A DNA stretch of 64,000 nucleotides. Origin: Chitinophagales bacterium. Its GTDB lineage: Bacteria; Bacteroidota; Bacteroidia; Chitinophagales; LD1. Of this stretch, positions 1 to 64,000 are shown piece by piece. The translations under genes were made by a program, and so were the position numbers. Within the stretch, counting starts at the first letter, position 1. Each line of letters opens with the position of its first letter. Below the pieces are notes generated by a model. It had not been told where the DNA came from. It saw nothing but the letters and a program-made list of their open reading frames with translations, and did not search any database. The stretch spans positions 62,001-126,000 of the forward strand of contig JAEUUZ010000051.1 in assembly GCA_016786765.1 (NCBI GenBank), in the 5' to 3' direction.

Positions 1-216
1 GCTGTACAAGGCTACACAGACCTTAGAAACGAATTGACAGATATTGAAAACAGAATTGCTTTTCAAATCAAAAAATTCAACGATTTGTCGAATGAATATA
101 ACACGTCTATTCAAACATTCCCGAATGTAATTACGGCAAGAATGTTCGGCTTTCAACCTAAAGGTTATTTCAAAGCTGAAGCTGGCGCTGAAAAAGCAAC
201 TAAAATTAAATTTTAA
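1..216 (+). CDS. LemA family protein, C-terminal part (5' truncated by window)
   Basis: The frame is open from base 1 and stops at 214-216, so only about 71 C-terminal residues are present. The tail has the pattern FPN..T.RMFGF.PK.YF.AE.GAE.A..I.F, which is the conserved end of LemA proteins. LemA proteins are membrane-anchored coiled-coil proteins with the N-terminal helix in the membrane and the rest exposed; their biochemical role is unclear. Two TPM-domain genes follow on the same strand, 26 bp downstream. LemA plus TPM is a very common bacterial pair, which supports the call. The true start lies outside the window. Confidence 0.9.
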   Translation, partial: AVQGYTDLRNELTDIENRIAFQIKKFNDLSNEYNTSIQTFPNVITARMFGFQPKGYFKAEAGAEKATKIKF

Positions 217-242
217 GCCGATAGGTTTGCAACACAAAGAAT

Positions 243-686
243 ATGTTTTTTAAAAAAGATTCTTTTTTAAGTACAGAACAAAAGGAGCGAATTGTAAACA
301 CCATTCGTGAGGCTGAGTTGCAAACCAGCGGAGAAATCCGTATCCATATCGAATCTTCTTGTACGGCTAAAGAGCCCATCAACAGAGCCATTGAAGTTTT
401 CAATAAGCAAAAGATGTACGACACGAAAGACAAAAATGGCATTCTCATTTACATTGCCCATGGCGATAGAAAGTTTGCCATTTATGGAGACAAAGGCATT
501 CATGCGCAAGTTCCGGAAAACTATTGGAGTGATACATTGGCTGTTTTGGCAGATTATTTCAAAAGAGCGCAATATGAAGAAGGCTTGTGCGCAGTAGTGC
601 TTCAAATCGGAGATAAATTAAAGCAGCTATTCCCTTATTCCGCTAACGACAAAAATGAACTTCCCAATGAAATCAGTGAAGGTTAA
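243..686 (+). CDS. TPM domain protein (cytoplasmic-type, YgcG-related)
   Basis: 147 residues without a signal peptide. The TPM fold is suggested by the early segment I..AE..TSGEIR.H (about residues 20-37), the central NGILIYIA..DRKFAIYGDKGI (about 65-86), and a helical C-terminus. TPM domains occur in YgcG-like proteins; phosphatase activity is claimed for plant TLP18.3 but is not established for bacterial members. The gene lies between lemA and a second, secreted TPM gene, whose start overlaps this reading frame by 32 bp. That overlap argues for translational coupling. The ATG at 243 directly follows the lemA stop and is the only sensible start. Confidence 0.85.
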   Translation: MFFKKDSFLSTEQKERIVNTIREAELQTSGEIRIHIESSCTAKEPINRAIEVFNKQKMYDTKDKNGILIYIAHGDRKFAIYGDKGIHAQVPENYWSDTLAVLADYFKRAQYEEGLCAVVLQIGDKLKQLFPYSANDKNELPNEISEG

Positions 687-1440
687 TAGTCGTTTCAACT
701 ACTTTATTTTTTTCCTGCTTTTACTTATGGTGCAAGCCGGTAGAGTTGTAGCGCAGAATATTCCTGCTCGTCCTGATCCTCCGCGCTTAGTGAACGACTT
801 TGCCGATATGCTTTCGCCATCCGAAGAACAACAATTAGAGCAAAAGTTAGACGCTTATGCTGACTCTACTTCAACACAAATTGCTATTGTAACTATCACA
901 ACATTAGAAGGCGCACCGGTTCAAGAATATGCGGCACAATTGGGCTACAAGTGGGGTGTAGGAGAAAAAGATAAGCACAATGGCGTTGTTATTCTTATTG
1001 CCAAAGAAGACCGCAAAGGCTTTATCGCCACCGGATATGGTGTTGAAGATGGCTTAAATGCTAATGTTTGTAAGCAGATTTACCAAACGGCACTTGTTCC
1101 GGAATTGAAAAATGGCAATTACTATGCAGCTTTTGATGCGACTACAAATTCAATTTTTGATGTACTTGCCGGAAAATTCGTAAATGAAAATCCAAGCAGC
1201 GAAGATGCTAAAGGAAGCGTATTAGTGCCTATTTTAATTTTTATTGCTGTGTTCATTTTCATCATCATTATGAGCCGTAAAAATCAATCGACTATAAGCA
1301 GAAGAGGTATTTTCACTCCGGGTGGTTTCCCCTTTATTGGAGGAGGTAGCGATTGGGGTGGTGGATCTGATAGTGGCGGTGGATTTGGAGGTTTTGGCGG
1401 TGGCGATTTTAGTGGTGGTGGAGCCGGTGGCGATTGGTAA
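655..1440 (+). CDS. Secreted/membrane TPM domain protein with Gly-rich tail (YgcG-like)
   Basis: 261 residues: an N-terminal hydrophobic signal (about 13-33, ending near VVAQ), a TPM domain (about 40-185, starting LVNDFADMLSP and containing the STQIAIVTI strand), one transmembrane helix (about 190-207), and a C-terminal tail of Gly, Ser, Asp and Trp (about 220-261). Signal, TPM, membrane helix and Gly-rich tail is the standard architecture of YgcG-family proteins, which appear next to LemA in many phyla. ATG 655 overlaps the previous gene by 32 bp; ATG 667 would also leave an intact signal. The tail is low complexity, so tail matches in searches mean little. Function beyond envelope association is unknown. 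Confidence 0.88.
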   Translation: MNFPMKSVKVNSRFNYFIFFLLLLMVQAGRVVAQNIPARPDPPRLVNDFADMLSPSEEQQLEQKLDAYADSTSTQIAIVTITTLEGAPVQEYAAQLGYKWGVGEKDKHNGVVILIAKEDRKGFIATGYGVEDGLNANVCKQIYQTALVPELKNGNYYAAFDATTNSIFDVLAGKFVNENPSSEDAKGSVLVPILIFIAVFIFIIIMSRKNQSTISRRGIFTPGGFPFIGGGSDWGGGSDSGGGFGGFGGGDFSGGGAGGDW

Positions 1441-1446
1441 ATTTTT

Positions 1447-2076
1447 ATGGAAGATTTTATGAATAAACAAACAAACACGGCTCACCCTTGGCACGGTGTA
1501 GATTTGCACAGTAATACACCGAATGAATGTGTGGCCTATATTGAAATAGTTCCAACCGATACCATTAAATATGAGGTCGATAAAAAAACAGGCATCTTAA
1601 AAATTGATCGACCGCAACGCTTCTCGAATATCTGTCCGGCTTTGTATGGGTTTATTCCCAAAACGTTATGCGATATTGAAGTGGGGCAATTGTGTATGGA
1701 AAAAACAGGATTAAACGATATTATTGGTGACCAAGACCCTTTAGATGTATGTATTTTAACGGAGAAACGCATCGATAGAAATGGTATTTTGGTGAATGCT
1801 ACCCCCATTGGTGGCTTTAGAATGATTGACAATAATCAGGCAGACGATAAAATTATTTGTGTGTTAAAAGGAGACGATGTTTATGAATCGTGGAACGACA
1901 TTAATGATATTCCAACCGGCCTATTAAATCGGCTAAAACATTACTTTTTAACGTATAAAAATTTACCGGACGATAGCAGTCAAAAAGTGCAAATTTCATC
2001 CATCTACGGAGCAGCAGAAGCGAAAGAAGTAATTCAACGAAGCATTAACGATTATAAAAAAGTGTATGAACAATAA
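1447..2076 (+). CDS. ppa: Inorganic pyrophosphatase, family I
   Basis: 209 residues, soluble. It hydrolyses pyrophosphate to two phosphates and so drives nucleic acid, protein and other biosynthesis in the cytoplasm. The family I metal signature D-x-D-P-x-D is present as GDQDPLD (Asp95, Asp97, Asp100). Upstream residues IEIVP...KYEVDK and LYGFIPKT match the substrate-binding region of soluble pyrophosphatases. The family is usually 175-220 residues, so this is full length. ATG 1447 lies 6 bp after the TPM gene; ATG 1459 is an alternative. The 3' end overlaps the thioredoxin-like gene by 11 bp, so the two are probably co-transcribed. Confidence 0.93.
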   Translation: MEDFMNKQTNTAHPWHGVDLHSNTPNECVAYIEIVPTDTIKYEVDKKTGILKIDRPQRFSNICPALYGFIPKTLCDIEVGQLCMEKTGLNDIIGDQDPLDVCILTEKRIDRNGILVNATPIGGFRMIDNNQADDKIICVLKGDDVYESWNDINDIPTGLLNRLKHYFLTYKNLPDDSSQKVQISSIYGAAEAKEVIQRSINDYKKVYEQ

Positions 2077-2569
2077 ATGGTTTCAGCAAATTGCCATAGG
2101 CCTAACAGTTCTCCTTATTGCAGCAGGTCTTTATTACTATTACCGCATACCGCCTTCTATAAGTATTAGTAAACTCGCTTTGAAAACACTTGACGGCAAA
2201 CCATTTCCGAATTCAATACTGCGCAACAAGGTCGTTATTGTTGATTTTTATCAAACTTGGTGTGGTCCCTGTATGGCCGAATTACCTGAGCTTGCAAAAA
2301 CGGCAGAACTGTATCCTGACGACATGGGTGTTGTATGCTTGAGTGATGAAGACAGCACAAAATTAATTGCGCTTGCCCGCAAATATGCCGACAGTAAAAT
2401 TATCTTCTTACAAACTGTAAATCCTTTGAAAGGTCTTGGCGTTCACACTTATCCAACGAATTATATATTCAACCGACAAGGAAAAAAAGTATTAGAAAAA
2501 ACCGGTACTGTAGATTGGCAATCATCCGAAATGATGATGTTTTACAAGAACCAAGTTGGAGGAAATTAA
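2066..2569 (+). CDS. Membrane-anchored thioredoxin-like protein (TlpA/ResA type)
   Basis: 167 residues. A single N-terminal membrane helix (about 8-26) is followed by a thioredoxin fold with the redox motif WCGPC (Cys66, Cys69) after the strand VVIVDFYQT, and a cis-proline site in VHTYPTNYIF. Proteins of this type face the periplasm and reduce or oxidise cysteines of exported or cytochrome c apoproteins. The gene overlaps ppa by 11 bp. It meets the exosortase-like gene head-on with a 4-bp overlap of stop codons. The specific partner cannot be told from the sequence. Confidence 0.88.
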   Translation: MNNKWFQQIAIGLTVLLIAAGLYYYYRIPPSISISKLALKTLDGKPFPNSILRNKVVIVDFYQTWCGPCMAELPELAKTAELYPDDMGVVCLSDEDSTKLIALARKYADSKIIFLQTVNPLKGLGVHTYPTNYIFNRQGKKVLEKTGTVDWQSSEMMMFYKNQVGGN

Positions 2570-3147
2570 TCTTGCTTCGCAAATTTATCCATCCATACTT
2601 TAACCATCCAAAAAATAAAACCGTAGGTTAAAATCAGCAAGGCATACTTATGGTTTAATTCCCAAAAGAAAGGAGATGACCTTTTCATTAACACCACCAA
2701 ACCCACTATTCGAATACAGTTAATAAAGAGTATACCAAAAACACCCACTGGAATATACCATAATTTGTGCTTTAGCGCACCTCCAAACGACAGAATGATT
2801 AATGAAAAAACAACCATAGCGGGTATCCCTAAGCAATGGTTTGCTACATAAATACCTGGTGTGTTTGGAATAAAAATATTGCGACCGAAAAATTGCGAAG
2901 AAATAGAAAAGAAAAAATCGGAAATAAACACAGCAACTCCGATAAGCAAACCGGCAACACTATCTTGAAACACAATCCACCAATGAGGTTCAAATTGTTC
3001 TAACAAGTATGAACACAACTTCCAAATCAGATAGGAACCAATAACGGATAACACGAAATAAACTGACTCAGCTTTTCGTTGATCGTGGAATTTTCGCTTA
3101 ACAAATGCTGCTATCATTATCAACCACCTAAATATATTCCTCGCCAT
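2566..3147 (-). CDS. Exosortase/archaeosortase family protein
   Basis: Up to 193 residues with about six membrane helices. The triad typical of exosortases is visible: Cys in ANHCLGIP (Cys105), Arg in FINCIRIVG (Asn143, Arg146), and His in LNHKYALL (His166), each at the start of or inside a helix. Exosortases are transpeptidase-like enzymes that cleave and re-anchor proteins with a C-terminal sorting tail; they usually sit near exopolysaccharide genes. The ATG at 3147 lies inside the upstream gene (28-bp overlap). A second ATG at 3117, 2 nt after the upstream stop, is at least as likely and loses only 10 residues. No obvious substrate tail lies nearby. Confidence 0.82.
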   Translation of the reverse strand: MARNIFRWLIMIAAFVKRKFHDQRKAESVYFVLSVIGSYLIWKLCSYLLEQFEPHWWIVFQDSVAGLLIGVAVFISDFFFSISSQFFGRNIFIPNTPGIYVANHCLGIPAMVVFSLIILSFGGALKHKLWYIPVGVFGILFINCIRIVGLVVLMKRSSPFFWELNHKYALLILTYGFIFWMVKVWMDKFAKQD

Positions 3148-3977
3148 GTAAGGGTGAGCAATCCGAGTAAAACCATCAATAGGATAAAGATACTTATACT
3201 GGCTTCTTGTAAAACCTTATAGCGTAAAATTTCATCGGTCTTCACTTCGAAAAATGGCAATGCAAAAAATCCTAATATCAGAGATATACCTATAAAGAAG
3301 ACGTACACTATGTTAATCCACATGTTCAATGGAAAGGTAAATGCTAATAATCCAATTGAAGCAACGATGTAAGGAATAATTGCCGTTTCGAAAAAATACT
3401 TTTGTTTGCGCTGTAGCTTATTCACCTTAGAGTAAGAGTAAGAAAGCGTTAAAAATGGTTTGCATAAATACACTGCACAAATAGCCCCAAAGACAAATAA
3501 AATTGTTGCCAATATGTAATAGAAGAAAATAGGAATATGAAGCCAAGCAAGAACAACTGTTAGGTTTTGATAAAAGGGAGAAATATATTGCTCAGCGCCT
3601 AAATTGATAATTAGTCCTTGTGCAGCAATTACAGACGAGGCGATAAGCATACCCCAAAGAAAAATGAGATTAAAAACATAATGCTTCTCTTTTAGCTTAA
3701 AAAATAATACTCCACAAATAATACCAAACAGGGTTACAAAAAGCGTTCCGCTTGTATAAACGAAGAACACACTCAGCTTAGTCCAGTAGTTATGGTTAAC
3801 AATAAACTTAGCACCATAATAATAAGTGGATGAATAAAAGCCAAACACCTTTCCCATTAGTGCCATTGCCAAATGAAAGCCGGACATCATTACTAGATAA
3901 GCTATGCTGAATGCAACTGTTGAGTTTAACATTCGGGATAATTTACTTTGCCATTTCTCGCTATTTCGTTTATGCAT
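3120..3977 (-). CDS. Unknown multi-pass membrane protein, partner of the exosortase-like gene
   Basis: 285 residues with about eight predicted membrane helices and short loops. Charged residues cluster at the N-terminus and in a KVNKLQRKQK loop near the middle. I do not recognise a family. It sits 10 bp after gldB and overlaps the exosortase-like gene by up to 28 bp, so it is very likely translated with it. In flavobacteria XrtF-type exosortases have a small associated membrane protein, but this one is larger and shows no obvious resemblance, so assignment to that family would be speculation. Tight coupling suggests a role in substrate handling or anchoring. Confidence 0.75.
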   Translation of the reverse strand: MHKRNSEKWQSKLSRMLNSTVAFSIAYLVMMSGFHLAMALMGKVFGFYSSTYYYGAKFIVNHNYWTKLSVFFVYTSGTLFVTLFGIICGVLFFKLKEKHYVFNLIFLWGMLIASSVIAAQGLIINLGAEQYISPFYQNLTVVLAWLHIPIFFYYILATILFVFGAICAVYLCKPFLTLSYSYSKVNKLQRKQKYFFETAIIPYIVASIGLLAFTFPLNMWINIVYVFFIGISLILGFFALPFFEVKTDEILRYKVLQEASISIFILLMVLLGLLTLTWRGIYLGG

Positions 3978-3987
3978 ACAATGAGAT

Positions 3988-5034
3988 TTATGGTTTATAT
4001 TTTGCTTGCTTTAAAATCAGTTTCGCATCGGTATGGAGTAGCAAATCTTCTAAAGTAACTTTTCCTGCGGCTTCTTTCATGTATTTTCGAACAATTTGCC
4101 AACCTACCCATGCACCTACTTTACCGGGAGAATCGCTTGGCATCCCTGTAGTTGTTGGCCCCTCTGTGGTGTATCGCTTTTGCTCAACGAAATTGGTCTT
4201 ATACAACAAATCTTGATCGTTAAAATATTGCCAAATTTGCTTTTCACTTTTCGTACACCATGTTGCTTGTGATGACGTATATCCAATAATCATACTATCG
4301 GGCAACTGTGGCATCATACACTCCATAAAATAGTATTTCTTTCCTTCATTGACCATTGCTTCTATTAAAGGCAATTCTGCGCTATAGGAGGGTTTTTCGA
4401 AATAAAGCTGATATACACTTTGCATGGCATTGGGTACAATAAACTCGCGTTTCAACTTACGAACAATATACATGGGAATATCCAGGTTGGTATAAAACGG
4501 ACAATCAGCGCCTAAATACATATCTAGTCCAACCACCAAAACACTATCATCAAAAGTGCTTGCTCCATATTGGAAACCAGAAAGAAAAGTAATGATGCGA
4601 CTCATTTTAATCTTAGGGAAATAATACTTCAAGTGTTTTACGGCCATTTCCATTTCTTCTTCATTCACTGATTGCGCGTACAGTTTATCAGTAGCTGCAT
4701 AAACAGAACGCATAATGGTGTCATTTACAAATCCCAATATATCTGATCTTCGATCGTATTTTGCAGTATCGCCATTGAATTTTGGCATTCCGAAAAACAT
4801 AATCTGCTGCGTGTAGTAATTGTAGAAACTGCCATACTTTTGTTGCATCATGGCATCATGCGCTTCAAAATTTTCTGCATTAAAATCAAAAAAATCATGT
4901 TCAAAATGTTGAAGCGGCAAGTCGACATTGATTTTCGACACATCCACTTTTTTATAGGCGTTCTTATCGGTACATCCAAAAAACAGCAACAAAGAAAGCA
5001 ATGCGACAAGTGAAAGCGTAATCCTGTTTTTCAT
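3988..5034 (-). CDS. gldB: Gliding motility lipoprotein GldB-like
   Basis: 348 residues with a lipoprotein signal ending at LLFFGC (Cys21), so it should be membrane-anchored by lipid. The central block GLDMYLG..CPFY...IP.Y..RK and following REFIVPNAM are hallmarks of GldB, a lipoprotein needed for gliding in Flavobacterium and conserved in many non-gliding Bacteroidota. The C-terminal part (about 255-345), with PGKVGAWVGWQIVRKYM, resembles DUF2268-type putative metalloprotease folds, but no HExxH is seen. It overlaps the flippase gene by 4 bp (ATGA) and is followed at 10 bp by a membrane protein gene, forming a four-gene unit. Confidence 0.88.
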   Translation of the reverse strand: MKNRITLSLVALLSLLLFFGCTDKNAYKKVDVSKINVDLPLQHFEHDFFDFNAENFEAHDAMMQQKYGSFYNYYTQQIMFFGMPKFNGDTAKYDRRSDILGFVNDTIMRSVYAATDKLYAQSVNEEEMEMAVKHLKYYFPKIKMSRIITFLSGFQYGASTFDDSVLVVGLDMYLGADCPFYTNLDIPMYIVRKLKREFIVPNAMQSVYQLYFEKPSYSAELPLIEAMVNEGKKYYFMECMMPQLPDSMIIGYTSSQATWCTKSEKQIWQYFNDQDLLYKTNFVEQKRYTTEGPTTTGMPSDSPGKVGAWVGWQIVRKYMKEAAGKVTLEDLLLHTDAKLILKQAKYKP

Positions 5035-6494
5035 TTTATCTTTTTTGTAAGAAGCAATAGTTTATGGCGATCCGGTAAAATTAATAGGGCTAACGAAGAT
5101 AGCAATAAAACTACTTTCCCTAAGAGTGCTGTGCTTCCGTTCCCGAAAGGAATAAATATTGTGGCTATCCAAACTAAACAACACAGTCCTAAATAGTATG
5201 CCAACTGCGGTAATGAATACGGGACAGGATAATACTTTCTGCCCAGAAAAAAAGAAGCAAATGCCATGAAACCATAACACAATAAAGTTGCCCATGCGGC
5301 TCCTATATAGCCAAACAGCGGTATCCACCAATAAAGTAAAACAATAGTGATGAATGCGCCTGCTATAGACACCATTGCACCAAGTAAAGTTTTATCAGTG
5401 AGCTTATACCAAATCGATAGATTAACATAAATACCTAAAAACATATTGGCTAAAAGCAAAACAGGCACTATCGATAATCCCGATCTGAAGACGTCCCCTA
5501 CAAACAAACCAAAGACGTCTAAAAACACTACCACCACTATAAATATACCCGAACAAAACAAGGTGAACCATTTCATCACATCAGCATACAACTGACGTGC
5601 ATTTTCATTTTTGGATTGAGCAAAAAAGAAAGGTTCAGCAGCAAAGCGAAAGGCTTGAATAAAGAGGGACATAACAATACTAATTTTATAACAAGCACTG
5701 TAAATACCTAATTCGTGAAGGTTTTGTTGGTTAGTTCCGGGCAATAAATACTTCAGCAACATTCGATCTAACATCTCATTAATAATTCCTGCAAAACCAA
5801 TAATGATAATAGGTGCAGAATAGCGCAAAGCGACTTTAAAAAAGTGATATTCAAACCCATCGATCACCGGCACAAGTTTATCAGACAATAATAGCAACTT
5901 CACCACACTCGAAATCAGGTTAGCCACAAAAACATAGCCTACTCCAATAGATGGATCGAAATAAGGAACCGGTTGATTTTGCGCTAATTTCAACAAGTAC
6001 ATAAATACAATGTTCAGGGTAATATTTACACCAATTTCAGTGAGCTTCACAAATGCAAAACGCTTGGCACGTTCTTCTTGTCGCAATTTGGCGAAGGGAA
6101 GCGAACCCATTGAATCGCAGGCTAAAATAATCGCAAACCAAATGAAATAATGTTCGAACCCTTCGTAGTGCAGGAGCTTTGCAAAAGTTTCCGAGAATAC
6201 GAAAACCAATCCCACAAAAAGAATATTAGCTATAAACAAAAACTGAAGTATAGAAGAATAGACTTTGGTAAATCGCTCATCTTTTGTAAATCGGAAAAAA
6301 CCGGTTTCCATGCCAAAGGTGAGTAACACAAAGAAAAAACCGGTATAGGCATAAAATTCAGATACAACACCATACTCTTCGGGCAAAAAAAACCGCGTGT
6401 ACAGTGGCACTAAGAGATAGTTTAAAAAACGCCCCAAAATACTGCTTACACCATAAACAGCAGTTTGCGAAGCAAGTTTTTTGATAGGATTCAA
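5031..6494 (-). CDS. Polysaccharide/lipid-linked sugar flippase (Wzx/MOP superfamily)
   Basis: 487 residues with about 12-14 hydrophobic helices. The N-terminal pattern KKLASQTAVYGVSSILGRFL then LLVPLYTRFF is typical of Bacteroidota Wzx-like MOP flippases, which move undecaprenyl-linked sugar units across the inner membrane. It is the first gene of the minus-strand unit flippase, gldB, membrane protein, exosortase. Exosortases frequently co-occur with exopolysaccharide genes, so its place here strengthens the exosortase call. No glycosyltransferases are adjacent, so the transported glycan is unknown. The divergent MORN gene starts 57 bp away, so promoters for both lie in 6495-6551. Confidence 0.88.
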   Translation of the reverse strand: MNPIKKLASQTAVYGVSSILGRFLNYLLVPLYTRFFLPEEYGVVSEFYAYTGFFFVLLTFGMETGFFRFTKDERFTKVYSSILQFLFIANILFVGLVFVFSETFAKLLHYEGFEHYFIWFAIILACDSMGSLPFAKLRQEERAKRFAFVKLTEIGVNITLNIVFMYLLKLAQNQPVPYFDPSIGVGYVFVANLISSVVKLLLLSDKLVPVIDGFEYHFFKVALRYSAPIIIIGFAGIINEMLDRMLLKYLLPGTNQQNLHELGIYSACYKISIVMSLFIQAFRFAAEPFFFAQSKNENARQLYADVMKWFTLFCSGIFIVVVVFLDVFGLFVGDVFRSGLSIVPVLLLANMFLGIYVNLSIWYKLTDKTLLGAMVSIAGAFITIVLLYWWIPLFGYIGAAWATLLCYGFMAFASFFLGRKYYPVPYSLPQLAYYLGLCCLVWIATIFIPFGNGSTALLGKVVLLLSSLALLILPDRHKLLLLTKKIK

Positions 6495-6551
6495 AACTAT
6501 TTGATTAATTATGTAAAATTCTTTATTTAATTTTTATCTCATAGTGAGGTT

Positions 6552-7346
6552 ATGAAATATTATTTGTTGATAACGTTTTTTGTAATCAGTGTTGGAGCGA
6601 AATCGCAATCACTGAGCAATACAATAATTAACCCTACTGATTCGACTACGGGCATTAAAACCGTTCGCTATGAAGATGGAGCTGTTTATGAAGGTCAAAT
6701 CATCAATGGCAAACGGAACGGCCAAGGGAAAATAACCTATAAAGACAGTACAGTATATAACGGCAATTGGCTTGACGATAAACAAAGTGGGGAAGGAAAA
6801 ATTAAACTCTTAAACGGAGAACGTTATGAAGGAGAATTTAAAAATGGGGTAATTGATGGGAAAGGAGCCTATTTTTTCAAGAACGGTTCAAAATATTATG
6901 GCGATTTTGTGAATGGTGTATTAGATGGAAACGGTATCTATTATTTCAAAAACGGAGACCGCTACGAAGGGCACTATGTTAAGGGAAAACGCCAAGGACG
7001 CGGTAAATATTTTTATGCAGATGGTCGCATGTTTGACGGCTTCTTTGAAAACGATAAAAAGGTAGGGAATGGCACTATGGTGTTTAGCGGGGGCGATAAA
7101 TATGTAGGCCATTTTGCCAACAATTCCAGAAACGGAAAGGGGGTAGTTTATTTTGCAAACGGGGAACGTTTTGAAGGCAGTTTTAACAATAACAAAATGG
7201 AGGGAGAAGGCATATTTTACCTTGTAGATGGGTCTAAAATTATTGGCATTTGGAAAAACGATGCAATAAATGGAGAGGCCACAATTATTGATGTAAAAGG
7301 GAATAAGCGCCCATATGTTCTACCGGTTAAAGAAATTAAGAAGTAA
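6552..7346 (+). CDS. Secreted MORN-repeat protein
   Basis: 264 residues with a signal peptide (about 1-18) followed by about nine MORN repeats of 23 residues (about 38-245), each with the core Y/F-x-G-x-F/W...G-x-G, for example YEGEFKNGVIDGKGAYFF. MORN repeats form a beta meander; in eukaryotes they bind lipids or act as scaffolds, and in bacteria their role is mostly unknown. The signal peptide points to the periplasm or outer membrane. rnhB starts 2 nt after the stop, so the two share a transcript although their roles look unrelated. The last repeat is degenerate. Confidence 0.9.
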   Translation: MKYYLLITFFVISVGAKSQSLSNTIINPTDSTTGIKTVRYEDGAVYEGQIINGKRNGQGKITYKDSTVYNGNWLDDKQSGEGKIKLLNGERYEGEFKNGVIDGKGAYFFKNGSKYYGDFVNGVLDGNGIYYFKNGDRYEGHYVKGKRQGRGKYFYADGRMFDGFFENDKKVGNGTMVFSGGDKYVGHFANNSRNGKGVVYFANGERFEGSFNNNKMEGEGIFYLVDGSKIIGIWKNDAINGEATIIDVKGNKRPYVLPVKEIKK

Positions 7347-7347
7347 A

Positions 7348-7944
7348 ATGCTGCTTCCCTATTTCCAAAACGAACTTATAGAAGCTGGCTGTGATGAAGC
7401 GGGCAGAGGCTGTTTGGCTGGTCCTGTTTTTGCTGCTGCAGTTATTTTCCCGAAAGACTATACCAACAAAACATTAAACGACTCGAAGCAAATAGCAGAA
7501 AAAATGCGTTACGCATTAAGGGAAAGCATAGAAAAAGACGCCATTGCATTTGCCGTAGCGCAAATTAGTGCAGAAGAAATCGACCGAATAAACATTCTCA
7601 ATGCATCCATCAAGGCCATGCATCTTTCGCTCGATCAGCTCAACAAGAAGTTCCAATTGATTATAGTAGATGGCAACAAATTCAAGCCCTACAAGAACTT
7701 GCCCTATCAAACTATAGTGAAAGGCGATGGTAAATATCTCTCCATTGCTGCAGCATCTATTTTAGCAAAGACTTATCGTGACGATTTTATGACGGCTGCC
7801 CACAACAATTATCCGCAATATGATTGGCTAAATAATAAAGGCTATGGAACACTGAAACACCGGCAAGCGATGATAGCACATGGCACAACGCCCTTACACC
7901 GCAAGAGCTTCCACTTAAAAGAACAGCAATTGAAAATTTTTTAA
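7348..7944 (+). CDS. rnhB: Ribonuclease HII
   Basis: 198 residues from ATG 7348. It removes ribonucleotides and RNA primers from RNA-DNA hybrids in the cytoplasm. The family signature is clear: GCDEAGRGCLAGP with catalytic Asp16-Glu17, then IIVDGNKF carrying the third acidic residue, and DGKYLSIAAASILAKTYRD. An upstream TTG would add 11 residues but lies inside the MORN gene; ATG 7348, right after that stop codon, gives the normal family N-terminus. The gene ends 2 bp before the stop of the convergent lptC-like gene. Confidence 0.95.
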   Translation: MLLPYFQNELIEAGCDEAGRGCLAGPVFAAAVIFPKDYTNKTLNDSKQIAEKMRYALRESIEKDAIAFAVAQISAEEIDRINILNASIKAMHLSLDQLNKKFQLIIVDGNKFKPYKNLPYQTIVKGDGKYLSIAAASILAKTYRDDFMTAAHNNYPQYDWLNNKGYGTLKHRQAMIAHGTTPLHRKSFHLKEQQLKIF

Positions 7945-7946
7945 GA

Positions 7947-8483
7947 TTAGAGTCCTCCTTTCACCTTCACTTTGCCGGTGATGTGCTTTATGGTATAGTC
8001 TGTAAATGTTTGATTTGACTCCATGCCATTACCTAAGATTATCTCATCAGCCGTTGTAATTTTCACAAAAGCATTGGAGTAAATTTGCTGTTGCGATTCG
8101 TCCCAAATTAACTCTTCGGTATTTAATTTTTCGCCTTTTACATTGGTTACTTCTACATCATTTCTGGCAGTCATTAGCGAAGAGCCGTCTTGGACGGTAG
8201 CATATTTTGCAGTCATTACAGTTTCTACATTCCCATCTTTATCAAAAAAATTAATTTTAATACCATCCGGAAATTCCATATAAGGCTTATCGGTATTGAA
8301 CCGCAGCATTGTTTTGGCAAATGCTTTAATTTTATTATCGCCAAGCGATGAGTAATTAATTTCAATATCCTTTCCGTGTTCAATATTCACATTCGCTCGA
8401 CTAGTTACCAACTTTGCTTTATCCATATCGTTATTGCACGACATCAATAAAAAGAAAGCAGAAACAACCAATAAGCGTTGCAT
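7947..8483 (-). CDS. lptC: LPS export ABC transporter periplasmic protein LptC-like lipoprotein
   Basis: 178 residues with a lipoprotein signal (LLMSC, Cys16) and then an all-beta region with alternating polar and hydrophobic residues, as in LptC/OstA-like jelly rolls. The segments DGIKINFFDKDG, TAKYATVQDG and NDVEVTNVKGEKL match the LptC repeat pattern. LptC links the LptBFG transporter to LptA and helps carry LPS to the outer membrane. Bacteroidota LptC proteins are often lipoproteins rather than having the enterobacterial membrane helix. It follows the porin-like gene by 21 bp on the same strand, in a common Bacteroidota order after coaX. Confidence 0.85.
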   Translation of the reverse strand: MQRLLVVSAFFLLMSCNNDMDKAKLVTSRANVNIEHGKDIEINYSSLGDNKIKAFAKTMLRFNTDKPYMEFPDGIKINFFDKDGNVETVMTAKYATVQDGSSLMTARNDVEVTNVKGEKLNTEELIWDESQQQIYSNAFVKITTADEIILGNGMESNQTFTDYTIKHITGKVKVKGGL

Positions 8484-8504
8484 GTGGTGAGGTTGATTAA
8501 TAAA

Positions 8505-9806
8505 TTAATCGAATTTTCTTCTCTGGAACCAAAGGCTATTGAAAGACAAACCAATCGTGAATCGGTAATAGGTTTCTTTGATAAATGCAGCACTGTTCGG
8601 TACACGGGTACCAACGTCACCCATTAAGAATAGCTGAAAAAAGTCGTTCGTATTTACACGGTCTCGTCCAAATACAAAAGGTAACACAAAACCAAACGTT
8701 CCTCCGTACTCGCTTAATGGTGCGTTATTCACACGAACCTCCGATTTTCCTGCATAAAAACCTGCTTTATACGATATTCGTTTTACAAATTTACCAGTAT
8801 AATCAGGTGTTATGCCCGCACCTAGAGAGAAACGCCAACTGTCCCCTACTGAACCGTAACTCACCGGAGAAGTAAATTTACTCCATTGCGAGAATTTAAA
8901 ATCTGCACCAACAATCCACCAGTTTTCATTACCCACAGTAAACCCAATGCCGAACTGGCTAGGCATACGAATTTTACCCTTCACTTCTGCTTGCTGTAAT
9001 GGAGTATCTACCGGATAATCAACACCGGTTGAAACTGATGTAAAGTAGCGCTCCCACAATGCGTTTACCTTTGCATTAGCGGCAACTCCACTATTGCCGT
9101 ATGCACCGGCCGTAAAAAAGATATCTGTTTTTAAACGATTGGCCTCGGTGTGTTTAATAATTCGCTTTTTGTATTGAATGCCCAAATTATAAAGGAAGCC
9201 ATTCACATTCATGGAAGTGTTGTTGCGGACATTTAAAGCAGAAAGCGAATCGGTAAAAGTGTAGCCCTTGTAATATTCTTGTTTCCCGAAAAGATAGCCC
9301 ACATTGAATCCTATTGAAAAGTCACCGATTCGGTATGCTGAACCCAAGTAAAGTTTATACAATGAACCCTTACCGTTATACTCATTAAAGGTATCTATGT
9401 TTTGCAGTTGAAAACGATAATTGGTTGTTGCAAAGGGTAGTAAGCCCAAGCTAAGCCCCCAACGATCACGTTTCAAAGGTATACCCACTGCAATGTGATT
9501 CAGTGTACCGTAAGTGCCTTTATAGACAGAATCTTTAGTGGTCATCGTTGTGGCATCAATATTGGCTCCTCCTTCAAAGGTGGTCAATGATAACTCGGAA
9601 TAAGATGCAGGATTCTGCACATTCAAACCTACAGCGCTTCTATAGCCTGCAGCAATTTCACCCATAGCTTTATTAGACGAGAACACATCAGAACGCAGAA
9701 AACCTAATCCAAAGCGAGAGTAGGGTGAATTGGTTTGCGCAAAAGTGAAAACGCACAATAGCGAAAACACAGCGGTATATGTTAGTTTATGAAAGTTTGT
9801 TTGCAT
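8505..9806 (-). CDS. Outer membrane beta-barrel protein (porin-like, function unknown)
   Basis: 433 residues with a cleavable signal (ending VFTFAQ) and the opening NSPYSRFGLGFL shared by a widespread family of Bacteroidota barrel proteins. The rest alternates polar and aromatic residues, with a C-terminal strand ending in Phe-rich residues (YYRFTIGLSFNSLWF then a basic tail). Its place between coaX and lptC is typical in this phylum. I infer an outer membrane barrel; transport substrate unknown. It overlaps coaX by 20 bp, so translation is coupled. Confidence 0.8.
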   Translation of the reverse strand: MQTNFHKLTYTAVFSLLCVFTFAQTNSPYSRFGLGFLRSDVFSSNKAMGEIAAGYRSAVGLNVQNPASYSELSLTTFEGGANIDATTMTTKDSVYKGTYGTLNHIAVGIPLKRDRWGLSLGLLPFATTNYRFQLQNIDTFNEYNGKGSLYKLYLGSAYRIGDFSIGFNVGYLFGKQEYYKGYTFTDSLSALNVRNNTSMNVNGFLYNLGIQYKKRIIKHTEANRLKTDIFFTAGAYGNSGVAANAKVNALWERYFTSVSTGVDYPVDTPLQQAEVKGKIRMPSQFGIGFTVGNENWWIVGADFKFSQWSKFTSPVSYGSVGDSWRFSLGAGITPDYTGKFVKRISYKAGFYAGKSEVRVNNAPLSEYGGTFGFVLPFVFGRDRVNTNDFFQLFLMGDVGTRVPNSAAFIKETYYRFTIGLSFNSLWFQRRKFD

Positions 9807-10509
9807 TCAGTTGCAGAATATAGTTTAGGCCCTCAAGAATTAATGAGGGTGTTGCAAAGATGTTATTTTTAAGATGTGAAACCAAAAAAGGTGCATCCCC
9901 ACCACAGATTAGTATGTTAAGATTTTCAAAATCAGCCTCGAATTGAAGAATAAAGCCCTCTATCTCGTTTAATACGGCTCTGTATACCCCCGTTTCAATA
10001 GAGGATTGTGTGTTATGCCCTATCCATTGCACCTCGGCCTTTTGTTCTACAGCCACCAACGGTAGTTGTGCCGTAAATTGGTGCAAGGCCTTAAATCGCA
10101 TATTTATACCCGGAGAAATAGCCCCACCTACAAACATAGCATTATCGCTTACAAGATTGTACGTTATACATGAGCCGGCAGTAATCACTAAACAATTTTT
10201 TTTAGGAAATCGCTTCATTGCACCGGCAACTGCTGCAATTCGATCTGTACCGAGTGTTTCGGGAGTTGTATAGGCAATAGAGAAAGGCAATAAAAGAGAA
10301 TGCGATAAAGGAATAAACGGAATACCATTACTATTCAACCATTCATTTACAGGATGTTGAGGCACAACTGATGAAAGAATAGCAACGTTTACCTTTGAAA
10401 CATCAACAACCTTCAGCTCATCCAAAGACTTTCCCTGCTGCAACAATTCGTTTTCATTAAACAAACCGAACTTCAGCGCAGTATTTCCTATATCGATACA
10501 GAGATTCAC
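9787..10509 (-). CDS. coaX: Type III pantothenate kinase
   Basis: 240 residues. It phosphorylates pantothenate in the first step of coenzyme A synthesis. The ASKHA-fold signatures are visible: the N-terminal phosphate loop CIDIGNTALKFG (Asp6, Gly8, Asn9, Thr10), the ETLGTDRIAAVAGA segment, and the second phosphate site VITAGSCITYNLV. It lacks the P-loop of type I enzymes, and type III is the usual form in Bacteroidota. It overlaps the upstream CapA-fold gene by 4 bp (ATGA) and the downstream barrel gene by 20 bp. Confidence 0.93.
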   Translation of the reverse strand: MNLCIDIGNTALKFGLFNENELLQQGKSLDELKVVDVSKVNVAILSSVVPQHPVNEWLNSNGIPFIPLSHSLLLPFSIAYTTPETLGTDRIAAVAGAMKRFPKKNCLVITAGSCITYNLVSDNAMFVGGAISPGINMRFKALHQFTAQLPLVAVEQKAEVQWIGHNTQSSIETGVYRAVLNEIEGFILQFEADFENLNILICGGDAPFLVSHLKNNIFATPSLILEGLNYILQLNANKLS

Positions 10510-12062
10510 AGTTGCTCTTTAAGCACAATTTCTCTAATTCTTCTACCATCATAATACACCGCAATGAGCGATTGCTTATAGCGAGGTTTTATCGTCCGCA
10601 GATACACATCTTTAATGTGTGCAAAATCAGTCGAATTCCCTAAAAGATACTTGTATGTGCCATTTTCTTGGAGCACTTCATATCCCTTCAAATGTTCGTA
10701 ATAAGTAGTATCAATAGGAATGAGTTTACTTAGCTCGTAGAATTGAATACGATAAATGGTATCGATCACTTTCGAAGCTGTATTTTTAGCTACAGGTGGG
10801 GCCGACTCTTTTAAATTACGTTGATCGAATGGGTTAAATCGATTATTCATTGGAGCATTAGTTAACTGAGCCGACTCCTCAACATCCTCAATAGTAATAT
10901 CCGTAATGTTATACTGAATTTCATCGGAATAACGACCCATCGTGCGTCTGGTATCTAAGCCGTATTTTATCATCTTCTTTTTTTCTGCCTCCGGCAATTT
11001 TTTGAGCACATCGCCTTGTTCAACTGCAGCTACCGGAATGACACGAAGTCGCTTCTTACCATTAATGGTGTCGAAATAGTTCCAAACAGGAATGAATCCA
11101 AAATCGCCCTCTTTTACTTCTCCGGTGAAATTGTTTTTATGAATTTCAATATCCAATAAAGCGCCTGACTTTGTCCTATCATCGTCATAACCGGAAACTA
11201 AATTGCCAAGAGAATAGGCAACCATCCCATTGTGCGGAACAGCCTGATAGTAGTATGGTATCATATCTATCTTTTGAATAGTATTGGGAAAGGTGCCAAC
11301 AATTAAATTTGCGCCCTGCTCAAATACGAATTTGGCTAATTGCTCTTGTGAAAACGAAGGATAATCCTGATAATTTTCGCCCCAATCAAAATACACAATG
11401 ATATAGTCGCAACGCTGATCTCGAGCAATTTTCATATCGCGTTCAATTTGCCCTAAGTCGATTTGATTAACAATATAGTCGAGCGAAACAGATGGGCGCT
11501 TATCAATATTGGCATAATTTAATATAGCTACTTTAAAGCCTTTGCGTTCTACAATTAACGGACAATTTCCTGTTCTTTGAAAATTATCTGTAAACGCTCC
11601 GGTTGTTTGAATATCAAAAACACCAAGTGCTCTTTGTGTGCGAAGAAGTCCTTTCTTATCGATATTAATCGTGTTTTTATTTGCTAAAACACATTGGTTA
11701 ATGCCTGTATATTTGATAGACAAAGCAAACTCATCCGGAGCAGAGTAGGGAGATGCAATATCACCTGTAAAAGACGTTTTCATTTGTGCGATAACTACAT
11801 CGCCTATATTCATTATTGGATTTACATGCCGCAATTCTTGTGAAAAGTCGTATCGATGTTCCAAAGAATCATACGCCTGTCTAATCTGCTCTTCCGTTTT
11901 ATAGATATTTCCGGCAACAACGATGTGCAATGTTCTAAAAGAGTCTACTCTGTCCGGTAAATCGTCTTCATAATCTAAGGCACGTACTTTAACGCCTTGA
12001 GCGTAAACACCTTGAGCAAGTAAGGTTAATAGTATAAAAAATAGATTTCGCATGCTTCTCAT
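10506..12062 (-). CDS. CapA/PgsA-fold protein, metal ligands replaced (possible pseudoenzyme)
   Basis: 518 residues with a signal peptide ending VYAQ. The order of blocks follows CapA metallophosphatase-like proteins: a first strand, AQMKTSFTG, SAPDEFALSIKYTG, LANKN then KKGL.RT, LNYANI, IIVYFDWGENYQDYPS and ANLIVGTFPNTIQ. In active CapA-type proteins these blocks carry GD, NLE, ANNH, HWG.EY and SHPH. Here they read GN (Asn52), QMK (Lys95), ANKN (Asn130), DWG (Asp226) and TFPN (Phe258, Asn260). Nearly all expected metal ligands are missing while the fold pattern persists. A secreted non-catalytic role is inferred. It overlaps its neighbours by 4 bp on both sides. Confidence 0.75.
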   Translation of the reverse strand: MRSMRNLFFILLTLLAQGVYAQGVKVRALDYEDDLPDRVDSFRTLHIVVAGNIYKTEEQIRQAYDSLEHRYDFSQELRHVNPIMNIGDVVIAQMKTSFTGDIASPYSAPDEFALSIKYTGINQCVLANKNTINIDKKGLLRTQRALGVFDIQTTGAFTDNFQRTGNCPLIVERKGFKVAILNYANIDKRPSVSLDYIVNQIDLGQIERDMKIARDQRCDYIIVYFDWGENYQDYPSFSQEQLAKFVFEQGANLIVGTFPNTIQKIDMIPYYYQAVPHNGMVAYSLGNLVSGYDDDRTKSGALLDIEIHKNNFTGEVKEGDFGFIPVWNYFDTINGKKRLRVIPVAAVEQGDVLKKLPEAEKKKMIKYGLDTRRTMGRYSDEIQYNITDITIEDVEESAQLTNAPMNNRFNPFDQRNLKESAPPVAKNTASKVIDTIYRIQFYELSKLIPIDTTYYEHLKGYEVLQENGTYKYLLGNSTDFAHIKDVYLRTIKPRYKQSLIAVYYDGRRIREIVLKEQL

Positions 12063-12718
12063 TCTTCAAAAGTAAACAACTCTTGGTTTTCCACAACTAA
12101 CTTACCCTTATAATTGCCTTTAGCCAATTTAATCATAGCAATAGCAACCGTTTCCGCTTTAACGCCTTTATATTGGGCAAGGGGTCCAACAAACAAAAAA
12201 CTGCATTTTTGAACAAATGCTTGTCCTACACGCTCCATTGGCCTCGACTCTTTCCGTTCCCCTAAAAGAATAGAGGGCTGAAGAATAATATTCGTTGTAA
12301 AGCCTAATCGTGAGATGTCTTGTTCTAGCTTTCCTTTCACTTTACTGTAAAAAATTGAAGAACCAGCATCTGCACCTAAAGAAGAAACTAAAACATGGGT
12401 ATCAACTCCATTCTGTTTAGCGGCCATGGCTACTTCATACGGATAGGTATAATCCACCTTTAAAAAAGCATCTTTCGAACCGGCTTTTCCAATGGTTGTG
12501 CCCATGGCCGAAAAGAGTACATTGCCTATACAATATTCCACATAAGAATCAGGATGATTAAAATCTACAACCGCATTCAATAGTTTATTATGCTTTACCG
12601 CCAAAGGGGTTCGCGTTAACGCAACCACCTTTTCAAAGCTATCATCCTTCAACAGACGAGCTAAACACGCTCCACCTACCAAACCCGTAGCACCTAATAT
12701 CAATGCAGTTTTTCCCAT
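12059..12718 (-). CDS. NAD(P)H-binding atypical short-chain dehydrogenase (HTATIP2/NAD(P)-bd_10 type)
   Basis: 219 residues with a Rossmann start TALILGATGLVGGACL (GxTGxxG, about residues 8-14), a second strand VVALTRTPL, and VSSLGADAGSSIFYSKVKGKLE carrying the Ser and the Y-x3-K pattern. This resembles HTATIP2/TIP30-like and NmrA-like proteins, in which dinucleotide binding is clear but substrates are usually unknown. It starts 1 nt after the desaturase stop codon and overlaps the CapA-fold gene by 4 bp, within a long minus-strand unit. Confidence 0.85.
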   Translation of the reverse strand: MGKTALILGATGLVGGACLARLLKDDSFEKVVALTRTPLAVKHNKLLNAVVDFNHPDSYVEYCIGNVLFSAMGTTIGKAGSKDAFLKVDYTYPYEVAMAAKQNGVDTHVLVSSLGADAGSSIFYSKVKGKLEQDISRLGFTTNIILQPSILLGERKESRPMERVGQAFVQKCSFLFVGPLAQYKGVKAETVAIAMIKLAKGNYKGKLVVENQELFTFEE

Positions 12719-13768
12719 TTATTGGAGATTTTCTTTTAGTGCTTTTTTACGTCTACTGTATTCTCCAAACGAAATCATTCGTTGTTGCTCTTCATCCCAC
12801 AAATTGGCAAAAACAGTTTTAAAACTTTGTAGCAATGTGATTTGATTCACATGTTTTTCAAACAGTGGATTTTCGCGATGGCATTTCGGCAAATTATAAA
12901 ACGGAATTGTTGGACTTAAATGATGAATATGGTGGTAGCCAATATTTCCTGTAAGCCAATGCAAGGCGCTCGGCAAATTATAGAACGTACTTCCCTTAAT
13001 GGCCGCTACCACGTAATTCCAATTGTTTTTTCCGCTCTTATAGATAGTTTCGTACTGATGTTGAATGTAGAAAAACCATAACGCATAGGTGCCGAAGAAA
13101 AACAAATTCACGAACTGTACTACCAAAAACTTTTTAGCGCCTATGAAATATCCCAACAACGCATAAATAGCAACAAAAGCAACATTACTTATTGTGACAT
13201 TGCTGCGTACTTTTTTAAAGTAATCGGTATTCAGTAATGCTAGTCTATTGTAGATTACCACATAGATAAAACCGCCTATAGTAAAGAGATAGAAAGGATT
13301 TCTATACACTCTATACCAAATTCTTTGTGGCTTACTCATAGCAGCATATTCTTTCACCGACTTACAATCGATATCGCCAATATCGCTGTACTCGATTTGA
13401 GCATTATGTGCATGGTGGAAATCGTGCGACTTCGCCCAATACTTGTAAGGAATAATAGTGCACACGCTGCAAATAGAGCCCAGAATATTATTAAACAGCG
13501 AACTTGACGTAAAAGAACGATGTCCGCAATCGTGTTGAATAATGAAAATTCGACCTAATAGAAACCCATTAAACATCCCGATAAGAATGGTAAAGAAGAC
13601 TGAAAAATCAAACAAGTAGAACTGCAACACCCATAAGGCTATGTAAAAAGTGAAACTGTTCACCACTTGTACAATGGCTTTTTTATAGCTTGGCACCTGA
13701 TATTTCTTAATCATACTGTGCCAATTTTTAAAATCGCTCAGAACTTCGTTATAGGTCTCTTGTGTCAT
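12719..13768 (-). CDS. Membrane fatty acid desaturase
   Basis: 349 residues with about four to six membrane helices and the three histidine boxes of di-iron desaturases: HDCGH (79-83), HDFHHAH (115-121) and HHIHH (279-283). It inserts double bonds into acyl chains, probably delta-12/omega-type on membrane lipids, using O2 and an electron donor. The GDID region after box two and the NLPSALHWLTGNIGYHHIHH block fit Bacteroidota desaturases often annotated as fatty acid desaturase family. The gene is first in the minus-strand unit running to lptC. Position specificity cannot be assigned from sequence. Confidence 0.92.
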   Translation of the reverse strand: MTQETYNEVLSDFKNWHSMIKKYQVPSYKKAIVQVVNSFTFYIALWVLQFYLFDFSVFFTILIGMFNGFLLGRIFIIQHDCGHRSFTSSSLFNNILGSICSVCTIIPYKYWAKSHDFHHAHNAQIEYSDIGDIDCKSVKEYAAMSKPQRIWYRVYRNPFYLFTIGGFIYVVIYNRLALLNTDYFKKVRSNVTISNVAFVAIYALLGYFIGAKKFLVVQFVNLFFFGTYALWFFYIQHQYETIYKSGKNNWNYVVAAIKGSTFYNLPSALHWLTGNIGYHHIHHLSPTIPFYNLPKCHRENPLFEKHVNQITLLQSFKTVFANLWDEEQQRMISFGEYSRRKKALKENLQ

Positions 13769-13829
13769 TGTTTGATTTTGTACGAATGTAATTTATTTAT
13801 CAATTAAAAAACGGGAAGATTATATCCTG

Positions 13830-14867
13830 TTATCCTTCCATTTTATTGGCTAACTGCCCACAGGCTGCATCAATATCCTTACCTCGGCTCCTTCTTACTG
13901 CCACTTCAATGCCTCGCTTACGAAGGTAGTCCACAAAGGCATCTCTGCGTTCCTTTTTGGCTCTCTTTAACGTAACGCCCTCTACATTGTTATATTCTAT
14001 AATGTTAACAAAAGCTGGCACCTGGTGATATAAGGAAATTAAATGCTCTGCATCTTCCAAACTATCATTAAAATGATCAAACAAAATATACTCGAATGTA
14101 ATTTTATTGCCCGTTTTCCGATAAAAGTAATTCATGGATTCCACTAACGATTCTAGATTATTAGAACGGTTAATATCCATAATTTGATCACGCTTTTCAT
14201 TCGTAGCCGCATGTAACGAAAGTGCTAAATTGAACTTTTTATTTTCATCGGCCAATCGCACAATCCCTCTGCTAATACCACTTGTAGACACAGTAATCCG
14301 CTTTTGCGACATATTCAACCCCTCCGGAGAAGTAATCAAATAAATACTCTGCAGCACATTATCGTAATTCAACAACGGCTCGCCCATACCCATATAAACA
14401 ATATTAGTCAGCCCCTTACCATTATGGTCTTTAGCGTGTTGGTTCAATAAAACCACTTGATCATAAATTTCAGCTGCCGTTAGATTTCGTTCACGCTTTA
14501 AAAAACCGGTAGCGCAAAAAGCACAACTTAAGGTACAACCCACTTGCGAGGAAACACAAGCCGTTGCCCGCTCCCCATCCGGAATCAGTACCCCTTCCAC
14601 CATTCGACTGTCTTTCAAGCGAATGCCTAACTTTACTGTTCCATCAGAACTCTTTTGGGCTATGCTCTCTTGCAATAAATCGAATGAAAAGTGATTCGTT
14701 AATTCTTCGCGAAACGATTTCGACAAATTCGTCATTTGCTCAAACGATTGAGCCGACTTTTTCCAGAGCCACTCATGTACTTGCTTTGCACGAAATTTTT
14801 CAACCCCAAGTGCAGCAAAAGCCTGCTCCATTTCAGCCTGCGATAATTCCCGAATATCCTGCTTCAT
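13830..14867 (-). CDS. rlmN: Dual-specificity 23S rRNA/tRNA (adenine-C2) methyltransferase
   Basis: 345 residues. A radical SAM enzyme that methylates A2503 of 23S rRNA and A37 of some tRNAs. The cluster motif C-x3-C-x2-C is at Cys111, Cys115, Cys118 (QVGCTLSCAFCATG), followed by MGMGEPLLNYDNV. The catalytic cysteine near the end is in AACGQLA (Cys336). The N-terminal HEWLWKKSAQSFEQMTNL segment is the RlmN accessory domain. Length and all catalytic residues are normal. It is separated from the desaturase by 61 bp. Confidence 0.96.
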   Translation of the reverse strand: MKQDIRELSQAEMEQAFAALGVEKFRAKQVHEWLWKKSAQSFEQMTNLSKSFREELTNHFSFDLLQESIAQKSSDGTVKLGIRLKDSRMVEGVLIPDGERATACVSSQVGCTLSCAFCATGFLKRERNLTAAEIYDQVVLLNQHAKDHNGKGLTNIVYMGMGEPLLNYDNVLQSIYLITSPEGLNMSQKRITVSTSGISRGIVRLADENKKFNLALSLHAATNEKRDQIMDINRSNNLESLVESMNYFYRKTGNKITFEYILFDHFNDSLEDAEHLISLYHQVPAFVNIIEYNNVEGVTLKRAKKERRDAFVDYLRKRGIEVAVRRSRGKDIDAACGQLANKMEG

Positions 14868-14879
14868 AGCGCGAAAATA

Positions 14880-15075
14880 GCAAGAAAAAGGAACTGGTGA
14901 TGTTCAAATTCTCAATTACCAAATTTCAATTTCCAATTTTTCATCCCAAAATTCTCAATTTCAACATCCTCAAATTATCAAATTACCTAATCCCCCATTG
15001 TTAAATCATTTCACTGTTAAATTCAGCATTTTTCGCCATCATCAAATTACCAAATTACCAAATTATCCACCCTCC
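14880..15075. repeat. AT-rich low-complexity repeats of CAAATTAC / CAATTTC type
   Basis: This intergenic stretch between rlmN and the GlcD-type gene is built from degenerate copies of a short word, (C)AAATT(A)(C)C. The best array is at 15042-15065, with CAAATTAC repeated about three times. There is no spacer structure as in CRISPR. Such arrays are frequent between genes in Bacteroidota genomes; their role, if any, is unknown. The promoter for the gene at 15114 probably lies at its right end. Confidence 0.6.
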
Positions 15076-15113
15076 ACGTTGCCTACTTCTAATTAAAAAC
15101 TAATTTTACGACT

Positions 15114-16541
15114 ATGTTTAAAGAATCTGCAACACTCGATTTCCACTATAATAAAATAGATGAAGCCGCTTTGGCATTTTTCCGTTCCATTGTGGGTGAT
15201 GAATTTGTTTTAATCACGGGCGAGCATTACGAAAAATACGCCAAAGACGAAACAGAAAACCTCCGCTTCTACCCTGAAGCTGTAGCCAAACCAAATACCA
15301 CAGCTCAAGTAAGTGCCTTGGTGCGCTATTGCAATGAACATAAAATTCCGGTTTACCCACGAGCAGCAGGAACAGGTCTTTCGGCTAACAGCTTGGCGAT
15401 TTATGGCGGCTTAATGATTACCATCGAACGATTAAACAAGATTATTGAAATCGATGAAAACAACTTGCAAGTTACCACCGAACCGGGCGTTATTACTGAA
15501 TTGCTGCAGAATACGGTAAAAGAAAAAGGCTTGTTCTATCCTCCCGATCCGTCAAGCCGTGGTACCAGTTTTATTGGAGGGAATATATCTTGTAATTCGG
15601 GCGGTCCAAGAGCAGTGAAATACGGTGTAGTAAAAGATTATGTACTGAACCTTGAAGTGGTTTTGCCGAATGGTGAAGTGATGTGGACAGGAGCCAATGT
15701 ACTTAAAAACTCTACCGGCTATAATTTCACGCATTTGTTTGTGGGAAGCGAAGGCACCTTGGGTATTGTCACAAAAATCGTGTTGAAACTCATTCCGCAT
15801 CCTAAATTTAATGTAATTATGTTGGTGCCGTTTACCTCGATGGATCAAGCGAGTGCAGCAGTGTCGGCCATTTTCCGTGCCGGCATTACACCTTCATGTC
15901 TTGAATTTATGGAACGCGATGCTATTGATTGGGTTTGCAATTGGTTAGGTGATGTTACCATTCCTATTGCCGATGATGTGCGCGCCAACTTGCTGATTGA
16001 GCTCGATGGCAACGATATGGATTACATCCAAAAAGAAGCTGAATATTTATATGAAGTACTCACACAATTCGATTGTGGTGAGATTTTATTTGCTGATAGC
16101 GATGCACAGAAAAACGACTTGTGGCGAATGCGTAGAAATGTAGCGAATGCAGTGAAAACAACTTCTGTTACGATTGAAGAAGATACTGTTGTACCTCGTT
16201 TTTATTTACCTGAATTATTGCGCCATATCAAAGAAGTGGGCAAGAAATACAACTTCCGTTCTGTATGTTACGGCCATGCAGGCGATGGTAATGTGCATGT
16301 GCGTATCATCAAAGATGAACTGAGTGACGACTACTGGAAAAACGAAGTACCGAAGGGCGTTCGCGAAATTTTTGAAAAGGTGGTAGCGCTGGGAGGCACT
16401 ATTAGCGGGGAACACGGCATTGGATGGGTACAAAGAAGATTCATGGACATTAAATTCCCGGAGTTTCAAATGGAATTGATGCGCGGTGTGAAAAAAGTAT
16501 TCGACCCGAATAACATTATGAATCCGGGTAAAGTATTCTAA
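15114..16541 (+). CDS. FAD-linked oxidase, GlcD/D-lactate dehydrogenase type
   Basis: 475 residues. An FAD-binding domain (about 40-225, with PRAAGTGLSANSLAIYGG and PPDPSSRGTSFIGGNISCNSGG) is followed by a C-terminal FAD-oxidase domain with CYGHAGDGNVHVRI and GGTISGEHGIGWVQR, the vanillyl-alcohol-oxidase family signatures. Relatives oxidise glycolate or D-lactate in the cytoplasm and pass electrons to quinone. The Cys-rich iron-sulfur partner (GlcF) is not adjacent and is not fused, so the substrate remains open. ATG 15114 sits 246 bp after the divergent rlmN start. Confidence 0.9.
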   Translation: MFKESATLDFHYNKIDEAALAFFRSIVGDEFVLITGEHYEKYAKDETENLRFYPEAVAKPNTTAQVSALVRYCNEHKIPVYPRAAGTGLSANSLAIYGGLMITIERLNKIIEIDENNLQVTTEPGVITELLQNTVKEKGLFYPPDPSSRGTSFIGGNISCNSGGPRAVKYGVVKDYVLNLEVVLPNGEVMWTGANVLKNSTGYNFTHLFVGSEGTLGIVTKIVLKLIPHPKFNVIMLVPFTSMDQASAAVSAIFRAGITPSCLEFMERDAIDWVCNWLGDVTIPIADDVRANLLIELDGNDMDYIQKEAEYLYEVLTQFDCGEILFADSDAQKNDLWRMRRNVANAVKTTSVTIEEDTVVPRFYLPELLRHIKEVGKKYNFRSVCYGHAGDGNVHVRIIKDELSDDYWKNEVPKGVREIFEKVVALGGTISGEHGIGWVQRRFMDIKFPEFQMELMRGVKKVFDPNNIMNPGKVF

Positions 16542-16601
16542 GTCCTTTAAAAATTATTGAATTGGCTATACATACCGCTATAGCTGACGTTGCTATCTTC
16601 C

Positions 16602-19463
16602 ATGGAAAATAAAAAGACCTACTTATTACTTCAACCTCTGAATATTTCAACCAATGCGTTTGAGGTATTCACCTATTTGCATGTGATTCGAAAAGACAAT
16701 CAGGTGCATTTTGGTTTCGATAATATGTTGGCGAAAAACATTCATACCATTTTCAAAACCGCTTCGCCTAAAAACATAGAACGCTTGAAAATGCTCAGTG
16801 AATGGCATATTCGGCACGAGTTTGCCGAACTCGAAAAAGTGTATCATAAACAGCGTTCAGGCATTTCGTTTGAATCGTATTTCGAACGTGCATCGATGCG
16901 TCATATCTACGATTTATTTGCCCATGTGATTGAACTGAGCAAAGAAATGTCGATTTACCATCGCTATCTATCTGCAGATGGAAGAAGCTTCAAAACCGCA
17001 CTGTGTAAGATTCATCCTACAAAAGCTAAGCTAAAATTCAAAGCTTCAAAAAAGGGAAGCAAAGTTGCGCTTACAACATTTGTTTGTTGGGATGATCAGC
17101 AAACCGACATTAAAGATTTTGCGCAACACAAGTTTTTACTGGAACGCAATAACGAGTACACTATCCTTAATTTTAAAGACTTTCAGACCTTAGAATGGCT
17201 TTCGAAATTGGCTAAGGAAAATGACTTGTCGGACGAAAATTATTTCATTGCGAATGTACTTCCTTCACTAGAACAATCGCACGATGTTGACAAAAGCGAA
17301 TTGCTTAAATCTATTGAAATTGAGGCTACGCCTACCTTGCAGATATATTTGAGTGAAATCAATAACACCTTTTTGATGTTCACGCCACAATGGAATTACG
17401 AAAATTTCATTATAGAAAACAGTGAAGAAAACAACCATGTAGAGTTTTTAAAAAACGAAGTACTGTATAAAGTTGTTCGTAATCGAGAAACAGAAAAGGC
17501 TATACTAGAGCAGATTGTAGCCCTCCATCCCAACTTCGCAAAACAAAAAAACGGTTTCTTTTATGTTTCGTTTGACGAAGCCAAAAAGAAAAACTGGTTC
17601 TTGAAAACGTATCAGCATTTATTGGCGGAGAACATTTCAGTGGTGGGCATGGATATGCTAAAACACTTCCGCTACTCACCACATGCCATTGCAACGAACT
17701 TCGAAATTTACAAATCGGAAGGCGCGTTGCTGTTCATTAAGGCAACCGTAAGTTTCGGTGAAGAAAAAATCGACTTATCCGTTATTCAAAAAACCATCAT
17801 CAACAACCAACGCTTTGTGTTGCTGAAAGACAATAGCATAGGGGTATTGCCGGACGATTGGCACGATGAATACAGCTTAGTATTTAAGCATGCTAAGATC
17901 AACAAAAACGAATTGCAGATTCCTCAATGGATTTTAGTAAGTATAAAAGAACTGCAAGAACATAAAACCCTCAACATTGCTATCAACAAAGATTGGTGGC
18001 AGCGTTGGAAAGAATGGCAAGACGAATCAGCAACAGTTGTTCAAGTACCGGAAACGATTCACGCCAGTCTGCGCCCCTATCAGCAAAAGGGCTTCGAATG
18101 GTTGGTGTTACTTTCTGAAATTGGTGCCGGAGGCTGTTTAGCAGATGACATGGGGCTAGGAAAAACATTGCAAACCATTTCTTTTTTAGCGCATAACCAA
18201 CAAAAAAATCCGGCCGGAAAACATTTAATTGTTGCTCCGCTAACCCTGGTGAACAACTGGAAAAGAGAAATAGAGAAGTTTGCACCGAGTTTCACTCCGG
18301 TAATATTCCACAGCCAGAACAAAGATTTGGAAAGCATTCTGGCTAAAGAGAACGTGATTGTGATTACCAGTTACGGCACTTTGCGCAACGAAGAAAATCC
18401 GCTGAAATTAATTTATTGGGAAACAGTGGTGGTGGATGAAAGTCAGAATATTAAAAACCCAAATGCGCAAATCACACGATCGGTTACACAACTCATTGCC
18501 AAGAACCGTATAGCTTTGAGCGGCACACCTATCATGAACAATACCTTTGATTTGTATTCGCAATTGAATTTTGCTTTACCGAATATGTTTGGCAGTGCCG
18601 AGTTTTTCAAAAAGGAATATGCTTTACCGATTGACAGAGATGGAAACGAAGATAAAATTCGGGCCTTGCGCAAAATGACGAATCCGTTTGTGTTGCGCAG
18701 AACCAAAAAGCAAGTAGCACAAGATTTACCCGACAAAACAGAAACGATTCTTTGGTGCGAAATGGAACATCAACAGCGTGAAGTGTATGAAACGATTAAA
18801 AAGCAAGTAAAAGATTCAGTGTTCCTTAACATCAAAAAAGATGGTTTAGCGAAAACAAAATTTTCGATTTTGCAAGGCATTTTAAAACTGCGCCAAATTT
18901 GCTGTCACCCTTCCTTAATAAAGGATATGAAAGAAGCAGGAAGTGCGCCTTCTGTAAAAATCGAAACGTTAGTAGAGGAGTTACAGGATAAATCCATGGA
19001 CGGCAAATCGTTGGTTTTCTCGCAATTCAACGGCATGCTCGATAAAATTGGAGAAGGCTTAGACCAACAAAATATCAAATACATAAGGCTCGATGGAAGC
19101 ACTTCATTGAAGGATCGCGAAAAGTTAGTCATCGATTTTCAAGCTGAAAACAGTGATATACAGGTATTCTTATTAGGATTGAAAGCTGGGAATTCGGGCT
19201 TAAATTTAACGGCAGCCGAGTATGTATTTTTAGTTGATCCTTGGTGGAATAATGCCGTGGAGCAACAGGCTATAGACCGCACACACCGCATCGGCCAAAC
19301 GAAAAATATTTTTTCTTACAAGCTCATTTGCACCGATACCATCGAGGAAAAAATAACACTCCTCCAACAGAAGAAAAAATCGCTTTCCGATGAATTAATT
19401 GTAGAAGAAGAAGGCTTTGTGAAACAGCTTTCGGAAGAGGATATCAACTTCTTATTTGAATAG
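16602..19463 (+). CDS. SNF2-family DEAD/DEAH-box helicase
   Basis: 953 residues from ATG 16602; a TTG at 16590 would add four. The N-terminal half (about 1-480) is a Bacteroidota-type region without a recognised domain. The SNF2 ATPase follows, with GGCLADDMGLGKTLQTISFL (Walker A), VVDESQNIKNP (motif II, DESQ in place of DEAH) and ALSGTPIMNN (motif III). The helicase C lobe has LVFSQFNGML, IRLDGSTSLKDRE, LKAGNSGLNLTAA and DRTHRIGQTKNI (motif VI). These ATPases move along DNA and remodel protein-DNA complexes; bacterial members often act with RNA polymerase or in repair. No methylase or defence genes flank it. Confidence 0.9.
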   Translation: MENKKTYLLLQPLNISTNAFEVFTYLHVIRKDNQVHFGFDNMLAKNIHTIFKTASPKNIERLKMLSEWHIRHEFAELEKVYHKQRSGISFESYFERASMRHIYDLFAHVIELSKEMSIYHRYLSADGRSFKTALCKIHPTKAKLKFKASKKGSKVALTTFVCWDDQQTDIKDFAQHKFLLERNNEYTILNFKDFQTLEWLSKLAKENDLSDENYFIANVLPSLEQSHDVDKSELLKSIEIEATPTLQIYLSEINNTFLMFTPQWNYENFIIENSEENNHVEFLKNEVLYKVVRNRETEKAILEQIVALHPNFAKQKNGFFYVSFDEAKKKNWFLKTYQHLLAENISVVGMDMLKHFRYSPHAIATNFEIYKSEGALLFIKATVSFGEEKIDLSVIQKTIINNQRFVLLKDNSIGVLPDDWHDEYSLVFKHAKINKNELQIPQWILVSIKELQEHKTLNIAINKDWWQRWKEWQDESATVVQVPETIHASLRPYQQKGFEWLVLLSEIGAGGCLADDMGLGKTLQTISFLAHNQQKNPAGKHLIVAPLTLVNNWKREIEKFAPSFTPVIFHSQNKDLESILAKENVIVITSYGTLRNEENPLKLIYWETVVVDESQNIKNPNAQITRSVTQLIAKNRIALSGTPIMNNTFDLYSQLNFALPNMFGSAEFFKKEYALPIDRDGNEDKIRALRKMTNPFVLRRTKKQVAQDLPDKTETILWCEMEHQQREVYETIKKQVKDSVFLNIKKDGLAKTKFSILQGILKLRQICCHPSLIKDMKEAGSAPSVKIETLVEELQDKSMDGKSLVFSQFNGMLDKIGEGLDQQNIKYIRLDGSTSLKDREKLVIDFQAENSDIQVFLLGLKAGNSGLNLTAAEYVFLVDPWWNNAVEQQAIDRTHRIGQTKNIFSYKLICTDTIEEKITLLQQKKKSLSDELIVEEEGFVKQLSEEDINFLFE

Positions 19464-19531
19464 ACTATTACAACTACCCAGTTGTTAGTTGAAAATACAT
19501 CTCTCAACCATCAACGCCCAACTAAAAACAG

Positions 19532-20374
19532 TTATGGATTAATCTTCTGCGCCAATAAAATACTCAACTCATACAAGAAGTATATCGGCACCGCCACAAC
19601 CATCATGGTAAACATATCCGGAGAAGGTGTAATCACTGCAGCAACAATCAAAATTACCACAACGGCATGTCTGCGATAGGTGCGCATAAATGTTGCGGTG
19701 AGTAACCCCATTTTAGCCAAGAAGTAAACAATCATCGGCAATTCAAATACCAAGCCCGAACCGAGCATCATCATGGTAATAAACCCAACATAATTATCGA
19801 ATGTGAATCGGTTTTCAATTTGGCTACTGATGACATAGCTATTTGCAAAACTCAATGAAAATGGTATTACCAGGAAATAAGCAAACAAAACACCTACGAA
19901 GAAAAAGAGTGAACTGAAGATGATAATCCGACTCGACTTTTTTGATTCTTCTTCAGAAAGCGCAGGACGAACAAAACGCCAAATTTCAAAAATGATGTAA
20001 GGGAAAGCCGCTACAATGCCTAACACAATACAAATCTGAATCTGTGAAATAAACTGCCCAAACAGTTCGGTATTCAAGAAGGTGATATTGAAATCCTTCA
20101 TGCACAAGCCTTCTTCCGGACAAAACACAGAGCTCACATTACAAAGAATCGGGCGGACCCACATGGAAAATTTACAGAGTAAGCGATAGGTAACAAAATC
20201 GCTCTTTACGGGGCCGAACAAAAAAGAATCGAACACCCAACGGGTATTGGCCAAGGCAACACCGGCAAAAATGACAATAGCTAAAACAGAGCGCATAATG
20301 TGCTTTCGCATCACATCTACGTGATCGAAAAAACCCATTTCGTGATCATCGGTAACTTGGTCTAATCTTGCCAT
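19532..20374 (-). CDS. tatC: Twin-arginine translocase subunit TatC
   Basis: 280 residues with six membrane helices. It is the receptor for twin-arginine signal peptides of folded exported proteins. N-terminal MGFFDHVDVMRKHI is the cytoplasmic TatC start, and PYIIFEIWRFVRPALSEEESKKS is the conserved first cytoplasmic loop region, followed by FFVGVLFAYFLVIP. It has an insert of about 30 residues with two Cys (VSSVFCPEEGLCMKD) in the first periplasmic loop, as is common in Bacteroidota. TatA is not in the window. It lies 20 bp after the OmpA-like gene on the same strand. Confidence 0.93.
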   Translation of the reverse strand: MARLDQVTDDHEMGFFDHVDVMRKHIMRSVLAIVIFAGVALANTRWVFDSFLFGPVKSDFVTYRLLCKFSMWVRPILCNVSSVFCPEEGLCMKDFNITFLNTELFGQFISQIQICIVLGIVAAFPYIIFEIWRFVRPALSEEESKKSSRIIIFSSLFFFVGVLFAYFLVIPFSLSFANSYVISSQIENRFTFDNYVGFITMMMLGSGLVFELPMIVYFLAKMGLLTATFMRTYRRHAVVVILIVAAVITPSPDMFTMMVVAVPIYFLYELSILLAQKINP

Positions 20375-20394
20375 CGGGGGCGAAGATATAATAC

Positions 20395-21318
20395 TCAGGG
20401 ATTCGTGTTGTCTAAAATTTTAAAAATCTCTTTTAAATCCGGAGAAAGTACAATTTCAATTCGTCTGTTTTTGCTTCTTCCTTCTGGTGTTTCGTTCGAT
20501 TCTACAGGAAAAAATTCTGCATGGCCTGATGGCGTAATTCGGCTCGCTTCAACTTTCCCATCTGTTATCATAATAGATGTTACCATTGCAGCACGCATCA
20601 CACTTAAATCCCAGTTGTTCTTAATTTCTCCTTTCGGATTCACATATTGCTTACTATCGGTATGACCCTCAATCACAATACCTATCTCTGTTTGCTTATT
20701 CAATACCTCCGCAACCTTCACAATGGCTTGTTTACCTTTTTCATCTACAGTAAAGCTACCTGATTTAAAAAGCAATTTATCAGACAACGACACATACACT
20801 TTGCCATCTCTTTGCGTAACGGTAAGTTCGTTGCTGTTAAAACCGGTCAAGGCATCCGCAATTTTTTTCTTGAGAGAAGATACAGCTTCATCTTTTTTAG
20901 CGATTAAACTTTCCAACTCATGAATGCGTTTTTCGCGCTCTGCCAAATCCTTTTCCTTTTGCTTTAATGCAGAACTGAGCGACTCTTTTTCAGACATTGA
21001 ATTCTTTCCCAGTGCCTCCATTCTGGCTTTAAGGTCTTCATATTGCTTTTGCGATTGTTCAAAATCACCGTTAAGTTTTGTGTATTTGGCATTCAGCGAC
21101 TCATTTTCCGCATTCTCTTTTTCCAATTTAGACCGCAAATCGCTTTCCGAGCCTTTTAGCAAGCTTAAATCCGCTTCCGCTTTTTTCAATTTATCGGAAC
21201 AATCGGCCAAAGTGCTGTCGCAACGATCGGCTAAGGCCTTTTGAGCATCAAATTTCTTCTTTGTAACTAAGCAAGAAGACAAACTAACCGTAAATAGCAA
21301 AAAAACCAACCATCTCAT
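20395..21318 (-). CDS. OmpA-family lipoprotein with long coiled coil
   Basis: 307 residues: a lipoprotein signal (SLSSC, Cys16), a charged heptad-rich coiled coil (about 20-160), then an OmpA C-terminal domain (about 175-295) with FKSGSFTVDEKGKQAI, VIEGHTDSKQY and the NRRIEIVLSP ending that holds the peptidoglycan-binding Arg. It should be anchored by lipid in one membrane and bind peptidoglycan with its C-terminal domain. Such proteins stabilise the envelope; some are gliding or secretion accessory factors, but nothing here shows that. It lies upstream of tatC in the same orientation. Confidence 0.88.
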   Translation of the reverse strand: MRWLVFLLFTVSLSSCLVTKKKFDAQKALADRCDSTLADCSDKLKKAEADLSLLKGSESDLRSKLEKENAENESLNAKYTKLNGDFEQSQKQYEDLKARMEALGKNSMSEKESLSSALKQKEKDLAEREKRIHELESLIAKKDEAVSSLKKKIADALTGFNSNELTVTQRDGKVYVSLSDKLLFKSGSFTVDEKGKQAIVKVAEVLNKQTEIGIVIEGHTDSKQYVNPKGEIKNNWDLSVMRAAMVTSIMITDGKVEASRITPSGHAEFFPVESNETPEGRSKNRRIEIVLSPDLKEIFKILDNTNP

Positions 21319-21473
21319 AGTGAAAGAATTTGCCCAAAATTACCCCTAAAACTCAACGAAAACACTATTTTTCTACACCAACTCCTGTGAGTGTCTTTTT
21401 TTTAAGATTTTTTTTCCTGAAACAGACCAAAAAACCTATATTTACCTATATATCACAACTAGTTATATAGCTT

Positions 21474-22790
21474 ATGAAAAAACAATTTTTACCCCTTACC
21501 CTCTTCATCCTCACGTGTGGTACTCTTTCAGCCCAAACTTTTTACAATAATGGTGCACAAATCGGTGTGGTTGGTGCACAAATGATTGTAAAAACCGGAA
21601 GTGGCGCAAACGATGGCACATTGGAAAATGCCGGAAGCGGTTTATTCAGCAATAAAGGAGAAGTACATATTGAAGGAAGTTTTGTCAACACTAACGGTAT
21701 TGCCGATGGTTACAGTTCAAATGCCGGTCAATATATTGTCAGCAAAGACTGGGTAAACAATGCGACTTTCAATGCCGATCAAAGCAAAGTTTTCCTACAT
21801 GGAGGCAATCAATTGATTACCGGGAACAACCCAACTACTTTCTTCGACTTGATTTGTGAAACGCCAAGTACAACAAAAAAACAAACGTTGGATGCCAATG
21901 TAGATGGCACTTTGACGCTGAACAATAACGAATTGGCTACAGATGGCTACAGAATGACGGTATTAAACCCAAGTTCGGCTGCTATTGTTGTGAACGGTGT
22001 GAATGATGCATTTGTAAGCAGTACCGGGGTTGGAAAACTCGTTAGAAAAACCAATTCTACTGATGAATATCTATTTCCTTTAGGTTGGAATAACAGCGGG
22101 TTAATTTTAAAACGCGAAGTTTCTTTTACGCCTAATGACGCCAGCAATCACAGCTATGAAGCACGTTTTGCATTTAATACATTATCTACCACCACCACAA
22201 CAGATGATGGTTACGCTATTGCTACAAAAGAAGCAAATATTCAAAGCGGTAACGATAAATTCTACCATTTGCTGAGATCAGCAGATAATACACCTGCATC
22301 GTTGGCCATTTTTTACGATCCAAACAATGACGGGCAATGGAGTTCCATCGCAAGATGGCAAGGTCCACCACAATGGGAAGACCTAGCCAATGCTAATGGC
22401 AATGCTACTTCACCACGTGTTCGAATGATAAGAAATGGATGGACCGATAATGGTAATCAACCCCATGCGCTTATCAAGCCTGTTGAGGGCGATGATTTTG
22501 CCTTCCCGAACGTTTTTGCTCCGGGATCTACTGACCCTTCTATTCCTGCTGAAAACAGATATTTCACTATTGTCAACAACCTCAAAAAAGTTGTTTTAGA
22601 TGAATTGATGGTCTTCAACAGATGGGGAGAAGTAGTATTCAGCAGTAAACGCGATGGTACTGATAAATGGGATGGCTACTATCAAGGAAAACTCCAACAG
22701 CAAGGCAACTATACGTTTATTGCTAAAGTAAAAAAATTGAACGGTGAGTCTTATGCCCCTATTTCCGGAAACCTAGCCCTAGTTTGGTAA
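21474..22790 (+). CDS. Secreted protein with gliding-motility-type (T9SS type B) C-terminal domain
   Basis: 438 residues with a signal peptide (ending LSAQ), a beta-rich body with Asn/Gly-rich turns, and a type B C-terminal domain (about 350-438) with LMVFNRWGEVVF then WDGYYQGKLQQQGNYTFIAKV. The usual PNGDGxND element before NRWG is replaced by a divergent segment around FAPGSTDPSIPAENRYF. T9SS type B substrates are exported to the surface and often depend on an adjacent PorP/SprF protein, which is exactly the next gene, 24 bp downstream. The body resembles surface proteins that report extent of tissue-like repeats but no domain is recognised. Confidence 0.82.
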   Translation: MKKQFLPLTLFILTCGTLSAQTFYNNGAQIGVVGAQMIVKTGSGANDGTLENAGSGLFSNKGEVHIEGSFVNTNGIADGYSSNAGQYIVSKDWVNNATFNADQSKVFLHGGNQLITGNNPTTFFDLICETPSTTKKQTLDANVDGTLTLNNNELATDGYRMTVLNPSSAAIVVNGVNDAFVSSTGVGKLVRKTNSTDEYLFPLGWNNSGLILKREVSFTPNDASNHSYEARFAFNTLSTTTTTDDGYAIATKEANIQSGNDKFYHLLRSADNTPASLAIFYDPNNDGQWSSIARWQGPPQWEDLANANGNATSPRVRMIRNGWTDNGNQPHALIKPVEGDDFAFPNVFAPGSTDPSIPAENRYFTIVNNLKKVVLDELMVFNRWGEVVFSSKRDGTDKWDGYYQGKLQQQGNYTFIAKVKKLNGESYAPISGNLALVW

Positions 22791-22814
22791 TTGAAAATCC
22801 TATAAAGATCTGAC

Positions 22815-23861
22815 ATGAAAAAATATTTATCCCTGATTATTGTTCTTTTCTCATTAGCAATTAATGCCCAAGACACGCATTATTCGCAGTTCTTTAATTC
22901 GCCACTCACCCTTAATCCCGCTCTAACAGGATTAACAAAAGGTTCAGTGCGATTAGGTGCAATATATCGCAACCAGTGGTTCTCGGGCATCAATTCGCCA
23001 AGTTCAACTAGCTTTTTTAATTCTCCGTATCAAACGCCTTCATTCTTTGTGGATGCGCCTATTCACCTTCGAAGAGACGCTATCGGAATTGGAGGATTGT
23101 TCCTCTATGATAGAGCCGGAGCCGGTTCTTTCGGAACGTTCCAAGGTATGATTTCTGCGTCTTACATCAAATCAATGGGCAGAAGAGATAATCATCAGTT
23201 ATCGGCCGGAATTCAAGTTGGATACACACAATTACGTTTAAATCAAAACGATTTAAAATGGGCTAACCAATACAATGGCGCCAATCAATTTGACGGCAAT
23301 ACAGCAAGTAATGTTTCTCTTCAACCAAACGTTGGTTACGTAAACTTCAATGCGGGTTTGTTATACTACGGTAAATTCTCTGAACGATTCAGTATGTACT
23401 TAGGTGGTGCATTTTACAATGCCGCTACCATGAAATACAACTTAGAAGCGAACAGTACAAAACGCAATTTATACTACAGATATAACTTTCAAGCCGGACT
23501 GGATATTGGATTCGGAAAATTCCACCTCCTCCCATCAGGTTTATTCATGCAACAAGCAAAGGCCGACCAATTGAACACAGGACTTGGATTTGGATTTGAT
23601 TTCACAGAAACAACGAACATGACTATCGGCTTGTATAATCGTGCCAACAACATTACCAATAAAGATGGACAGTCAGAATCCATTATTCCTTATGCTGGTT
23701 TTGAAGTAAACGGATTTAAACTAGCCGCTAGCTACGATGTTACCTTAAGCCGTAGAAAAGAAGTAGGCAAAGGCGTTGGCGCATTGGAAATTTCCTTGAT
23801 GTACATCATCATGCCTAAGGCATTGAACATTAAGAAAATCATGTATTGTCCTCGTTTCTAA
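22815..23861 (+). CDS. Type IX secretion system membrane protein, PorP/SprF family
   Basis: 348 residues with a signal peptide (ending INAQ) and an outer membrane barrel. The start QDTHYSQFFNSPLTLNPALTG is the defining PorP/SprF signature; NQW and YRNQWFSGI follow. SprF-type proteins help specific T9SS type B substrates cross or attach at the outer membrane. Its position directly after a type B substrate gene makes that substrate its likely client. The C-terminus ends in aromatic residues (MYCPRF), as barrel proteins do. Confidence 0.93.
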   Translation: MKKYLSLIIVLFSLAINAQDTHYSQFFNSPLTLNPALTGLTKGSVRLGAIYRNQWFSGINSPSSTSFFNSPYQTPSFFVDAPIHLRRDAIGIGGLFLYDRAGAGSFGTFQGMISASYIKSMGRRDNHQLSAGIQVGYTQLRLNQNDLKWANQYNGANQFDGNTASNVSLQPNVGYVNFNAGLLYYGKFSERFSMYLGGAFYNAATMKYNLEANSTKRNLYYRYNFQAGLDIGFGKFHLLPSGLFMQQAKADQLNTGLGFGFDFTETTNMTIGLYNRANNITNKDGQSESIIPYAGFEVNGFKLAASYDVTLSRRKEVGKGVGALEISLMYIIMPKALNIKKIMYCPRF

Positions 23862-23941
23862 AAACTAGCGCGAATTTCGTTGAACTTGGTTTACAGCAAT
23901 AGATTCAAAGCCGTATACCTTTTGACTTAATGTATTGAAGT

Positions 23942-24307
23942 ATGAATCGTAATATATTACGACAGATAGCTGACATCCAAATTCAAGCAGATAAGATTAC
24001 AGCAAACGCTACTAACTCCACTGAAATTATTGATTTCGCAAGATACAACGAAGAGGTAAAGGCGTATCTATTACAGAACGTAAAAGACGATTTTATTATA
24101 AGTTATGTACGAGAAATTCCCTCTGTTCCTATTGAAGACCTAGAAGGCAATACTTCATTAAGTGCTACCATTTTGGGGCTATTTAGCGGAGGATTAGGAT
24201 TCAATATTCAACAAATGAAAAGATTGGAACGCGCTAAAGAGGTTGTTTCAATATTAAAAGGGAAATACGCTTCAATAGAATTTCTACTCAAAAATCATTT
24301 CCTATGA
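23942..24307 (+). CDS. Hypothetical protein, 121 aa, unknown family
   Basis: 121 residues, charged, probably mostly helical, with one mildly hydrophobic glycine-rich segment (SATILGLFSGGLGF, about 77-90) that is too weak to call a membrane helix with confidence. No family recognised. The ATG at 23942 has a TACCTTTT element about 18-25 nt upstream, close to the Bacteroidota -7 promoter consensus, so it is probably expressed alone. Its end overlaps the convergent TauE/SafE-like gene by 13 bp. Confidence 0.6.
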   Translation: MNRNILRQIADIQIQADKITANATNSTEIIDFARYNEEVKAYLLQNVKDDFIISYVREIPSVPIEDLEGNTSLSATILGLFSGGLGFNIQQMKRLERAKEVVSILKGKYASIEFLLKNHFL

Positions 24308-25014
24308 CAGCAGCTATGTGCTTTAGCTTCGGTTTTGCTTAATTCCGGGCTTATGTATGGTATACCTAAATTCAATCCACGAAGGATTAATATCGTCCCT
24401 AAAAGCACCAAATACACCGGCACCATTTTGCGCATCAAATTTCGAACGGGCATCGAAATTAAATCTTTAAAAAACTGCAGCAAAAACATCAAGAAACTGG
24501 TACCAACACCAAAGAAAAACATAAAGAGGGCGCCTGTTAAAGGACTTCCTGTAGCTATTGCTCCTGCTACACCTGCGTACACTAATCCACAAGGCAGAAA
24601 GCCGTTTAAAAAGCCAATGGCAAAATTAGAGCTAAACGATTTCTTTTTCAGAAACACACCTAACTGTTTCGATAAAAATGAAAACCGCCCCAACGATAAA
24701 TTATTAAAAAAAGGGATATTGAAATAACTGACAGCAACACCTAAAAGCATTAATACTCCTACACCAATCGACAAGCCTTGTTGCCAGCCTGCAATCACCA
24801 TGCTTTTACCTACTAAGCCAAACAATGCACCCATTAACGAATAGGTCACAATTCGTCCGAAGTTGTAGAAAAAAACACTGAGTAAACGCGAGACTGTATC
24901 TGTAGCTCGTACCGGAACCGCCATGGCTATTGGCCCACACATGCCTATGCAGTGAAAACTCCCGGCTAATCCCAAGAGGAAAGCAGTAACTATTATTTCT
25001 GTTGGGAAAAACAT
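24295..25014 (-). CDS. TauE/SafE-like (DsbD_2) membrane protein of the cbb3 oxidase locus
   Basis: 239 residues with six membrane helices. The conserved HCIGMCGPIAMA motif (about 22-33) marks the family often found at the end of ccoNOPGHIS loci, where related proteins are linked to copper handling for cbb3 oxidase. The extreme C-terminus, HSCCHRK, adds a His-Cys-Cys-His cluster on the tail that could bind a metal; this is inference. It starts 1 bp after the ccoH-like gene stop and is the last gene of the minus-strand cco unit. Confidence 0.82.
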   Translation of the reverse strand: MFFPTEIIVTAFLLGLAGSFHCIGMCGPIAMAVPVRATDTVSRLLSVFFYNFGRIVTYSLMGALFGLVGKSMVIAGWQQGLSIGVGVLMLLGVAVSYFNIPFFNNLSLGRFSFLSKQLGVFLKKKSFSSNFAIGFLNGFLPCGLVYAGVAGAIATGSPLTGALFMFFFGVGTSFLMFLLQFFKDLISMPVRNLMRKMVPVYLVLLGTILILRGLNLGIPYISPELSKTEAKAHSCCHRK

Positions 25015-25015
25015 A

Positions 25016-25462
25016 TTAGCTATCGATCCTAACGAATCCTTCGTTGTAATAAGCCGTTGAGCCCACAGTCCAATTTAACTTCATTTTGTAACGCCCGGCC
25101 TTTAAGGTTGATTTGGCAACGGTATATACATTTTCACTATTCACAGTAATGGGAAATGTTTTGTCTTTCGTATCGTCAGACGGACAATAAAACTCAGCTG
25201 TTCCTTTCACCGGTTCAGTAGATTCCATTTTAGGAAATTGAATCGTAACATTATCTCCTGCTACATTCCATGTAGGTTGTTGCGTAAGATTATGCGTTCG
25301 ATCTTGTTTCTCGATTTGCTGTTGGTATGCCAACTCTTCGGCATAGTAGTCTTTCTTAATCACATCCACTTTCATGTTTGTGCATTTGTAGACCAACACA
25401 GCCATCAGTACAACGAATCCGCCATAAAGGGCAATAATAAAAGCACCGTAATTTAGTTTCAT
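25016..25462 (-). CDS. ccoH: CcoH/FixH family protein
   Basis: 148 residues: one N-terminal membrane helix (about 7-25), then KVDVIKKDYYAEELAYQQQI, a typical FixH/CcoH segment, and a small periplasmic beta domain. CcoH is needed for assembly and stability of cbb3 oxidase. It lies 10 bp after ccoG and 1 bp before the TauE/SafE-like gene, the usual order G-H-(S/SafE). FixH proteins of this length and layout are normal for Bacteroidota. Confidence 0.88.
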   Translation of the reverse strand: MKLNYGAFIIALYGGFVVLMAVLVYKCTNMKVDVIKKDYYAEELAYQQQIEKQDRTHNLTQQPTWNVAGDNVTIQFPKMESTEPVKGTAEFYCPSDDTKDKTFPITVNSENVYTVAKSTLKAGRYKMKLNWTVGSTAYYNEGFVRIDS

Positions 25463-25472
25463 AGCATCAAAT

Positions 25473-26864
25473 TTAATAAACCGGGGCCATAAAATTAGTC
25501 TTCACTTTGTCAATCATCTTATCTCCGGCAAATACACCAATTTCCACCTGTGTTTTACGTTTCGTTAATTCATTTTTCGGAATCTGTACAAAGAACACTC
25601 CATCGCCAATACTTTCTTTCATCACTTCTAAATCTTTACCTACCATTTTAATATTAGCCGAGTTAGACGACAATACTTTCAAATGTAATTGGAAGTCGTT
25701 ATAGGTTTTGTTTACCAACTTAATGTTATACAAATTACTTACCGTATCTTTTCCTTGCATCTGATACAACTGCCCTTGTGCACGCATAATAGTTGTAGAA
25801 ATTTCTTTTCTGCTGAACAACAACACTGTTAATACACCTATAAGCACGGTCAATACTGCAGAATAAGCCATAATACGCGGAGTGAATGTCCATTTTTCTT
25901 TTTGCGCGATATTGGTTTCAGAAGCATAACGAATCAATCCTTTTTCGAAATTGAATTTCTCCATCACCGAATCACAGGCATCAATACACGCTGTACAAGC
26001 CACACACTCCATTTGTGTACCGTTGCGGATATCGATACCGGTAGGACAAACCTTTACGCAATCGCCACAATCCACACAATCTCCTGCTGTTCGTTCTTCA
26101 TGACGATTGAAACGTGCACGCTTCTCTCCTCTTAAATAATCGTAAGCCACAACTATAGAATGCTTATCGAGCAACACCCCTTGTAAACGGCCATACGGAC
26201 AAACAATAATGCAAGCCTGTTCGCGGAACCATAGATATACAAAAGAGAAAATTGCAGTAAAAATAACAAGCGGAGCAAAAGCCGCGATGTGTTTGGTGAT
26301 ACCTTCGCTGATATAGAGTACCACATTATCCATCCCAATCAGATAAGCCAAAAAGTAATGGGCTATCACAAACGAAACCAAAATAAAAGCAAGAACTTTA
26401 CCTCCGCGCTTCAGTATCTTTTCGGTATCCCAAGGTTGGGCAGAAAGTCTGCGTTGTTTTTCGCCATCCCCTTCGATCCAGTATTCGATTTTTCGGAATA
26501 CCATTTCCATAAAAATGGTTTGCGGACAAACCCATCCGCAAAACAATCGTCCGAAGACTACAGTAAAGAGTACGATGAACACCATAAAGGTGAGCATACC
26601 GAGCACAAAGAGAAAGAAATCTTGTGGCCAAAATATCTTTCCGAAAAGAATGAACTTCCGCTCAAAAATGTTGAACAAGAAGAGCGGATGTCCATTCATC
26701 TTTATCCATGGCAACACCGCAAACACAGCTAAATAAACCCAGCTGGCATAAGAGCGCCAATTATAGAACTTTCCTACCGGACGTTTAGGGTAAATCCAAT
26801 GGCGCTTACCATCTTTTTCTACCGTACCAATGGAGTCGCGAAACGACTCGTTTTTCTCAGACAT
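25473..26864 (-). CDS. ccoG: Cytochrome c oxidase accessory protein CcoG (FixG/RdxA)
   Basis: 463 residues with five or so membrane helices, an NapH-like polyferredoxin core with CGWVCPQTIFME and ACIIVCPYGRLQG, and two ferredoxin-type cluster motifs at about 255-295 (CVDCGDCVKVCPTGID and CVACTACIDACD). A C-terminal Ig-like FixG domain (about 350-460) faces the periplasm. CcoG-type proteins reduce copper(II) for cbb3 oxidase assembly. It lies 3 bp downstream of ccoP on the minus strand. All cysteines expected for two 4Fe-4S clusters are visible. Confidence 0.95.
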   Translation of the reverse strand: MSEKNESFRDSIGTVEKDGKRHWIYPKRPVGKFYNWRSYASWVYLAVFAVLPWIKMNGHPLFLFNIFERKFILFGKIFWPQDFFLFVLGMLTFMVFIVLFTVVFGRLFCGWVCPQTIFMEMVFRKIEYWIEGDGEKQRRLSAQPWDTEKILKRGGKVLAFILVSFVIAHYFLAYLIGMDNVVLYISEGITKHIAAFAPLVIFTAIFSFVYLWFREQACIIVCPYGRLQGVLLDKHSIVVAYDYLRGEKRARFNRHEERTAGDCVDCGDCVKVCPTGIDIRNGTQMECVACTACIDACDSVMEKFNFEKGLIRYASETNIAQKEKWTFTPRIMAYSAVLTVLIGVLTVLLFSRKEISTTIMRAQGQLYQMQGKDTVSNLYNIKLVNKTYNDFQLHLKVLSSNSANIKMVGKDLEVMKESIGDGVFFVQIPKNELTKRKTQVEIGVFAGDKMIDKVKTNFMAPVY

Positions 26865-26867
26865 AAC

Positions 26868-28016
26868 TTATTTTTTAGCAAGATCCTTCGCTGTTGTATC
26901 TACTACTGCTGTTGCTGTATCTACTACAGCTTTTGTACTATCAGCACCCGCAGTAGCACCTTCAATAAACTCTTCGCCTTGTGGAGCTTTAGCATTTGCA
27001 GGGTTTGTTCCTGCTAAGCTTTTAATGTAACTCGCTACGTTTTTCATCTGCACAGGCGACAACTCAGCTTCCCAAGATTTCATCCCTTTTGCAGGCCATC
27101 CCACTTTCACTGTTTTGTAGATAGAAGTCATATCGCCACCGTGTAACCAAAACTTATCGGTTAAGTTTGGACCAACATTTCCTTCACCTGCATTACCATG
27201 ACATGCTGCACAATTCGACTTATAAATAGTAGCACCATCAGCAATTCCGCTCGCATCAGCCATAGTTACATTGCTTTCATCTACTTTAGAGGCCATTGTT
27301 TTAGCAATCTCTGCCTTCTCGATTTTAGCTAATTCCATTTCACGCTCATATGCAGGAATACTTAATTCGCCATCTCCTAAGTGATAATAGCCTAAATATA
27401 AAATCGACCAAACAATTGAAACATAGAAACTGTATTTCCACCAAGGCGGAAGGTTGTTGTCCAATTCGTGGATACCATCGTACTCGTGATCCATTTGGAT
27501 ATCTTTCTCTTTTTCGATAGCCACAGATGCGTTGATATTATCCCAAAATTTAGGCATTGTCATAATTGCACCTAATGGCTTATCCGCGTCTATAACTTCA
27601 ATCTTGCGTAAGAAACCCGATAACTTCATACCAAAGAAAACAATAACCAATACTTCAAATCCAATTCCGGCAGCAAACAACCAGGCGGTCATGGCGCTAA
27701 TGGGTTGATACATTACCTCCGTTTTGAATGGCGCAGCCGCAGCATCTTGAGCGAACATACTACCTCCCAAAAACAGCATCGGCAAAAGCAACATGGTAAT
27801 CTTTGAAATATTTTTGGTAACTACTTTCAAGTACAATTTTGAAAGTACGAATATGGCAATCAACAAGCCAAACATAATGGCGAGCAAAATCCATATCAAT
27901 GGGTGTGTTCGTTCTTCAACGATAACTTTTACACCCGCTGCATCCTGTGCGCTTAATTGCTGAAAGCAACTCACTAGGAAGGACACAAACAAACTATAAA
28001 CTATTTTCCTTTTCAT
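26868..28016 (-). CDS. ccoP: cbb3-type cytochrome c oxidase subunit III, mono-heme CcoP
   Basis: 382 residues: a signal-like N-terminus, two or three membrane helices (about 38-60, 73-90, 108-130), a typical CcoP segment DHEYDGIHELDNNLPPWW (about 176-193) with a following helix, one heme c motif CAACH (269-273) in SNCAACHGNAGEGNVGPNLTD, and an Ala/Thr/Val-rich tail. Proteobacterial CcoP usually has two heme c sites; only one is here, common in Bacteroidota. It passes electrons to the catalytic subunit. The extra N-terminal region (1-135) is not part of classical CcoP. The upstream gene is the small CcoQ-like subunit, 78 bp away. Confidence 0.92.
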   Translation of the reverse strand: MKRKIVYSLFVSFLVSCFQQLSAQDAAGVKVIVEERTHPLIWILLAIMFGLLIAIFVLSKLYLKVVTKNISKITMLLLPMLFLGGSMFAQDAAAAPFKTEVMYQPISAMTAWLFAAGIGFEVLVIVFFGMKLSGFLRKIEVIDADKPLGAIMTMPKFWDNINASVAIEKEKDIQMDHEYDGIHELDNNLPPWWKYSFYVSIVWSILYLGYYHLGDGELSIPAYEREMELAKIEKAEIAKTMASKVDESNVTMADASGIADGATIYKSNCAACHGNAGEGNVGPNLTDKFWLHGGDMTSIYKTVKVGWPAKGMKSWEAELSPVQMKNVASYIKSLAGTNPANAKAPQGEEFIEGATAGADSTKAVVDTATAVVDTTAKDLAKK

Positions 28017-28094
28017 ATTCTCTTCTTTTTTTTTGAATATTTATTGCGATTGATGGCTTTCCCGCCTCGCGAAATTTTTTAATTTATTTCCTAC

Positions 28095-28259
28095 TTAATC
28101 CAATGGTATCCGCTCTAATTCACTCACTGTTTTTTTGCTCATCATCAACAATGCAACTATGATTAAACAAAAGACAGCGAAAAAAATGATAAGCGATATT
28201 TTTGGATAAATATCTACACCCTGTAGTGTTTCCGCGTATTTTTTAATGAAACTAAACAT
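28095..28259 (-). CDS. ccoQ: CcoQ/FixQ-like small cbb3 oxidase subunit, 54 aa
   Basis: The minus strand from ATG 28259 to TAA 28095 encodes 54 residues: a short polar start (MFSFIKKYAETLQGVDIYPK), one membrane helix (about 21-40, ISLIIFFAVFCLIIVALLMM) and a short charged tail ending RIPLD. It sits 6 bp after the stop of ccoNO and before ccoP, which is where ccoQ lies in cbb3 operons. CcoQ is a single-helix subunit that stabilises the complex. Sequence conservation in this subunit is low, so the call rests on position and topology. Confidence 0.82.
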   Translation of the reverse strand: MFSFIKKYAETLQGVDIYPKISLIIFFAVFCLIIVALLMMSKKTVSELERIPLD

Positions 28260-28265
28260 GGCTTC

Positions 28266-30395
28266 TTATTTTGTTTGTTGAGTTAATTGACCCTTCACTT
28301 TGATGTCGGTTCCCAATCGTTGCAAATAGGCAATCACCGCAATAATTTCACGATCTGCGCTAATTTTGATACCGTCTTTCGCTAAATCTGCTTGAATGCC
28401 TTCTGCTTGTTTTTTCACATCCTCATTAGCAATTTTATCGTAGCCTTTAGGATAAGGGACACCTAAAGTTTGCATCGCTTTAATTTTTGAAGCCGTGTAA
28501 TCCAAATCCACCACCTTTGTTAATAAGAATGGATATGCAGGCATAATCGAACCCGGAGACATACTTGTAGGGTCTTCCATGTGGTTAAAGTGCCATGAGT
28601 TAGGGTATTTACTTCCTTCGCGTTGTAAATCCGGACCGGTACGTTTAGAACCCCACTGGAATGGGTGATCGTAAACAAATTCTCCGGCTTTAGAATATTC
28701 TCCGTAACGTTCTGTTTCATTTCTGAACGGACGAATCATTTGCGAGTGACAAGTGTAGCAACCTTCGCGGATATAAATATCACGACCGTGTAACTCTAAC
28801 GGAGTATAAGGTTTAACCGAAGCAATAGTTGGTACGTTAGACTCGATTAAGAATGTTGGAATAAACTCAACTATACCTCCAATCAATACCATTACTAAAG
28901 CCAATACTAAGAATTGAATTGGACGTTTTTCAATCCAACGGTGCCAGTAGCCATCGCTGTGTTCTTCTTGTGCCGATAAAGCTGGAGCTTCAGCAGCTTC
29001 TTCCGCTAAGAATGTACCTTGCATTGCCGTTTTGAATAAATTATATGCACCTATCAATACCCCTACGAAGTACAATGTTCCACCCACAATACGGATATAG
29101 TACATTGGTAAGATAGAAGTGATGGTTTCCAAGAAGTTAGGGTATTTCAACACACCTTCAGCTGTGAATTGTTTCCACATAGCCGCTTGTGTAAATCCTG
29201 CCCAATACAATGGAATAGCATAGAATAAGATACCCAATGTACCAATCCAGAAGTGGATGTTCGCTAATTTTTTGCTAAACAAGTTCGTTTGATACATTCT
29301 AGGAATCAACCAATACAATACACTGAAGGTTAAGAAACCGTTCCATCCTAAAGCGCCTACGTGAACGTGAGCGATAGTCCAGTCAGTATAGTGAGAGATA
29401 GCGTTAACCGCTTTCACCGATAATAATGGTCCTTCGAAAGTAGCCATACCGTATGCAGTAACGGCAACCACCATAAATTTCAAAACAACATCGTCACGTA
29501 CTTTATCCCATGCACCTCTCAAGGTTAACAATCCGTTCAACATACCACCCCAAGATGGCATAATCAACATCACAGAGAATACCGTTCCTAAAGATTGTGC
29601 CCAATCCGGCAACGAAGTGTACAACAAGTGGTGAGGTCCTGCCCAGATATATAAGAAAATCAAAGCCCAGAAGTGGATAATCGATAAACGATAAGAATAT
29701 ACCGGACGATTAGCCGCCTTTGGCAAGAAGTAATACATCAAACCTAAGTAAGGCGTAGTTAAGAAGAACGCCACCGCGTTGTGCCCGTACCACCACTGAA
29801 TCAAAGCATCCTGAACACCTGCGTATAAAGAATAGCTATGGAACAACGAAGTTGGAATCGCCAACGAGTTCACAATGTGCAACATCGCAACCGTAACCCA
29901 TGTAGCAATGTAGAACCAAATCGCAACATATAAGTGTCGTTCTCTTCTGTTCAATATGGTCATGAACATATTCAAACCAAACACTACCCATATCAAGGTA
30001 ATCATGATATCGATTGGCCAAATCAACTCTGCATACTCTTTACCTTCTGTTAATCCTAACGGTAAAGAAACTGCAGCACAAACAATGATTAATTGCCATC
30101 CCCAAAAGTGGATTTTGCTCAACGTGTCGCTCCACATTCTTGTTTTTAGCAATCGTTGTAGGGAGTAATAAACACCCATAAAAATACCGTTACCCACAAA
30201 CGCAAAAATCACCGCGTTGGTGTGTAAAGGTCTTAAACGTCCGAATGTCACCCATTCGATAAAGTTGAGTGGAGGATATACCATCTGAATCGCGATGATG
30301 ATACCAACCAGCATACCCACAATTCCAAAAATTACAGACGCTAGTCCGAAATTCCTGACCGTGGTGTTGTCGTAGCTAAATTTTTCAGTTGTCAT
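28266..30395 (-). CDS. ccoNO: cbb3-type cytochrome c oxidase, fused CcoN-CcoO
   Basis: 709 residues from ATG 30395 (a TTG 30 nt upstream is unlikely). The CcoN part (about 1-470) has 12 or more helices with the heme-copper ligands: WWYGHNAVAFF (His205, copper B), WAGPHHLLY (His255, His256) and AHVHVGALGWNGF (His343, His345, hemes). The CcoO part (about 495-709) has one helix and the heme c motif in REGCYTCHSQMIRPF (546-550). The fusion joins two normally separate subunits and is common in Bacteroidota. It reduces O2 to water with high affinity at low oxygen. Its start overlaps ccoS by 11 bp. Confidence 0.96.
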   Translation of the reverse strand: MTTEKFSYDNTTVRNFGLASVIFGIVGMLVGIIIAIQMVYPPLNFIEWVTFGRLRPLHTNAVIFAFVGNGIFMGVYYSLQRLLKTRMWSDTLSKIHFWGWQLIIVCAAVSLPLGLTEGKEYAELIWPIDIMITLIWVVFGLNMFMTILNRRERHLYVAIWFYIATWVTVAMLHIVNSLAIPTSLFHSYSLYAGVQDALIQWWYGHNAVAFFLTTPYLGLMYYFLPKAANRPVYSYRLSIIHFWALIFLYIWAGPHHLLYTSLPDWAQSLGTVFSVMLIMPSWGGMLNGLLTLRGAWDKVRDDVVLKFMVVAVTAYGMATFEGPLLSVKAVNAISHYTDWTIAHVHVGALGWNGFLTFSVLYWLIPRMYQTNLFSKKLANIHFWIGTLGILFYAIPLYWAGFTQAAMWKQFTAEGVLKYPNFLETITSILPMYYIRIVGGTLYFVGVLIGAYNLFKTAMQGTFLAEEAAEAPALSAQEEHSDGYWHRWIEKRPIQFLVLALVMVLIGGIVEFIPTFLIESNVPTIASVKPYTPLELHGRDIYIREGCYTCHSQMIRPFRNETERYGEYSKAGEFVYDHPFQWGSKRTGPDLQREGSKYPNSWHFNHMEDPTSMSPGSIMPAYPFLLTKVVDLDYTASKIKAMQTLGVPYPKGYDKIANEDVKKQAEGIQADLAKDGIKISADREIIAVIAYLQRLGTDIKVKGQLTQQTK

Positions 30396-30552
30396 TTTCT
30401 TGATTTTGTTGTTTAGGATTATCAAATAAAATTCGCATAGAAGGAGTTACCGTATCATCGTACTGCCCCGATTTCACCGACCATAAAAAAGCGAAAAGGA
30501 ATAGCAACGCTACTATCAGACTCGCTCCCACCATGATAAATATGATTTGCAT
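30385..30552 (-). CDS. ccoS: cbb3 oxidase assembly protein CcoS, 55 aa
   Basis: The minus strand from ATG 30552 to TGA 30385 encodes 55 residues: one membrane helix (about 3-23, IIFIMVGASLIVALLFLFAF) followed directly by LWSVKSGQYDD and a short polar tail. F-W-x-V/A-x-x-G-Q-Y/F-D-D is the CcoS signature. CcoS is required for inserting cofactors into cbb3 oxidase. It is the first gene of the ccoS-NO-Q-P-G-H unit and overlaps ccoNO by 11 bp. A promoter with a consensus -7 element and a palindromic activator box lie directly upstream. Confidence 0.95.
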   Translation of the reverse strand: MQIIFIMVGASLIVALLFLFAFLWSVKSGQYDDTVTPSMRILFDNPKQQNQENDN

Positions 30553-30568
30553 ATACTTTATTAGGCGT

Positions 30569-30634
30569 CAAAGGTATTTTTCGCACTAAGTTGAAACGAT
30601 GAGGGTTATCAATGAAAAACATGACTATTGTCAT
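30569..30634 (-). promoter_or_regulatory. Promoter of the ccoS-NO-Q-P unit: -7 element plus TGAC-N4-GTCA box
   Basis: On the minus strand, TACCTTTG at 30569-30576 matches the Bacteroidota -7 consensus TAnnTTTG, 17 nt before the ccoS ATG. At 30621-30634 lies the perfect palindrome ATGAC-tatt-GTCAT, centred about 65 nt upstream of the predicted transcription start. No good TTTG -33 element is present, which fits an activator-dependent promoter. The box has the spacing of CRP/FNR-family sites. Three further perfect copies occur in this window. Confidence 0.7.
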
Positions 30635-30763
30635 ACTTAACAAATGTTGTTTTTACACAGCCCCGAGAAAAGCGGAAACACCATTTTGACATGTCTAACT
30701 TACAGAATGAAAATTTTAAATACGAATTTTACCCCTTGAAAAATAATGCATTATGATTTTTGG

Positions 30764-30857
30764 GCGCGTTCCGCTGGGAAGCGAAACCGTGCTGTTCGTT
30801 GCAATCTTTTTCCCGCTTTGAAAGCGGGAAAAGGATTTCCACTGCCATCACTCGCGC
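30764..30857 (-). repeat. Structured dispersed repeat, copy A
   Basis: Read on the minus strand: outer stem arm GCGCG (30857-30853), the conserved AG.GATGGCAG.GGAAATC, stem 2 with arms CTTTTCCCGCTTT and AGCGGGAAAAAG, the conserved ATTGCAACGAACAGC, stem 3 with loop TCCC, and closing arm CGCGC (30768-30764). Copies B and C share the single-stranded blocks but differ in all stems by paired changes. It lies in the 442-bp gap 30553-30994 between ccoS and the kelch-like gene; apart from this element and the ccoS promoter I see nothing else there. Confidence 0.75.
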
Positions 30858-30994
30858 GGAATCCTGCTCCACATATACATCTCGTTAGAGCAAGGAACAA
30901 AGCAGTTTTGTTCGAGTTCCGTAATTACCCTGCAATAAGGTGTTAACACCCTACTGACAATGAAAAGTAATACTCCACAAATCCAATTGCTTAC

Positions 30995-32602
30995 TTAACG
31001 AGCAAGCACAATTTTTTGCGTAGCCTTTTCAAATGTTGTTTCAATGCTTAAAAAATACGTACCCGTTTGTTCTAAGCTTAGGTGGTGAAATGGATAGGTT
31101 TGCTCACCTGCACTTACATTTTTTAATTCCACTTTCTCCACCACTTTGCCATCCACACTATGTATCGAGATGGTAACCGGTGTAGCGGCACTTAAATGAA
31201 AGCGCACGTTAAAATCGCCCTTGTTTGGATTTGGAGCAACCTGCATTTTTAACGACCCAACACTCTGTTTGTTTAATGCATGAATACCAACCGTTTTGCT
31301 TTTTACAACATACACTTTAAAGATTTGACTGCTGGCACTACTCTGTGTACCGGTATTGGTAAAAAAAACATTCGGGGCTGTACTACTGATTCCACCAAAG
31401 ATGTAACCCACTAGCGTACTGTCGGCTGTAAAATCGTCTAACTTCATCACCTCATTCGCGTAATGCGGAACTCCGGTAATGGGAATAAACTCGGCCCCTG
31501 CTCCAAGTAGATTCGGCATTTCAACAGGTAATTTGTATTCAGCCATAGTTCCTGCAGCGTTTCGTGTAATACGGGCAATGGTTTTCACAAAAGGAACATT
31601 ATTGTCTTGCACCAAAATGCCAGCGCTATCGAAATATTGTGCAATACCGCCAAAAAACACATTGTGCATTTCGTTATTTACTTCGGAATATACAGGCAAC
31701 ACTGCACAGTGATAATGATTATAGTATTGCTGAAATGCATTGTTTACAGTATATCCGGCACTATCAATGTTCACACAATTCAAGAATGGCAAATCTACAT
31801 TAGGTTGAAATACCCCAGAAAATGCAGTTATGCCTTCTGCTCCGTTTGGCATAATTTGCGGTACTGCATTGTAATCTCTGCGGTGTAAATTTGTAGCATC
31901 GGTAAGAGTGGGCAAATGGGTTACAGTAAGATTTGTTCCATCGTCAGCAATGGTAAATTTTCGAATGGCATTTGTGTACACCTGTGTGTAGGTGGGGTTG
32001 CCCATAGGATTGTAATTCCCATCAAACTTATTGCCGCCCACCAAGTAAAACACATCGTTTATCTTTTTTAAATGCCCTCCGGTAACTGCAAATTGCGCAT
32101 CGCTGTACTGTCGGAATCCACCGGTAAATGAAAATCCTGCTATAACTGCACTAATCACAGAAGGAACATCTATAGCCGTTAAGTTATCGAATGTTTTTCT
32201 AGAGGCAGTGGCCGTATTGTATCCGTAACCGCCAATGATGTAGAGATAATTGCCGTCTTGATGAAACTCCATATTGGTAGAGCTTAGTTGCTCTTGCAGT
32301 GCTACCGAAAGCGTTGAAATTGGGGCTGTCCATTTTTGCTGCGTCACTGGATCAATTACAATAATTTGGTTGTTGTTCCCAGCCACATCAAACGAGGCAA
32401 AAGGTTGTCTGCGGTGTAAACCATCTAATCGACCGCCTACAATCAACCATTTCCCGTTATGTTGACCAAAAGCATAAGCCTGTAGCCCTCCAAGTCCGCT
32501 AATACTCATCGGTTCAATGTGAATATCGAATGGCGCTGTTTGCGCAGAAAGTAACGAAACCATAAAGATGGCGCTTATAAAAGACAATAATTTCTTTTTC
32601 AT
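30995..32602 (-). CDS. Secreted kelch-like beta-propeller protein with T9SS type A sorting domain
   Basis: 535 residues: a signal peptide (ending LLSAQ), a body with kelch-like strands (GKWLIVGGRLDG, LYIIGGYGYN, FYLVGGNKFDG, VGYIFGGISS) suggesting a six- or seven-bladed propeller, and a C-terminal type A sorting domain (about 450-535) starting KMQVAPNPNKGDFNVRF and ending QKIVLAR. It should be secreted by T9SS and attached to the cell surface. It is not an oxidase gene, yet it lies between ccoI and ccoS, which are normally adjacent, and inverted copies of a structured repeat flank it. No catalytic motif is seen. Confidence 0.85.
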   Translation of the reverse strand: MKKKLLSFISAIFMVSLLSAQTAPFDIHIEPMSISGLGGLQAYAFGQHNGKWLIVGGRLDGLHRRQPFASFDVAGNNNQIIVIDPVTQQKWTAPISTLSVALQEQLSSTNMEFHQDGNYLYIIGGYGYNTATASRKTFDNLTAIDVPSVISAVIAGFSFTGGFRQYSDAQFAVTGGHLKKINDVFYLVGGNKFDGNYNPMGNPTYTQVYTNAIRKFTIADDGTNLTVTHLPTLTDATNLHRRDYNAVPQIMPNGAEGITAFSGVFQPNVDLPFLNCVNIDSAGYTVNNAFQQYYNHYHCAVLPVYSEVNNEMHNVFFGGIAQYFDSAGILVQDNNVPFVKTIARITRNAAGTMAEYKLPVEMPNLLGAGAEFIPITGVPHYANEVMKLDDFTADSTLVGYIFGGISSTAPNVFFTNTGTQSSASSQIFKVYVVKSKTVGIHALNKQSVGSLKMQVAPNPNKGDFNVRFHLSAATPVTISIHSVDGKVVEKVELKNVSAGEQTYPFHHLSLEQTGTYFLSIETTFEKATQKIVLAR

Positions 32603-32803
32603 TTGAGTGGTAATTTGGTTTCAATTTTACAGGAAACTCAGCGCCAAAAATGGAACAAATGTTACTTTGAAGTGATATAGATTATGTTTATGCCCGCTTA
32701 CAAATCAAAGTAAGCTTTTGAAGTACTTTGACATAGGATAACTACAATTCCTCTCAGTTATTGTTTATGCTAACCAAGTAGAAAACCTAAAAAAACAAAC
32801 TTC

Positions 32804-32858
32804 GGAAAAAAGTGAGAGGACGTCACCCCTAACGCCCTCTCTGGTATGAGAATACCAG
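32804..32858 (-). terminator. Tandem hairpins with T-run, possible terminator downstream of ccoI
   Basis: Read on the minus strand, a 7-bp perfect hairpin (arms 32852-32858 and 32841-32847, CTGGTAT on the plus strand, loop of 4) is followed by a second hairpin with GAGAGGG/CCTCTC arms (32814-32841), then ACTTTTTT. It lies about 300 nt past the ccoI stop, so read-through RNA would reach it. It sits in the 558-bp gap 32603-33160, which otherwise holds repeat copy B at 33050-33142 and the probable promoter of the kelch-like gene; I see no gene there. Confidence 0.4.
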
Positions 32859-33049
32859 TCTATGAAAGACAGAATGAAAATACATGTATTATATGAATCA
32901 ACCAAAAATACATGAATATTTTCAACAATATGATGGAGTTTTTAACTAAAAAGCAGTGTTTGATTGTCAGGGATGGTAACCAATGCAAATATCATTAAGT
33001 ATAGAGGAAACGCTATAGAACACAGCAATGTCTATTTTATGCACGAATT

Positions 33050-33142
33050 CGCATGAGGGCTTGCAGCGTAAATCCTTTGCCGATTCCAAGAGGCAAAGAT
33101 TGCAGCAAAAAACCCGACCCCGCTTCCTAGCGTGGGGCATGC
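33050..33142 (+). repeat. Structured dispersed repeat, copy B
   Basis: Plus-strand orientation: outer arm GCATG (33050-33054), AGGGCTTGCAGCGTAAATC, stem 2 with arms CTTTGCC and GGCAAAG, ATTGCAGCAAAAAACCCGA, stem 3 CCC-CGCT with loop TCCT and AGCG-TGGG, and closing arm CATGC (33138-33142). It is shorter in stem 2 than the other copies. It sits 18 bp from the ccoI stop, opposite in orientation to copy A, and the two bracket the kelch-like gene. Confidence 0.75.
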
Positions 33143-33160
33143 CCGTATAAAAAACAAGAA

Positions 33161-35575
33161 TTAATCCTTCTTCTTGAACATCATATTCCCCAACACTAAC
33201 GAACTCAAGCTCGTGAAGGATATGATGGTGACTGAGCTAATCGGCATAAGTATGGCCGCCACAATGGGCGACATGGTGCCTTTCACTGCGAAGGCGATGC
33301 CAATGAGGTTATAAATCAATGAAATTAGGAAACTGGCTTTGATGATGTTCATGGCTAATTTCGCAAACCGAAACATTTTATCAATGCGTACAAATTCTTG
33401 GCTGCCCAAAATGCCATCGCAAGCGGGCGAGAAATTATTTACATCATCGGTAATGGCAATGCCCACATCGGCTTGCTTCAAAGCACCGGCATCGTTGAGG
33501 CCGTCACCAATCATCATCACGTTTTTGCCATTGGCTTGCAACTGCTGAATAAACTGCAATTTGTTCTCGGGCTTCTGATTGAAAATCATATTGCCTTCGG
33601 CAACGTAGCGTTTCAAATAACTTTTTTCTGCATCGTTATCACCCGATAAAATATAGATAGAATAGTGCTGTTTTAAGGTCTCAAACAAAGTGTCGAAGCC
33701 CTTGCGGTACTGGTGTTTCTGCTCCACATAACCCGCACTTTTTCCGTTCACCGATACAAAAACAACCGAAGCTAAACTCTGATCGGCAGTGGCTTCAACG
33801 CCAACAAAACCGGCACTTCCCATCTTTACAAAGTGGTTATTGATCCAACCGCTCACACCTTTGCCTACTTCCTCGGTAAACTCTTCAACAGTATATTTTG
33901 TTAGGTCTGTTTTGCCTTTCAACTCTTCCGCAATTCTTCTGCTCAAGGGGTGAATGGAGTTTTGCGCCAAGGTATTCACATAGGCCGTTGCTTCCGGAAA
34001 TTCATCTGAAAAATGAAAAGTAACAGCCGTTTCAGAGGTATCGGTTAAGGTGCCTGTTTTATCAAAAACCAATGTATCGACTTGTGCTATGTTTTCAACC
34101 GTAAGCGGATTTTTAATGTACATGCTGTTCTGCGAAAAAATGCGCAACACATTGCCCAAGGTAAATGGCGAAGAGAGCGCCAAAGCACACGGACAAGTAA
34201 TAATCAACACCGATGTAAAGGCATTCAAAGCCAGATGAATATCGGTGTTCCAATGAAAAACCATAGCCGCAATGGCAATGATAATCACAGCCGGGGTAAA
34301 ATAACTACTAAAGCGCGAAGCCAATGAGGATGCATGTTTCGAAGTGTCTTTCTGAAACGCATCGCTGTTCCACAATTGCGTGAGGTAACTTTGCGAAACT
34401 TCTTTTACAATTTCAATCACCATGTTGCTACCGGTGTGTTTTCCGCCTGCATACACAAAACTCCCATTCGGTGCAATTTCAGGGGTAGATTCTCCGGTTA
34501 CGAAACTGTAATCGATATTCCCTTCGCCTTTTACAATCACGGCATCGGCAGGAATCAACTCTTGATTACGAATCACAATCTGGTCGCCTACTTTCAAATT
34601 ACTGAGGGGCAACGACACTTCTTTTTTATCTTTCAACAAGGTGACTGCTATAGGAAAATACGATTTGTAATCGCGTTCAAACGAAATGAAATCGTAGGTT
34701 TTATTTTGGAACCATCGTCCAATGAGCATCAACATAACTAAGCTGGCGAGTGTGTCCATGTAGCCCACTCCAGTTTGCGAAAAAATTTCGAAACTGCTAC
34801 GAATAAACATGGCTATAATGCCCAATACAATAGGAATGTCCATGTTCATGGTACGCTGACGAACGGCATTCCAAGCTGATTGAAAAAACTCGGTGGCACT
34901 GTAGAACATCACCGGCAAGGCGAGCATAAAATTTAAGTACGCAAAAAAGTGGCGGTAATGATCTTCGATAATGCCCTTCAATCCAAAATACTCTGGAAAG
35001 CTAAAGAGCATAATATTGCCGAAGCAGAAAAATGCCACTCCAATTTTATAGTAATATCTGCGAATGTGATTGGAGCGATCTTGACTAACTTCTGTATCAA
35101 AGGTAATCGATGGCGGATAGCCTATTTTATCTAACAGTTCCGCTACTTTGCGGAGTGTGGTTTTACTGTTATCGAAAGTGATATATACTTCTTTCAGCGA
35201 AAAGTTAACGGTAGATTTTACAATGCTTGGATCAATTTTATAGAGATTTTCCAACAACCATAAACAGGCACTGCAATGAATGGCGGGCAAATAAAATTCA
35301 ACTTTTGTGATGGTGGTATTTTTGAACCGAATCAATTTTGCCGCCACAGCCTCATCATCTAAATAATCGTAGCGCAATTCTGCGCCTTTTTTCGATACTC
35401 CTTTTTTTAGTTCTTGTATATCGTAAAATTCGCAGAGGTTATTTTCTTGCAAAATTTGAAATACTGCTTTACAGCCATCACAACAAAAGGGTTTCTCGTT
35501 ATATAAAATAAGACTACCATCGCAGTTTTCACCACAATGGTAGCACGTACTTTTTTCTAATATACTTTTTGTCAT
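33161..35575 (-). CDS. ccoI: Copper-translocating P-type ATPase CcoI (FixI)
   Basis: 804 residues. An N-terminal Cys-rich metal site (CYHCGENC, Cys11-Cys18; FCCDGCKAVF, about 30-39) precedes a heavy-metal-associated domain with HCSAC (Cys101, Cys104), eight membrane helices with ITCPCALALSSP (CPC) and the catalytic DKTGTLTDTS, TGES and MIGDGLNDAGAL motifs. It exports copper from the cytoplasm for cbb3 oxidase assembly. The Cys-rich N-terminal extension is typical of FixI/CcoI-type ATPases. It is 27 bp downstream of the DUF2892-like gene, and cco genes resume about 2.6 kb further on. Confidence 0.94.
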   Translation of the reverse strand: MTKSILEKSTCYHCGENCDGSLILYNEKPFCCDGCKAVFQILQENNLCEFYDIQELKKGVSKKGAELRYDYLDDEAVAAKLIRFKNTTITKVEFYLPAIHCSACLWLLENLYKIDPSIVKSTVNFSLKEVYITFDNSKTTLRKVAELLDKIGYPPSITFDTEVSQDRSNHIRRYYYKIGVAFFCFGNIMLFSFPEYFGLKGIIEDHYRHFFAYLNFMLALPVMFYSATEFFQSAWNAVRQRTMNMDIPIVLGIIAMFIRSSFEIFSQTGVGYMDTLASLVMLMLIGRWFQNKTYDFISFERDYKSYFPIAVTLLKDKKEVSLPLSNLKVGDQIVIRNQELIPADAVIVKGEGNIDYSFVTGESTPEIAPNGSFVYAGGKHTGSNMVIEIVKEVSQSYLTQLWNSDAFQKDTSKHASSLASRFSSYFTPAVIIIAIAAMVFHWNTDIHLALNAFTSVLIITCPCALALSSPFTLGNVLRIFSQNSMYIKNPLTVENIAQVDTLVFDKTGTLTDTSETAVTFHFSDEFPEATAYVNTLAQNSIHPLSRRIAEELKGKTDLTKYTVEEFTEEVGKGVSGWINNHFVKMGSAGFVGVEATADQSLASVVFVSVNGKSAGYVEQKHQYRKGFDTLFETLKQHYSIYILSGDNDAEKSYLKRYVAEGNMIFNQKPENKLQFIQQLQANGKNVMMIGDGLNDAGALKQADVGIAITDDVNNFSPACDGILGSQEFVRIDKMFRFAKLAMNIIKASFLISLIYNLIGIAFAVKGTMSPIVAAILMPISSVTIISFTSLSSLVLGNMMFKKKD

Positions 35576-35602
35576 TTTCTATTTTGTCCTGCAGAGAAGG
35601 CG

Positions 35603-35791
35603 CTAGGCCTCATCCTTATTGGTGTTGATATCCAACACATCATACAGCGGACAATATAGTGAAAATGCTGTACCAATAAAAATCAAACCTATCAATCCCC
35701 ACCACCAATTAAATAATATCACCGCTACAAATCCTAACATTCCTATAACGATTCGAAAGAAACCGTCAAACGACCCTACATTCTTTTTTAT
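35603..35791 (-). CDS. DUF2892/YgaP-like small membrane protein with non-standard start
   Basis: A stop-to-stop frame at 35603-35815 encodes KKNVGSFDGFFRIVIG..LG, a hydrophobic stretch, and FSLYCPLYDVLDINTN, the classic DUF2892 pattern (62-69 residues, two helices). No ATG, GTG or TTG precedes the KKNVGS segment. The codon directly before KKNVGS, where family members have Met, is ATA at 35791-35789. An ATT at 35815 lies within the predicted -7 promoter element and so probably upstream of transcription. I infer an ATG to ATA start, or use of a rare start. The stop is 27 bp before ccoI, so it heads that unit. Confidence 0.7.
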   Translation of the reverse strand: MKKNVGSFDGFFRIVIGMLGFVAVILFNWWWGLIGLIFIGTAFSLYCPLYDVLDINTNKDEA

Positions 35792-35810
35792 ATCATTGAT
35801 TTTAGTTAAC

Positions 35811-35854
35811 CAAATCTAAAATCCACTACCAGGCGAAATAATGACGGGCGTCAA
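35811..35854 (-). promoter_or_regulatory. Promoter of the DUF2892-ccoI unit: -7 element plus TGAC-N4-GTCA box
   Basis: On the minus strand TAGATTTG at 35811-35818 is a perfect TAnnTTTG -7 element. The palindrome ATGAC-gggc-GTCAA (35841-35854) is centred about 42 nt upstream of the predicted transcription start, the class II position typical for CRP/FNR activators. The same box precedes ccoS, which would co-regulate the copper pump with the oxidase. Confidence 0.7.
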
Positions 35855-35876
35855 CCCAAAAACTGATTTCCGTCAC

Positions 35877-35905
35877 AAAAAAGCCGAAGCAGATGCTCCG
35901 GCTTT
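35877..35905 (-). terminator. Intrinsic terminator of the 125-aa gene
   Basis: On the minus strand AAGCCGGAGCATCTGCTTCG then GCTTTTTT forms a stem (AAGCCG-AGC / GCT-CGGCTT with one bulge, loop of about 3) followed by a T-run, 21 nt after the stop codon of the gene at 35926. Clear intrinsic terminator geometry. Confidence 0.75.
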
Positions 35906-35925
35906 GGGTTGTCAGGGTCTAGGTA

Positions 35926-36303
35926 TTACATCCATTTGGCTAAAAAAGTATTGAACTCTTTTCGCGTGTTTTGAAAGTCAGATACAACAATGTTCAAGTC
36001 TTGTTCTGCTTTGTCGTTTTCTACTACAAATTTCTCATGAATATGCGTTGGCATCTCCACGCCCATTTGGTCGATTTTAGCTTTACGCTCGTTGATATCG
36101 TGTTTCGATTGATCTAAGTTATCGCTCAAAATTCTGAATTTATTTTCAAAATGTTCGATGCTCACACCGATTTCAGAACCTGTGTTTTTAGCAGCTACTT
36201 CATCTAAACGTTTTCTCAAAAACGCTAGATCTTGTTTGTAGAAGTCTAATTGTCTTAACCAGTCGGTGGCTTGCAAGTGCAAAAAGTTGATTGAACTTTT
36301 CAT
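35926..36303 (-). CDS. Coiled-coil hypothetical protein, 125 aa
   Basis: 125 residues, soluble, rich in Asp, Glu, Lys and Gln with heptad-like spacing over almost the whole length (about 10-120). No signal peptide, cysteine or domain that I recognise. It starts 30 bp after the uspA stop on the same strand and ends at a terminator, so it is the second gene of a two-gene unit with a universal stress protein. A role in stress or microaerobic survival is only suggested by context. Confidence 0.7.
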   Translation of the reverse strand: MKSSINFLHLQATDWLRQLDFYKQDLAFLRKRLDEVAAKNTGSEIGVSIEHFENKFRILSDNLDQSKHDINERKAKIDQMGVEMPTHIHEKFVVENDKAEQDLNIVVSDFQNTRKEFNTFLAKWM

Positions 36304-36333
36304 GTTTCGATTGTTGTTTTATGTGATGAATAA

Positions 36334-37176
36334 TTATACGTGAGCAATAAATAAAGGCACATCAAAATCTTTCAAAATTTTGTTGGCTAAACTTTGATGG
36401 AAAAAGCGAGAGAAAGCGGTGCGTGCATACGAACCCATTACTACTACAACATCTCCGTTTGTAGCTTTTAGGGTTTCTTCAATCATTACTTCCGGTGAAC
36501 CTTTCACTACATCGAAGGCAATGTTTATGAATTTTCGTTTCGCAAAATCTTTGATGTTTTTGTTGTTCGACAAATGCGATGAAGCCGCCTTTTCCGGTTT
36601 CACTTGCACTAATTGTGTTTTCTTTTCGCAGCAATGCGGCAATACATACGAGAACATTTTTATAGCGTAAATGCTTGATGGCATGTTATCGTACGCCAAG
36701 AAAACGCTGTTGATTTCCGTATATTTTTGCGGCACAATTAACACCGGGCAGTGCGATTCCGCCAACAAATCTTTCAAAAAGCCCGATGGACTTTCTTTTT
36801 CGAAAGCGTAGAAACTTACTTTTCTGTCGATAATCAACAAATCGGCAAAATTCGATTCTGCCAATAGTTCTTGCAAAGGAACGCCTTTGTCCTTATGCAC
36901 TTCAAACTTCACGCCTGCTTTCTCGCAAGCGCGCACAAACAATTTAATGTTCTTGTTTACTTTTTCTTCGTCTTTTGATTCGCTTTTCAGTAAGGTTGGC
37001 ACATCTAAATACGGCACCTGCGTGGCGAATGGCGCATACAAACCCGGAGGCAAGGTTAAATCTTGAATAAACACACCTACCAGCTTGGCATCGGTTTGCT
37101 TAGCTAAATGAATGGCATATTGCACAGTTCCTTCCGAATACACTCTTCCATCAAATGCAGCAATAAAACGTTTCAT
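36334..37176 (-). CDS. Tandem universal stress protein (two UspA domains)
   Basis: 280 residues from ATG 37176 (an upstream start 42 nt earlier lacks family support). First Usp domain about 1-143: MKRFIAAFDGRVYSEG opening, GVFIQDLTLP, LLIIDRK and CPVLIVPQKYT. Second domain about 147-280 with VFLAYDNMPSSIYAIKMF and the ending VVVVMGSYARTAFSRFFH, which carries the G-S-x-x-R-x2-x-S-R-F-F like nucleotide-loop pattern. Tandem Usp proteins are made under starvation, stress or low oxygen. The weak motif TTGAC-AAAA-ATCAT at 37280 might link it to the neighbouring regulon but overlaps a terminator. Confidence 0.88.
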   Translation of the reverse strand: MKRFIAAFDGRVYSEGTVQYAIHLAKQTDAKLVGVFIQDLTLPPGLYAPFATQVPYLDVPTLLKSESKDEEKVNKNIKLFVRACEKAGVKFEVHKDKGVPLQELLAESNFADLLIIDRKVSFYAFEKESPSGFLKDLLAESHCPVLIVPQKYTEINSVFLAYDNMPSSIYAIKMFSYVLPHCCEKKTQLVQVKPEKAASSHLSNNKNIKDFAKRKFINIAFDVVKGSPEVMIEETLKATNGDVVVVMGSYARTAFSRFFHQSLANKILKDFDVPLFIAHV

Positions 37177-37287
37177 AATTTGTTGTTTAAAATTACAGCG
37201 AAAATGTTCGCTAATCATTTATAATCACAAAGTTAGCGCATGGACTACTGCCAGTTACTGACCTTACTTATACGAAACATTGACAAA

Positions 37288-37314
37288 AATCATGTTTTAC
37301 GTAGAAACATGATT
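37288..37314 (-). terminator. Perfect 10-bp inverted repeat, probable terminator of the MBL gene
   Basis: AATCATGTTT (37288-37297) and AAACATGATT (37305-37314) are perfect complements around a 7-nt spacer. On the minus strand the hairpin begins 13 nt after the MBL-fold stop codon and is followed by TTTTTG, so an AT-rich intrinsic terminator is likely. An operator is the alternative. Confidence 0.6.
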
Positions 37315-37326
37315 CCTAAACAAATA

Positions 37327-38730
37327 CTACAACTGAAACTCTTCTTCCAGCACCGGCATTTTTACATCCTTAAAGCCTGCACGTTCTAGTATTATTTTAT
37401 AGTGCAACATGGCCTCTTCATCACCATGCACCAAGAAAACGGTTTTCACTTTATCGGCCTGCTGACATTTTAAATAGCTCACCATTTCTTCGTAATCGGC
37501 ATGAGCGCTGTACGATTCAAGGGATTCAATGCGTGCCTGCACATCATAGAAATCGCCAAAAATCTTCACCGATTTGTTTCCGGCTTTCAATCTTCCGCCC
37601 AGCGAATCAGGCGTGCAATAACCCACTAGCAAAATAGTATTGCGCTTATCGGTGATATTATTTTTGATGTGATGCTTTATCCGTCCGGCTTCTGCCATGC
37701 CCGATGCAGAAATAATAACACAGGGTTCTTTCGAAGCACTCAATTCTTTCGAATCGTTAACCTCCACTACATAATGAATATCGTTGAATATGAAAGGTTC
37801 GCCATCAGTACGTTTCATGTAATCCAAAATCTCTGCATTGAACAACTCGGCATGTTTGCGCATAATTTCGGTTGTGTGTACGCTCAACGGACTATCGATG
37901 AACACTTTGATGTGCGGAATCTTACCCGCATTTTTCATGCGATCGAGGGCGTAAATCAGTTCTTGCGTTCTATCTAAACTAAAAGCGGGAATTACCACAT
38001 TTCCCTTTTGTTCTACGCATGTTTTTTGGATGATATCGAAGAGCATTTCTTCGGTATTACCATAATTCGGATGTAATCGATCGCCATACGTAGATTCGCT
38101 AATAATGTAATCGGCTTGACGGAAGACTTCCGGAGCAGGCAATATTTTATCGAACGGACGACCTACATCACCCGTGAATGTTAGCTTTACAACACCTCCT
38201 TTCCCATCTTTCTCATCAATGTGTACAGCCGCACTACCTAAAATATGTCCGGCATCAGTAAAAGTAAAGGAGGTATTATCATCTAATTCAACCACTTGAT
38301 GATAAGGCACTTTCACGAACTGTGACAAAATTTGTGTTACATCTTCAGCCGAATACAAAGGTTCAATTTCTTCTTCATGGCGTTTGACTCTGCGTTTGTT
38401 CACATGCATCAAATCGTGTTCTTGAATGTGTGCGCTATCCATCAACATTACTTCACACAAATCGTAAGTAGCCGGAGTGGCATACACTTGGCCTTTAAAT
38501 CCTTCTTTTGCTAATTTCGGCAACAAGCCCGAATGATCTACATGCGCATGACTCAAAATTACTGCATCAATAGTTTTCGGGTCGAAGGTGAAATTAAGAT
38601 TGAGGGAAGGCAATTCACTTTTTCCTTGATATAAGCCACAATCGAGTAAAATCTTATTTCCAATCCTGGTAGTAACGAGATGCTTACTTCCTGTAACCGT
38701 ATGCGCAGCTCCTAAAATCTTAAGTTTCAT
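37327..38730 (-). CDS. MBL-fold beta-CASP RNA-processing-type hydrolase
   Basis: 467 residues. A metallo-beta-lactamase domain with SHAHVDHSG (His61, His63, Asp65, His66), a beta-CASP domain (about 245-370), and the C-terminal RNA-specificity region with SYSAHADYEEMVSYL and VFLVHGDEEAM. Relatives include RNA/DNA-cleaving enzymes such as YSH1/CPSF and archaeal homologues. Motifs A to C are all present. Context (USP, regulator, cbb3 oxidase) is like many anaerobic or microaerobic stress regulons, suggesting RNA turnover under low oxygen. Its promoter region shares a palindrome with the divergent operon at 38857. Confidence 0.9.
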   Translation of the reverse strand: MKLKILGAAHTVTGSKHLVTTRIGNKILLDCGLYQGKSELPSLNLNFTFDPKTIDAVILSHAHVDHSGLLPKLAKEGFKGQVYATPATYDLCEVMLMDSAHIQEHDLMHVNKRRVKRHEEEIEPLYSAEDVTQILSQFVKVPYHQVVELDDNTSFTFTDAGHILGSAAVHIDEKDGKGGVVKLTFTGDVGRPFDKILPAPEVFRQADYIISESTYGDRLHPNYGNTEEMLFDIIQKTCVEQKGNVVIPAFSLDRTQELIYALDRMKNAGKIPHIKVFIDSPLSVHTTEIMRKHAELFNAEILDYMKRTDGEPFIFNDIHYVVEVNDSKELSASKEPCVIISASGMAEAGRIKHHIKNNITDKRNTILLVGYCTPDSLGGRLKAGNKSVKIFGDFYDVQARIESLESYSAHADYEEMVSYLKCQQADKVKTVFLVHGDEEAMLHYKIILERAGFKDVKMPVLEEEFQL

Positions 38731-38782
38731 TGTTTTATTTTTGTGAGTTCACAATTTTACCGCTATTCGGCCAAGTCTTTTC

Positions 38783-38796
38783 ATGACATAAGTCAT
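38783..38796. promoter_or_regulatory. Shared TGAC-N4-GTCA box between MBL gene and sensor/regulator operon
   Basis: ATGAC-ataa-GTCAT is a perfect palindrome in the 126-bp divergent region 38731-38856, centred 59 nt from the MBL start codon and 67 nt from the start of the operon encoding the 122-aa protein, histidine kinase and receiver-CRP regulator. On the minus strand TAAAATTG (38752-38759) is a fair -7 element about 37 nt from the box centre. The position allows control of both units and autoregulation. Confidence 0.65.
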
Positions 38797-38856
38797 AACA
38801 AGATAGCCTTTTAATCATGCGTTCTTGCAGTATAAATCACTTTTCTTTGAGAGGAA

Positions 38857-39225
38857 ATGAATACCATGAAACCAGTATTAATGCTTTTGCTCCTTTTGAT
38901 TGCTCCATTTGTAATGAATGCGCAAACAAAAGTGAAACCCTATTGCTATGTAGAGATTTTATTTAGCGATGTAGTAGAGGAGAAAGAATGTAGCCAAATG
39001 CGAAAAATATTAGCCACTGATTGTCAGGACATATTAGTGTTTGCCGAAGAACAGATCGTATATTGTGCCATTAAATCCAAAACTGATTTAGTATCCTTTG
39101 ATGCCAGTCTGCGAAAAAAAATTGGTGTTTTTGCTATCTATCCTATCCACATCCATTATTCGTTTACCCCATTCAATATTGGGCAATGTGTATATCCGGA
39201 GTGTTTCCCAAGCGGTGAAAAGTAG
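38857..39225 (+). CDS. Secreted Cys-rich protein, 122 aa, unknown
   Basis: 122 residues with a signal peptide (ending VMNAQ, about 23). The mature part has seven Cys (PYC, EKEC, DCQ, VYC, QCV, PEC), an odd number, plus a beta-alpha-beta pattern. No family recognised. It is the first gene of the operon with the histidine kinase (39 bp gap) and the receiver-CRP regulator, and has the palindromic box 61 nt upstream. A periplasmic sensor partner or redox protein is possible, but nothing beyond context supports it. Alternative start ATG 38866 would also give a complete signal. Confidence 0.65.
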   Translation: MNTMKPVLMLLLLLIAPFVMNAQTKVKPYCYVEILFSDVVEEKECSQMRKILATDCQDILVFAEEQIVYCAIKSKTDLVSFDASLRKKIGVFAIYPIHIHYSFTPFNIGQCVYPECFPSGEK

Positions 39226-39263
39226 GAATAAATCCTATTTTTGAGCTTAACCTATAAAACTGT

Positions 39264-40565
39264 ATGCCGATTAATCTTGTCATTCTCTTTCTTTTAGTAC
39301 TCGTTATTGGCGTTTTTGCTTATTATTTTTTTAGAGTGAGCGCAGTAAAAGAGAACTACGAATTAGAGCAATTCAAAGCCCTTTTTGAATTTGCCACAGA
39401 GGGCATAATTATCGCCAATAAAGAAGGGCGAATTGTTTTGGCCAACCCCAAAGCATTGCAACAATTTGGTTATACAGCACATGAATTAGCCAACAAAGAA
39501 ATAGAAATATTAATTCCGCAAAAATCGAAACATAAGCATGTTCACGACCGCGAGGTATTTACCCAGAAGCCATCCCATCGGTCCATGGGGGCTATGCGCG
39601 ATTTGTTTGCCTTGCGAAAAGACGGAACCGTTTTTCCGGTGGAAGTTAGTTTAAGTCATTATAAGATTGGCGAAACACTGTTTGTTATTGCGTTCGTCAT
39701 CGACATTACCATTCGAAAACAAAACGAAAAAGAACTACAGGCAAAATCGGCTACGATTCGCGAAATGAATGTTTCGTTGGAAACTAAAGTGCAACAGCGA
39801 ACAATGATTCTGCGTGAAACACTCACTGAATTAGAAAAATCGAAAGAAGAGTTAGCTTCTGCACTGGAATCGGAAAAAGAAGTAAACAGCTTAAAAACGA
39901 GATTTATCTCCATGGCATCGCATGAATTTAGAACACCTTTAAGTTCCATTCTTTCATCCGCAACACTTATCTCAAAATACCCTAAGGAAGAGGATTTCGA
40001 GAAAAGAGAGAAACATGTGAAACGGATTAAAGACTCAGTTAAAAATCTTACAGATATTTTGGAAGACTTTCTATCAATAGGAAAATTAGAGGACGGACGA
40101 ATTTCGTTGCGTTATGAAGAGACCAATATTCGTGAGTTTATCGAAACTATCTGCAACGAGAAACAAGAAGATTTAGCCAAGGAAAACCAAAAGATTGTTT
40201 TCCAATTTGAAGGGAACGAATGGGCATTATGCGATAAATATATTTTGCGTAATATGATGATTAACCTCATCAGTAATGCCATAAAATTTTCGCCTTTGGA
40301 TGGAACTATAGAAGTGAGTATTGCTAGTGGAGCGCAAGAAATTATACTGTGCGTAAAAGACCAAGGCATTGGCATTTCAAAAGAAGACCAAGAGCATTTG
40401 TTTGAACGCTTTTTCCGTGGGCAAAATGCATCAAATATTCAAGGGACCGGACTAGGCTTACACATTGTTTCCCGATATTTGAATTTGCTCAACGGTACAA
40501 TAGACGTGCAAAGTGAAATTGAAAAAGGAACCACATTTTGTGTGCATTTACCGCAAAGACATTAA
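39264..40565 (+). CDS. PAS-domain sensor histidine kinase
   Basis: 433 residues: one N-terminal membrane helix (about 4-23), a PAS domain (about 37-155) with ATEGIIIANKEGRIVLANPK, LFALRKDGTVFPVEVSLS and FVIDIT, a coiled coil (about 156-210), HisKA with SMASHEFRTPLSS (His220), and HATPase with MINLISNAIKFS (N box), VKDQGIGIS (G1), FERFFRG (F) and GTGLGLHIV (G2). The PAS pattern resembles the FixL-type region, but I cannot see a heme ligand with certainty. It should phosphorylate the regulator encoded 9 bp downstream. Signal: oxygen, redox or a small molecule; open. Confidence 0.9.
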   Translation: MPINLVILFLLVLVIGVFAYYFFRVSAVKENYELEQFKALFEFATEGIIIANKEGRIVLANPKALQQFGYTAHELANKEIEILIPQKSKHKHVHDREVFTQKPSHRSMGAMRDLFALRKDGTVFPVEVSLSHYKIGETLFVIAFVIDITIRKQNEKELQAKSATIREMNVSLETKVQQRTMILRETLTELEKSKEELASALESEKEVNSLKTRFISMASHEFRTPLSSILSSATLISKYPKEEDFEKREKHVKRIKDSVKNLTDILEDFLSIGKLEDGRISLRYEETNIREFIETICNEKQEDLAKENQKIVFQFEGNEWALCDKYILRNMMINLISNAIKFSPLDGTIEVSIASGAQEIILCVKDQGIGISKEDQEHLFERFFRGQNASNIQGTGLGLHIVSRYLNLLNGTIDVQSEIEKGTTFCVHLPQRH

Positions 40566-40574
40566 ATTTAAGCT

Positions 40575-41636
40575 ATGAAGAAGATACTACTTATTGAAGA
40601 CAATCGAGACGTAAGAGAAAACACGGCAGAGATTTTAGAATTGGCGAATTATACTGTTGTGACAGCCGAGAACGGTAAAATAGGTGTTGAGTTGGCACAA
40701 AAAGAAAATCCGGATTTAATTATTTGCGATATTATGATGCCGGTGTTAGACGGATACGGTGTTTTGCATTTATTGAGCAAAAACCCAGAGCTTTCTGCCA
40801 TTCCTTTAATTTTTCTTTCTGCAAAATCGGAAAGAGCAGATGTGCGAAGAGGTATGGATATGGGTGCCGATGACTATATTACCAAGCCTTTCGAAGAAAG
40901 TGAATTGTTGAATGCAGTGGAATCGCGCTTGCGCAAAGCAGAATTTTTACGCAAGGAAATATCTTCTTCATCTGAAGGTATGCGCGAGTTATTATCACTC
41001 GCAAAGTCGTTTGAAGAACTAAAATCGTTGCCCGATAATTACGATACTTCACATTTCAAGAAAAAAGAAAACGTATATCGCGAAGGACAGCGTGTCAACT
41101 TCCTCTTATTGGTTGTAGAAGGAAAAGTAAAAACGTTCAAAACCAGTGAAGACGGTAAAGAACTGATTACCGGAATCTACACCAAAGGTGAATTTATTGG
41201 CTACTCCTACATTTTAGGCGACATGCAAACCTTGCAGGAATCGTGTGAAGCATTGGAGAACGCTGAAGTATGCTTTATTCCGAAAAATGATTTCATGCAG
41301 TTGGTTACTGCCAATACTTCGGTAGCGAAAAAGTTTATATCCATGTTGGCGAAAAACACTTTAGAGCGCGAAGAGCAATTGTTGAAATTAGCCTACAACT
41401 CGCTACGAAAAAGAATTGCAGACGGCTTGCTAGAAGTATATTCTAAATTTAAAGTGAAGCAAGAAGATAAACCGGCTATTCAGTTTTCGAGAGAAGATTT
41501 GGCGCAAGTAGTGGGCACAGCCACAGAATCGCTCATTCGTACACTTAGTGATTTCAAGCACGAAAAGTTAATCGAAATTAAAGAGGGTAAAATTTCTATT
41601 CTCGAAGAAGAAAAACTTAGAAATTTGGCTAATTAA
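40575..41636 (+). CDS. Receiver / cNMP-domain / CRP-type HTH hybrid response regulator
   Basis: 353 residues in three parts: a receiver (1-120) with acceptor Asp52 (ICDIMMPVLDG) and Lys104 (YITKPFE); a cyclic-nucleotide-like domain (about 150-270) with VEGKVKTFKTSEDGKELITGIYTKGEFIG; and a CRP-family winged helix (about 300-345) in which the recognition helix reads VVGTATESLIRTLSDF. The Glu and Arg that contact G-C and G in CRP/FNR align with E and R here (TES..R), which fits a TGA core target. The gene follows the histidine kinase by 9 bp and ends 4 bp inside the convergent 137-aa gene. It probably controls the TGAC-N4-GTCA boxes. Confidence 0.88.
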   Translation: MKKILLIEDNRDVRENTAEILELANYTVVTAENGKIGVELAQKENPDLIICDIMMPVLDGYGVLHLLSKNPELSAIPLIFLSAKSERADVRRGMDMGADDYITKPFEESELLNAVESRLRKAEFLRKEISSSSEGMRELLSLAKSFEELKSLPDNYDTSHFKKKENVYREGQRVNFLLLVVEGKVKTFKTSEDGKELITGIYTKGEFIGYSYILGDMQTLQESCEALENAEVCFIPKNDFMQLVTANTSVAKKFISMLAKNTLEREEQLLKLAYNSLRKRIADGLLEVYSKFKVKQEDKPAIQFSREDLAQVVGTATESLIRTLSDFKHEKLIEIKEGKISILEEEKLRNLAN

Positions 41637-42046
41637 CGCCAAACATCGCGATCAGCCATATCCGCAGCGCTTTCATCGTTGCTTTTAGACGACAATTCTT
41701 GTCCTTCCTCATTCTGATGCGCTAATGTCCAAGAATCGGTGAGCGTAGTTTCTATCCATACATTTCCCGATTTCCGAAAAACCTGAGCGTGTAATCCAAA
41801 TTGTGTTTCCAAATCTTGTTCAATAGTAGACACAGTGGTTTCAGCAGAAAAACTGTATTCGGCTGCAGTTTCCGTATTTAGCAATTCGCTTAATGATGTA
41901 TCGTGACTTACCAAATAGCGCTTGGCAGAACCCTCCATATCATTGTGCTTTTTGCGAAAAAACTCTAACTTCAGAAATGGGAAAAATGAACTGAATTCCT
42001 TTTGTAAAGATGACAATTTGTGTTTGCTATTGATGTGGATTACCAT
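41633..42046 (-). CDS. Conserved hypothetical protein, 137 aa, with activator box upstream
   Basis: 137 residues, soluble and acidic. The start MVIHINSKHKLSSLQKEFSS and FPFLKLEFF look like a conserved small Bacteroidota family that I have no function for. The C-terminus is rich in Asp, Glu and Ser and probably flexible. The gene converges on the receiver-CRP gene (4-bp overlap) and has a perfect TGAC-N4-GTCA box 73-86 nt upstream of its ATG, so it belongs to the same proposed regulon as the cbb3 oxidase. Confidence 0.7.
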   Translation of the reverse strand: MVIHINSKHKLSSLQKEFSSFFPFLKLEFFRKKHNDMEGSAKRYLVSHDTSLSELLNTETAAEYSFSAETTVSTIEQDLETQFGLHAQVFRKSGNVWIETTLTDSWTLAHQNEEGQELSSKSNDESAADMADRDVWR

Positions 42047-42118
42047 AAAGCCTAATAATGTTCAAAAAGATAAAAAAGTTAAGTGGAGCAAAGAGAACTA
42101 TTTGATTTGTAAAGAACT

Positions 42119-42132
42119 ATGACTTTTGTCAT
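42119..42132 (-). promoter_or_regulatory. TGAC-N4-GTCA box upstream of the 137-aa gene
   Basis: ATGAC-tttt-GTCAT, a perfect palindrome, centred about 80 nt upstream of the ATG at 42046. A TATCTTTT at 42065-42072 (minus strand) is a weak -7 match, which would put the box near -67. The next gene on the other side ends here, so only the 137-aa gene can be its target. Confidence 0.6.
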
Positions 42133-42174
42133 GGGTCGCTATCAAAATCAAATGCGTCTTTTTTCTAATACAAA

Positions 42175-43473
42175 CTACTTTATCAATCGACCGGAAAGTC
42201 GTAAAAGGTCGGTCTCGGCTAGCTTTGCCAAATAGAGATTATTAATTACTCGGTAATTCACTTCTTCAAAACTGCGTTGTGCCTCTCGATAGTCAACTAC
42301 TGTAGATTGGCCCATCTGGTATCGGGTAGTCATCAAATCAAGGTAGTCTTTGGCCGTTTTTACATCGGTTTTATCCAGCTCAATTTGAGCAACCAACATG
42401 GAATACGTTTGCCATGTTTGCAGTAACAGCCCTTGGTAGAGTTTCTTGTTTTGTTCCAATTGCAGTTCCGCATTTTGTGTTTGCAGCTTTGCCGATTTCA
42501 AATTCCGCACATTCACATTGCCCGAAAATACAGGAACAGAAAGCGTAACCAAGGCTGATGGCCCATATGCCTGATTGTATAAGGTAAAACCGGCTTGGCT
42601 TTGCGAAAGATTGTAATTATACGCTGCACTCAATTTAAGTTGTGGCAATCGAGCGGCTTGTATCTCTTTTTGTGCCTGTAACGAAATATTGATTTGGTTT
42701 TCGTTGGCTAAAATTTCCGGATTCATATCCACCTGTGAAACGAGTTCGGCATAGCGCAAATTTGTGTTTACAGGTAAATTCGCATTCAGCAAATAACTAC
42801 TATCGGCCGGAAAATTCAATGTAACATTTAAATCTGTTAACGCACTTTTTACCGCATTCACTTGGGAAAGCACGGCTTGCTTGCGGGATGTAAAATCTAA
42901 CTCGGCCAAATACAAATCAGTATTATTAGCCATACCGGCTGTTTGCCGAAGTTTTACCAATTGCAATCGTTCTTCACTCACTTTCTGTAATTGTTGAACC
43001 ACTGTTAAATAACTTTGTTGCTTGATTACTGCCGAATAGCGCTGAATCACTTGACTTAATGTATTCTGTACTTGCGACTTCAATTTATTTTCGCCCATTA
43101 ATTCTAATTCTGCCAATCGCTTTCTAGTGGCAAACATTTTTAACCCATCAAAAACAGTGTAATTGAGCGCTACATTGGCAGCAAATGCATTGCTACCTAC
43201 ATTGTTACGTTCAATAGTAGAGCCATTGGTAAATTCTTGTTTCAAATTACTCAAGGCAGGATTATCAGTGGCGTTCACCGCTATGGTTGGCAGCATTCCG
43301 GCAGCTCCGGGATGATTGTTGATATGTGCGATTTGTGATTCGTTCTGGGCAATCTTAATTTGAAAGTTATTTTCCAAAGCAACACGAACAGCATCTTCTA
43401 GGGTTAGGGTTGATTGCCCGAACACCTTACAAGAAAACATAAGAAGAAGCAGTATCAATCCATTATTCTTCAT
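42175..43473 (-). CDS. TolC-family outer membrane efflux protein
   Basis: 432 residues from ATG 43473, with a signal peptide ending VFGQ. Two repeated helical domains with the TolC pattern: LTLEDAVRVALENN at the start, and KSAKLQTQNAELQLEQNKKLYQGL in the second repeat. It forms the trimeric outer membrane channel of a tripartite pump. ATG 43482 is also possible; the long frame beginning at 43566 lies inside the RND gene and reads nothing like a signal. It overlaps the RND gene by 11 bp and is the last gene of adaptor-RND-TolC. Confidence 0.9.
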   Translation of the reverse strand: MKNNGLILLLLMFSCKVFGQSTLTLEDAVRVALENNFQIKIAQNESQIAHINNHPGAAGMLPTIAVNATDNPALSNLKQEFTNGSTIERNNVGSNAFAANVALNYTVFDGLKMFATRKRLAELELMGENKLKSQVQNTLSQVIQRYSAVIKQQSYLTVVQQLQKVSEERLQLVKLRQTAGMANNTDLYLAELDFTSRKQAVLSQVNAVKSALTDLNVTLNFPADSSYLLNANLPVNTNLRYAELVSQVDMNPEILANENQINISLQAQKEIQAARLPQLKLSAAYNYNLSQSQAGFTLYNQAYGPSALVTLSVPVFSGNVNVRNLKSAKLQTQNAELQLEQNKKLYQGLLLQTWQTYSMLVAQIELDKTDVKTAKDYLDLMTTRYQMGQSTVVDYREAQRSFEEVNYRVINNLYLAKLAETDLLRLSGRLIK

Positions 43474-46400
43474 CGAAGGCATATTTTTTAGTAGCAGATA
43501 AATAAGAGTATACAGCCGGTATAACAAACAGGGTAAGCAGTAGTGAAAAAAGCACACCACCCACAATAACCACTCCCAAAGGAATGCGGCTCGTTGAAGC
43601 AGCTCCTAACGACAATGCAATAGGCAATGCACCTAATGAAGTGGCTAAGCTTGTCATTACAATAGGACGCATACGTTGTACCGATGCATCTAAAATAGCA
43701 TCCATTTTTGCCTCTCCGGCCTTGCGTTTTTGGTTAGCAAATTCCACAATCAAAATCCCGTTTTTGGTCACCAAACCCACTAGCATAATCATTCCAATTT
43801 GAGAAAAGATATTAATGGTATTTCCGGTAAGCCACAACGATAGTAATGCGCCAGCAAGTGCAAGTGGTACCGTAAGCATAATCGTAAACGGATCCACAAA
43901 ACTCTCGAACTGTGCAGCCAATACCAAATAAATGAGCACCAAGGCCAATAAAAAAGCAAACGATGTATTGGAAGAACTTTCTGCAAAATCGCGCGATGGG
44001 CCGTTGAGAGATGATGTAAAACTTTCATCCAACAATTTATCGCCTATACGCTGCATTGCTGCAACCCCATCTCCAACAGTTTTGCCGGGTGACAATGATG
44101 CAGATACCGTAGCCGATTTATAACGATTAAAGTGATACAATTGCGGAGGGTTACTGGTTTCTTTCAAAGTAATAACACTCGAAAGCTGAATCAACTCTCC
44201 CCGATTATTCTTTGTATACAACTTGTCAATATCCCCTGGCTCATCGCGGTCTTTCCGACTCATTTGTCCAATAATTTGGTACTGACGACCATTCATTATA
44301 AAATAACCGATACGATTACCACTAAATGCAGATTGTAACGTTTGTGCGATATCAGCTACACTCACGCCTAAATCCTTAGCTTTCAAACGATCGATTTCTA
44401 CTTGCAATTCGGGCTTATTGAATTTCAAGTTGGCATCAGCCATTTGGAAGGTAGAGTCTTTACGTACCTCCGCCAAAAACTTTGGTAACACTTCCTTTAT
44501 CTTATCAAAATTCTGATTTTGAATAACGTATTGTACCGGCAATGCACCTTTTGATGCTAATCCTACACTGATGGTTTGCTCTTGCACCAAGAAAATTCTT
44601 CCATCGTTAAATAGTGATAACTGACTGTTGGTGCGATTCAAAATTTCTTCTTGTGATAACTTTCTTTCATTACGGGGTACTAGCACAACCCGACCAAATG
44701 CACTATTTACACTTCCTGTTCCAACATTTTGGTTATTCGTAGAGGCAAAAGTAAATGTTTGCTCAGGAATAGAATCTTGAAAATAGTTCGACAGCGATTG
44801 TACAAAGCGATCCATGTAATCGAACGAAGTTCCTTCTGCTGCAGTAACCGAAAATCGGAATTGTCCACGATCTTCCATTGGAGCCAACTCGGTTTGCAAT
44901 GTTTTGAAAAGCAGTACTGCAATAACCATACTGATACCAATAATCACCCATGAAAACCCGCGCACTTTCATAAACTTACTCAGCAAGTTTCGATAGCCAT
45001 TTTCAAAGGCTTGAAAATAAGGCTCTGTTTTTTCATAAAACTTACCGTGCTCAGCATTTTTGGAACTCAACAATACGTTCAATACAGGTGTTAACGTAAG
45101 CGATACAAAAGCAGAAATCAAAACAGCAGCAGCAACAACTACACCAAACTCTTTAAACAAACTACCTACAAATCCTTCAATAAAAATTAATGGCAAGAAC
45201 ACAACGGCTAAGGTGATAGAAGTAGAAATAACAGCAAACAAAATTTCTTTAGAACCCTCTAGCGCAGCCTTCTTAATACTCATTCCCTCTTCCAACTTTC
45301 GGAAAATATTCTCCGTTACAACAATACCATCATCCACCACAAGCCCTGTAGCCAATACAATAGCAAGTAGGGTAAGAATATTGATACTAAAGCCAAACAG
45401 ATACATAATGAAGAAAACGCCAATCAAAGACACCGGAATATCTATTAACGGACGAATAGCAATTTTCCAACTTCGGAAAAAGAAATAGATGACCAACACC
45501 ACCAACAGGAACGAAATCACCAATGTTTCTTCTACTTCCAACAATGCACGCTTTACATTCTTTGTAGTATCTAATACCACATTGAATTCGATATCTTCAA
45601 AGCCCTTTTGTTTTTTAATAGATTCCAATCTTTTATAAAACTCTTCGGCAATATTGATGTAGTTGGCTCCGGGTTGAGGTGTAAGTGCACAAGCCAATGC
45701 ATTCACGCCATTCAAACGAAAACCAACTTCTTCCGCTTCACTCCCTAGTATAACATCGGCAACATCGCTTAAACGCACTATCCCCGTGGCATCTTCCCGC
45801 AAAATCAAGTTGCGAAAATCTTCTTCTTTGGTTAGTCGCCCTAACGTTCTTACTATCAACTCGGTATTATTACCATATACTTTCCCTCCGGGTAACTCTA
45901 CATTTTCTTTATCGAGTGCCGAACGCACATCTTGCAACGTAACATTATAGGCCATTAGTTGCTCCGGGTGAAACCAAATGCGCATAGCATATTTTCGTTG
46001 GCCATAGAGGTTTACACCACTTACTTCCGGAATAGTTTGCAACTTTTCCTGCAACGTTGTTTCTGCAAAATCACTTAGTTGTAACGTGGTTTTTTCTTTA
46101 CTCTGCACTGCTAAAATAATGATGGCATCGGCATTGGCATCGGCCTTCGACACCACAGGAGGCGCATCAATATCAGCCGGCAGTTGCTTCACAGCCTGAC
46201 TCACTTTATCGCGCACATCATTGGCTGCATTATCCAAATTCTCGGTGAGATTAAACTCAACAGTAATTACACTCGAGCCTTGATTACTGGAGGAAGAAAT
46301 TGTTCTAATGCCCTGAATACCATTAATAGCTTTTTCCAAAGGTTCGGTAATCTGACTTTCAATAACATTCGCGTTTGCACCGGTATAATTGGTACGTACG

Positions 46401-46537
46401 GTAATGATAGGCGGATCGGTAGCTGGGAATTCACGCACACCCAAAAATTTCATAGCCACTAGCCCGAAGAGTACAATAACAATGCTGCAAACGATAGCAA
46501 AAACGGGGCGTCTAAGACTTAACTCGGAAATATTCAT
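43463..46537 (-). CDS. RND-family efflux transporter permease (AcrB/MexF-like, HAE1)
   Basis: 1024 residues with twelve membrane helices and two large periplasmic loops. N-terminal MNISELSLRRPVFAIVCSIV, the porter segment with TNYTGANANVIESQITEPLE, and helix 4 with VLATGLVVDDGIVVTENIFR, holding the two proton-relay Asp residues, are typical of the HAE1 group. C-terminal half has GLVTKNGILIVEFANQ. It uses the proton gradient to expel drugs, detergents or other amphiphiles through the TolC-type channel encoded next. It lies 8 bp after the adaptor gene. Substrates cannot be inferred. Confidence 0.95.
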   Translation of the reverse strand: MNISELSLRRPVFAIVCSIVIVLFGLVAMKFLGVREFPATDPPIITVRTNYTGANANVIESQITEPLEKAINGIQGIRTISSSSNQGSSVITVEFNLTENLDNAANDVRDKVSQAVKQLPADIDAPPVVSKADANADAIIILAVQSKEKTTLQLSDFAETTLQEKLQTIPEVSGVNLYGQRKYAMRIWFHPEQLMAYNVTLQDVRSALDKENVELPGGKVYGNNTELIVRTLGRLTKEEDFRNLILREDATGIVRLSDVADVILGSEAEEVGFRLNGVNALACALTPQPGANYINIAEEFYKRLESIKKQKGFEDIEFNVVLDTTKNVKRALLEVEETLVISFLLVVLVIYFFFRSWKIAIRPLIDIPVSLIGVFFIMYLFGFSINILTLLAIVLATGLVVDDGIVVTENIFRKLEEGMSIKKAALEGSKEILFAVISTSITLAVVFLPLIFIEGFVGSLFKEFGVVVAAAVLISAFVSLTLTPVLNVLLSSKNAEHGKFYEKTEPYFQAFENGYRNLLSKFMKVRGFSWVIIGISMVIAVLLFKTLQTELAPMEDRGQFRFSVTAAEGTSFDYMDRFVQSLSNYFQDSIPEQTFTFASTNNQNVGTGSVNSAFGRVVLVPRNERKLSQEEILNRTNSQLSLFNDGRIFLVQEQTISVGLASKGALPVQYVIQNQNFDKIKEVLPKFLAEVRKDSTFQMADANLKFNKPELQVEIDRLKAKDLGVSVADIAQTLQSAFSGNRIGYFIMNGRQYQIIGQMSRKDRDEPGDIDKLYTKNNRGELIQLSSVITLKETSNPPQLYHFNRYKSATVSASLSPGKTVGDGVAAMQRIGDKLLDESFTSSLNGPSRDFAESSSNTSFAFLLALVLIYLVLAAQFESFVDPFTIMLTVPLALAGALLSLWLTGNTINIFSQIGMIMLVGLVTKNGILIVEFANQKRKAGEAKMDAILDASVQRMRPIVMTSLATSLGALPIALSLGAASTSRIPLGVVIVGGVLFSLLLTLFVIPAVYSYLSATKKYAFDEE

Positions 46538-46545
46538 GGTTCAAT

Positions 46546-47598
46546 TCAATTAGATTTTTTTACAGAACGAACCGTAACCTGTACATCCGGTTTCAAATAT
46601 AATATACCGTTCAAAGCAATGGTGTCTCCTACGTTCAGACCTTCAGTAATCTCCACATTGGCGTCATCGCGATAACCAATTTGCACCACTTGAAATTGTG
46701 CTTTACCATTTTTAATTACAGCTACTTTACTGTTACGCGACTCCGGAATTACACAGTTAGTAGGAATTAGTATCGCATTACTGTTATTCCCTTGTTGCAA
46801 TTGCACTTTCACAAATGCACCCGGATTTAATTTCACTTTTGAATCGGTTACAATAGCTCTAGCTTTCAAGTTTCGGCTACCGGTATTAATTTGCGGTTCA
46901 ATGGCCATAACGCGGGCTGTGATTTTCGTTGCGCTTTCATTGGATGTAAGCGTTACTATTTGCCCTACTTTCAACTCCTTGGCATTACTTTCCGGAACCA
47001 CAAAATCAATTTTAAAAGTACTTACTTGTTGAAGTGTGGCAATCACATTAGTGGTGTTCACATAGGCACCATTGCTCACGTTGCGCAATCCCACCAAACC
47101 TGAAAACGGAGCACGAACCTCTGTTTTTCGAATCTGTGCACGAGTATAATCTAAATCGGCTTTGGCGCTATTCAACTGCGTGAGTGCTTGGTCATAGTCT
47201 TGTTGATTCAAGCCATTTGCATTCAACAAGGTTTTCATACGCTGCTCGTTTTTGGTGGCAATATCCAATGCAGCTATATTTTTGCGTAATTGAGCTTGCA
47301 AATCATCGTCAAACAATTTGGCGAGTAAAGTACCTTCGCTTACAAACGAGCCCTCGTTGATATTCAATAATACCAAACGCCCTGCTACATCGGGTCGTAG
47401 CTCTACAAACTCGCTGGCTAATACAGTTCCGTTAGCTTCTAATGTGTAGGAAAACTTTTTCGACTCAATCAATAGCGCATCAATAGCAACAGGCTTCTTT
47501 TCCTTTTTGCCGTTATTTTCCGACTTTCCCTTTTGGTTACAAGAACTAAGAACGAACAAAAAAATTGTGGTAAATAGCGTTAAGTAGCGAAGATTCAT
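46546..47598 (-). CDS. RND efflux periplasmic adaptor (MFP) lipoprotein
   Basis: 350 residues with a lipoprotein signal (VLSSC, Cys20), a barrel-sandwich/lipoyl part (GTVLASEFVELRPDVAGRLVLLNINEG and FSGLVGLRNVSNGAYVN), a central hairpin with heptads (about 85-130) and beta-barrel segments. It bridges the RND pump and the TolC-type channel. It leads the three-gene unit. The upstream gap 47599-47765 holds only an AT-rich promoter region and a terminator for the opposite neighbour. Confidence 0.92.
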   Translation of the reverse strand: MNLRYLTLFTTIFLFVLSSCNQKGKSENNGKKEKKPVAIDALLIESKKFSYTLEANGTVLASEFVELRPDVAGRLVLLNINEGSFVSEGTLLAKLFDDDLQAQLRKNIAALDIATKNEQRMKTLLNANGLNQQDYDQALTQLNSAKADLDYTRAQIRKTEVRAPFSGLVGLRNVSNGAYVNTTNVIATLQQVSTFKIDFVVPESNAKELKVGQIVTLTSNESATKITARVMAIEPQINTGSRNLKARAIVTDSKVKLNPGAFVKVQLQQGNNSNAILIPTNCVIPESRNSKVAVIKNGKAQFQVVQIGYRDDANVEITEGLNVGDTIALNGILYLKPDVQVTVRSVKKSN

Positions 47599-47712
47599 AT
47601 AAAAAATAATTCTGCTACAATATTGTGATTTTTATACTAAAATCATCATTCCATTAATGCGTTTAACAACAAGTTATATATTATTAATAAAGAGTGTTAT
47701 TAAACGAAATAG

Positions 47713-47741
47713 AAAAGGCGGCTCAGAAAACCCAAGCCGCC
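47713..47741 (-). terminator. Intrinsic terminator of the LUD-domain gene
   Basis: Minus strand: GGCGGCT (47741-47735), loop of 11, AGCCGCC (47723-47717), then TTTTCT. It begins 24 nt past the stop codon of the LUD-domain gene and ends the ftsH-LUD stretch. Confidence 0.75.
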
Positions 47742-47765
47742 ATATTTCATTTTACATTCACCAAT

Positions 47766-48560
47766 TTAAACCCTATTGCTAGGTGGGATGATTTCATCCA
47801 CTAATATAAGGTACACATCTTCTGTACCCTCTGCTTTCAACACCAACTGTCCGTCATAGTAGTAATTTCCTTTGCAATTATCTTGCAGATTCAATACAGA
47901 TGGCAATTCGCCTTTATTCTCAACATTAAATTTTTCTAACGCCTCTGAAAGCGAAAACAGAATTTGTGTAGTATTCGCTATAAAGATTTGCGTTTTTGGA
48001 AACACAGGCAGTCTTCGTCTGCTGGCTTGTTTAGGGTTCAGCAGCAAGGTGCCGTTTTCCGCTATCAAAGCATCGCACATACACATCACGGCAGCACTGT
48101 TTTCCATAGTGAAACCAATAGCACCGCGTTGAAAATCGTTGTTACAGAACATGTCTTTTACTTCATTTTCCCAACAATACACATGCATCCAATTCATTTC
48201 TTCGGCAATCAATTTCACTTCAGAAACAGCTTCTGCAATGGTTTCAAAGTACATGAATTTCCCTCCCTTTGCCACGAAATTTTCGGCAAAAGCTACATCT
48301 AAATTTTCAACAGCTGATTGGTTTTGCGCTTTATTTACTCGGTCTTCACTCTTCGCTTCAAAGAAAACGGTGCGCGTATGCATTGGGGTGGCCGGCACCT
48401 CGATGCCCTCCATGCTCGGACGAGTATACTCTTCTACAAGCTCCTCGATATTCCCGGTGGTAGCTTCGCTCTTTTTGGACGAACCAAAAAGCGATTTAAA
48501 ACTACTGAACAAACCTGTTCCTTGATCTTCTGTAAACATACGCTCTGGATTTAGTGACAT
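47766..48560 (-). CDS. LUD (LutC/YkgG-type) domain protein
   Basis: 264 residues. The LUD domain covers about 85-255, with FVAKGGKFMYFETIAEAVSEV, GFTMENSAAVMCMCDALIAENGTLLL and the ASRRRLPVFPKTQIFIANTTQILFSL block that ends LutC-like domains. LUD proteins occur in lactate utilisation but stand-alone forms after ftsH are standard in Bacteroidota, where the role is unknown. The first 80 residues are variable and likely unstructured. It follows ftsH by 56 bp. Confidence 0.85.
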   Translation of the reverse strand: MSLNPERMFTEDQGTGLFSSFKSLFGSSKKSEATTGNIEELVEEYTRPSMEGIEVPATPMHTRTVFFEAKSEDRVNKAQNQSAVENLDVAFAENFVAKGGKFMYFETIAEAVSEVKLIAEEMNWMHVYCWENEVKDMFCNNDFQRGAIGFTMENSAAVMCMCDALIAENGTLLLNPKQASRRRLPVFPKTQIFIANTTQILFSLSEALEKFNVENKGELPSVLNLQDNCKGNYYYDGQLVLKAEGTEDVYLILVDEIIPPSNRV

Positions 48561-48616
48561 AGGACTATTTCAGTCCTACCGCCAAATCTATACTACTGAT
48601 AATGAATATTTGCTAA

Positions 48617-50668
48617 TCAGCTAGGGTTATTTTCAACTTGTGCATCCGTACTGTCTACATTAGTATATGGCTCTGTTTTAGGTTCTTCTGCTGCAACTTC
48701 AGGTTTATCAAAAGGACGTGGTCCCAAAATCACTTGTAAATCATCCTTGAACAACACCTCCTTTTCCAACAACGCTTTCGCCAATGTATCTAACAAATCG
48801 CGTTTCTCCATCAAGAGTTGCTGTGCACGTAAATATTGTACATCAATCATTTTGCGGGCTTCTTCATCAATCATTTGCGAAGTAGCTTCCGAATATGGCT
48901 TGGCAAACGTAGAGTTGTTCGACATGTCGTAAAACGAAATATTGCCCACTTTATCGTTCATTCCATAATACGCAATAGCGGCATACGACATTTTTGTAAC
49001 CGTATCCAAATCGCTCATGGCTCCGGTAGAAATCTTGTTGAACACCACCTTTTCAGCCGCTCTTCCACCCATAGTCATACACATACGGTCTTCCATTTCG
49101 TTTACCGTTTCCAAGTATTTTTCGTTCGGCAAATACTGCGCATAACCTAAAGCTGCAACCCCTCTCGGTACTATCGAAACTTTTACTAACGGGTGAGCAT
49201 TTTCCAAGAACCATCCACACAAGGCGTGACCGGCTTCGTGGTAAGCAATGATTTTTTTCTCATCCGGTTGAATGATTTTGTTTTTCTTTTCTAAACCACC
49301 AATTACACGATCAATGGCATCGTTAAAGTCTTCTATTGAAACAGACTCTTTATTTTTACGAGCAGCTATTAAAGCCGCTTCGTTACATATATTCGCGATA
49401 TCGGCACCAACAAAACCCGGGGTTTGCGATGCTAGTTTCTCCACATCTAAATCGGTTGCAGTTTTAATGCTTTGCAAATGCACTTTGAAGATTTGTGCTC
49501 GTCCTTTCATATCAGGACGATCGATAGAAATTTGTCTGTCGAAACGACCCGGACGAAGCAAAGCTTGATCCAACACATCCGGACGGTTAGTAGCCGCCAA
49601 CATGATTACACCCTTCTCTCCACTGAAACCATCCATTTCCACCAACAATTGGTTCAATGTGCTTTCGCGCTCATCATTACTTTGCACTAATGTTTTACCA
49701 CGTGCTCTCCCGATGGCATCAATCTCGTCAATGAAAATAATACAAGGTGCTTTCTCGCGAGCTTGTTTGAAGAGGTCGCGTACACGCGATGCGCCTACGC
49801 CTACAAACATTTCAACAAACTCAGAACCTGAAATGGAGAAAAACGGCACTTGCGCTTCACCTGCCATCGCTTTTGCAATAAGCGTTTTACCTGTTCCCGG
49901 GGGACCAACCAACAACACGCCTTTCGGAATTTTACCGCCTAGTTTAGTGTATTTTTGCGGCTCCTTCAAGAAGCTTACAATTTCTTCTACTTCTACTTTT
50001 GCTTCTTCCAAGCCGGCAACATCTTTAAATGTGATATCCGTTTTTTCGCCTTTATCAAACAAGATAGCACGCGATTTTCCAATATTAAAGATGTTACCCC
50101 CGCCCATGCCTCCGCCTGCACCTCCGCCCATTCTGCGCATCATCAATACCCATAATACAACAATAATTACAAGTGGCAATATCAAACCCAGTAAATTACC
50201 CCAATCTTTCCCTTCTTCATAAAACACTTGCACTTCATTAATTTCGGGATGCGATTTATAAAGCTCGCCCATTGATTTATCAAATGCATCATTTGAAGGT
50301 ACAGTAAAAGTGAAATGCGGACCACGATTGACAGCTCCAAATTTTCCGGTGGCAACTTCTTTGTATTGGGCCTTTGCTAACGATGAGTCTTTGAGAAAAA
50401 CCATTGCATTCTTTTGCCCAATTACTTTAATGGCTGCCACATCGTTATTCAACACCATTTGCTTGAATTCCGCAAATGGAATGGCTTTTGTGGACTCATA
50501 GAAATTGGAAAAGAATCCAAGTAATAATACAGCGCCTATAATAGCGTAAATCCAAAAGAAATTAAATTGGAACCCTTCCTCTTCCGGCTTTTGCTTTCTG
50601 CGTGGCGGTTGAGGACGGTTTGATTTTGGTTGATTATTCGATGTATTCGAAGATTGTTCGTTACTCAT
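48617..50668 (-). CDS. ftsH: ATP-dependent zinc metalloprotease FtsH
   Basis: 683 residues. Two membrane helices (about 36-55 and 157-176), an AAA domain with Walker A GPPGTGKT (255-262), Walker B IFIDEID (311-317), the pore and second region [20 protein letters not shown], and the protease with HEAGH (477-481). It degrades damaged membrane and short-lived cytoplasmic proteins. The N-terminus (1-33) is Gln/Pro/Lys rich, and a Gly-rich linker follows helix two (181-191). Length fits Bacteroidota FtsH. It lies 31 bp after rsfS. Confidence 0.97.
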
Positions 50669-50699
50669 ACGTTATAAATTGAACTGCTCTTTGTTTTGT

Positions 50700-51365
50700 T
50701 TATTTTTTTGTTGCTTTTTTGGCTACCGGAGCTTTGACTGCTGCTTTTGGAGCTGCCTTTTTGGTTGTACCTTTAGTATCGCCTGATTTCTTTTTCAAAT
50801 CGCTAGCTACTAATTTCTTAGCAGCAATTTTCTTTGCCGTGTTGATTTTAGCTGTAGCTTTTTTGGTGGCTTCTTTATCGGCAAATAATTTTTCTTCCAA
50901 AGCGAAGTCTATCTTGTCTGCTTTTTTCACCGTTGTAGTCTTTTTGACAGACACACGTTTTCCTTTTCCGGTCTTTTCTGCCTCAGCTTTAGCCGCTTGT
51001 GCAGTGTGTTTCTTCGATTTGGCATCGTTCCACAACTCTTCTAATTGATAGAAATCGCGCTTATCGCGATGGAAAATATGTACTACTACATCTACGAAAT
51101 CCACAATAATCCATTCGCCATTTTCAGTACCTTCCACTTTGTAGGGTTGATGTCCTGTATCTTTCGCGAAATGCACTACACTGTGGTGAAGCGCGTTTAC
51201 TTGCGTGTTCGAATCTCCATGTGCAATCACAAAGAAATTGGCTACAGTGTCCTTAATATTTCGCAAATCGAGACTTACAATATCGTTCGCTTTTTTTTCG
51301 TGGAGAGCATCAATGATAATCTGCACTAATTCGTCTGATGACGATTCTAATTTTTTATTTGCCAA
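50700..51365 (-). CDS. rsfS: Ribosome silencing factor RsfS with long Lys/Ala-rich tail
   Basis: 221 residues. The RsfS domain is about 8-118, with KANDIVSLDLRNIKDTVANFFVIAHGDSNTQVNAL and YKVEGTENGEWIIVDFVDVVVHIFHRDKRDFYQLEELW. RsfS binds ribosomal protein L14 and blocks subunit joining during starvation. Typical proteins are 105-130 residues. Here about 100 further residues rich in Lys, Ala and Thr (KKAAPKAAVKAPVAKKATKK at the end) resemble histone-H1-like tails and may bind RNA. It runs opposite to birA with 50 bp between starts. Confidence 0.9.
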   Translation of the reverse strand: MANKKLESSSDELVQIIIDALHEKKANDIVSLDLRNIKDTVANFFVIAHGDSNTQVNALHHSVVHFAKDTGHQPYKVEGTENGEWIIVDFVDVVVHIFHRDKRDFYQLEELWNDAKSKKHTAQAAKAEAEKTGKGKRVSVKKTTTVKKADKIDFALEEKLFADKEATKKATAKINTAKKIAAKKLVASDLKKKSGDTKGTTKKAAPKAAVKAPVAKKATKK

Positions 51366-51415
51366 AATGTTTACTTTTATTCTTAAACAAATCTAAAGGA
51401 AAAATCATTCCAACA

Positions 51416-52171
51416 ATGCACGAAAGCCTATTTATCGGAAAAAATGTCATATCGCTGGAAACAGTTGACTCCACAAATGACTATGCAAAGCAACTCCTTT
51501 CCGCGCAAAAACCCACAGATGGTACGTTAATTATCGCTAAAGCGCAAACGAAAGGGCGCGGACAGCTTGGTAACCAATGGCAAACCGAATCAGGCAAAAA
51601 CCTTACTGTTTCGTATATTTTGTATCCGAATTTTCTTTCGCCCGATAAGCAATTTTACTTGAATATGGCTGTTGCGCTTGGCATTCGCGAATTTTGCGAA
51701 AGCATTTGTACAGCGCATGTTCAGATTAAATGGCCGAACGATATTTTGATTAACGGGAAGAAAGTGTGTGGGGTGCTCATTGAAAATGCACTGCAGGGCA
51801 GTAAAATACAGCATTCCATTATAGGTATTGGCATCAATATTAATCAAACTCAATTCGATACAACGCTGACACATGCAACTTCTGTAGCGTTGGAGAACAA
51901 TAATCAGACCTTGGATATCGAGAACCTTGCAGGTAAACTCTCGACTTATTTAGAAAAATATTATTTGCAATTGCGCTTGCTGCATTTTAATTTTCTGGAA
52001 AAGGCCTATACCACTTCGCTGTGGCGCTATAATCAAACGTCTGAGTTCACAAAAAGCGGCACTGCTTTCAAAGGAGAAATTACAGGGGTAACCAAAGAAG
52101 GAAAGCTAGAAATTGACGTGAAGGGCAAGCCGCAAAAATTCGGGTTTAAGGAGATTGAGTTTGTGTATTAA
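51416..52171 (+). CDS. birA: Biotin-[acetyl-CoA-carboxylase] ligase
   Basis: 251 residues from ATG 51416. It activates biotin and attaches it to carboxylases. TVDSTNDYAK, ETVDSTN start and GRGQLGNQW (biotinyl-AMP loop) are visible, followed by IKWPNDILINGKKVCGVLIEN and the C-terminal domain. There is no N-terminal DNA-binding domain, so it is a class I (non-regulatory) ligase. An upstream TTG/ATG at 51338 would add residues that lie in the promoter region shared with rsfS. Confidence 0.93.
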   Translation: MHESLFIGKNVISLETVDSTNDYAKQLLSAQKPTDGTLIIAKAQTKGRGQLGNQWQTESGKNLTVSYILYPNFLSPDKQFYLNMAVALGIREFCESICTAHVQIKWPNDILINGKKVCGVLIENALQGSKIQHSIIGIGININQTQFDTTLTHATSVALENNNQTLDIENLAGKLSTYLEKYYLQLRLLHFNFLEKAYTTSLWRYNQTSEFTKSGTAFKGEITGVTKEGKLEIDVKGKPQKFGFKEIEFVY

Positions 52172-52179
52172 GTATAGAA

Positions 52180-52210
52180 TTTGCTCAATGATTTGCTTTT
52201 AATACCTTTA
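52180..52210 (+). promoter_or_regulatory. Bacteroidota-type promoter of the CNNM/CorC-like gene
   Basis: TTTG at 52180-52183 and TACCTTTA at 52203-52210 are separated by 19 bp, matching the Bacteroidota -33 TTTG / -7 TAnnTTTG layout. The -7 element ends 7 nt before the ATG at 52218, so the transcript would be leaderless or nearly so. Confidence 0.6.
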
Positions 52211-52217
52211 CACTGTT

Positions 52218-53483
52218 ATGGAAATTTTATCGCTTGCTCTTGTGCTCTTGCTTATTGCCTATTTCTCGGGTATTGAAATTGCGTTTATCTCCGCCAATAA
52301 GTTACGGATTGAGTTATTGAAAGAAAAAGGTCAAACTCGTGCCAAAATTGTGTCGGAGTTCAACAACAACCCTTCCCGATTTATCAGTACCTTATTGATT
52401 GGATTGAATATTGCACTCGTTCTTTTTGGTAGTATGATGGCGCGGTTACTCACGCCTGAGCGGTTTTCGTTTCTGCCCCATGATGAAGCGTACTTGATGA
52501 TTATTGAAACCTTTACCACCACAGCATTAGTGTTGTTGTTAGGCGAATTGATTCCGAAAATGTTGTTCCGCATCAATGCCGATCAAATGCTATTGTTCTT
52601 TGCCTACCCAACAAAATATTTAGTGTATATCCCATTACAACCGCTGAGTGATTTATTCCACACCCTTTCTAAAAAGACCATCAAACTTATTGCCGGTAAA
52701 GATTTTCACGACAATGTGCAATCGTTTTCGCAAGAAGACTTGGAGTATTTGATTAAAGAATCGAGTGCTAATGACGAAGGAGAAGATGACGAAACCGATG
52801 ATATTAACTCGGAAATTTTTGAAAAAGCGCTTTATTTGAAGGAAGTAAAACTCAAGGCCTGTATGGTGCCTAGACCGGAAGTGGAAGCCATTGAAGTGAG
52901 CGAAACGTTAGCCGATTTGCGCAAATTAATTTTGGATACTAAGCATTCGCGTATCCCTGTATATCAAAAAACGATAGACAGCATTATTGGTTATGTATAT
53001 CACCTCGATTTATTGAAAAATCCGGCTACTATTCGCGAAATTATTCGTCCTATTGAAATGGTGCCTTCTTCTATGAATGCACAAGATTTATTGGTACAAT
53101 TGATTAAGGAGCGTAAAAACATGTCGTGGGTAGTAGATGAATACGGAGGAACAGCCGGCATTATTACCTTAGAAGATTTGATGGAACAAATTTTCGGTGA
53201 AATTGAAGATGAGCATGATGTGGAAGAAATGATCGAGAAAAAAATCAACGATACCGAATTTGTTTTCTCAGCGCGCTTAGAAATTACTTACCTCAACGAG
53301 GAATATAGTTTGAATATTCCTGAAGGCGATTACCACACGCTTGCGGGCTATATTGTTACCAAGAACGAGGATATCCCCGATCAAAACGATGTGATAGAGC
53401 TGGGACAATATGAGGTGAAGATATTGAAAGCGTCAAACAAACGAATAGATCTCGTTCGTATAAAGTTATTACCCCAAGAATAG
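52218..53483 (+). CDS. CNNM/CorC (hemolysin-C) family membrane protein, GldE-like
   Basis: 421 residues: a DUF21 transmembrane domain (about 1-180) with ALVLLLIAYFSGIEIAFISA, a CBS pair (about 200-330) with MVPRPEVEAIEVSETLADLRK and VDEYGGTAGIITLEDLMEQIFGEIEDEHD, and a transporter-associated CorC_HlyC domain (about 340-420). Family members affect Mg2+ or Co2+ efflux and membrane physiology; the Bacteroidota relative GldE has the same layout and is linked to gliding. The gene stands alone with its own promoter, opposite to a 56-aa gene whose stop is 1 bp past its own stop. Confidence 0.9.
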   Translation: MEILSLALVLLLIAYFSGIEIAFISANKLRIELLKEKGQTRAKIVSEFNNNPSRFISTLLIGLNIALVLFGSMMARLLTPERFSFLPHDEAYLMIIETFTTTALVLLLGELIPKMLFRINADQMLLFFAYPTKYLVYIPLQPLSDLFHTLSKKTIKLIAGKDFHDNVQSFSQEDLEYLIKESSANDEGEDDETDDINSEIFEKALYLKEVKLKACMVPRPEVEAIEVSETLADLRKLILDTKHSRIPVYQKTIDSIIGYVYHLDLLKNPATIREIIRPIEMVPSSMNAQDLLVQLIKERKNMSWVVDEYGGTAGIITLEDLMEQIFGEIEDEHDVEEMIEKKINDTEFVFSARLEITYLNEEYSLNIPEGDYHTLAGYIVTKNEDIPDQNDVIELGQYEVKILKASNKRIDLVRIKLLPQE

Positions 53484-53484
53484 G

Positions 53485-53655
53485 TTAATGTTTGAAATAG
53501 CGTTGATAACACAACACTAAAAAGACAAAACCACTTGTGCCCATAAGTACAAATGCAGGCAACTCCACACCTTTAAAATAAGCGCCAAGCCCCCAAAAGA
53601 AGAGAATGATGCAGAGAATTATACCGCCTTCGATTTTACTGTAGGGATAGCCCAT
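53485..53655 (-). CDS. Small membrane protein, 56 aa, unknown
   Basis: Minus strand ATG 53655 to TAA 53485, 56 residues with two short hydrophobic helices (about 11-27 and 33-49), a polar N-terminus MGYPYSKIEGG and a Tyr/Lys/His end. No family recognised. The coding reading is uninterrupted, has normal codon use, and ends 1 bp past the convergent gene's stop; the start lies 68 bp from the PKD gene. It is likely real but unproven. Confidence 0.5.
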   Translation of the reverse strand: MGYPYSKIEGGIILCIILFFWGLGAYFKGVELPAFVLMGTSGFVFLVLCYQRYFKH

Positions 53656-53723
53656 AGACTGATTTTTCTGAAAATTATACTATTTTTAACCAACCAACAA
53701 CCCCAAATGCTTATTTTTCGTCT

Positions 53724-56700
53724 TTGATTCTGAATACATTATTTGTGAGAAAACATTTTTTACTTTTTCTTTTTATCAGCTTCTTCTTTTTCCAAGCTGA
53801 GGCAACACACATTGTTGGAGGCTTTATCTCCTATCGATATATCAGTGGTTCGCAGTATGAATTAACGATGAAAATTTATAGAGATTGCAATAGTGCTACG
53901 CTTTTTGACGGAGATGATCCTGCAAACAATCCGGTGCCTGCAGCAACCGTGGGACTCTTAGAATTGAACGGGGGAAACTACACCCTTGTTAATACCTTTA
54001 GCTTAGTCAACCCTGTAATCAGAAGTCTTCCAAGCACATCCACAAATCCTTGTTTAAATGTTCCCCCGGGTATTTGTGTGGAAGAAGGTACATACACCTA
54101 TACATTCACGGTTCCCGACCCTACCAAAACGTATATGTTAGTATATGAACGTTGTTGCAGAAATGGCACCATCAATAACTTAAACAACCCCGGTAATCAA
54201 GGAACCACTTATACCTCTACAATACCGCCCACCAACACGTACCGGAATTCAAGCCCATCTTTCAATAAATTTCCGCCTACTTTTATTTGCGCGAATTCCC
54301 CACTGGCTTTCGATAACTCAGCTTCAGATTTAAATGGCGATTCGCTGGTATATGGCTTATGCACACCAAATGATGGGGCTAGTCAAACAGATCCTGCACC
54401 AACTACGCCTAACACACCTCCTTATTTCCCAATTAGCTGGCAAGCACCCTACAACCAAAACGATCCATTAGGTGGTGTACCTTTAAACATAGACCCTACA
54501 ACAGGCTTACTTACCGGCACGCCTAATCAAACAGGGGCCTATGTAGTTGGCATATGCATTAGTGAATATAGAAATGGAGTACTTATTGGCTCTTATATCC
54601 GCGACTTTCAATTTATTGTTTCGCAATGCGATATCCCCGATGCGAATATGCCTTTTCTTCCGGGAACATTTAACCCGAGTACAGGTATAGGAATTTATGA
54701 AAATCAATGCTCGAATTTAACGGTAGACTTTTCAAAAGGCACCTCATTTTCGCCTGCACCCGGTGTTTCTGCTCCACTCAAATACTATTGGGATTTTGGC
54801 GTGGCAGGAATAACAACCGATACTTCTACTAAACAATTCCCGGTATATACATTCCCAGATACCGGGTCGTATACAGTAATGGTGATTGCTTCTCAAGTCG
54901 TTGGCGGACAAGGTTGCTTCGACACAGCAAGAGCAATTGTACGAATCTATCCTACATTAACACCCGATTTCTCTTTTACCGCAAATGGCTGTCAAGACAA
55001 CCTGTTTCCCTTTAACGATGCAACGGTATCTACTGCATCAGCCGTAAGCGCTTGGTCGTGGAACTTTGGCGATGGATTTTCTTCTACAGCACAAAACCCA
55101 AAACATCAATTTGCGGCTGCAGGCACTTTTAATGTAAAACTTACAGTTACCAATAAGGTAGGTTGTGTGGATACCGTTTCGCATCCTGTTACAGTATATC
55201 CTATGCCGATTGCCGACTTCAACACCTCTCCGGTATGTTTGAAAGACACAACATTTTTCACTAATTTAAGTAGCAGCAATAGTGTTGGTTATTTATGGAA
55301 TTTCGGGAACAGCATCACAAGCACCGATGTGAACCCCTTTGCGATTTATGCAACCGCTGGCACTAAAACAGTTACTTTGATTGCTACAACCGCTGACGGC
55401 TGTAAGGACACACTTCAAAGAAACATCACCGTGAACCCCCTTCCTGCTGTAAGTTTAGGGAATGACACTACGATCTGCCCAAACACATCATTACAGCTGA
55501 ATGCAGGAGGAGGTGTCAGCTACACTTGGCTTCCGGGTACATTCCTTTCTGATTCTCTTATTTCTAATCCGCTCTCCACACCGGCTAATCCCATCAGCTA
55601 TGTGGTACAAGTTACTGATGCCAACGGATGTAATAACAAAGATACTATAAACGTTGGACTTCATCCCTACCCGAATATTGATGCTGGATTAGACACCTCG
55701 GTGTGTTTAAACCCCGGCAGTTTCCGTGATAGTGTTCGATTACAGGCTACGGGTGGATTAAGCTATGTTTGGACACCGGCATCGGGCTTGTCGAGCACCA
55801 CGGTTTCTAACCCAATGTGCAGACCAACCCAGAACGAAAAATATTTTGTAACCGGTACCGATTTTCGTGGGTGTAAAGCTACAGATTCTGTTTCCGTGTT
55901 TTTCTTGGACCCATCGTTGAATTTAATTATAGAAGATGCCAAACCGATTTGTGAGGGCGACACCACAACCCTTACAATTGTTCAACAAGGTCCGAGCAGT
56001 TCGTATTCGTGGGCTCCGCCAACTGGCTTAAGCAATGCAACGTCTAACACACCACTTTTTTTTCCTACCGATACTACGGCCTATATTTTTACAGTTAGAA
56101 ACTATTGTTATCAAAAACAAGATACGGTAACCATTATTGTTCACCCGCTACCGAATGTAGGCACCACAAAATTAGATTCGGTATGTATTGGCGATTCCAT
56201 CCAATTGAATGCATCAGGGGCTATTACCTATGCTTGGAAATACAACCTAACGCTTAACGATACAACTATTGCCAATCCAGTAGCAAAACCAGACAGTACC
56301 ACTAAATATTATGTAACGGGAACAGACGCTTTTGGTTGTAAGAACAGTGATTCTATCACTATTCTCGTTTACCTTCCTCCAATTACAGTGGTATTGCCCG
56401 ACACCGCTTTTATTTGTTTAGGACAACCGGTAGAATTAAATGCTGTAGGTGGCGTTCGGTTTTTATGGCAGAACGATCCAACATTGAGCAGTCTTACAGT
56501 ACAAAAGCCCATTGCAACACCAACGGATACCACTACTTATTATGTTCGAATCACAAACATACACAACTGTTACACGGATGATTCAGTAACAATAAATGTT
56601 CAACTTCCGGTGGTGGCTACATCAAAATCGCCATATGATGTTTGTGAAGGAAAAACAATTCAATTGGAATCAAGCGGTGGACTCTATTATCGTTGGTCTC

Positions 56701-57347
56701 CTCCCACATGGTTAAGCAGCACAACTGTTGCTAAACCCACAGCTCGTCCACTTTCAAGCATCACATATGTTGTAGAAGTAGCCAACGATTGTTTCAGCGA
56801 CACCGAATCGGTGAATGTAATTATACGACCAACACCAACAGTAGATGCAGGGCTAGACACACTCATTTACAGAAATACGGAAGCGGAATTACATGGAATA
56901 TCGAATGCCAACAGATACTATTGGACACCTTCGGATTACTTGGAAAACCCTTTCGCGCTTGAAACTAAAGCAACACCACTTTATTCAACGGCTTACTATT
57001 TGTTTGTTATTTCCGACTATGGCTGTACAAACTACGATAGTGTGCGTATTATTGTTGAACCGAAAACACAAGTATTACTACCCACCGGATTCTCACCTAA
57101 TGGGGATGGGGTAAACGACATCTTCCGTATCATGCAACCAACATTAAACTTAAAAACACTGCTAGAATTCTCGGTATACAACCGCTGGGGCGAAAAAGTA
57201 TTTTCTACCACTGATGTTACAGATGGTTGGAACGGAACATTTAAAGGTGTTGCTCAGGAGATGAGCGTATATGTTTGGTACTTGATAGGAAAAACCTACG
57301 ATGGCGAAACCGTTTACAAAAAAGGGAATGTAACTTTGGTTAGATAA
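53724..57347 (+). CDS. Giant secreted PKD/SprB-like adhesin with gliding-type (T9SS type B) C-terminus
   Basis: 1207 residues. N-terminal signal (about 8-27, ending AEA), then a domain starting THIVGGFISYRYI, typical of large Bacteroidota surface proteins. Three PKD domains follow (about 345-415, 425-490, 500-560; e.g. WSWNFGDGF), then about six Ig-like repeats (about 565-1100) each beginning with a D-T-x-I/V-C-x-G motif, and a C-terminal type B domain (about 1115-1207) with LPTGFSPNGDGVNDIF and YNRWGEKVF. No ATG starts the frame; TTG 53724 or GTG 53745 must be used. Surface adhesion is inferred. Confidence 0.88.
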   Translation: MILNTLFVRKHFLLFLFISFFFFQAEATHIVGGFISYRYISGSQYELTMKIYRDCNSATLFDGDDPANNPVPAATVGLLELNGGNYTLVNTFSLVNPVIRSLPSTSTNPCLNVPPGICVEEGTYTYTFTVPDPTKTYMLVYERCCRNGTINNLNNPGNQGTTYTSTIPPTNTYRNSSPSFNKFPPTFICANSPLAFDNSASDLNGDSLVYGLCTPNDGASQTDPAPTTPNTPPYFPISWQAPYNQNDPLGGVPLNIDPTTGLLTGTPNQTGAYVVGICISEYRNGVLIGSYIRDFQFIVSQCDIPDANMPFLPGTFNPSTGIGIYENQCSNLTVDFSKGTSFSPAPGVSAPLKYYWDFGVAGITTDTSTKQFPVYTFPDTGSYTVMVIASQVVGGQGCFDTARAIVRIYPTLTPDFSFTANGCQDNLFPFNDATVSTASAVSAWSWNFGDGFSSTAQNPKHQFAAAGTFNVKLTVTNKVGCVDTVSHPVTVYPMPIADFNTSPVCLKDTTFFTNLSSSNSVGYLWNFGNSITSTDVNPFAIYATAGTKTVTLIATTADGCKDTLQRNITVNPLPAVSLGNDTTICPNTSLQLNAGGGVSYTWLPGTFLSDSLISNPLSTPANPISYVVQVTDANGCNNKDTINVGLHPYPNIDAGLDTSVCLNPGSFRDSVRLQATGGLSYVWTPASGLSSTTVSNPMCRPTQNEKYFVTGTDFRGCKATDSVSVFFLDPSLNLIIEDAKPICEGDTTTLTIVQQGPSSSYSWAPPTGLSNATSNTPLFFPTDTTAYIFTVRNYCYQKQDTVTIIVHPLPNVGTTKLDSVCIGDSIQLNASGAITYAWKYNLTLNDTTIANPVAKPDSTTKYYVTGTDAFGCKNSDSITILVYLPPITVVLPDTAFICLGQPVELNAVGGVRFLWQNDPTLSSLTVQKPIATPTDTTTYYVRITNIHNCYTDDSVTINVQLPVVATSKSPYDVCEGKTIQLESSGGLYYRWSPPTWLSSTTVAKPTARPLSSITYVVEVANDCFSDTESVNVIIRPTPTVDAGLDTLIYRNTEAELHGISNANRYYWTPSDYLENPFALETKATPLYSTAYYLFVISDYGCTNYDSVRIIVEPKTQVLLPTGFSPNGDGVNDIFRIMQPTLNLKTLLEFSVYNRWGEKVFSTTDVTDGWNGTFKGVAQEMSVYVWYLIGKTYDGETVYKKGNVTLVR

Positions 57348-57741
57348 TATCCTGACAAAGCTCAATCAACACTCCGTTGGTAGATTTCGGATGGAAAAAG
57401 AAAACTAATTTATTATCGGCACCCCTTTTCGGCTGCTCCGAAATTGGCTGAAACCCTTCTGCAATAAGGCGCTTTACTTCAGCTTCTATATCACTGACAG
57501 CAAAAGCAATGTGATGAATACCTTCGCCTTTTTTTTCGATGTATTTCGCAATAGTACTATCGGGTGATGTTGCTGCCAACAACTCAATTTTAGACTCTCC
57601 GGTTTGAAAGAAAGAGGTAGCAACTTTTTCAGATGCAACTTCCTCTACCTTATAGTGCGTTCTGTTCAACAGCTTTGCGAACAAATCGTTTGAAGCGGTG
57701 AGGTCTTTAACCGCAATACCTATGTGTTCTATACGGAGCAT
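57340..57741 (-). CDS. mce: Methylmalonyl-CoA epimerase
   Basis: 133 residues, a VOC-fold enzyme that interconverts (S)- and (R)-methylmalonyl-CoA in propionate or succinate metabolism. Metal-ligand positions appear in RIEHIGIAVKDL (His), GEGIHHIAFAVSD (His) and GVLIELCQ (Glu), and ESKIELLA. Length is that of the epimerase family. It converges on the PKD adhesin gene (8-bp overlap). The mutase genes are not in the window. Confidence 0.9.
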   Translation of the reverse strand: MLRIEHIGIAVKDLTASNDLFAKLLNRTHYKVEEVASEKVATSFFQTGESKIELLAATSPDSTIAKYIEKKGEGIHHIAFAVSDIEAEVKRLIAEGFQPISEQPKRGADNKLVFFFHPKSTNGVLIELCQDII

Positions 57742-57796
57742 GGCTTAAATTTCAGGTAGTTTATTACTTCAGTTGGAGTGAAACTTTATGTTAGAA

Positions 57797-58387
57797 CTAT
57801 TGGCGAGTAAAAGTATAAATACTGTTCGTGAAATTAACATCACCGGTACGTTTGTACTTCATATTTAAAGTAACAACTGCTCCATTTATTTGTCCACTGC
57901 CCTCGGCAATAGTGCTATTCAAAAGATATTGAGATTGAACAGTTATGCCATTGCCAGAAAGATTGCAAAGTAGTGAATGGGAATAATTGAAAGGATCATT
58001 GATGGCATTAATAAGTAACTCAGCATCTTTAGTTGGACCATCTTTTTGAAAAGAACAATTGCCCGTTGCACCTAAAGAGTTGCTATATGCATACGTGCCT
58101 ATAAATTTTGCATGAACCTCAGTCAAACAGTCTGCTCCCTCATATCCTGAGTTACAGCTACAAATACCATTTACACAAGTCCCATTATTGCATACAACCC
58201 CTTTACAGGCATTTGTTTCACAGTTTTTGCCTGTATATGAACCTATACATTTACACCCAGAATCACTACATACACCACCGTTTAGACAATCGCCTTCCTT
58301 ACATGCAGTTTTACAAGAAGAAATAATTAAAAGCAAAATAGCTACAATGAAGTAGAAGAAGCGGCCTTTGAACACTTTACTTTCCAT
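57797..58387 (-). CDS. Lipoprotein with two EGF-like domains
   Basis: 196 residues with a lipoprotein signal (LIISSC, Cys25). Two EGF-like modules follow: about 25-56 (CKEGDCLNGGVCSDSGCKC...GKNC) and about 60-88 (CKGVVCNNGTCVNGICSCNSGYEGADC), twelve or so cysteines in the C-x4-C-x5-C-x-C pattern. The rest (about 92-196) is a beta-rich domain of unknown type. EGF modules are rare outside animals but do occur in Bacteroidota surface lipoproteins. Attachment to the outer membrane and a binding role are inferred. It follows mce by 55 bp. Confidence 0.85.
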   Translation of the reverse strand: MESKVFKGRFFYFIVAILLLIISSCKTACKEGDCLNGGVCSDSGCKCIGSYTGKNCETNACKGVVCNNGTCVNGICSCNSGYEGADCLTEVHAKFIGTYAYSNSLGATGNCSFQKDGPTKDAELLINAINDPFNYSHSLLCNLSGNGITVQSQYLLNSTIAEGSGQINGAVVTLNMKYKRTGDVNFTNSIYTFTRQ

Positions 58388-58542
58388 ATTTTTTGTTGAA
58401 TTGTAAAGCTACGATTTTAAGCGAAAACCACTAAGCCCTCATTTCCGATTATTCAATCGCTTAAAACAATTTTTAAAAATTACTTTAAAATTAAACAATG
58501 TGCTCACTTTTGCATTACCTTTACATTCTAAATGAACTACTT

Positions 58543-58869
58543 ATGTTATTCGTATCGGAACCTGCCTCTTTGAAGATTAAAACATTAATGGCTGAACAAA
58601 ATATGCCGGATAATTCTTTTGTGCGCATTTCGGTAAAAGGAGGAGGCTGTTCAGGTTTGTCGTACGACATGAGTTTCGATCACGAGCAAAAACCCGAAGA
58701 CCAAGTGTTTGAAGATAAAGGGGTGAAATTGGTAACCGATTTGAAATCGTTTTTATATGTATGTAACACTACATTGGAATTCTCGGATGGCCTAAACGGT
58801 AAGGGTTTTGAGTTCTCCAATCCGAATGCTTCGCGCACTTGTGCTTGCGGAGAAAGTTTTGCGGTTTAA
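58543..58869 (+). CDS. A-type iron-sulfur carrier (IscA/ErpA/HesB family)
   Basis: 108 residues from ATG 58543 (an earlier ATG at 58498 would add 15 residues that look like leader). The three conserved cysteines are Cys36 in GGGCSGLSYDM and Cys100, Cys102 in RTCACGESF. A-type proteins carry or build Fe-S clusters for maturation of enzymes. A TACCTTTA at 58516-58523 is a near match to the -7 promoter element. It overlaps the convergent TPR gene by 4 bp. Confidence 0.92.
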   Translation: MLFVSEPASLKIKTLMAEQNMPDNSFVRISVKGGGCSGLSYDMSFDHEQKPEDQVFEDKGVKLVTDLKSFLYVCNTTLEFSDGLNGKGFEFSNPNASRTCACGESFAV

Positions 58870-59903
58870 CGCTTTCTGTTTCGAATAGCGATAAATACAA
58901 TTGTGAGAAATACTACTAACGCAATAACTACATACCAATTTCGGCTAAGCCAATAACTCAGTTCAAACAGAAAAATTTCGCGACTAGACGATGTATCGCC
59001 CGATTGCTTTTTGTATTGCTGAAAATCTAATCGTGCTTCTTCGTATTTATTGAGTTTAACGAAACACTTTGCCCGCAAATAATGCAACATGGGAAGACTA
59101 TCGGCATAGCGAAGTGCATGGTCAAAACTATGTTGGGCATCAGCAAATTGATCGGAAGAATACTCCGCTAAACCTTTGTTGAAATAAATGAAATAATTTG
59201 TAGAATCGAGTGAAGACGCTAGTTGCAAAACAGACGATGCTTTTGTAAACTGTTTCGTTTCCAACAAACAAACTGCATAATTATTTAAGTATTGTGCTTG
59301 ATATTGAATAATTATATATCCATTTTCGAAATGTGAAGCGGCTTCTGCAAAACGCCCGCTTTTTAATTCGGCTAATGCCAAAACCACATAGGCTTCTTTG
59401 CAGTTAGAATCTAGCAATAATGCTTTATTCGCCTCTGTCATGGCCTCCGGCATTTGCTTCTCGGCTAATGCCACTTTAGCATTCAAGTAATGGGCGGAAG
59501 CAGATGTTGGAAAGAAACGATTGATTTTATTCACCAAACCTTTAGCATACGCGAAATCGTTACCTTGCAATTCATGCTCTGACTTTAAAATTAAAGCCGG
59601 CAAATACAACGAATCTTGTTGTAAGACCAACTCATTGTAATAATTGCTCATCGCTTCATTGCCTTGCACACTGTGTGCTTTGGCTAAGAGGTAAATGTGC
59701 TGACTATTGGTAGAATCTAAAGTATACAAGGCTTTTGCCATATCGAGCGCTGTTGAAGGCGCATCCACTAAAGCAGTAATTGTGGCATTAGTCAAACTAT
59801 CTGTTTCTTCCAACTGTGCTTGAATAGGCATAGTCAACAAACCAAGCATTACAAGCATCAGTAGACTGAGCTGTACATTTCGACTTGATTTGATTTGCTT
59901 CAT
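58866..59903 (-). CDS. TPR-repeat protein with signal peptide and C-terminal membrane helix
   Basis: 345 residues: an N-terminal signal (about 12-29), about six TPR units (about 55-290; e.g. SAHYLNAKVALAEKQMPEAM and FNKGLAEYSSDQFADAQHSF), and a C-terminal helix NWYVVIALVVFLTIVFIAIR (about 322-341). This resembles BatE/aerotolerance-type or other TPR membrane proteins, but no motif distinguishes them. It is in the same orientation as glyA, which lies 25 bp upstream, so it may be co-transcribed. Role unknown. Confidence 0.8.
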   Translation of the reverse strand: MKQIKSSRNVQLSLLMLVMLGLLTMPIQAQLEETDSLTNATITALVDAPSTALDMAKALYTLDSTNSQHIYLLAKAHSVQGNEAMSNYYNELVLQQDSLYLPALILKSEHELQGNDFAYAKGLVNKINRFFPTSASAHYLNAKVALAEKQMPEAMTEANKALLLDSNCKEAYVVLALAELKSGRFAEAASHFENGYIIIQYQAQYLNNYAVCLLETKQFTKASSVLQLASSLDSTNYFIYFNKGLAEYSSDQFADAQHSFDHALRYADSLPMLHYLRAKCFVKLNKYEEARLDFQQYKKQSGDTSSSREIFLFELSYWLSRNWYVVIALVVFLTIVFIAIRNRKR

Positions 59904-59928
59904 ATTGAATAGTTAGCCCAATAAAGGT

Positions 59929-61197
59929 TTAGTATAATGGAAAGGCCTTCATGTATTCATTAACTTCCCCTTTGATAGCGGCAATTAACGTTTCATTCTC
60001 GGCATCGGAAATCAATCGATCAATCCAAGTAGCAATTTGCAACATATCGGCTTCTTTCATGCCACGAGATGTAACAGCCGGTGTACCTAAACGAATACCG
60101 GAAGTAACGAATGGCGATTTATCATCGTAAGGCACCATGTTTTTGTTGGCCGTAATATCCGCTTTCACTAAAGCATTTTCAGCTAATTTACCGCTTACAT
60201 TTTTATTGCGGAGGTCAATCAACATCAAGTGATTATCGGTTCCACCGGAAATAATTTTAAATCCTTTATTCACCATAGCACCTGCCAATGCTTGTGCATT
60301 TTTTGCTGTTTGTATTTGATATTGTACGAATTCATCGGTGAGCGCTTCACCAAAAGCCACCGCCTTTGCAGCAATAACATGTTCTAACGGACCGCCTTGA
60401 ATACCCGGAAATACAGCAGCATCCAACACAGCCGATAACATTTTCAGTTCCCCTTTCAATGTTTTTTCGCCAAACGGGTTTTCCATATCCTGCCCAATCA
60501 TAATCACTCCACCACGCGGTCCACGAAGGGTTTTGTGTGTTGTGGAAGTAATGATATGGCAATGTGGAATTGGGTCGTTCAATAATTTAGCAGCAATCAT
60601 TCCGGCCGGGTGCGCAATATCGGCCCAAAGAATAGCACCAACTTCATCGGCAATGGCGCGGAACGTTTTATAATCCCAGTCGCGTGAATAGGCAGAAGCC
60701 CCGCAAATAATCATTTTTGGTTTTTCGCGAAGTGCTGTTTCGCGCACTTTATTCATATCGATAAGACCTGTATCTTCTTCAACGCCATAGAAACAAGGCG
60801 AATAAATTCTACCCGAAAAATTCACCGGTGACCCGTGAGTTAGGTGCCCTCCGTGCGACAAATTGAATCCTAAAATTTTATCGCCCGGCTTTACACAAGC
60901 CAAGTACACAGCGGCATTCGCCTGAGCGCCTGAGTGTGGCTGTACATTTGCCCAAACTGCTCCGAACATTTTTTTCAAGCGTTCGATAGCCAAATTTTCA
61001 ATTTCATCTACCACTTGGCAGCCCCCATAATACCGTTTACCCGGTAAGCCTTCAGCGTATTTGTTAGTGAGGCAACTGCCCATGGCTTCAATCACTTGTT
61101 TAGATGTGAAGTTTTCGGAAGCAATCAGCTCTACGCCCTCGCGTTGGCGGTGTAATTCCTTATCGATTAGGTTGAAAATTTCGGTATCTCTTTGCAT
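59929..61197 (-). CDS. glyA: Serine hydroxymethyltransferase
   Basis: 422 residues, PLP enzyme that converts serine to glycine and gives methylene-THF. Family motifs: [58 protein letters not shown] and the PLP lysine in [14 protein letters not shown] (Lys222), then [17 protein letters not shown]. Full length for the family. The 160-bp gap to the divergent nucleotidyltransferase shows no glycine riboswitch. Confidence 0.97.
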
Positions 61198-61357
61198 ATG
61201 GTTTAAAATTGATGACCAAACCTACATATTTTTTTTGCGTTTTGAATGTCGGCTTTCCACAGTTTACTGTTGTTCGACATTAAATCCATACTAAATTCTC
61301 AGAAAACATAGAAAAGCTGTTGCCGATATGTTACTTTTGCCGAAACACCCATAAAAG

Positions 61358-62362
61358 ATGCAAGCTATTATTCCGGTTGCCGGAGCAGGAACACGACTCA
61401 GACCACTCACTTACACTCAACCTAAGGTGTTGATTGCCGTTGCAGGTAAGCCCATTCTATCATACATTATCGATAATCTGAAAAAAAACGGAGTTACCCG
61501 TTTTGTTTTTGTGGTGGGTTATTTGGGCGAAAAAATCAGAGAGTTTGTGCAAAAGAATTATGCCGATTTAGATGTTCATTTTGTAGAACAAGAATCGCGT
61601 GATGGCTTAGGACATGCTATTTTTTGCGCTAAGGACTTAGTGAATATGAATGATGAATTGGTGATTCAATTGGGCGATACCATTTTGGAAGCCGATTTCA
61701 AAGGGATTACCTCGATGCCGAATTCTACTTTGTGTGTAAAAAAAGTAGAAGACCCTAGAACCTTTGGTGTGGCTGAATTAGACGAAGACGGATGGATTTT
61801 GAATTTAGTGGAAAAACCCATGATTCCGAAATCGAATATGGCGTTGGTGGGATTTTATTACATCAAGGAAACGCAGAAGTTATTTGATGCTTTGTACCAG
61901 AACATTTCGGAAAATAAGCGCATCAACAACGAGTTTTATTTGACGGATGGCTTGCAACGCATGTTGGCGGAAGGCGTGAAATTCAAAAGCTATAAAGTAG
62001 AACATTGGTTTGATGTGGGCAAAAAAGATATTCTGCTTGAAACGAACGAAATCTTATTGAAACGCAGCAACGATATATCACAGAAAGACAGAAAACTACA
62101 CAACTCTATTGTGATTGAACCTTGCTTCATTGCTAAAAATGCAGTAATTAGAAATTCGATTATTGGTCCGTTTGTAACGGTTGGCGAAAATGCAGAATTG
62201 AATTACTCGATTATTAAAAATTCCATCATCGGTAATTTTACGCGATTAGAAAATGTAGTACTCAACAAATCCCTAATAGGCTCCGATTCCATGATTACAG
62301 GCCTTAGCCAAAGCTTGAATATTGGCGATAATACGGAGATTGATTTAAGAGGGGAGAAGTAG
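61358..62362 (+). CDS. Sugar-phosphate nucleotidyltransferase with left-handed helix tail
   Basis: 334 residues: an NTP-transferase domain (about 1-235) with PVAGAGTRLRPLTYTQPK (nucleotide-binding G-x-G-T-R-L-x-P..T..K), VFVVGYLGEKIREFV, VIQLGDTILEADF and HWFDVGKK, followed by a hexapeptide (left-handed beta-helix) tail (about 255-320). It charges a sugar phosphate with a nucleotide for cell-wall or glycan synthesis. Relatives include RmlA/GlmU/HddC types; the sugar cannot be set. A TACTTTTG at 61332-61339 is a candidate -7 element. Confidence 0.88.
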   Translation: MQAIIPVAGAGTRLRPLTYTQPKVLIAVAGKPILSYIIDNLKKNGVTRFVFVVGYLGEKIREFVQKNYADLDVHFVEQESRDGLGHAIFCAKDLVNMNDELVIQLGDTILEADFKGITSMPNSTLCVKKVEDPRTFGVAELDEDGWILNLVEKPMIPKSNMALVGFYYIKETQKLFDALYQNISENKRINNEFYLTDGLQRMLAEGVKFKSYKVEHWFDVGKKDILLETNEILLKRSNDISQKDRKLHNSIVIEPCFIAKNAVIRNSIIGPFVTVGENAELNYSIIKNSIIGNFTRLENVVLNKSLIGSDSMITGLSQSLNIGDNTEIDLRGEK

Positions 62363-62414
62363 GATGGATTTAAGATGTGTTGATTTAAGATTTAAGAGAT
62401 TGAATTCTACTGCC

Positions 62415-62437
62415 TTCGCTCGCATCTTGCGAGCGAA
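62415..62437. terminator. Perfect GC-rich palindrome downstream of the nucleotidyltransferase gene
   Basis: TTCGCTCGCA, a 3-nt loop, and TGCGAGCGAA give a perfect 10-bp stem, 53 nt past the stop at 62362. A second small hairpin, ATGCC-TCC-GGCAT (62446-62458), follows. No T-run follows the first stem, so a factor-independent terminator is only possible; a small repeat-type element is the alternative. The rest of the gap 62363-62650 holds repeat copy C and a promoter. Confidence 0.5.
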
Positions 62438-62512
62438 ATCTTAACATGCCTCCGGCATCATAATCCCTGAAAGCTATTGCCTTTGACTTATTATTCTATT
62501 TAGCACAATGCC

Positions 62513-62615
62513 CCGTGAGGGATGGCAGCGAAAATCCTTTTTTGCGATGGCTGGCGGTAGGGCAAAAAAGATTGCAGCGAACAGCCCGACCCACACTTCT
62601 TAGTGGGGGACACGG
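62513..62615 (+). repeat. Structured dispersed repeat, copy C
   Basis: Outer arm CCGTG (62513-62517), AGGGATGGCAGCGAAAATC, stem 2 with arms CTTTTTTGC and GCAAAAAAG around a 16-nt loop, ATTGCAGCGAACAGCCCGA, stem 3 CACT-TCTT-AGTG flanked by C- and G-rich arms, and closing arm CACGG (62611-62615), then CCAAAATC as in copy A. It ends 35 nt before the ATG of the radical SAM gene, whose candidate -7 element TATCTTTA is at 62634-62641. Confidence 0.75.
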
Positions 62616-62650
62616 CCAAAATCAAAAAAAATCTATCTTTAGCGCTACAG

Positions 62651-64000
62651 ATGCAAACGCCAACTTCTCATTCAGCAGATTCCCATTCAAAACAACGCGT
62701 TTTGTTGTTGACGCCCCCATTCACGCAACTGAACACGCCCTACCCTGCAACGGCCTATTTAAAAGGCTATTTGAACCGATTGGGTGTTACGGCACATCAG
62801 GCTGATTTGGGTATTGAAGTGATTTTGAAATTGTTTTCGCGGGCCGGGTTGAAGGATTTGTTTGCTGCGGTGGAGGAATTGGAGGTGGAGGTATCGGACA
62901 ATAGTTTTCGCATCAACAGTTTGCAGGAGGAGTATTGCAACACCATTGATGCGGTGATGGCTTTTTTGCAAAACAAAAATCCCACGTTGGCGCATGCCAT
63001 TTGCGATGGCACTTTTTTGCCGGAGGCTTCGCGCTTTGCATCGCTCGAAGATTTGGAATGGGCCTTTGGCACTATGGGCACGCAGGATAAGGCGAGGCAC
63101 TTGGCAACCTTGTATCTAGAGGATTTGGGCGATTTTATTGCAGAAACCATTGACCCGAATTTTGGCTTTAGCAGGTATGCCGAAAAGCTCGGCAGAACAG
63201 CTTCGGGCTTTGATGAATTGCATGCCGCCTTGCTCAAAACCGATACGTTGATTACACAATACCTTGTTGAGATTTTAGAAGAGAAAATAAAGTTGTATCA
63301 ACCCACGTTGGTGTGTTTATCGGTGCCGTTTCCGGGCAATTTGTTTGGCGCCTTGAAGTGCGGACAATACATTAAACAACAGCACCCCAATATAAAAGTG
63401 GCGATGGGTGGGGGATTCCCAAACACTGAATTGAGAAGTGTTTCAGACCAAAGGGTGTTTGACTTTGTAGATTTTATTTCGCTGGATGATGGAGAAGTAA
63501 CATTGCAAATTTTGTTGGAACATTTAGATGGTAGTCGTTCGATTGAAAACTTGAAACGAACCTTCGCGAGAACAGTTGATACAGTTGTGTATTACAATGG
63601 TGCAAAGGAAACCGACATTGCCCAGAAAGATACCGGAACGCCTGATTACAGCGATTTGTTGTTGGAGGAATATATTTCAGTGATTGAAGTAATTAACCCC
63701 ATGCATCGTTTGTGGAGCGATGGGCGATGGAATAAATTGACGTTGGCGCATGGCTGTTATTGGGCGCGTTGTTCGTTTTGCGACATATCGCTTGATTACA
63801 TTAAGAAGTACGAACCGCTTACGGCACAATTGATTTGCGACCGCATGGAAGAAATTATGGCGCAGACGAAACAGAACGGTTTTCATTTTGTGGATGAGGC
63901 AGCTCCTCCGAATTTGTTGCGTGAAGTGGCTTTGGAAATATTGCGTAGAAAGTTGGTGGTGGTGTGGTGGACGAACATTCGGTTTGAAAAACATTTCACG
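62651..64000 (+). CDS. B12-binding-type radical SAM protein (3' truncated by window)
   Basis: 450 residues from ATG 62651, open to the window end. An N-terminal region with VLLLTPPFTQLNTPYPATAY is followed by a B12-binding-like segment (about 215-300: LVCLSVPFPGNLFGALKCGQ and VAMGGGFPNTEL, no clear DxHxxG), then the radical SAM domain with LAHGCYWARCSFCDISLDYI. Its cysteines are Cys369, Cys374 and Cys377, a C-x4-C-x2-C spacing in place of C-x3-C-x2-C. HFVDEAAPP follows. Reaction unknown; relatives modify peptides, lipids or cofactors. Confidence 0.85.
   Translation, partial: MQTPTSHSADSHSKQRVLLLTPPFTQLNTPYPATAYLKGYLNRLGVTAHQADLGIEVILKLFSRAGLKDLFAAVEELEVEVSDNSFRINSLQEEYCNTIDAVMAFLQNKNPTLAHAICDGTFLPEASRFASLEDLEWAFGTMGTQDKARHLATLYLEDLGDFIAETIDPNFGFSRYAEKLGRTASGFDELHAALLKTDTLITQYLVEILEEKIKLYQPTLVCLSVPFPGNLFGALKCGQYIKQQHPNIKVAMGGGFPNTELRSVSDQRVFDFVDFISLDDGEVTLQILLEHLDGSRSIENLKRTFARTVDTVVYYNGAKETDIAQKDTGTPDYSDLLLEEYISVIEVINPMHRLWSDGRWNKLTLAHGCYWARCSFCDISLDYIKKYEPLTAQLICDRMEEIMAQTKQNGFHFVDEAAPPNLLREVALEILRRKLVVVWWTNIRFEKHFT

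Follow-up and report, generated by a model that had tools for sequence, protein, structure and literature searches.

The window examined here, a 64,000-nucleotide stretch of a Chitinophagales genome (contig JAEUUZ010000051.1), carries a 433-aa sensor histidine kinase (39264-40565, plus strand) and, immediately behind it, a 353-aa response regulator (40575-41636, plus strand). The kinase starts with a hydrophobic transmembrane helix close to a PAS domain (residues 35-148), followed by HisKA (211-278, containing H220) and HATPase_c (326-432), the PAS, HisKA, and HATPase layout of FixL-type kinases. The regulator joins a receiver (Response_reg, 4-116, 1.6e-29) to a cNMP_binding domain (160-245) and an HTH_Crp_2 domain (280-351). 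D52, S82, and K104 of its receiver are conserved in all 81 aligned fused regulators from the listed relatives (T or S at position 82), and in the same 81 proteins E318 and R322 of the recognition helix, GTATESLIRTL, are invariant. In Crp helix-turn-helix domains the equivalent Glu and Arg contact the TGA half-site; with these residues and a cNMP-fold domain, the protein belongs to the Crp/FNR superfamily. AlphaFold models (mean pLDDT 86.6 for the regulator and 83.1 for the kinase) agree with the Pfam domains, and CRP and FNR chains are structural matches of the regulator model. A sequence-only reading of this DNA had described a receiver-cNMP-CRP regulator with an adjacent PAS kinase at 39264-41636, with the Glu and Arg retained, and both ORFs, their domains, and the two residues are as it said.

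The kinase operon probably begins with a 122-aa ORF (38857-39225, plus strand) that lies directly 5' of the kinase with a gap of 38 nt; it matches no Pfam family, and tblastn did not find it in any of the 80 related loci listed. The genes that we regard as likely targets surround the pair, so that kinase, regulator, boxes, and candidate targets do occur together in the window as proposed. On the minus strand, these are a fused ccoN-ccoO gene for cbb3 oxidase subunits I and II (28266-30425), a ccoI-like heavy-metal P-type ATPase with a PF12156 metal-binding domain (33161-35575), a universal stress protein (usp, 36334-37218), an MBL/beta-CASP/RMMBL protein (mbl, 37327-38730), and a conserved 137-aa protein with no Pfam match (41633-42046). 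A ccoP-like cytochrome c subunit (26868-28016) and ccoG (25473-26864) lie on the same strand. The joined ccoN and ccoO sequences form a single 719-aa protein of the PRK14485 type.

A palindromic box in a fixed promoter geometry

The putative box of the regulator, TGAYN4RTCA, came from a scan that was not biased toward any motif: every palindromic 4-mer with spacers of 0-10 (about 2,800 patterns) was counted upstream of the kinase, ccoNO, ccoI, and mbl. The top three patterns were ATGA-N6-TCAT, TGAC-N4-GTCA, and TGAT-N4-ATCA, at about 1e-15 to 1e-17 uncorrected for the roughly 2,800 patterns; GTCA-N10-TGAC also surfaced and led to the tandem arrangement described below. Exact TGACN4GTCA occurs 13 times in the 3.62-Mb genome, four times inside 11.5 kb of the window (about 5e-5 by a rough binomial estimate), and the genome's only three exact copies of ATGACN4GTCAT (30621, 38783, and 42119) are all in the window. 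Matches to TGACN4GTCA with one mismatch are not enriched in the window and were not used, so the strength of the signal rests on perfect boxes and on promoter geometry. All p-values given here are descriptive, because the data had been viewed before thresholds were set for what counts as a strong box, a partner, or a free-standing relative.

Spacing between boxes is close to rigid. Among 350 exact TGAYN4RTCA sites, 46 pairs lie at exactly 22 bp and four at 23 bp, with 0-2 pairs at any other spacing from 12 to 59, and four boxes of shuffled letters gave no pair at 22 bp. The distance from the start of a box to the start of the Bacteroidota promoter element TAnnTTTG is similarly constrained: in the window and the 76 listed loci, it is 35 bp for 37 boxes and 57 bp for 67, and counts do not exceed three outside 34-36 and 56-58 bp. 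At both 35 and 57 bp the count fell to zero when the -7 element was reversed or scrambled or when another box or spacer was used. A larger set of loci gave 68 and 84, respectively, compared with 0.55 expected. With the distal box as the anchor of a promoter alignment, each letter of the proximal TGA...TCA is kept in at least 56 of 67. Related loci in these counts are partly dependent on each other; the geometry nonetheless reflects more than DNA similarity, because the proteins of the flanking genes are only 53-64% identical. Since mapping in Flavobacterium places TAnnTTTG at -12 to -5 (PMC9723704), the boxes would be centred at -41.5 and -63.5.

A search of the whole genome for the composite box-N10-box-N23-TAnnTTTG, allowing up to three mismatches, returned six matches (none for the reversed control), and the best three, at ccoI (0 mismatches), ccoNO (1), and usp (2), are all in the window. 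All three are on the minus strand. The ccoNO promoter has a perfect distal box, TGACAATAGTCA (30622-30633), a proximal box matching 7 of 8 positions 22 bp away, TGATAACCCTCA (30600-30611), and the -7 element TACCTTTG (30569-30576); on the Flavobacterium mapping the two boxes are centred at -63.5 and -41.5. At ccoI, both the distal TGACGGAAATCA (35864-35875) and the proximal TGACGCCCGTCA (35842-35853) boxes are perfect, again 22 bp apart, with TAGATTTG (35811-35818) as the -7 element. Upstream of usp, a perfect distal box, TGATTTTTGTCA (37281-37292), is paired with a degenerate proximal one, TAAGTAAGGTCA (37259-37270; 6/8), ahead of TAACTTTG (37228-37235).

For the mbl gene, the 41633-42046 gene, and the kinase operon, a single good box is accompanied by an imperfect -7 element, and we regard these three as weaker members of the putative regulon for that reason. 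The box TGACAAAAGTCA upstream of the 41633-42046 gene (42120-42131, minus strand) lies 35 bp before TCTCTTTG. The box TGACATAAGTCA (38784-38795) is in the intergenic region between mbl and the divergent kinase operon, 36 bp before TAAAATTG in the direction of mbl and 58 bp before TTTCTTTG in the direction of the kinase operon, whose -7 element matches at 5/6. The kinase operon thus does carry the box of the oxidase units, as had been claimed, but shares it with mbl and has an imperfect -7 element. Autoregulation, which had been called likely on this basis, draws its support mainly from relatives, in which 14 canonical promoters directly precede the kinase.

The other genes directly behind canonical promoters in relatives are ccoNO (23), the 41633 family (10, each with its own promoter), and ccoI (8). 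Further clusters encode Usp-type proteins (14, 3, and 2, the group of two named by eye) and, by Pfam, Hsp20 (7), DoxX (6), D-2-hydroxyacid dehydrogenase (4), and cytochrome c (3). This promoter-linked set has the content that would be expected of a low-oxygen regulon, and the predicted regulon is wider than cco, as it takes in Usp, Hsp20, DoxX, and 2-hydroxyacid dehydrogenase in relatives. Two single sites may be recorded separately: one at L163 (genome C9:119131-119173), where a box is followed at 35 bp by a near -7 element ahead of a gene that reads by eye as PaaA-like, and a canonical promoter at 13306 on the minus strand of L078 with an ATP-cone and Mrr_cat nuclease-like protein directly behind it.

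The same layout bears on whether the regulator activates. It could instead be a repressor or a dual regulator, with distal and proximal boxes of opposite sense, and here the distal box is often stronger than the proximal one. However, both boxes lie clear of the -7 element and the start, and a centre at -41.5 is the class II activation position of CRP and FNR, so we judge repression or dual control improbable. The precedent for that alternative is fnrN of Rhizobium leguminosarum, which has two boxes that act in opposite senses (PMC7888657). Activation from both boxes is the reading that we carry forward.

Spread of the pair and a free-standing counterpart

At least 80 related loci with 53-64% identity, nearly all Bacteroidota by title, were found among 84,980 species genomes, and the 76 non-redundant loci among the matches listed are the basis of the counts in relatives. 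In 73 of these 76 listed loci the kinase is also present, mostly some tens of bases 5' of the regulator; the fused regulator occurs without an adjacent matching kinase at L042, L048, and L066. Among the same listed loci, the fetched flanks include cco genes in 31, an MBL gene in 12, and the small 41633 gene near the pair in 32, compared with 0-1 for control genes of the window (tolC, acrB, and others). The full-length fusion was found in 43 of 296 evenly drawn Bacteroidota genomes, a 44th match covering the Crp part alone. Co-occurrence of the fusion with ccoN had been suggested as a phylogenetic test; we dropped it as a specific signal because ccoN is common in the phylum. Five of the 43 fusion-bearing genomes have no strong ccoN match, and cco is therefore not the sole purpose of the pair.

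The tandem pattern follows the fusion, but imperfectly. Of the 43 genomes with the fusion, 28 have it, as do 10 of the 253 without (Fisher 3e-20; lists read by hand), and the reversed control gave 0 of 296. Inside the class, the counts are 28 of 43 compared with 4 of 30 (Fisher 9e-6). However, four genomes with free-standing FNR relatives alone (G273, G150, G017, and G271) have tandem or near-tandem boxes. Among genomes of the tool-assigned family f6 (f2 is a label of the same kind), those sampled with a fusion have 13 single canonical promoters (35 bp) and no tandem one, compared with 86 tandem and 22 single in the other fusion genomes (p 1.5e-8). The receiver is thus not what requires the tandem, and we abandoned the idea that it causes the arrangement and make no claim that receiver-receiver contacts do so. 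Lineage is the better explanation of the distribution, although it is not a clean divide, because the f6 genomes G025, G174, and G222, beyond the sample, do have tandem matches.

Genomes of the class without the fusion mostly have a Crp/FNR protein of 225-254 aa, often adjoining cco, with a recognition helix identical to that of the fused form. A strong free-standing relative (E < 1e-65) was counted by hand in 25 of 30 genomes without the fusion and 16 of 43 with it (Fisher 1e-4). The CxxC motif and the cysteine at the FNR C122 position are invariant in nine of nine aligned free-standing proteins; L126, of a wider set, lacks the CxxC. The Fe-S cysteines of FNR are C20-x2-C23, C29, and C122. 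In the fused proteins these cysteines are lost: none of the 81 aligned has a CxxC, and in 76 of 81 the linker (118-172) has no Cys at all. The residues that contact cAMP in CRP, E72 and R82, are also missing, their equivalents in the regulator being Y210 and L220 (Y/H in relatives); the E. coli CRP and FNR sequences were used solely to locate residues. In an unrooted tree of the shared module, all 43 fused rows fall on one side of a single branch (98/100), which is compatible with a single fusion event. In the genomes of L094, L096, L098, and L103, which have both forms, the free-standing FNR adjoins ccoI with a single box and the fused regulator is elsewhere. Genome G126 also has both, with the free-standing FNR at L133 and the fused protein at L132.

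That both forms coexist in some genomes, and that free-standing FNRs with the same helix adjoin cco with TGAYN4RTCA boxes in fusion-free genomes, would fit a regulator that is merely a neighbour of boxes used by another Crp/FNR protein. We hold this to be very improbable, as the one other HTH_Crp_2 gene of the present genome has a different helix, NMQREAATR, and, by hand count, 27 of 43 fusion genomes have no strong free-standing FNR, 20 of those 27 nevertheless having tandem boxes. That other gene (1495-2136 of L091, genome C45) adjoins genes for permease-like and rhodanese-like proteins, named by eye.

We read the two forms as alternative sensors exchanged on a common operator, with Fe-S cysteines in one and kinase plus receiver in the other; the kinase and fused regulator seem to take the place of the FNR that usually senses oxygen. 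Judging from sequence, the pair with its two-box promoter layout is widespread in Bacteroidota. A broader proposal, which we advance tentatively and would rate a little below even odds, is that a single low-oxygen regulon of Bacteroidota, whose tandem operator is rigid (-41.5 and -63.5, 22 bp), is served by two interchangeable regulators that share the DNA-binding helix, one an Fe-S FNR and the other an FNR fused to a receiver and driven by a heme-PAS kinase, and that the fused form arose once and displaced the Fe-S FNR in several lineages.

Input, proposed circuit, and relation to known systems

Sequence evidence on the input of the kinase comes from its PAS domain, which aligns to FixL without gaps over the stretch between the PAS proline and the RKDG motif and whose PDB matches are FixL, DosP, and one other kinase, S. 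meliloti FixL being the best (4e-12). H92 occupies the heme-His position of FixL and DosP, and R112 the position of the distal Arg (R220 in B. japonicum FixL). As a residue position, H92 is kept in 72 of 77 kinases of the listed relatives, and R112, present in the window kinase, in 18 of 77. The likeness to FixL that had been claimed for this PAS region is supported by the best match and the heme-His. A control PAS of the same genome, L152, also matches FixL yet has Tyr at the heme-His position; two other control PAS domains of this genome have no FixL match. Similarity to FixL alone is thus no proof of heme, and we dropped the argument from the best PDB match. A VIA-align search with the full kinase was set aside as uninformative on the PAS domain, because its matches were dominated by the kinase core.

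Binding of heme and sensing of O2 by the PAS domain are plausible. The same circuit might instead take an input other than O2 via heme, such as a quinone or redox signal, NO, or a flavin, or have no PAS ligand at all, in the manner of ArcB or RegB. The equally good FixL match of L152 with its Tyr, the poorly conserved distal Arg, and the transmembrane helix near the PAS domain all favor such an input. The His at the FixL/DosP position, however, is found not only in most listed kinases but also in the divergent kinases checked that have a PAS domain in the fetched stretch; the modeled helix 86-101 carries H92 as does the F helix of FixL; and the likely targets are cbb3 genes. We consider such an alternative input a substantial possibility, if somewhat less than an even one.

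Our main reading, to which we assign a probability of about 0.68, is that a two-component system controls by phosphorylation an FNR-type activator of ccoNO, ccoI, and usp. The sequence itself shows the domains, their conservation, the linkage, the boxes, the geometry, and the loss of the cysteines; from these we infer phosphotransfer, activation, a low-oxygen signal, and a heme ligand. Low oxygen, or an equivalent redox signal, would cause the PAS kinase to autophosphorylate on H220, and the phosphate would pass to D52 of the regulator. The phosphorylated dimer would bind TGAYN4RTCA through E318 and R322 of its Crp/FNR helix, and two dimers would occupy neighbouring positions centred at -41.5 and -63.5, on the same face of the DNA with two helical turns between them. 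There they would recruit the Bacteroidota housekeeping polymerase at TAnnTTTG and promote transcription of ccoNO, ccoI, and usp, and single or weaker sites would serve mbl, the 41633 gene, and the operon itself. The receiver would replace the presumed role of the Fe-S cysteines in the free-standing FNR relatives that use the same box.

Beyond the sequence-only reading, the analysis adds the 22-bp tandem, the fixed -41.5/-63.5 geometry, the cysteine-bearing free-standing counterpart, and the spread of the pair. For low-oxygen respiration in a large phylum, it puts forward a regulator, a box, and a promoter grammar in concrete, testable form. It also points to a natural experiment, in which the sensor would have been swapped, an Fe-S cluster for kinase and receiver, while the output helix and operator were kept, and to a structural question, namely whether two FNR-type dimers can touch each other and polymerase together. 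No report of this kinase-regulator system was found in the literature searched, most subscription papers being outside its scope.

The closest known systems are the rhizobial FixL-FixJ-FixK and hFixL-FxkR-FixK cascades, which have in common with the present one a FixL-like PAS kinase, an FNR-type box (TTGATN4ATCAA; PMC7888657), cbb3 oxidase and P-type ATPase targets, and clustered genes. They differ in that here the receiver and the Crp-type DNA-binding domain are in one protein, which leaves no intermediate gene-expression step, in that there is no NarL-type FixJ or FxkR, and in that the promoter is of the Bacteroidota type with tandem boxes. The description of the regulator as a fused FixJ and FixK is not supported, as its output module groups with the FNR-like regulators of Bacteroidota themselves and the output is HTH_Crp_2, unlike the NarL/GerE type of FixJ; FixK, for its part, is a stand-alone protein without the receiver found here at 4-116. 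FixK2-type Crp proteins, which have no sensor cofactor, resemble the fused regulator in having no Fe-S cysteine cluster and no cAMP contacts, but the latter has its own receiver and a cognate kinase. FNR and FnrN share with it the fold, the Glu and Arg of the recognition helix, and the TGA..TCA box; the CxxC and the C122 position of these proteins are kept by most of the free-standing relatives found next to cco in Bacteroidota, in contrast to the fused form, which has no CxxC and a receiver at its N terminus. OmpR-family regulators on direct repeats are likewise phosphorylation-controlled activators on adjacent sites, as we propose here, but the present regulator would use a Crp helix, with each full palindrome taken by a single dimer and the palindromes spaced by 22 bp. 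Rhizobia have one box that serves both a kinase path and the cysteine-bearing FnrN (PMC7888657), and what is seen in Bacteroidota looks analogous, the kinase path being apparently shortened to one regulator.
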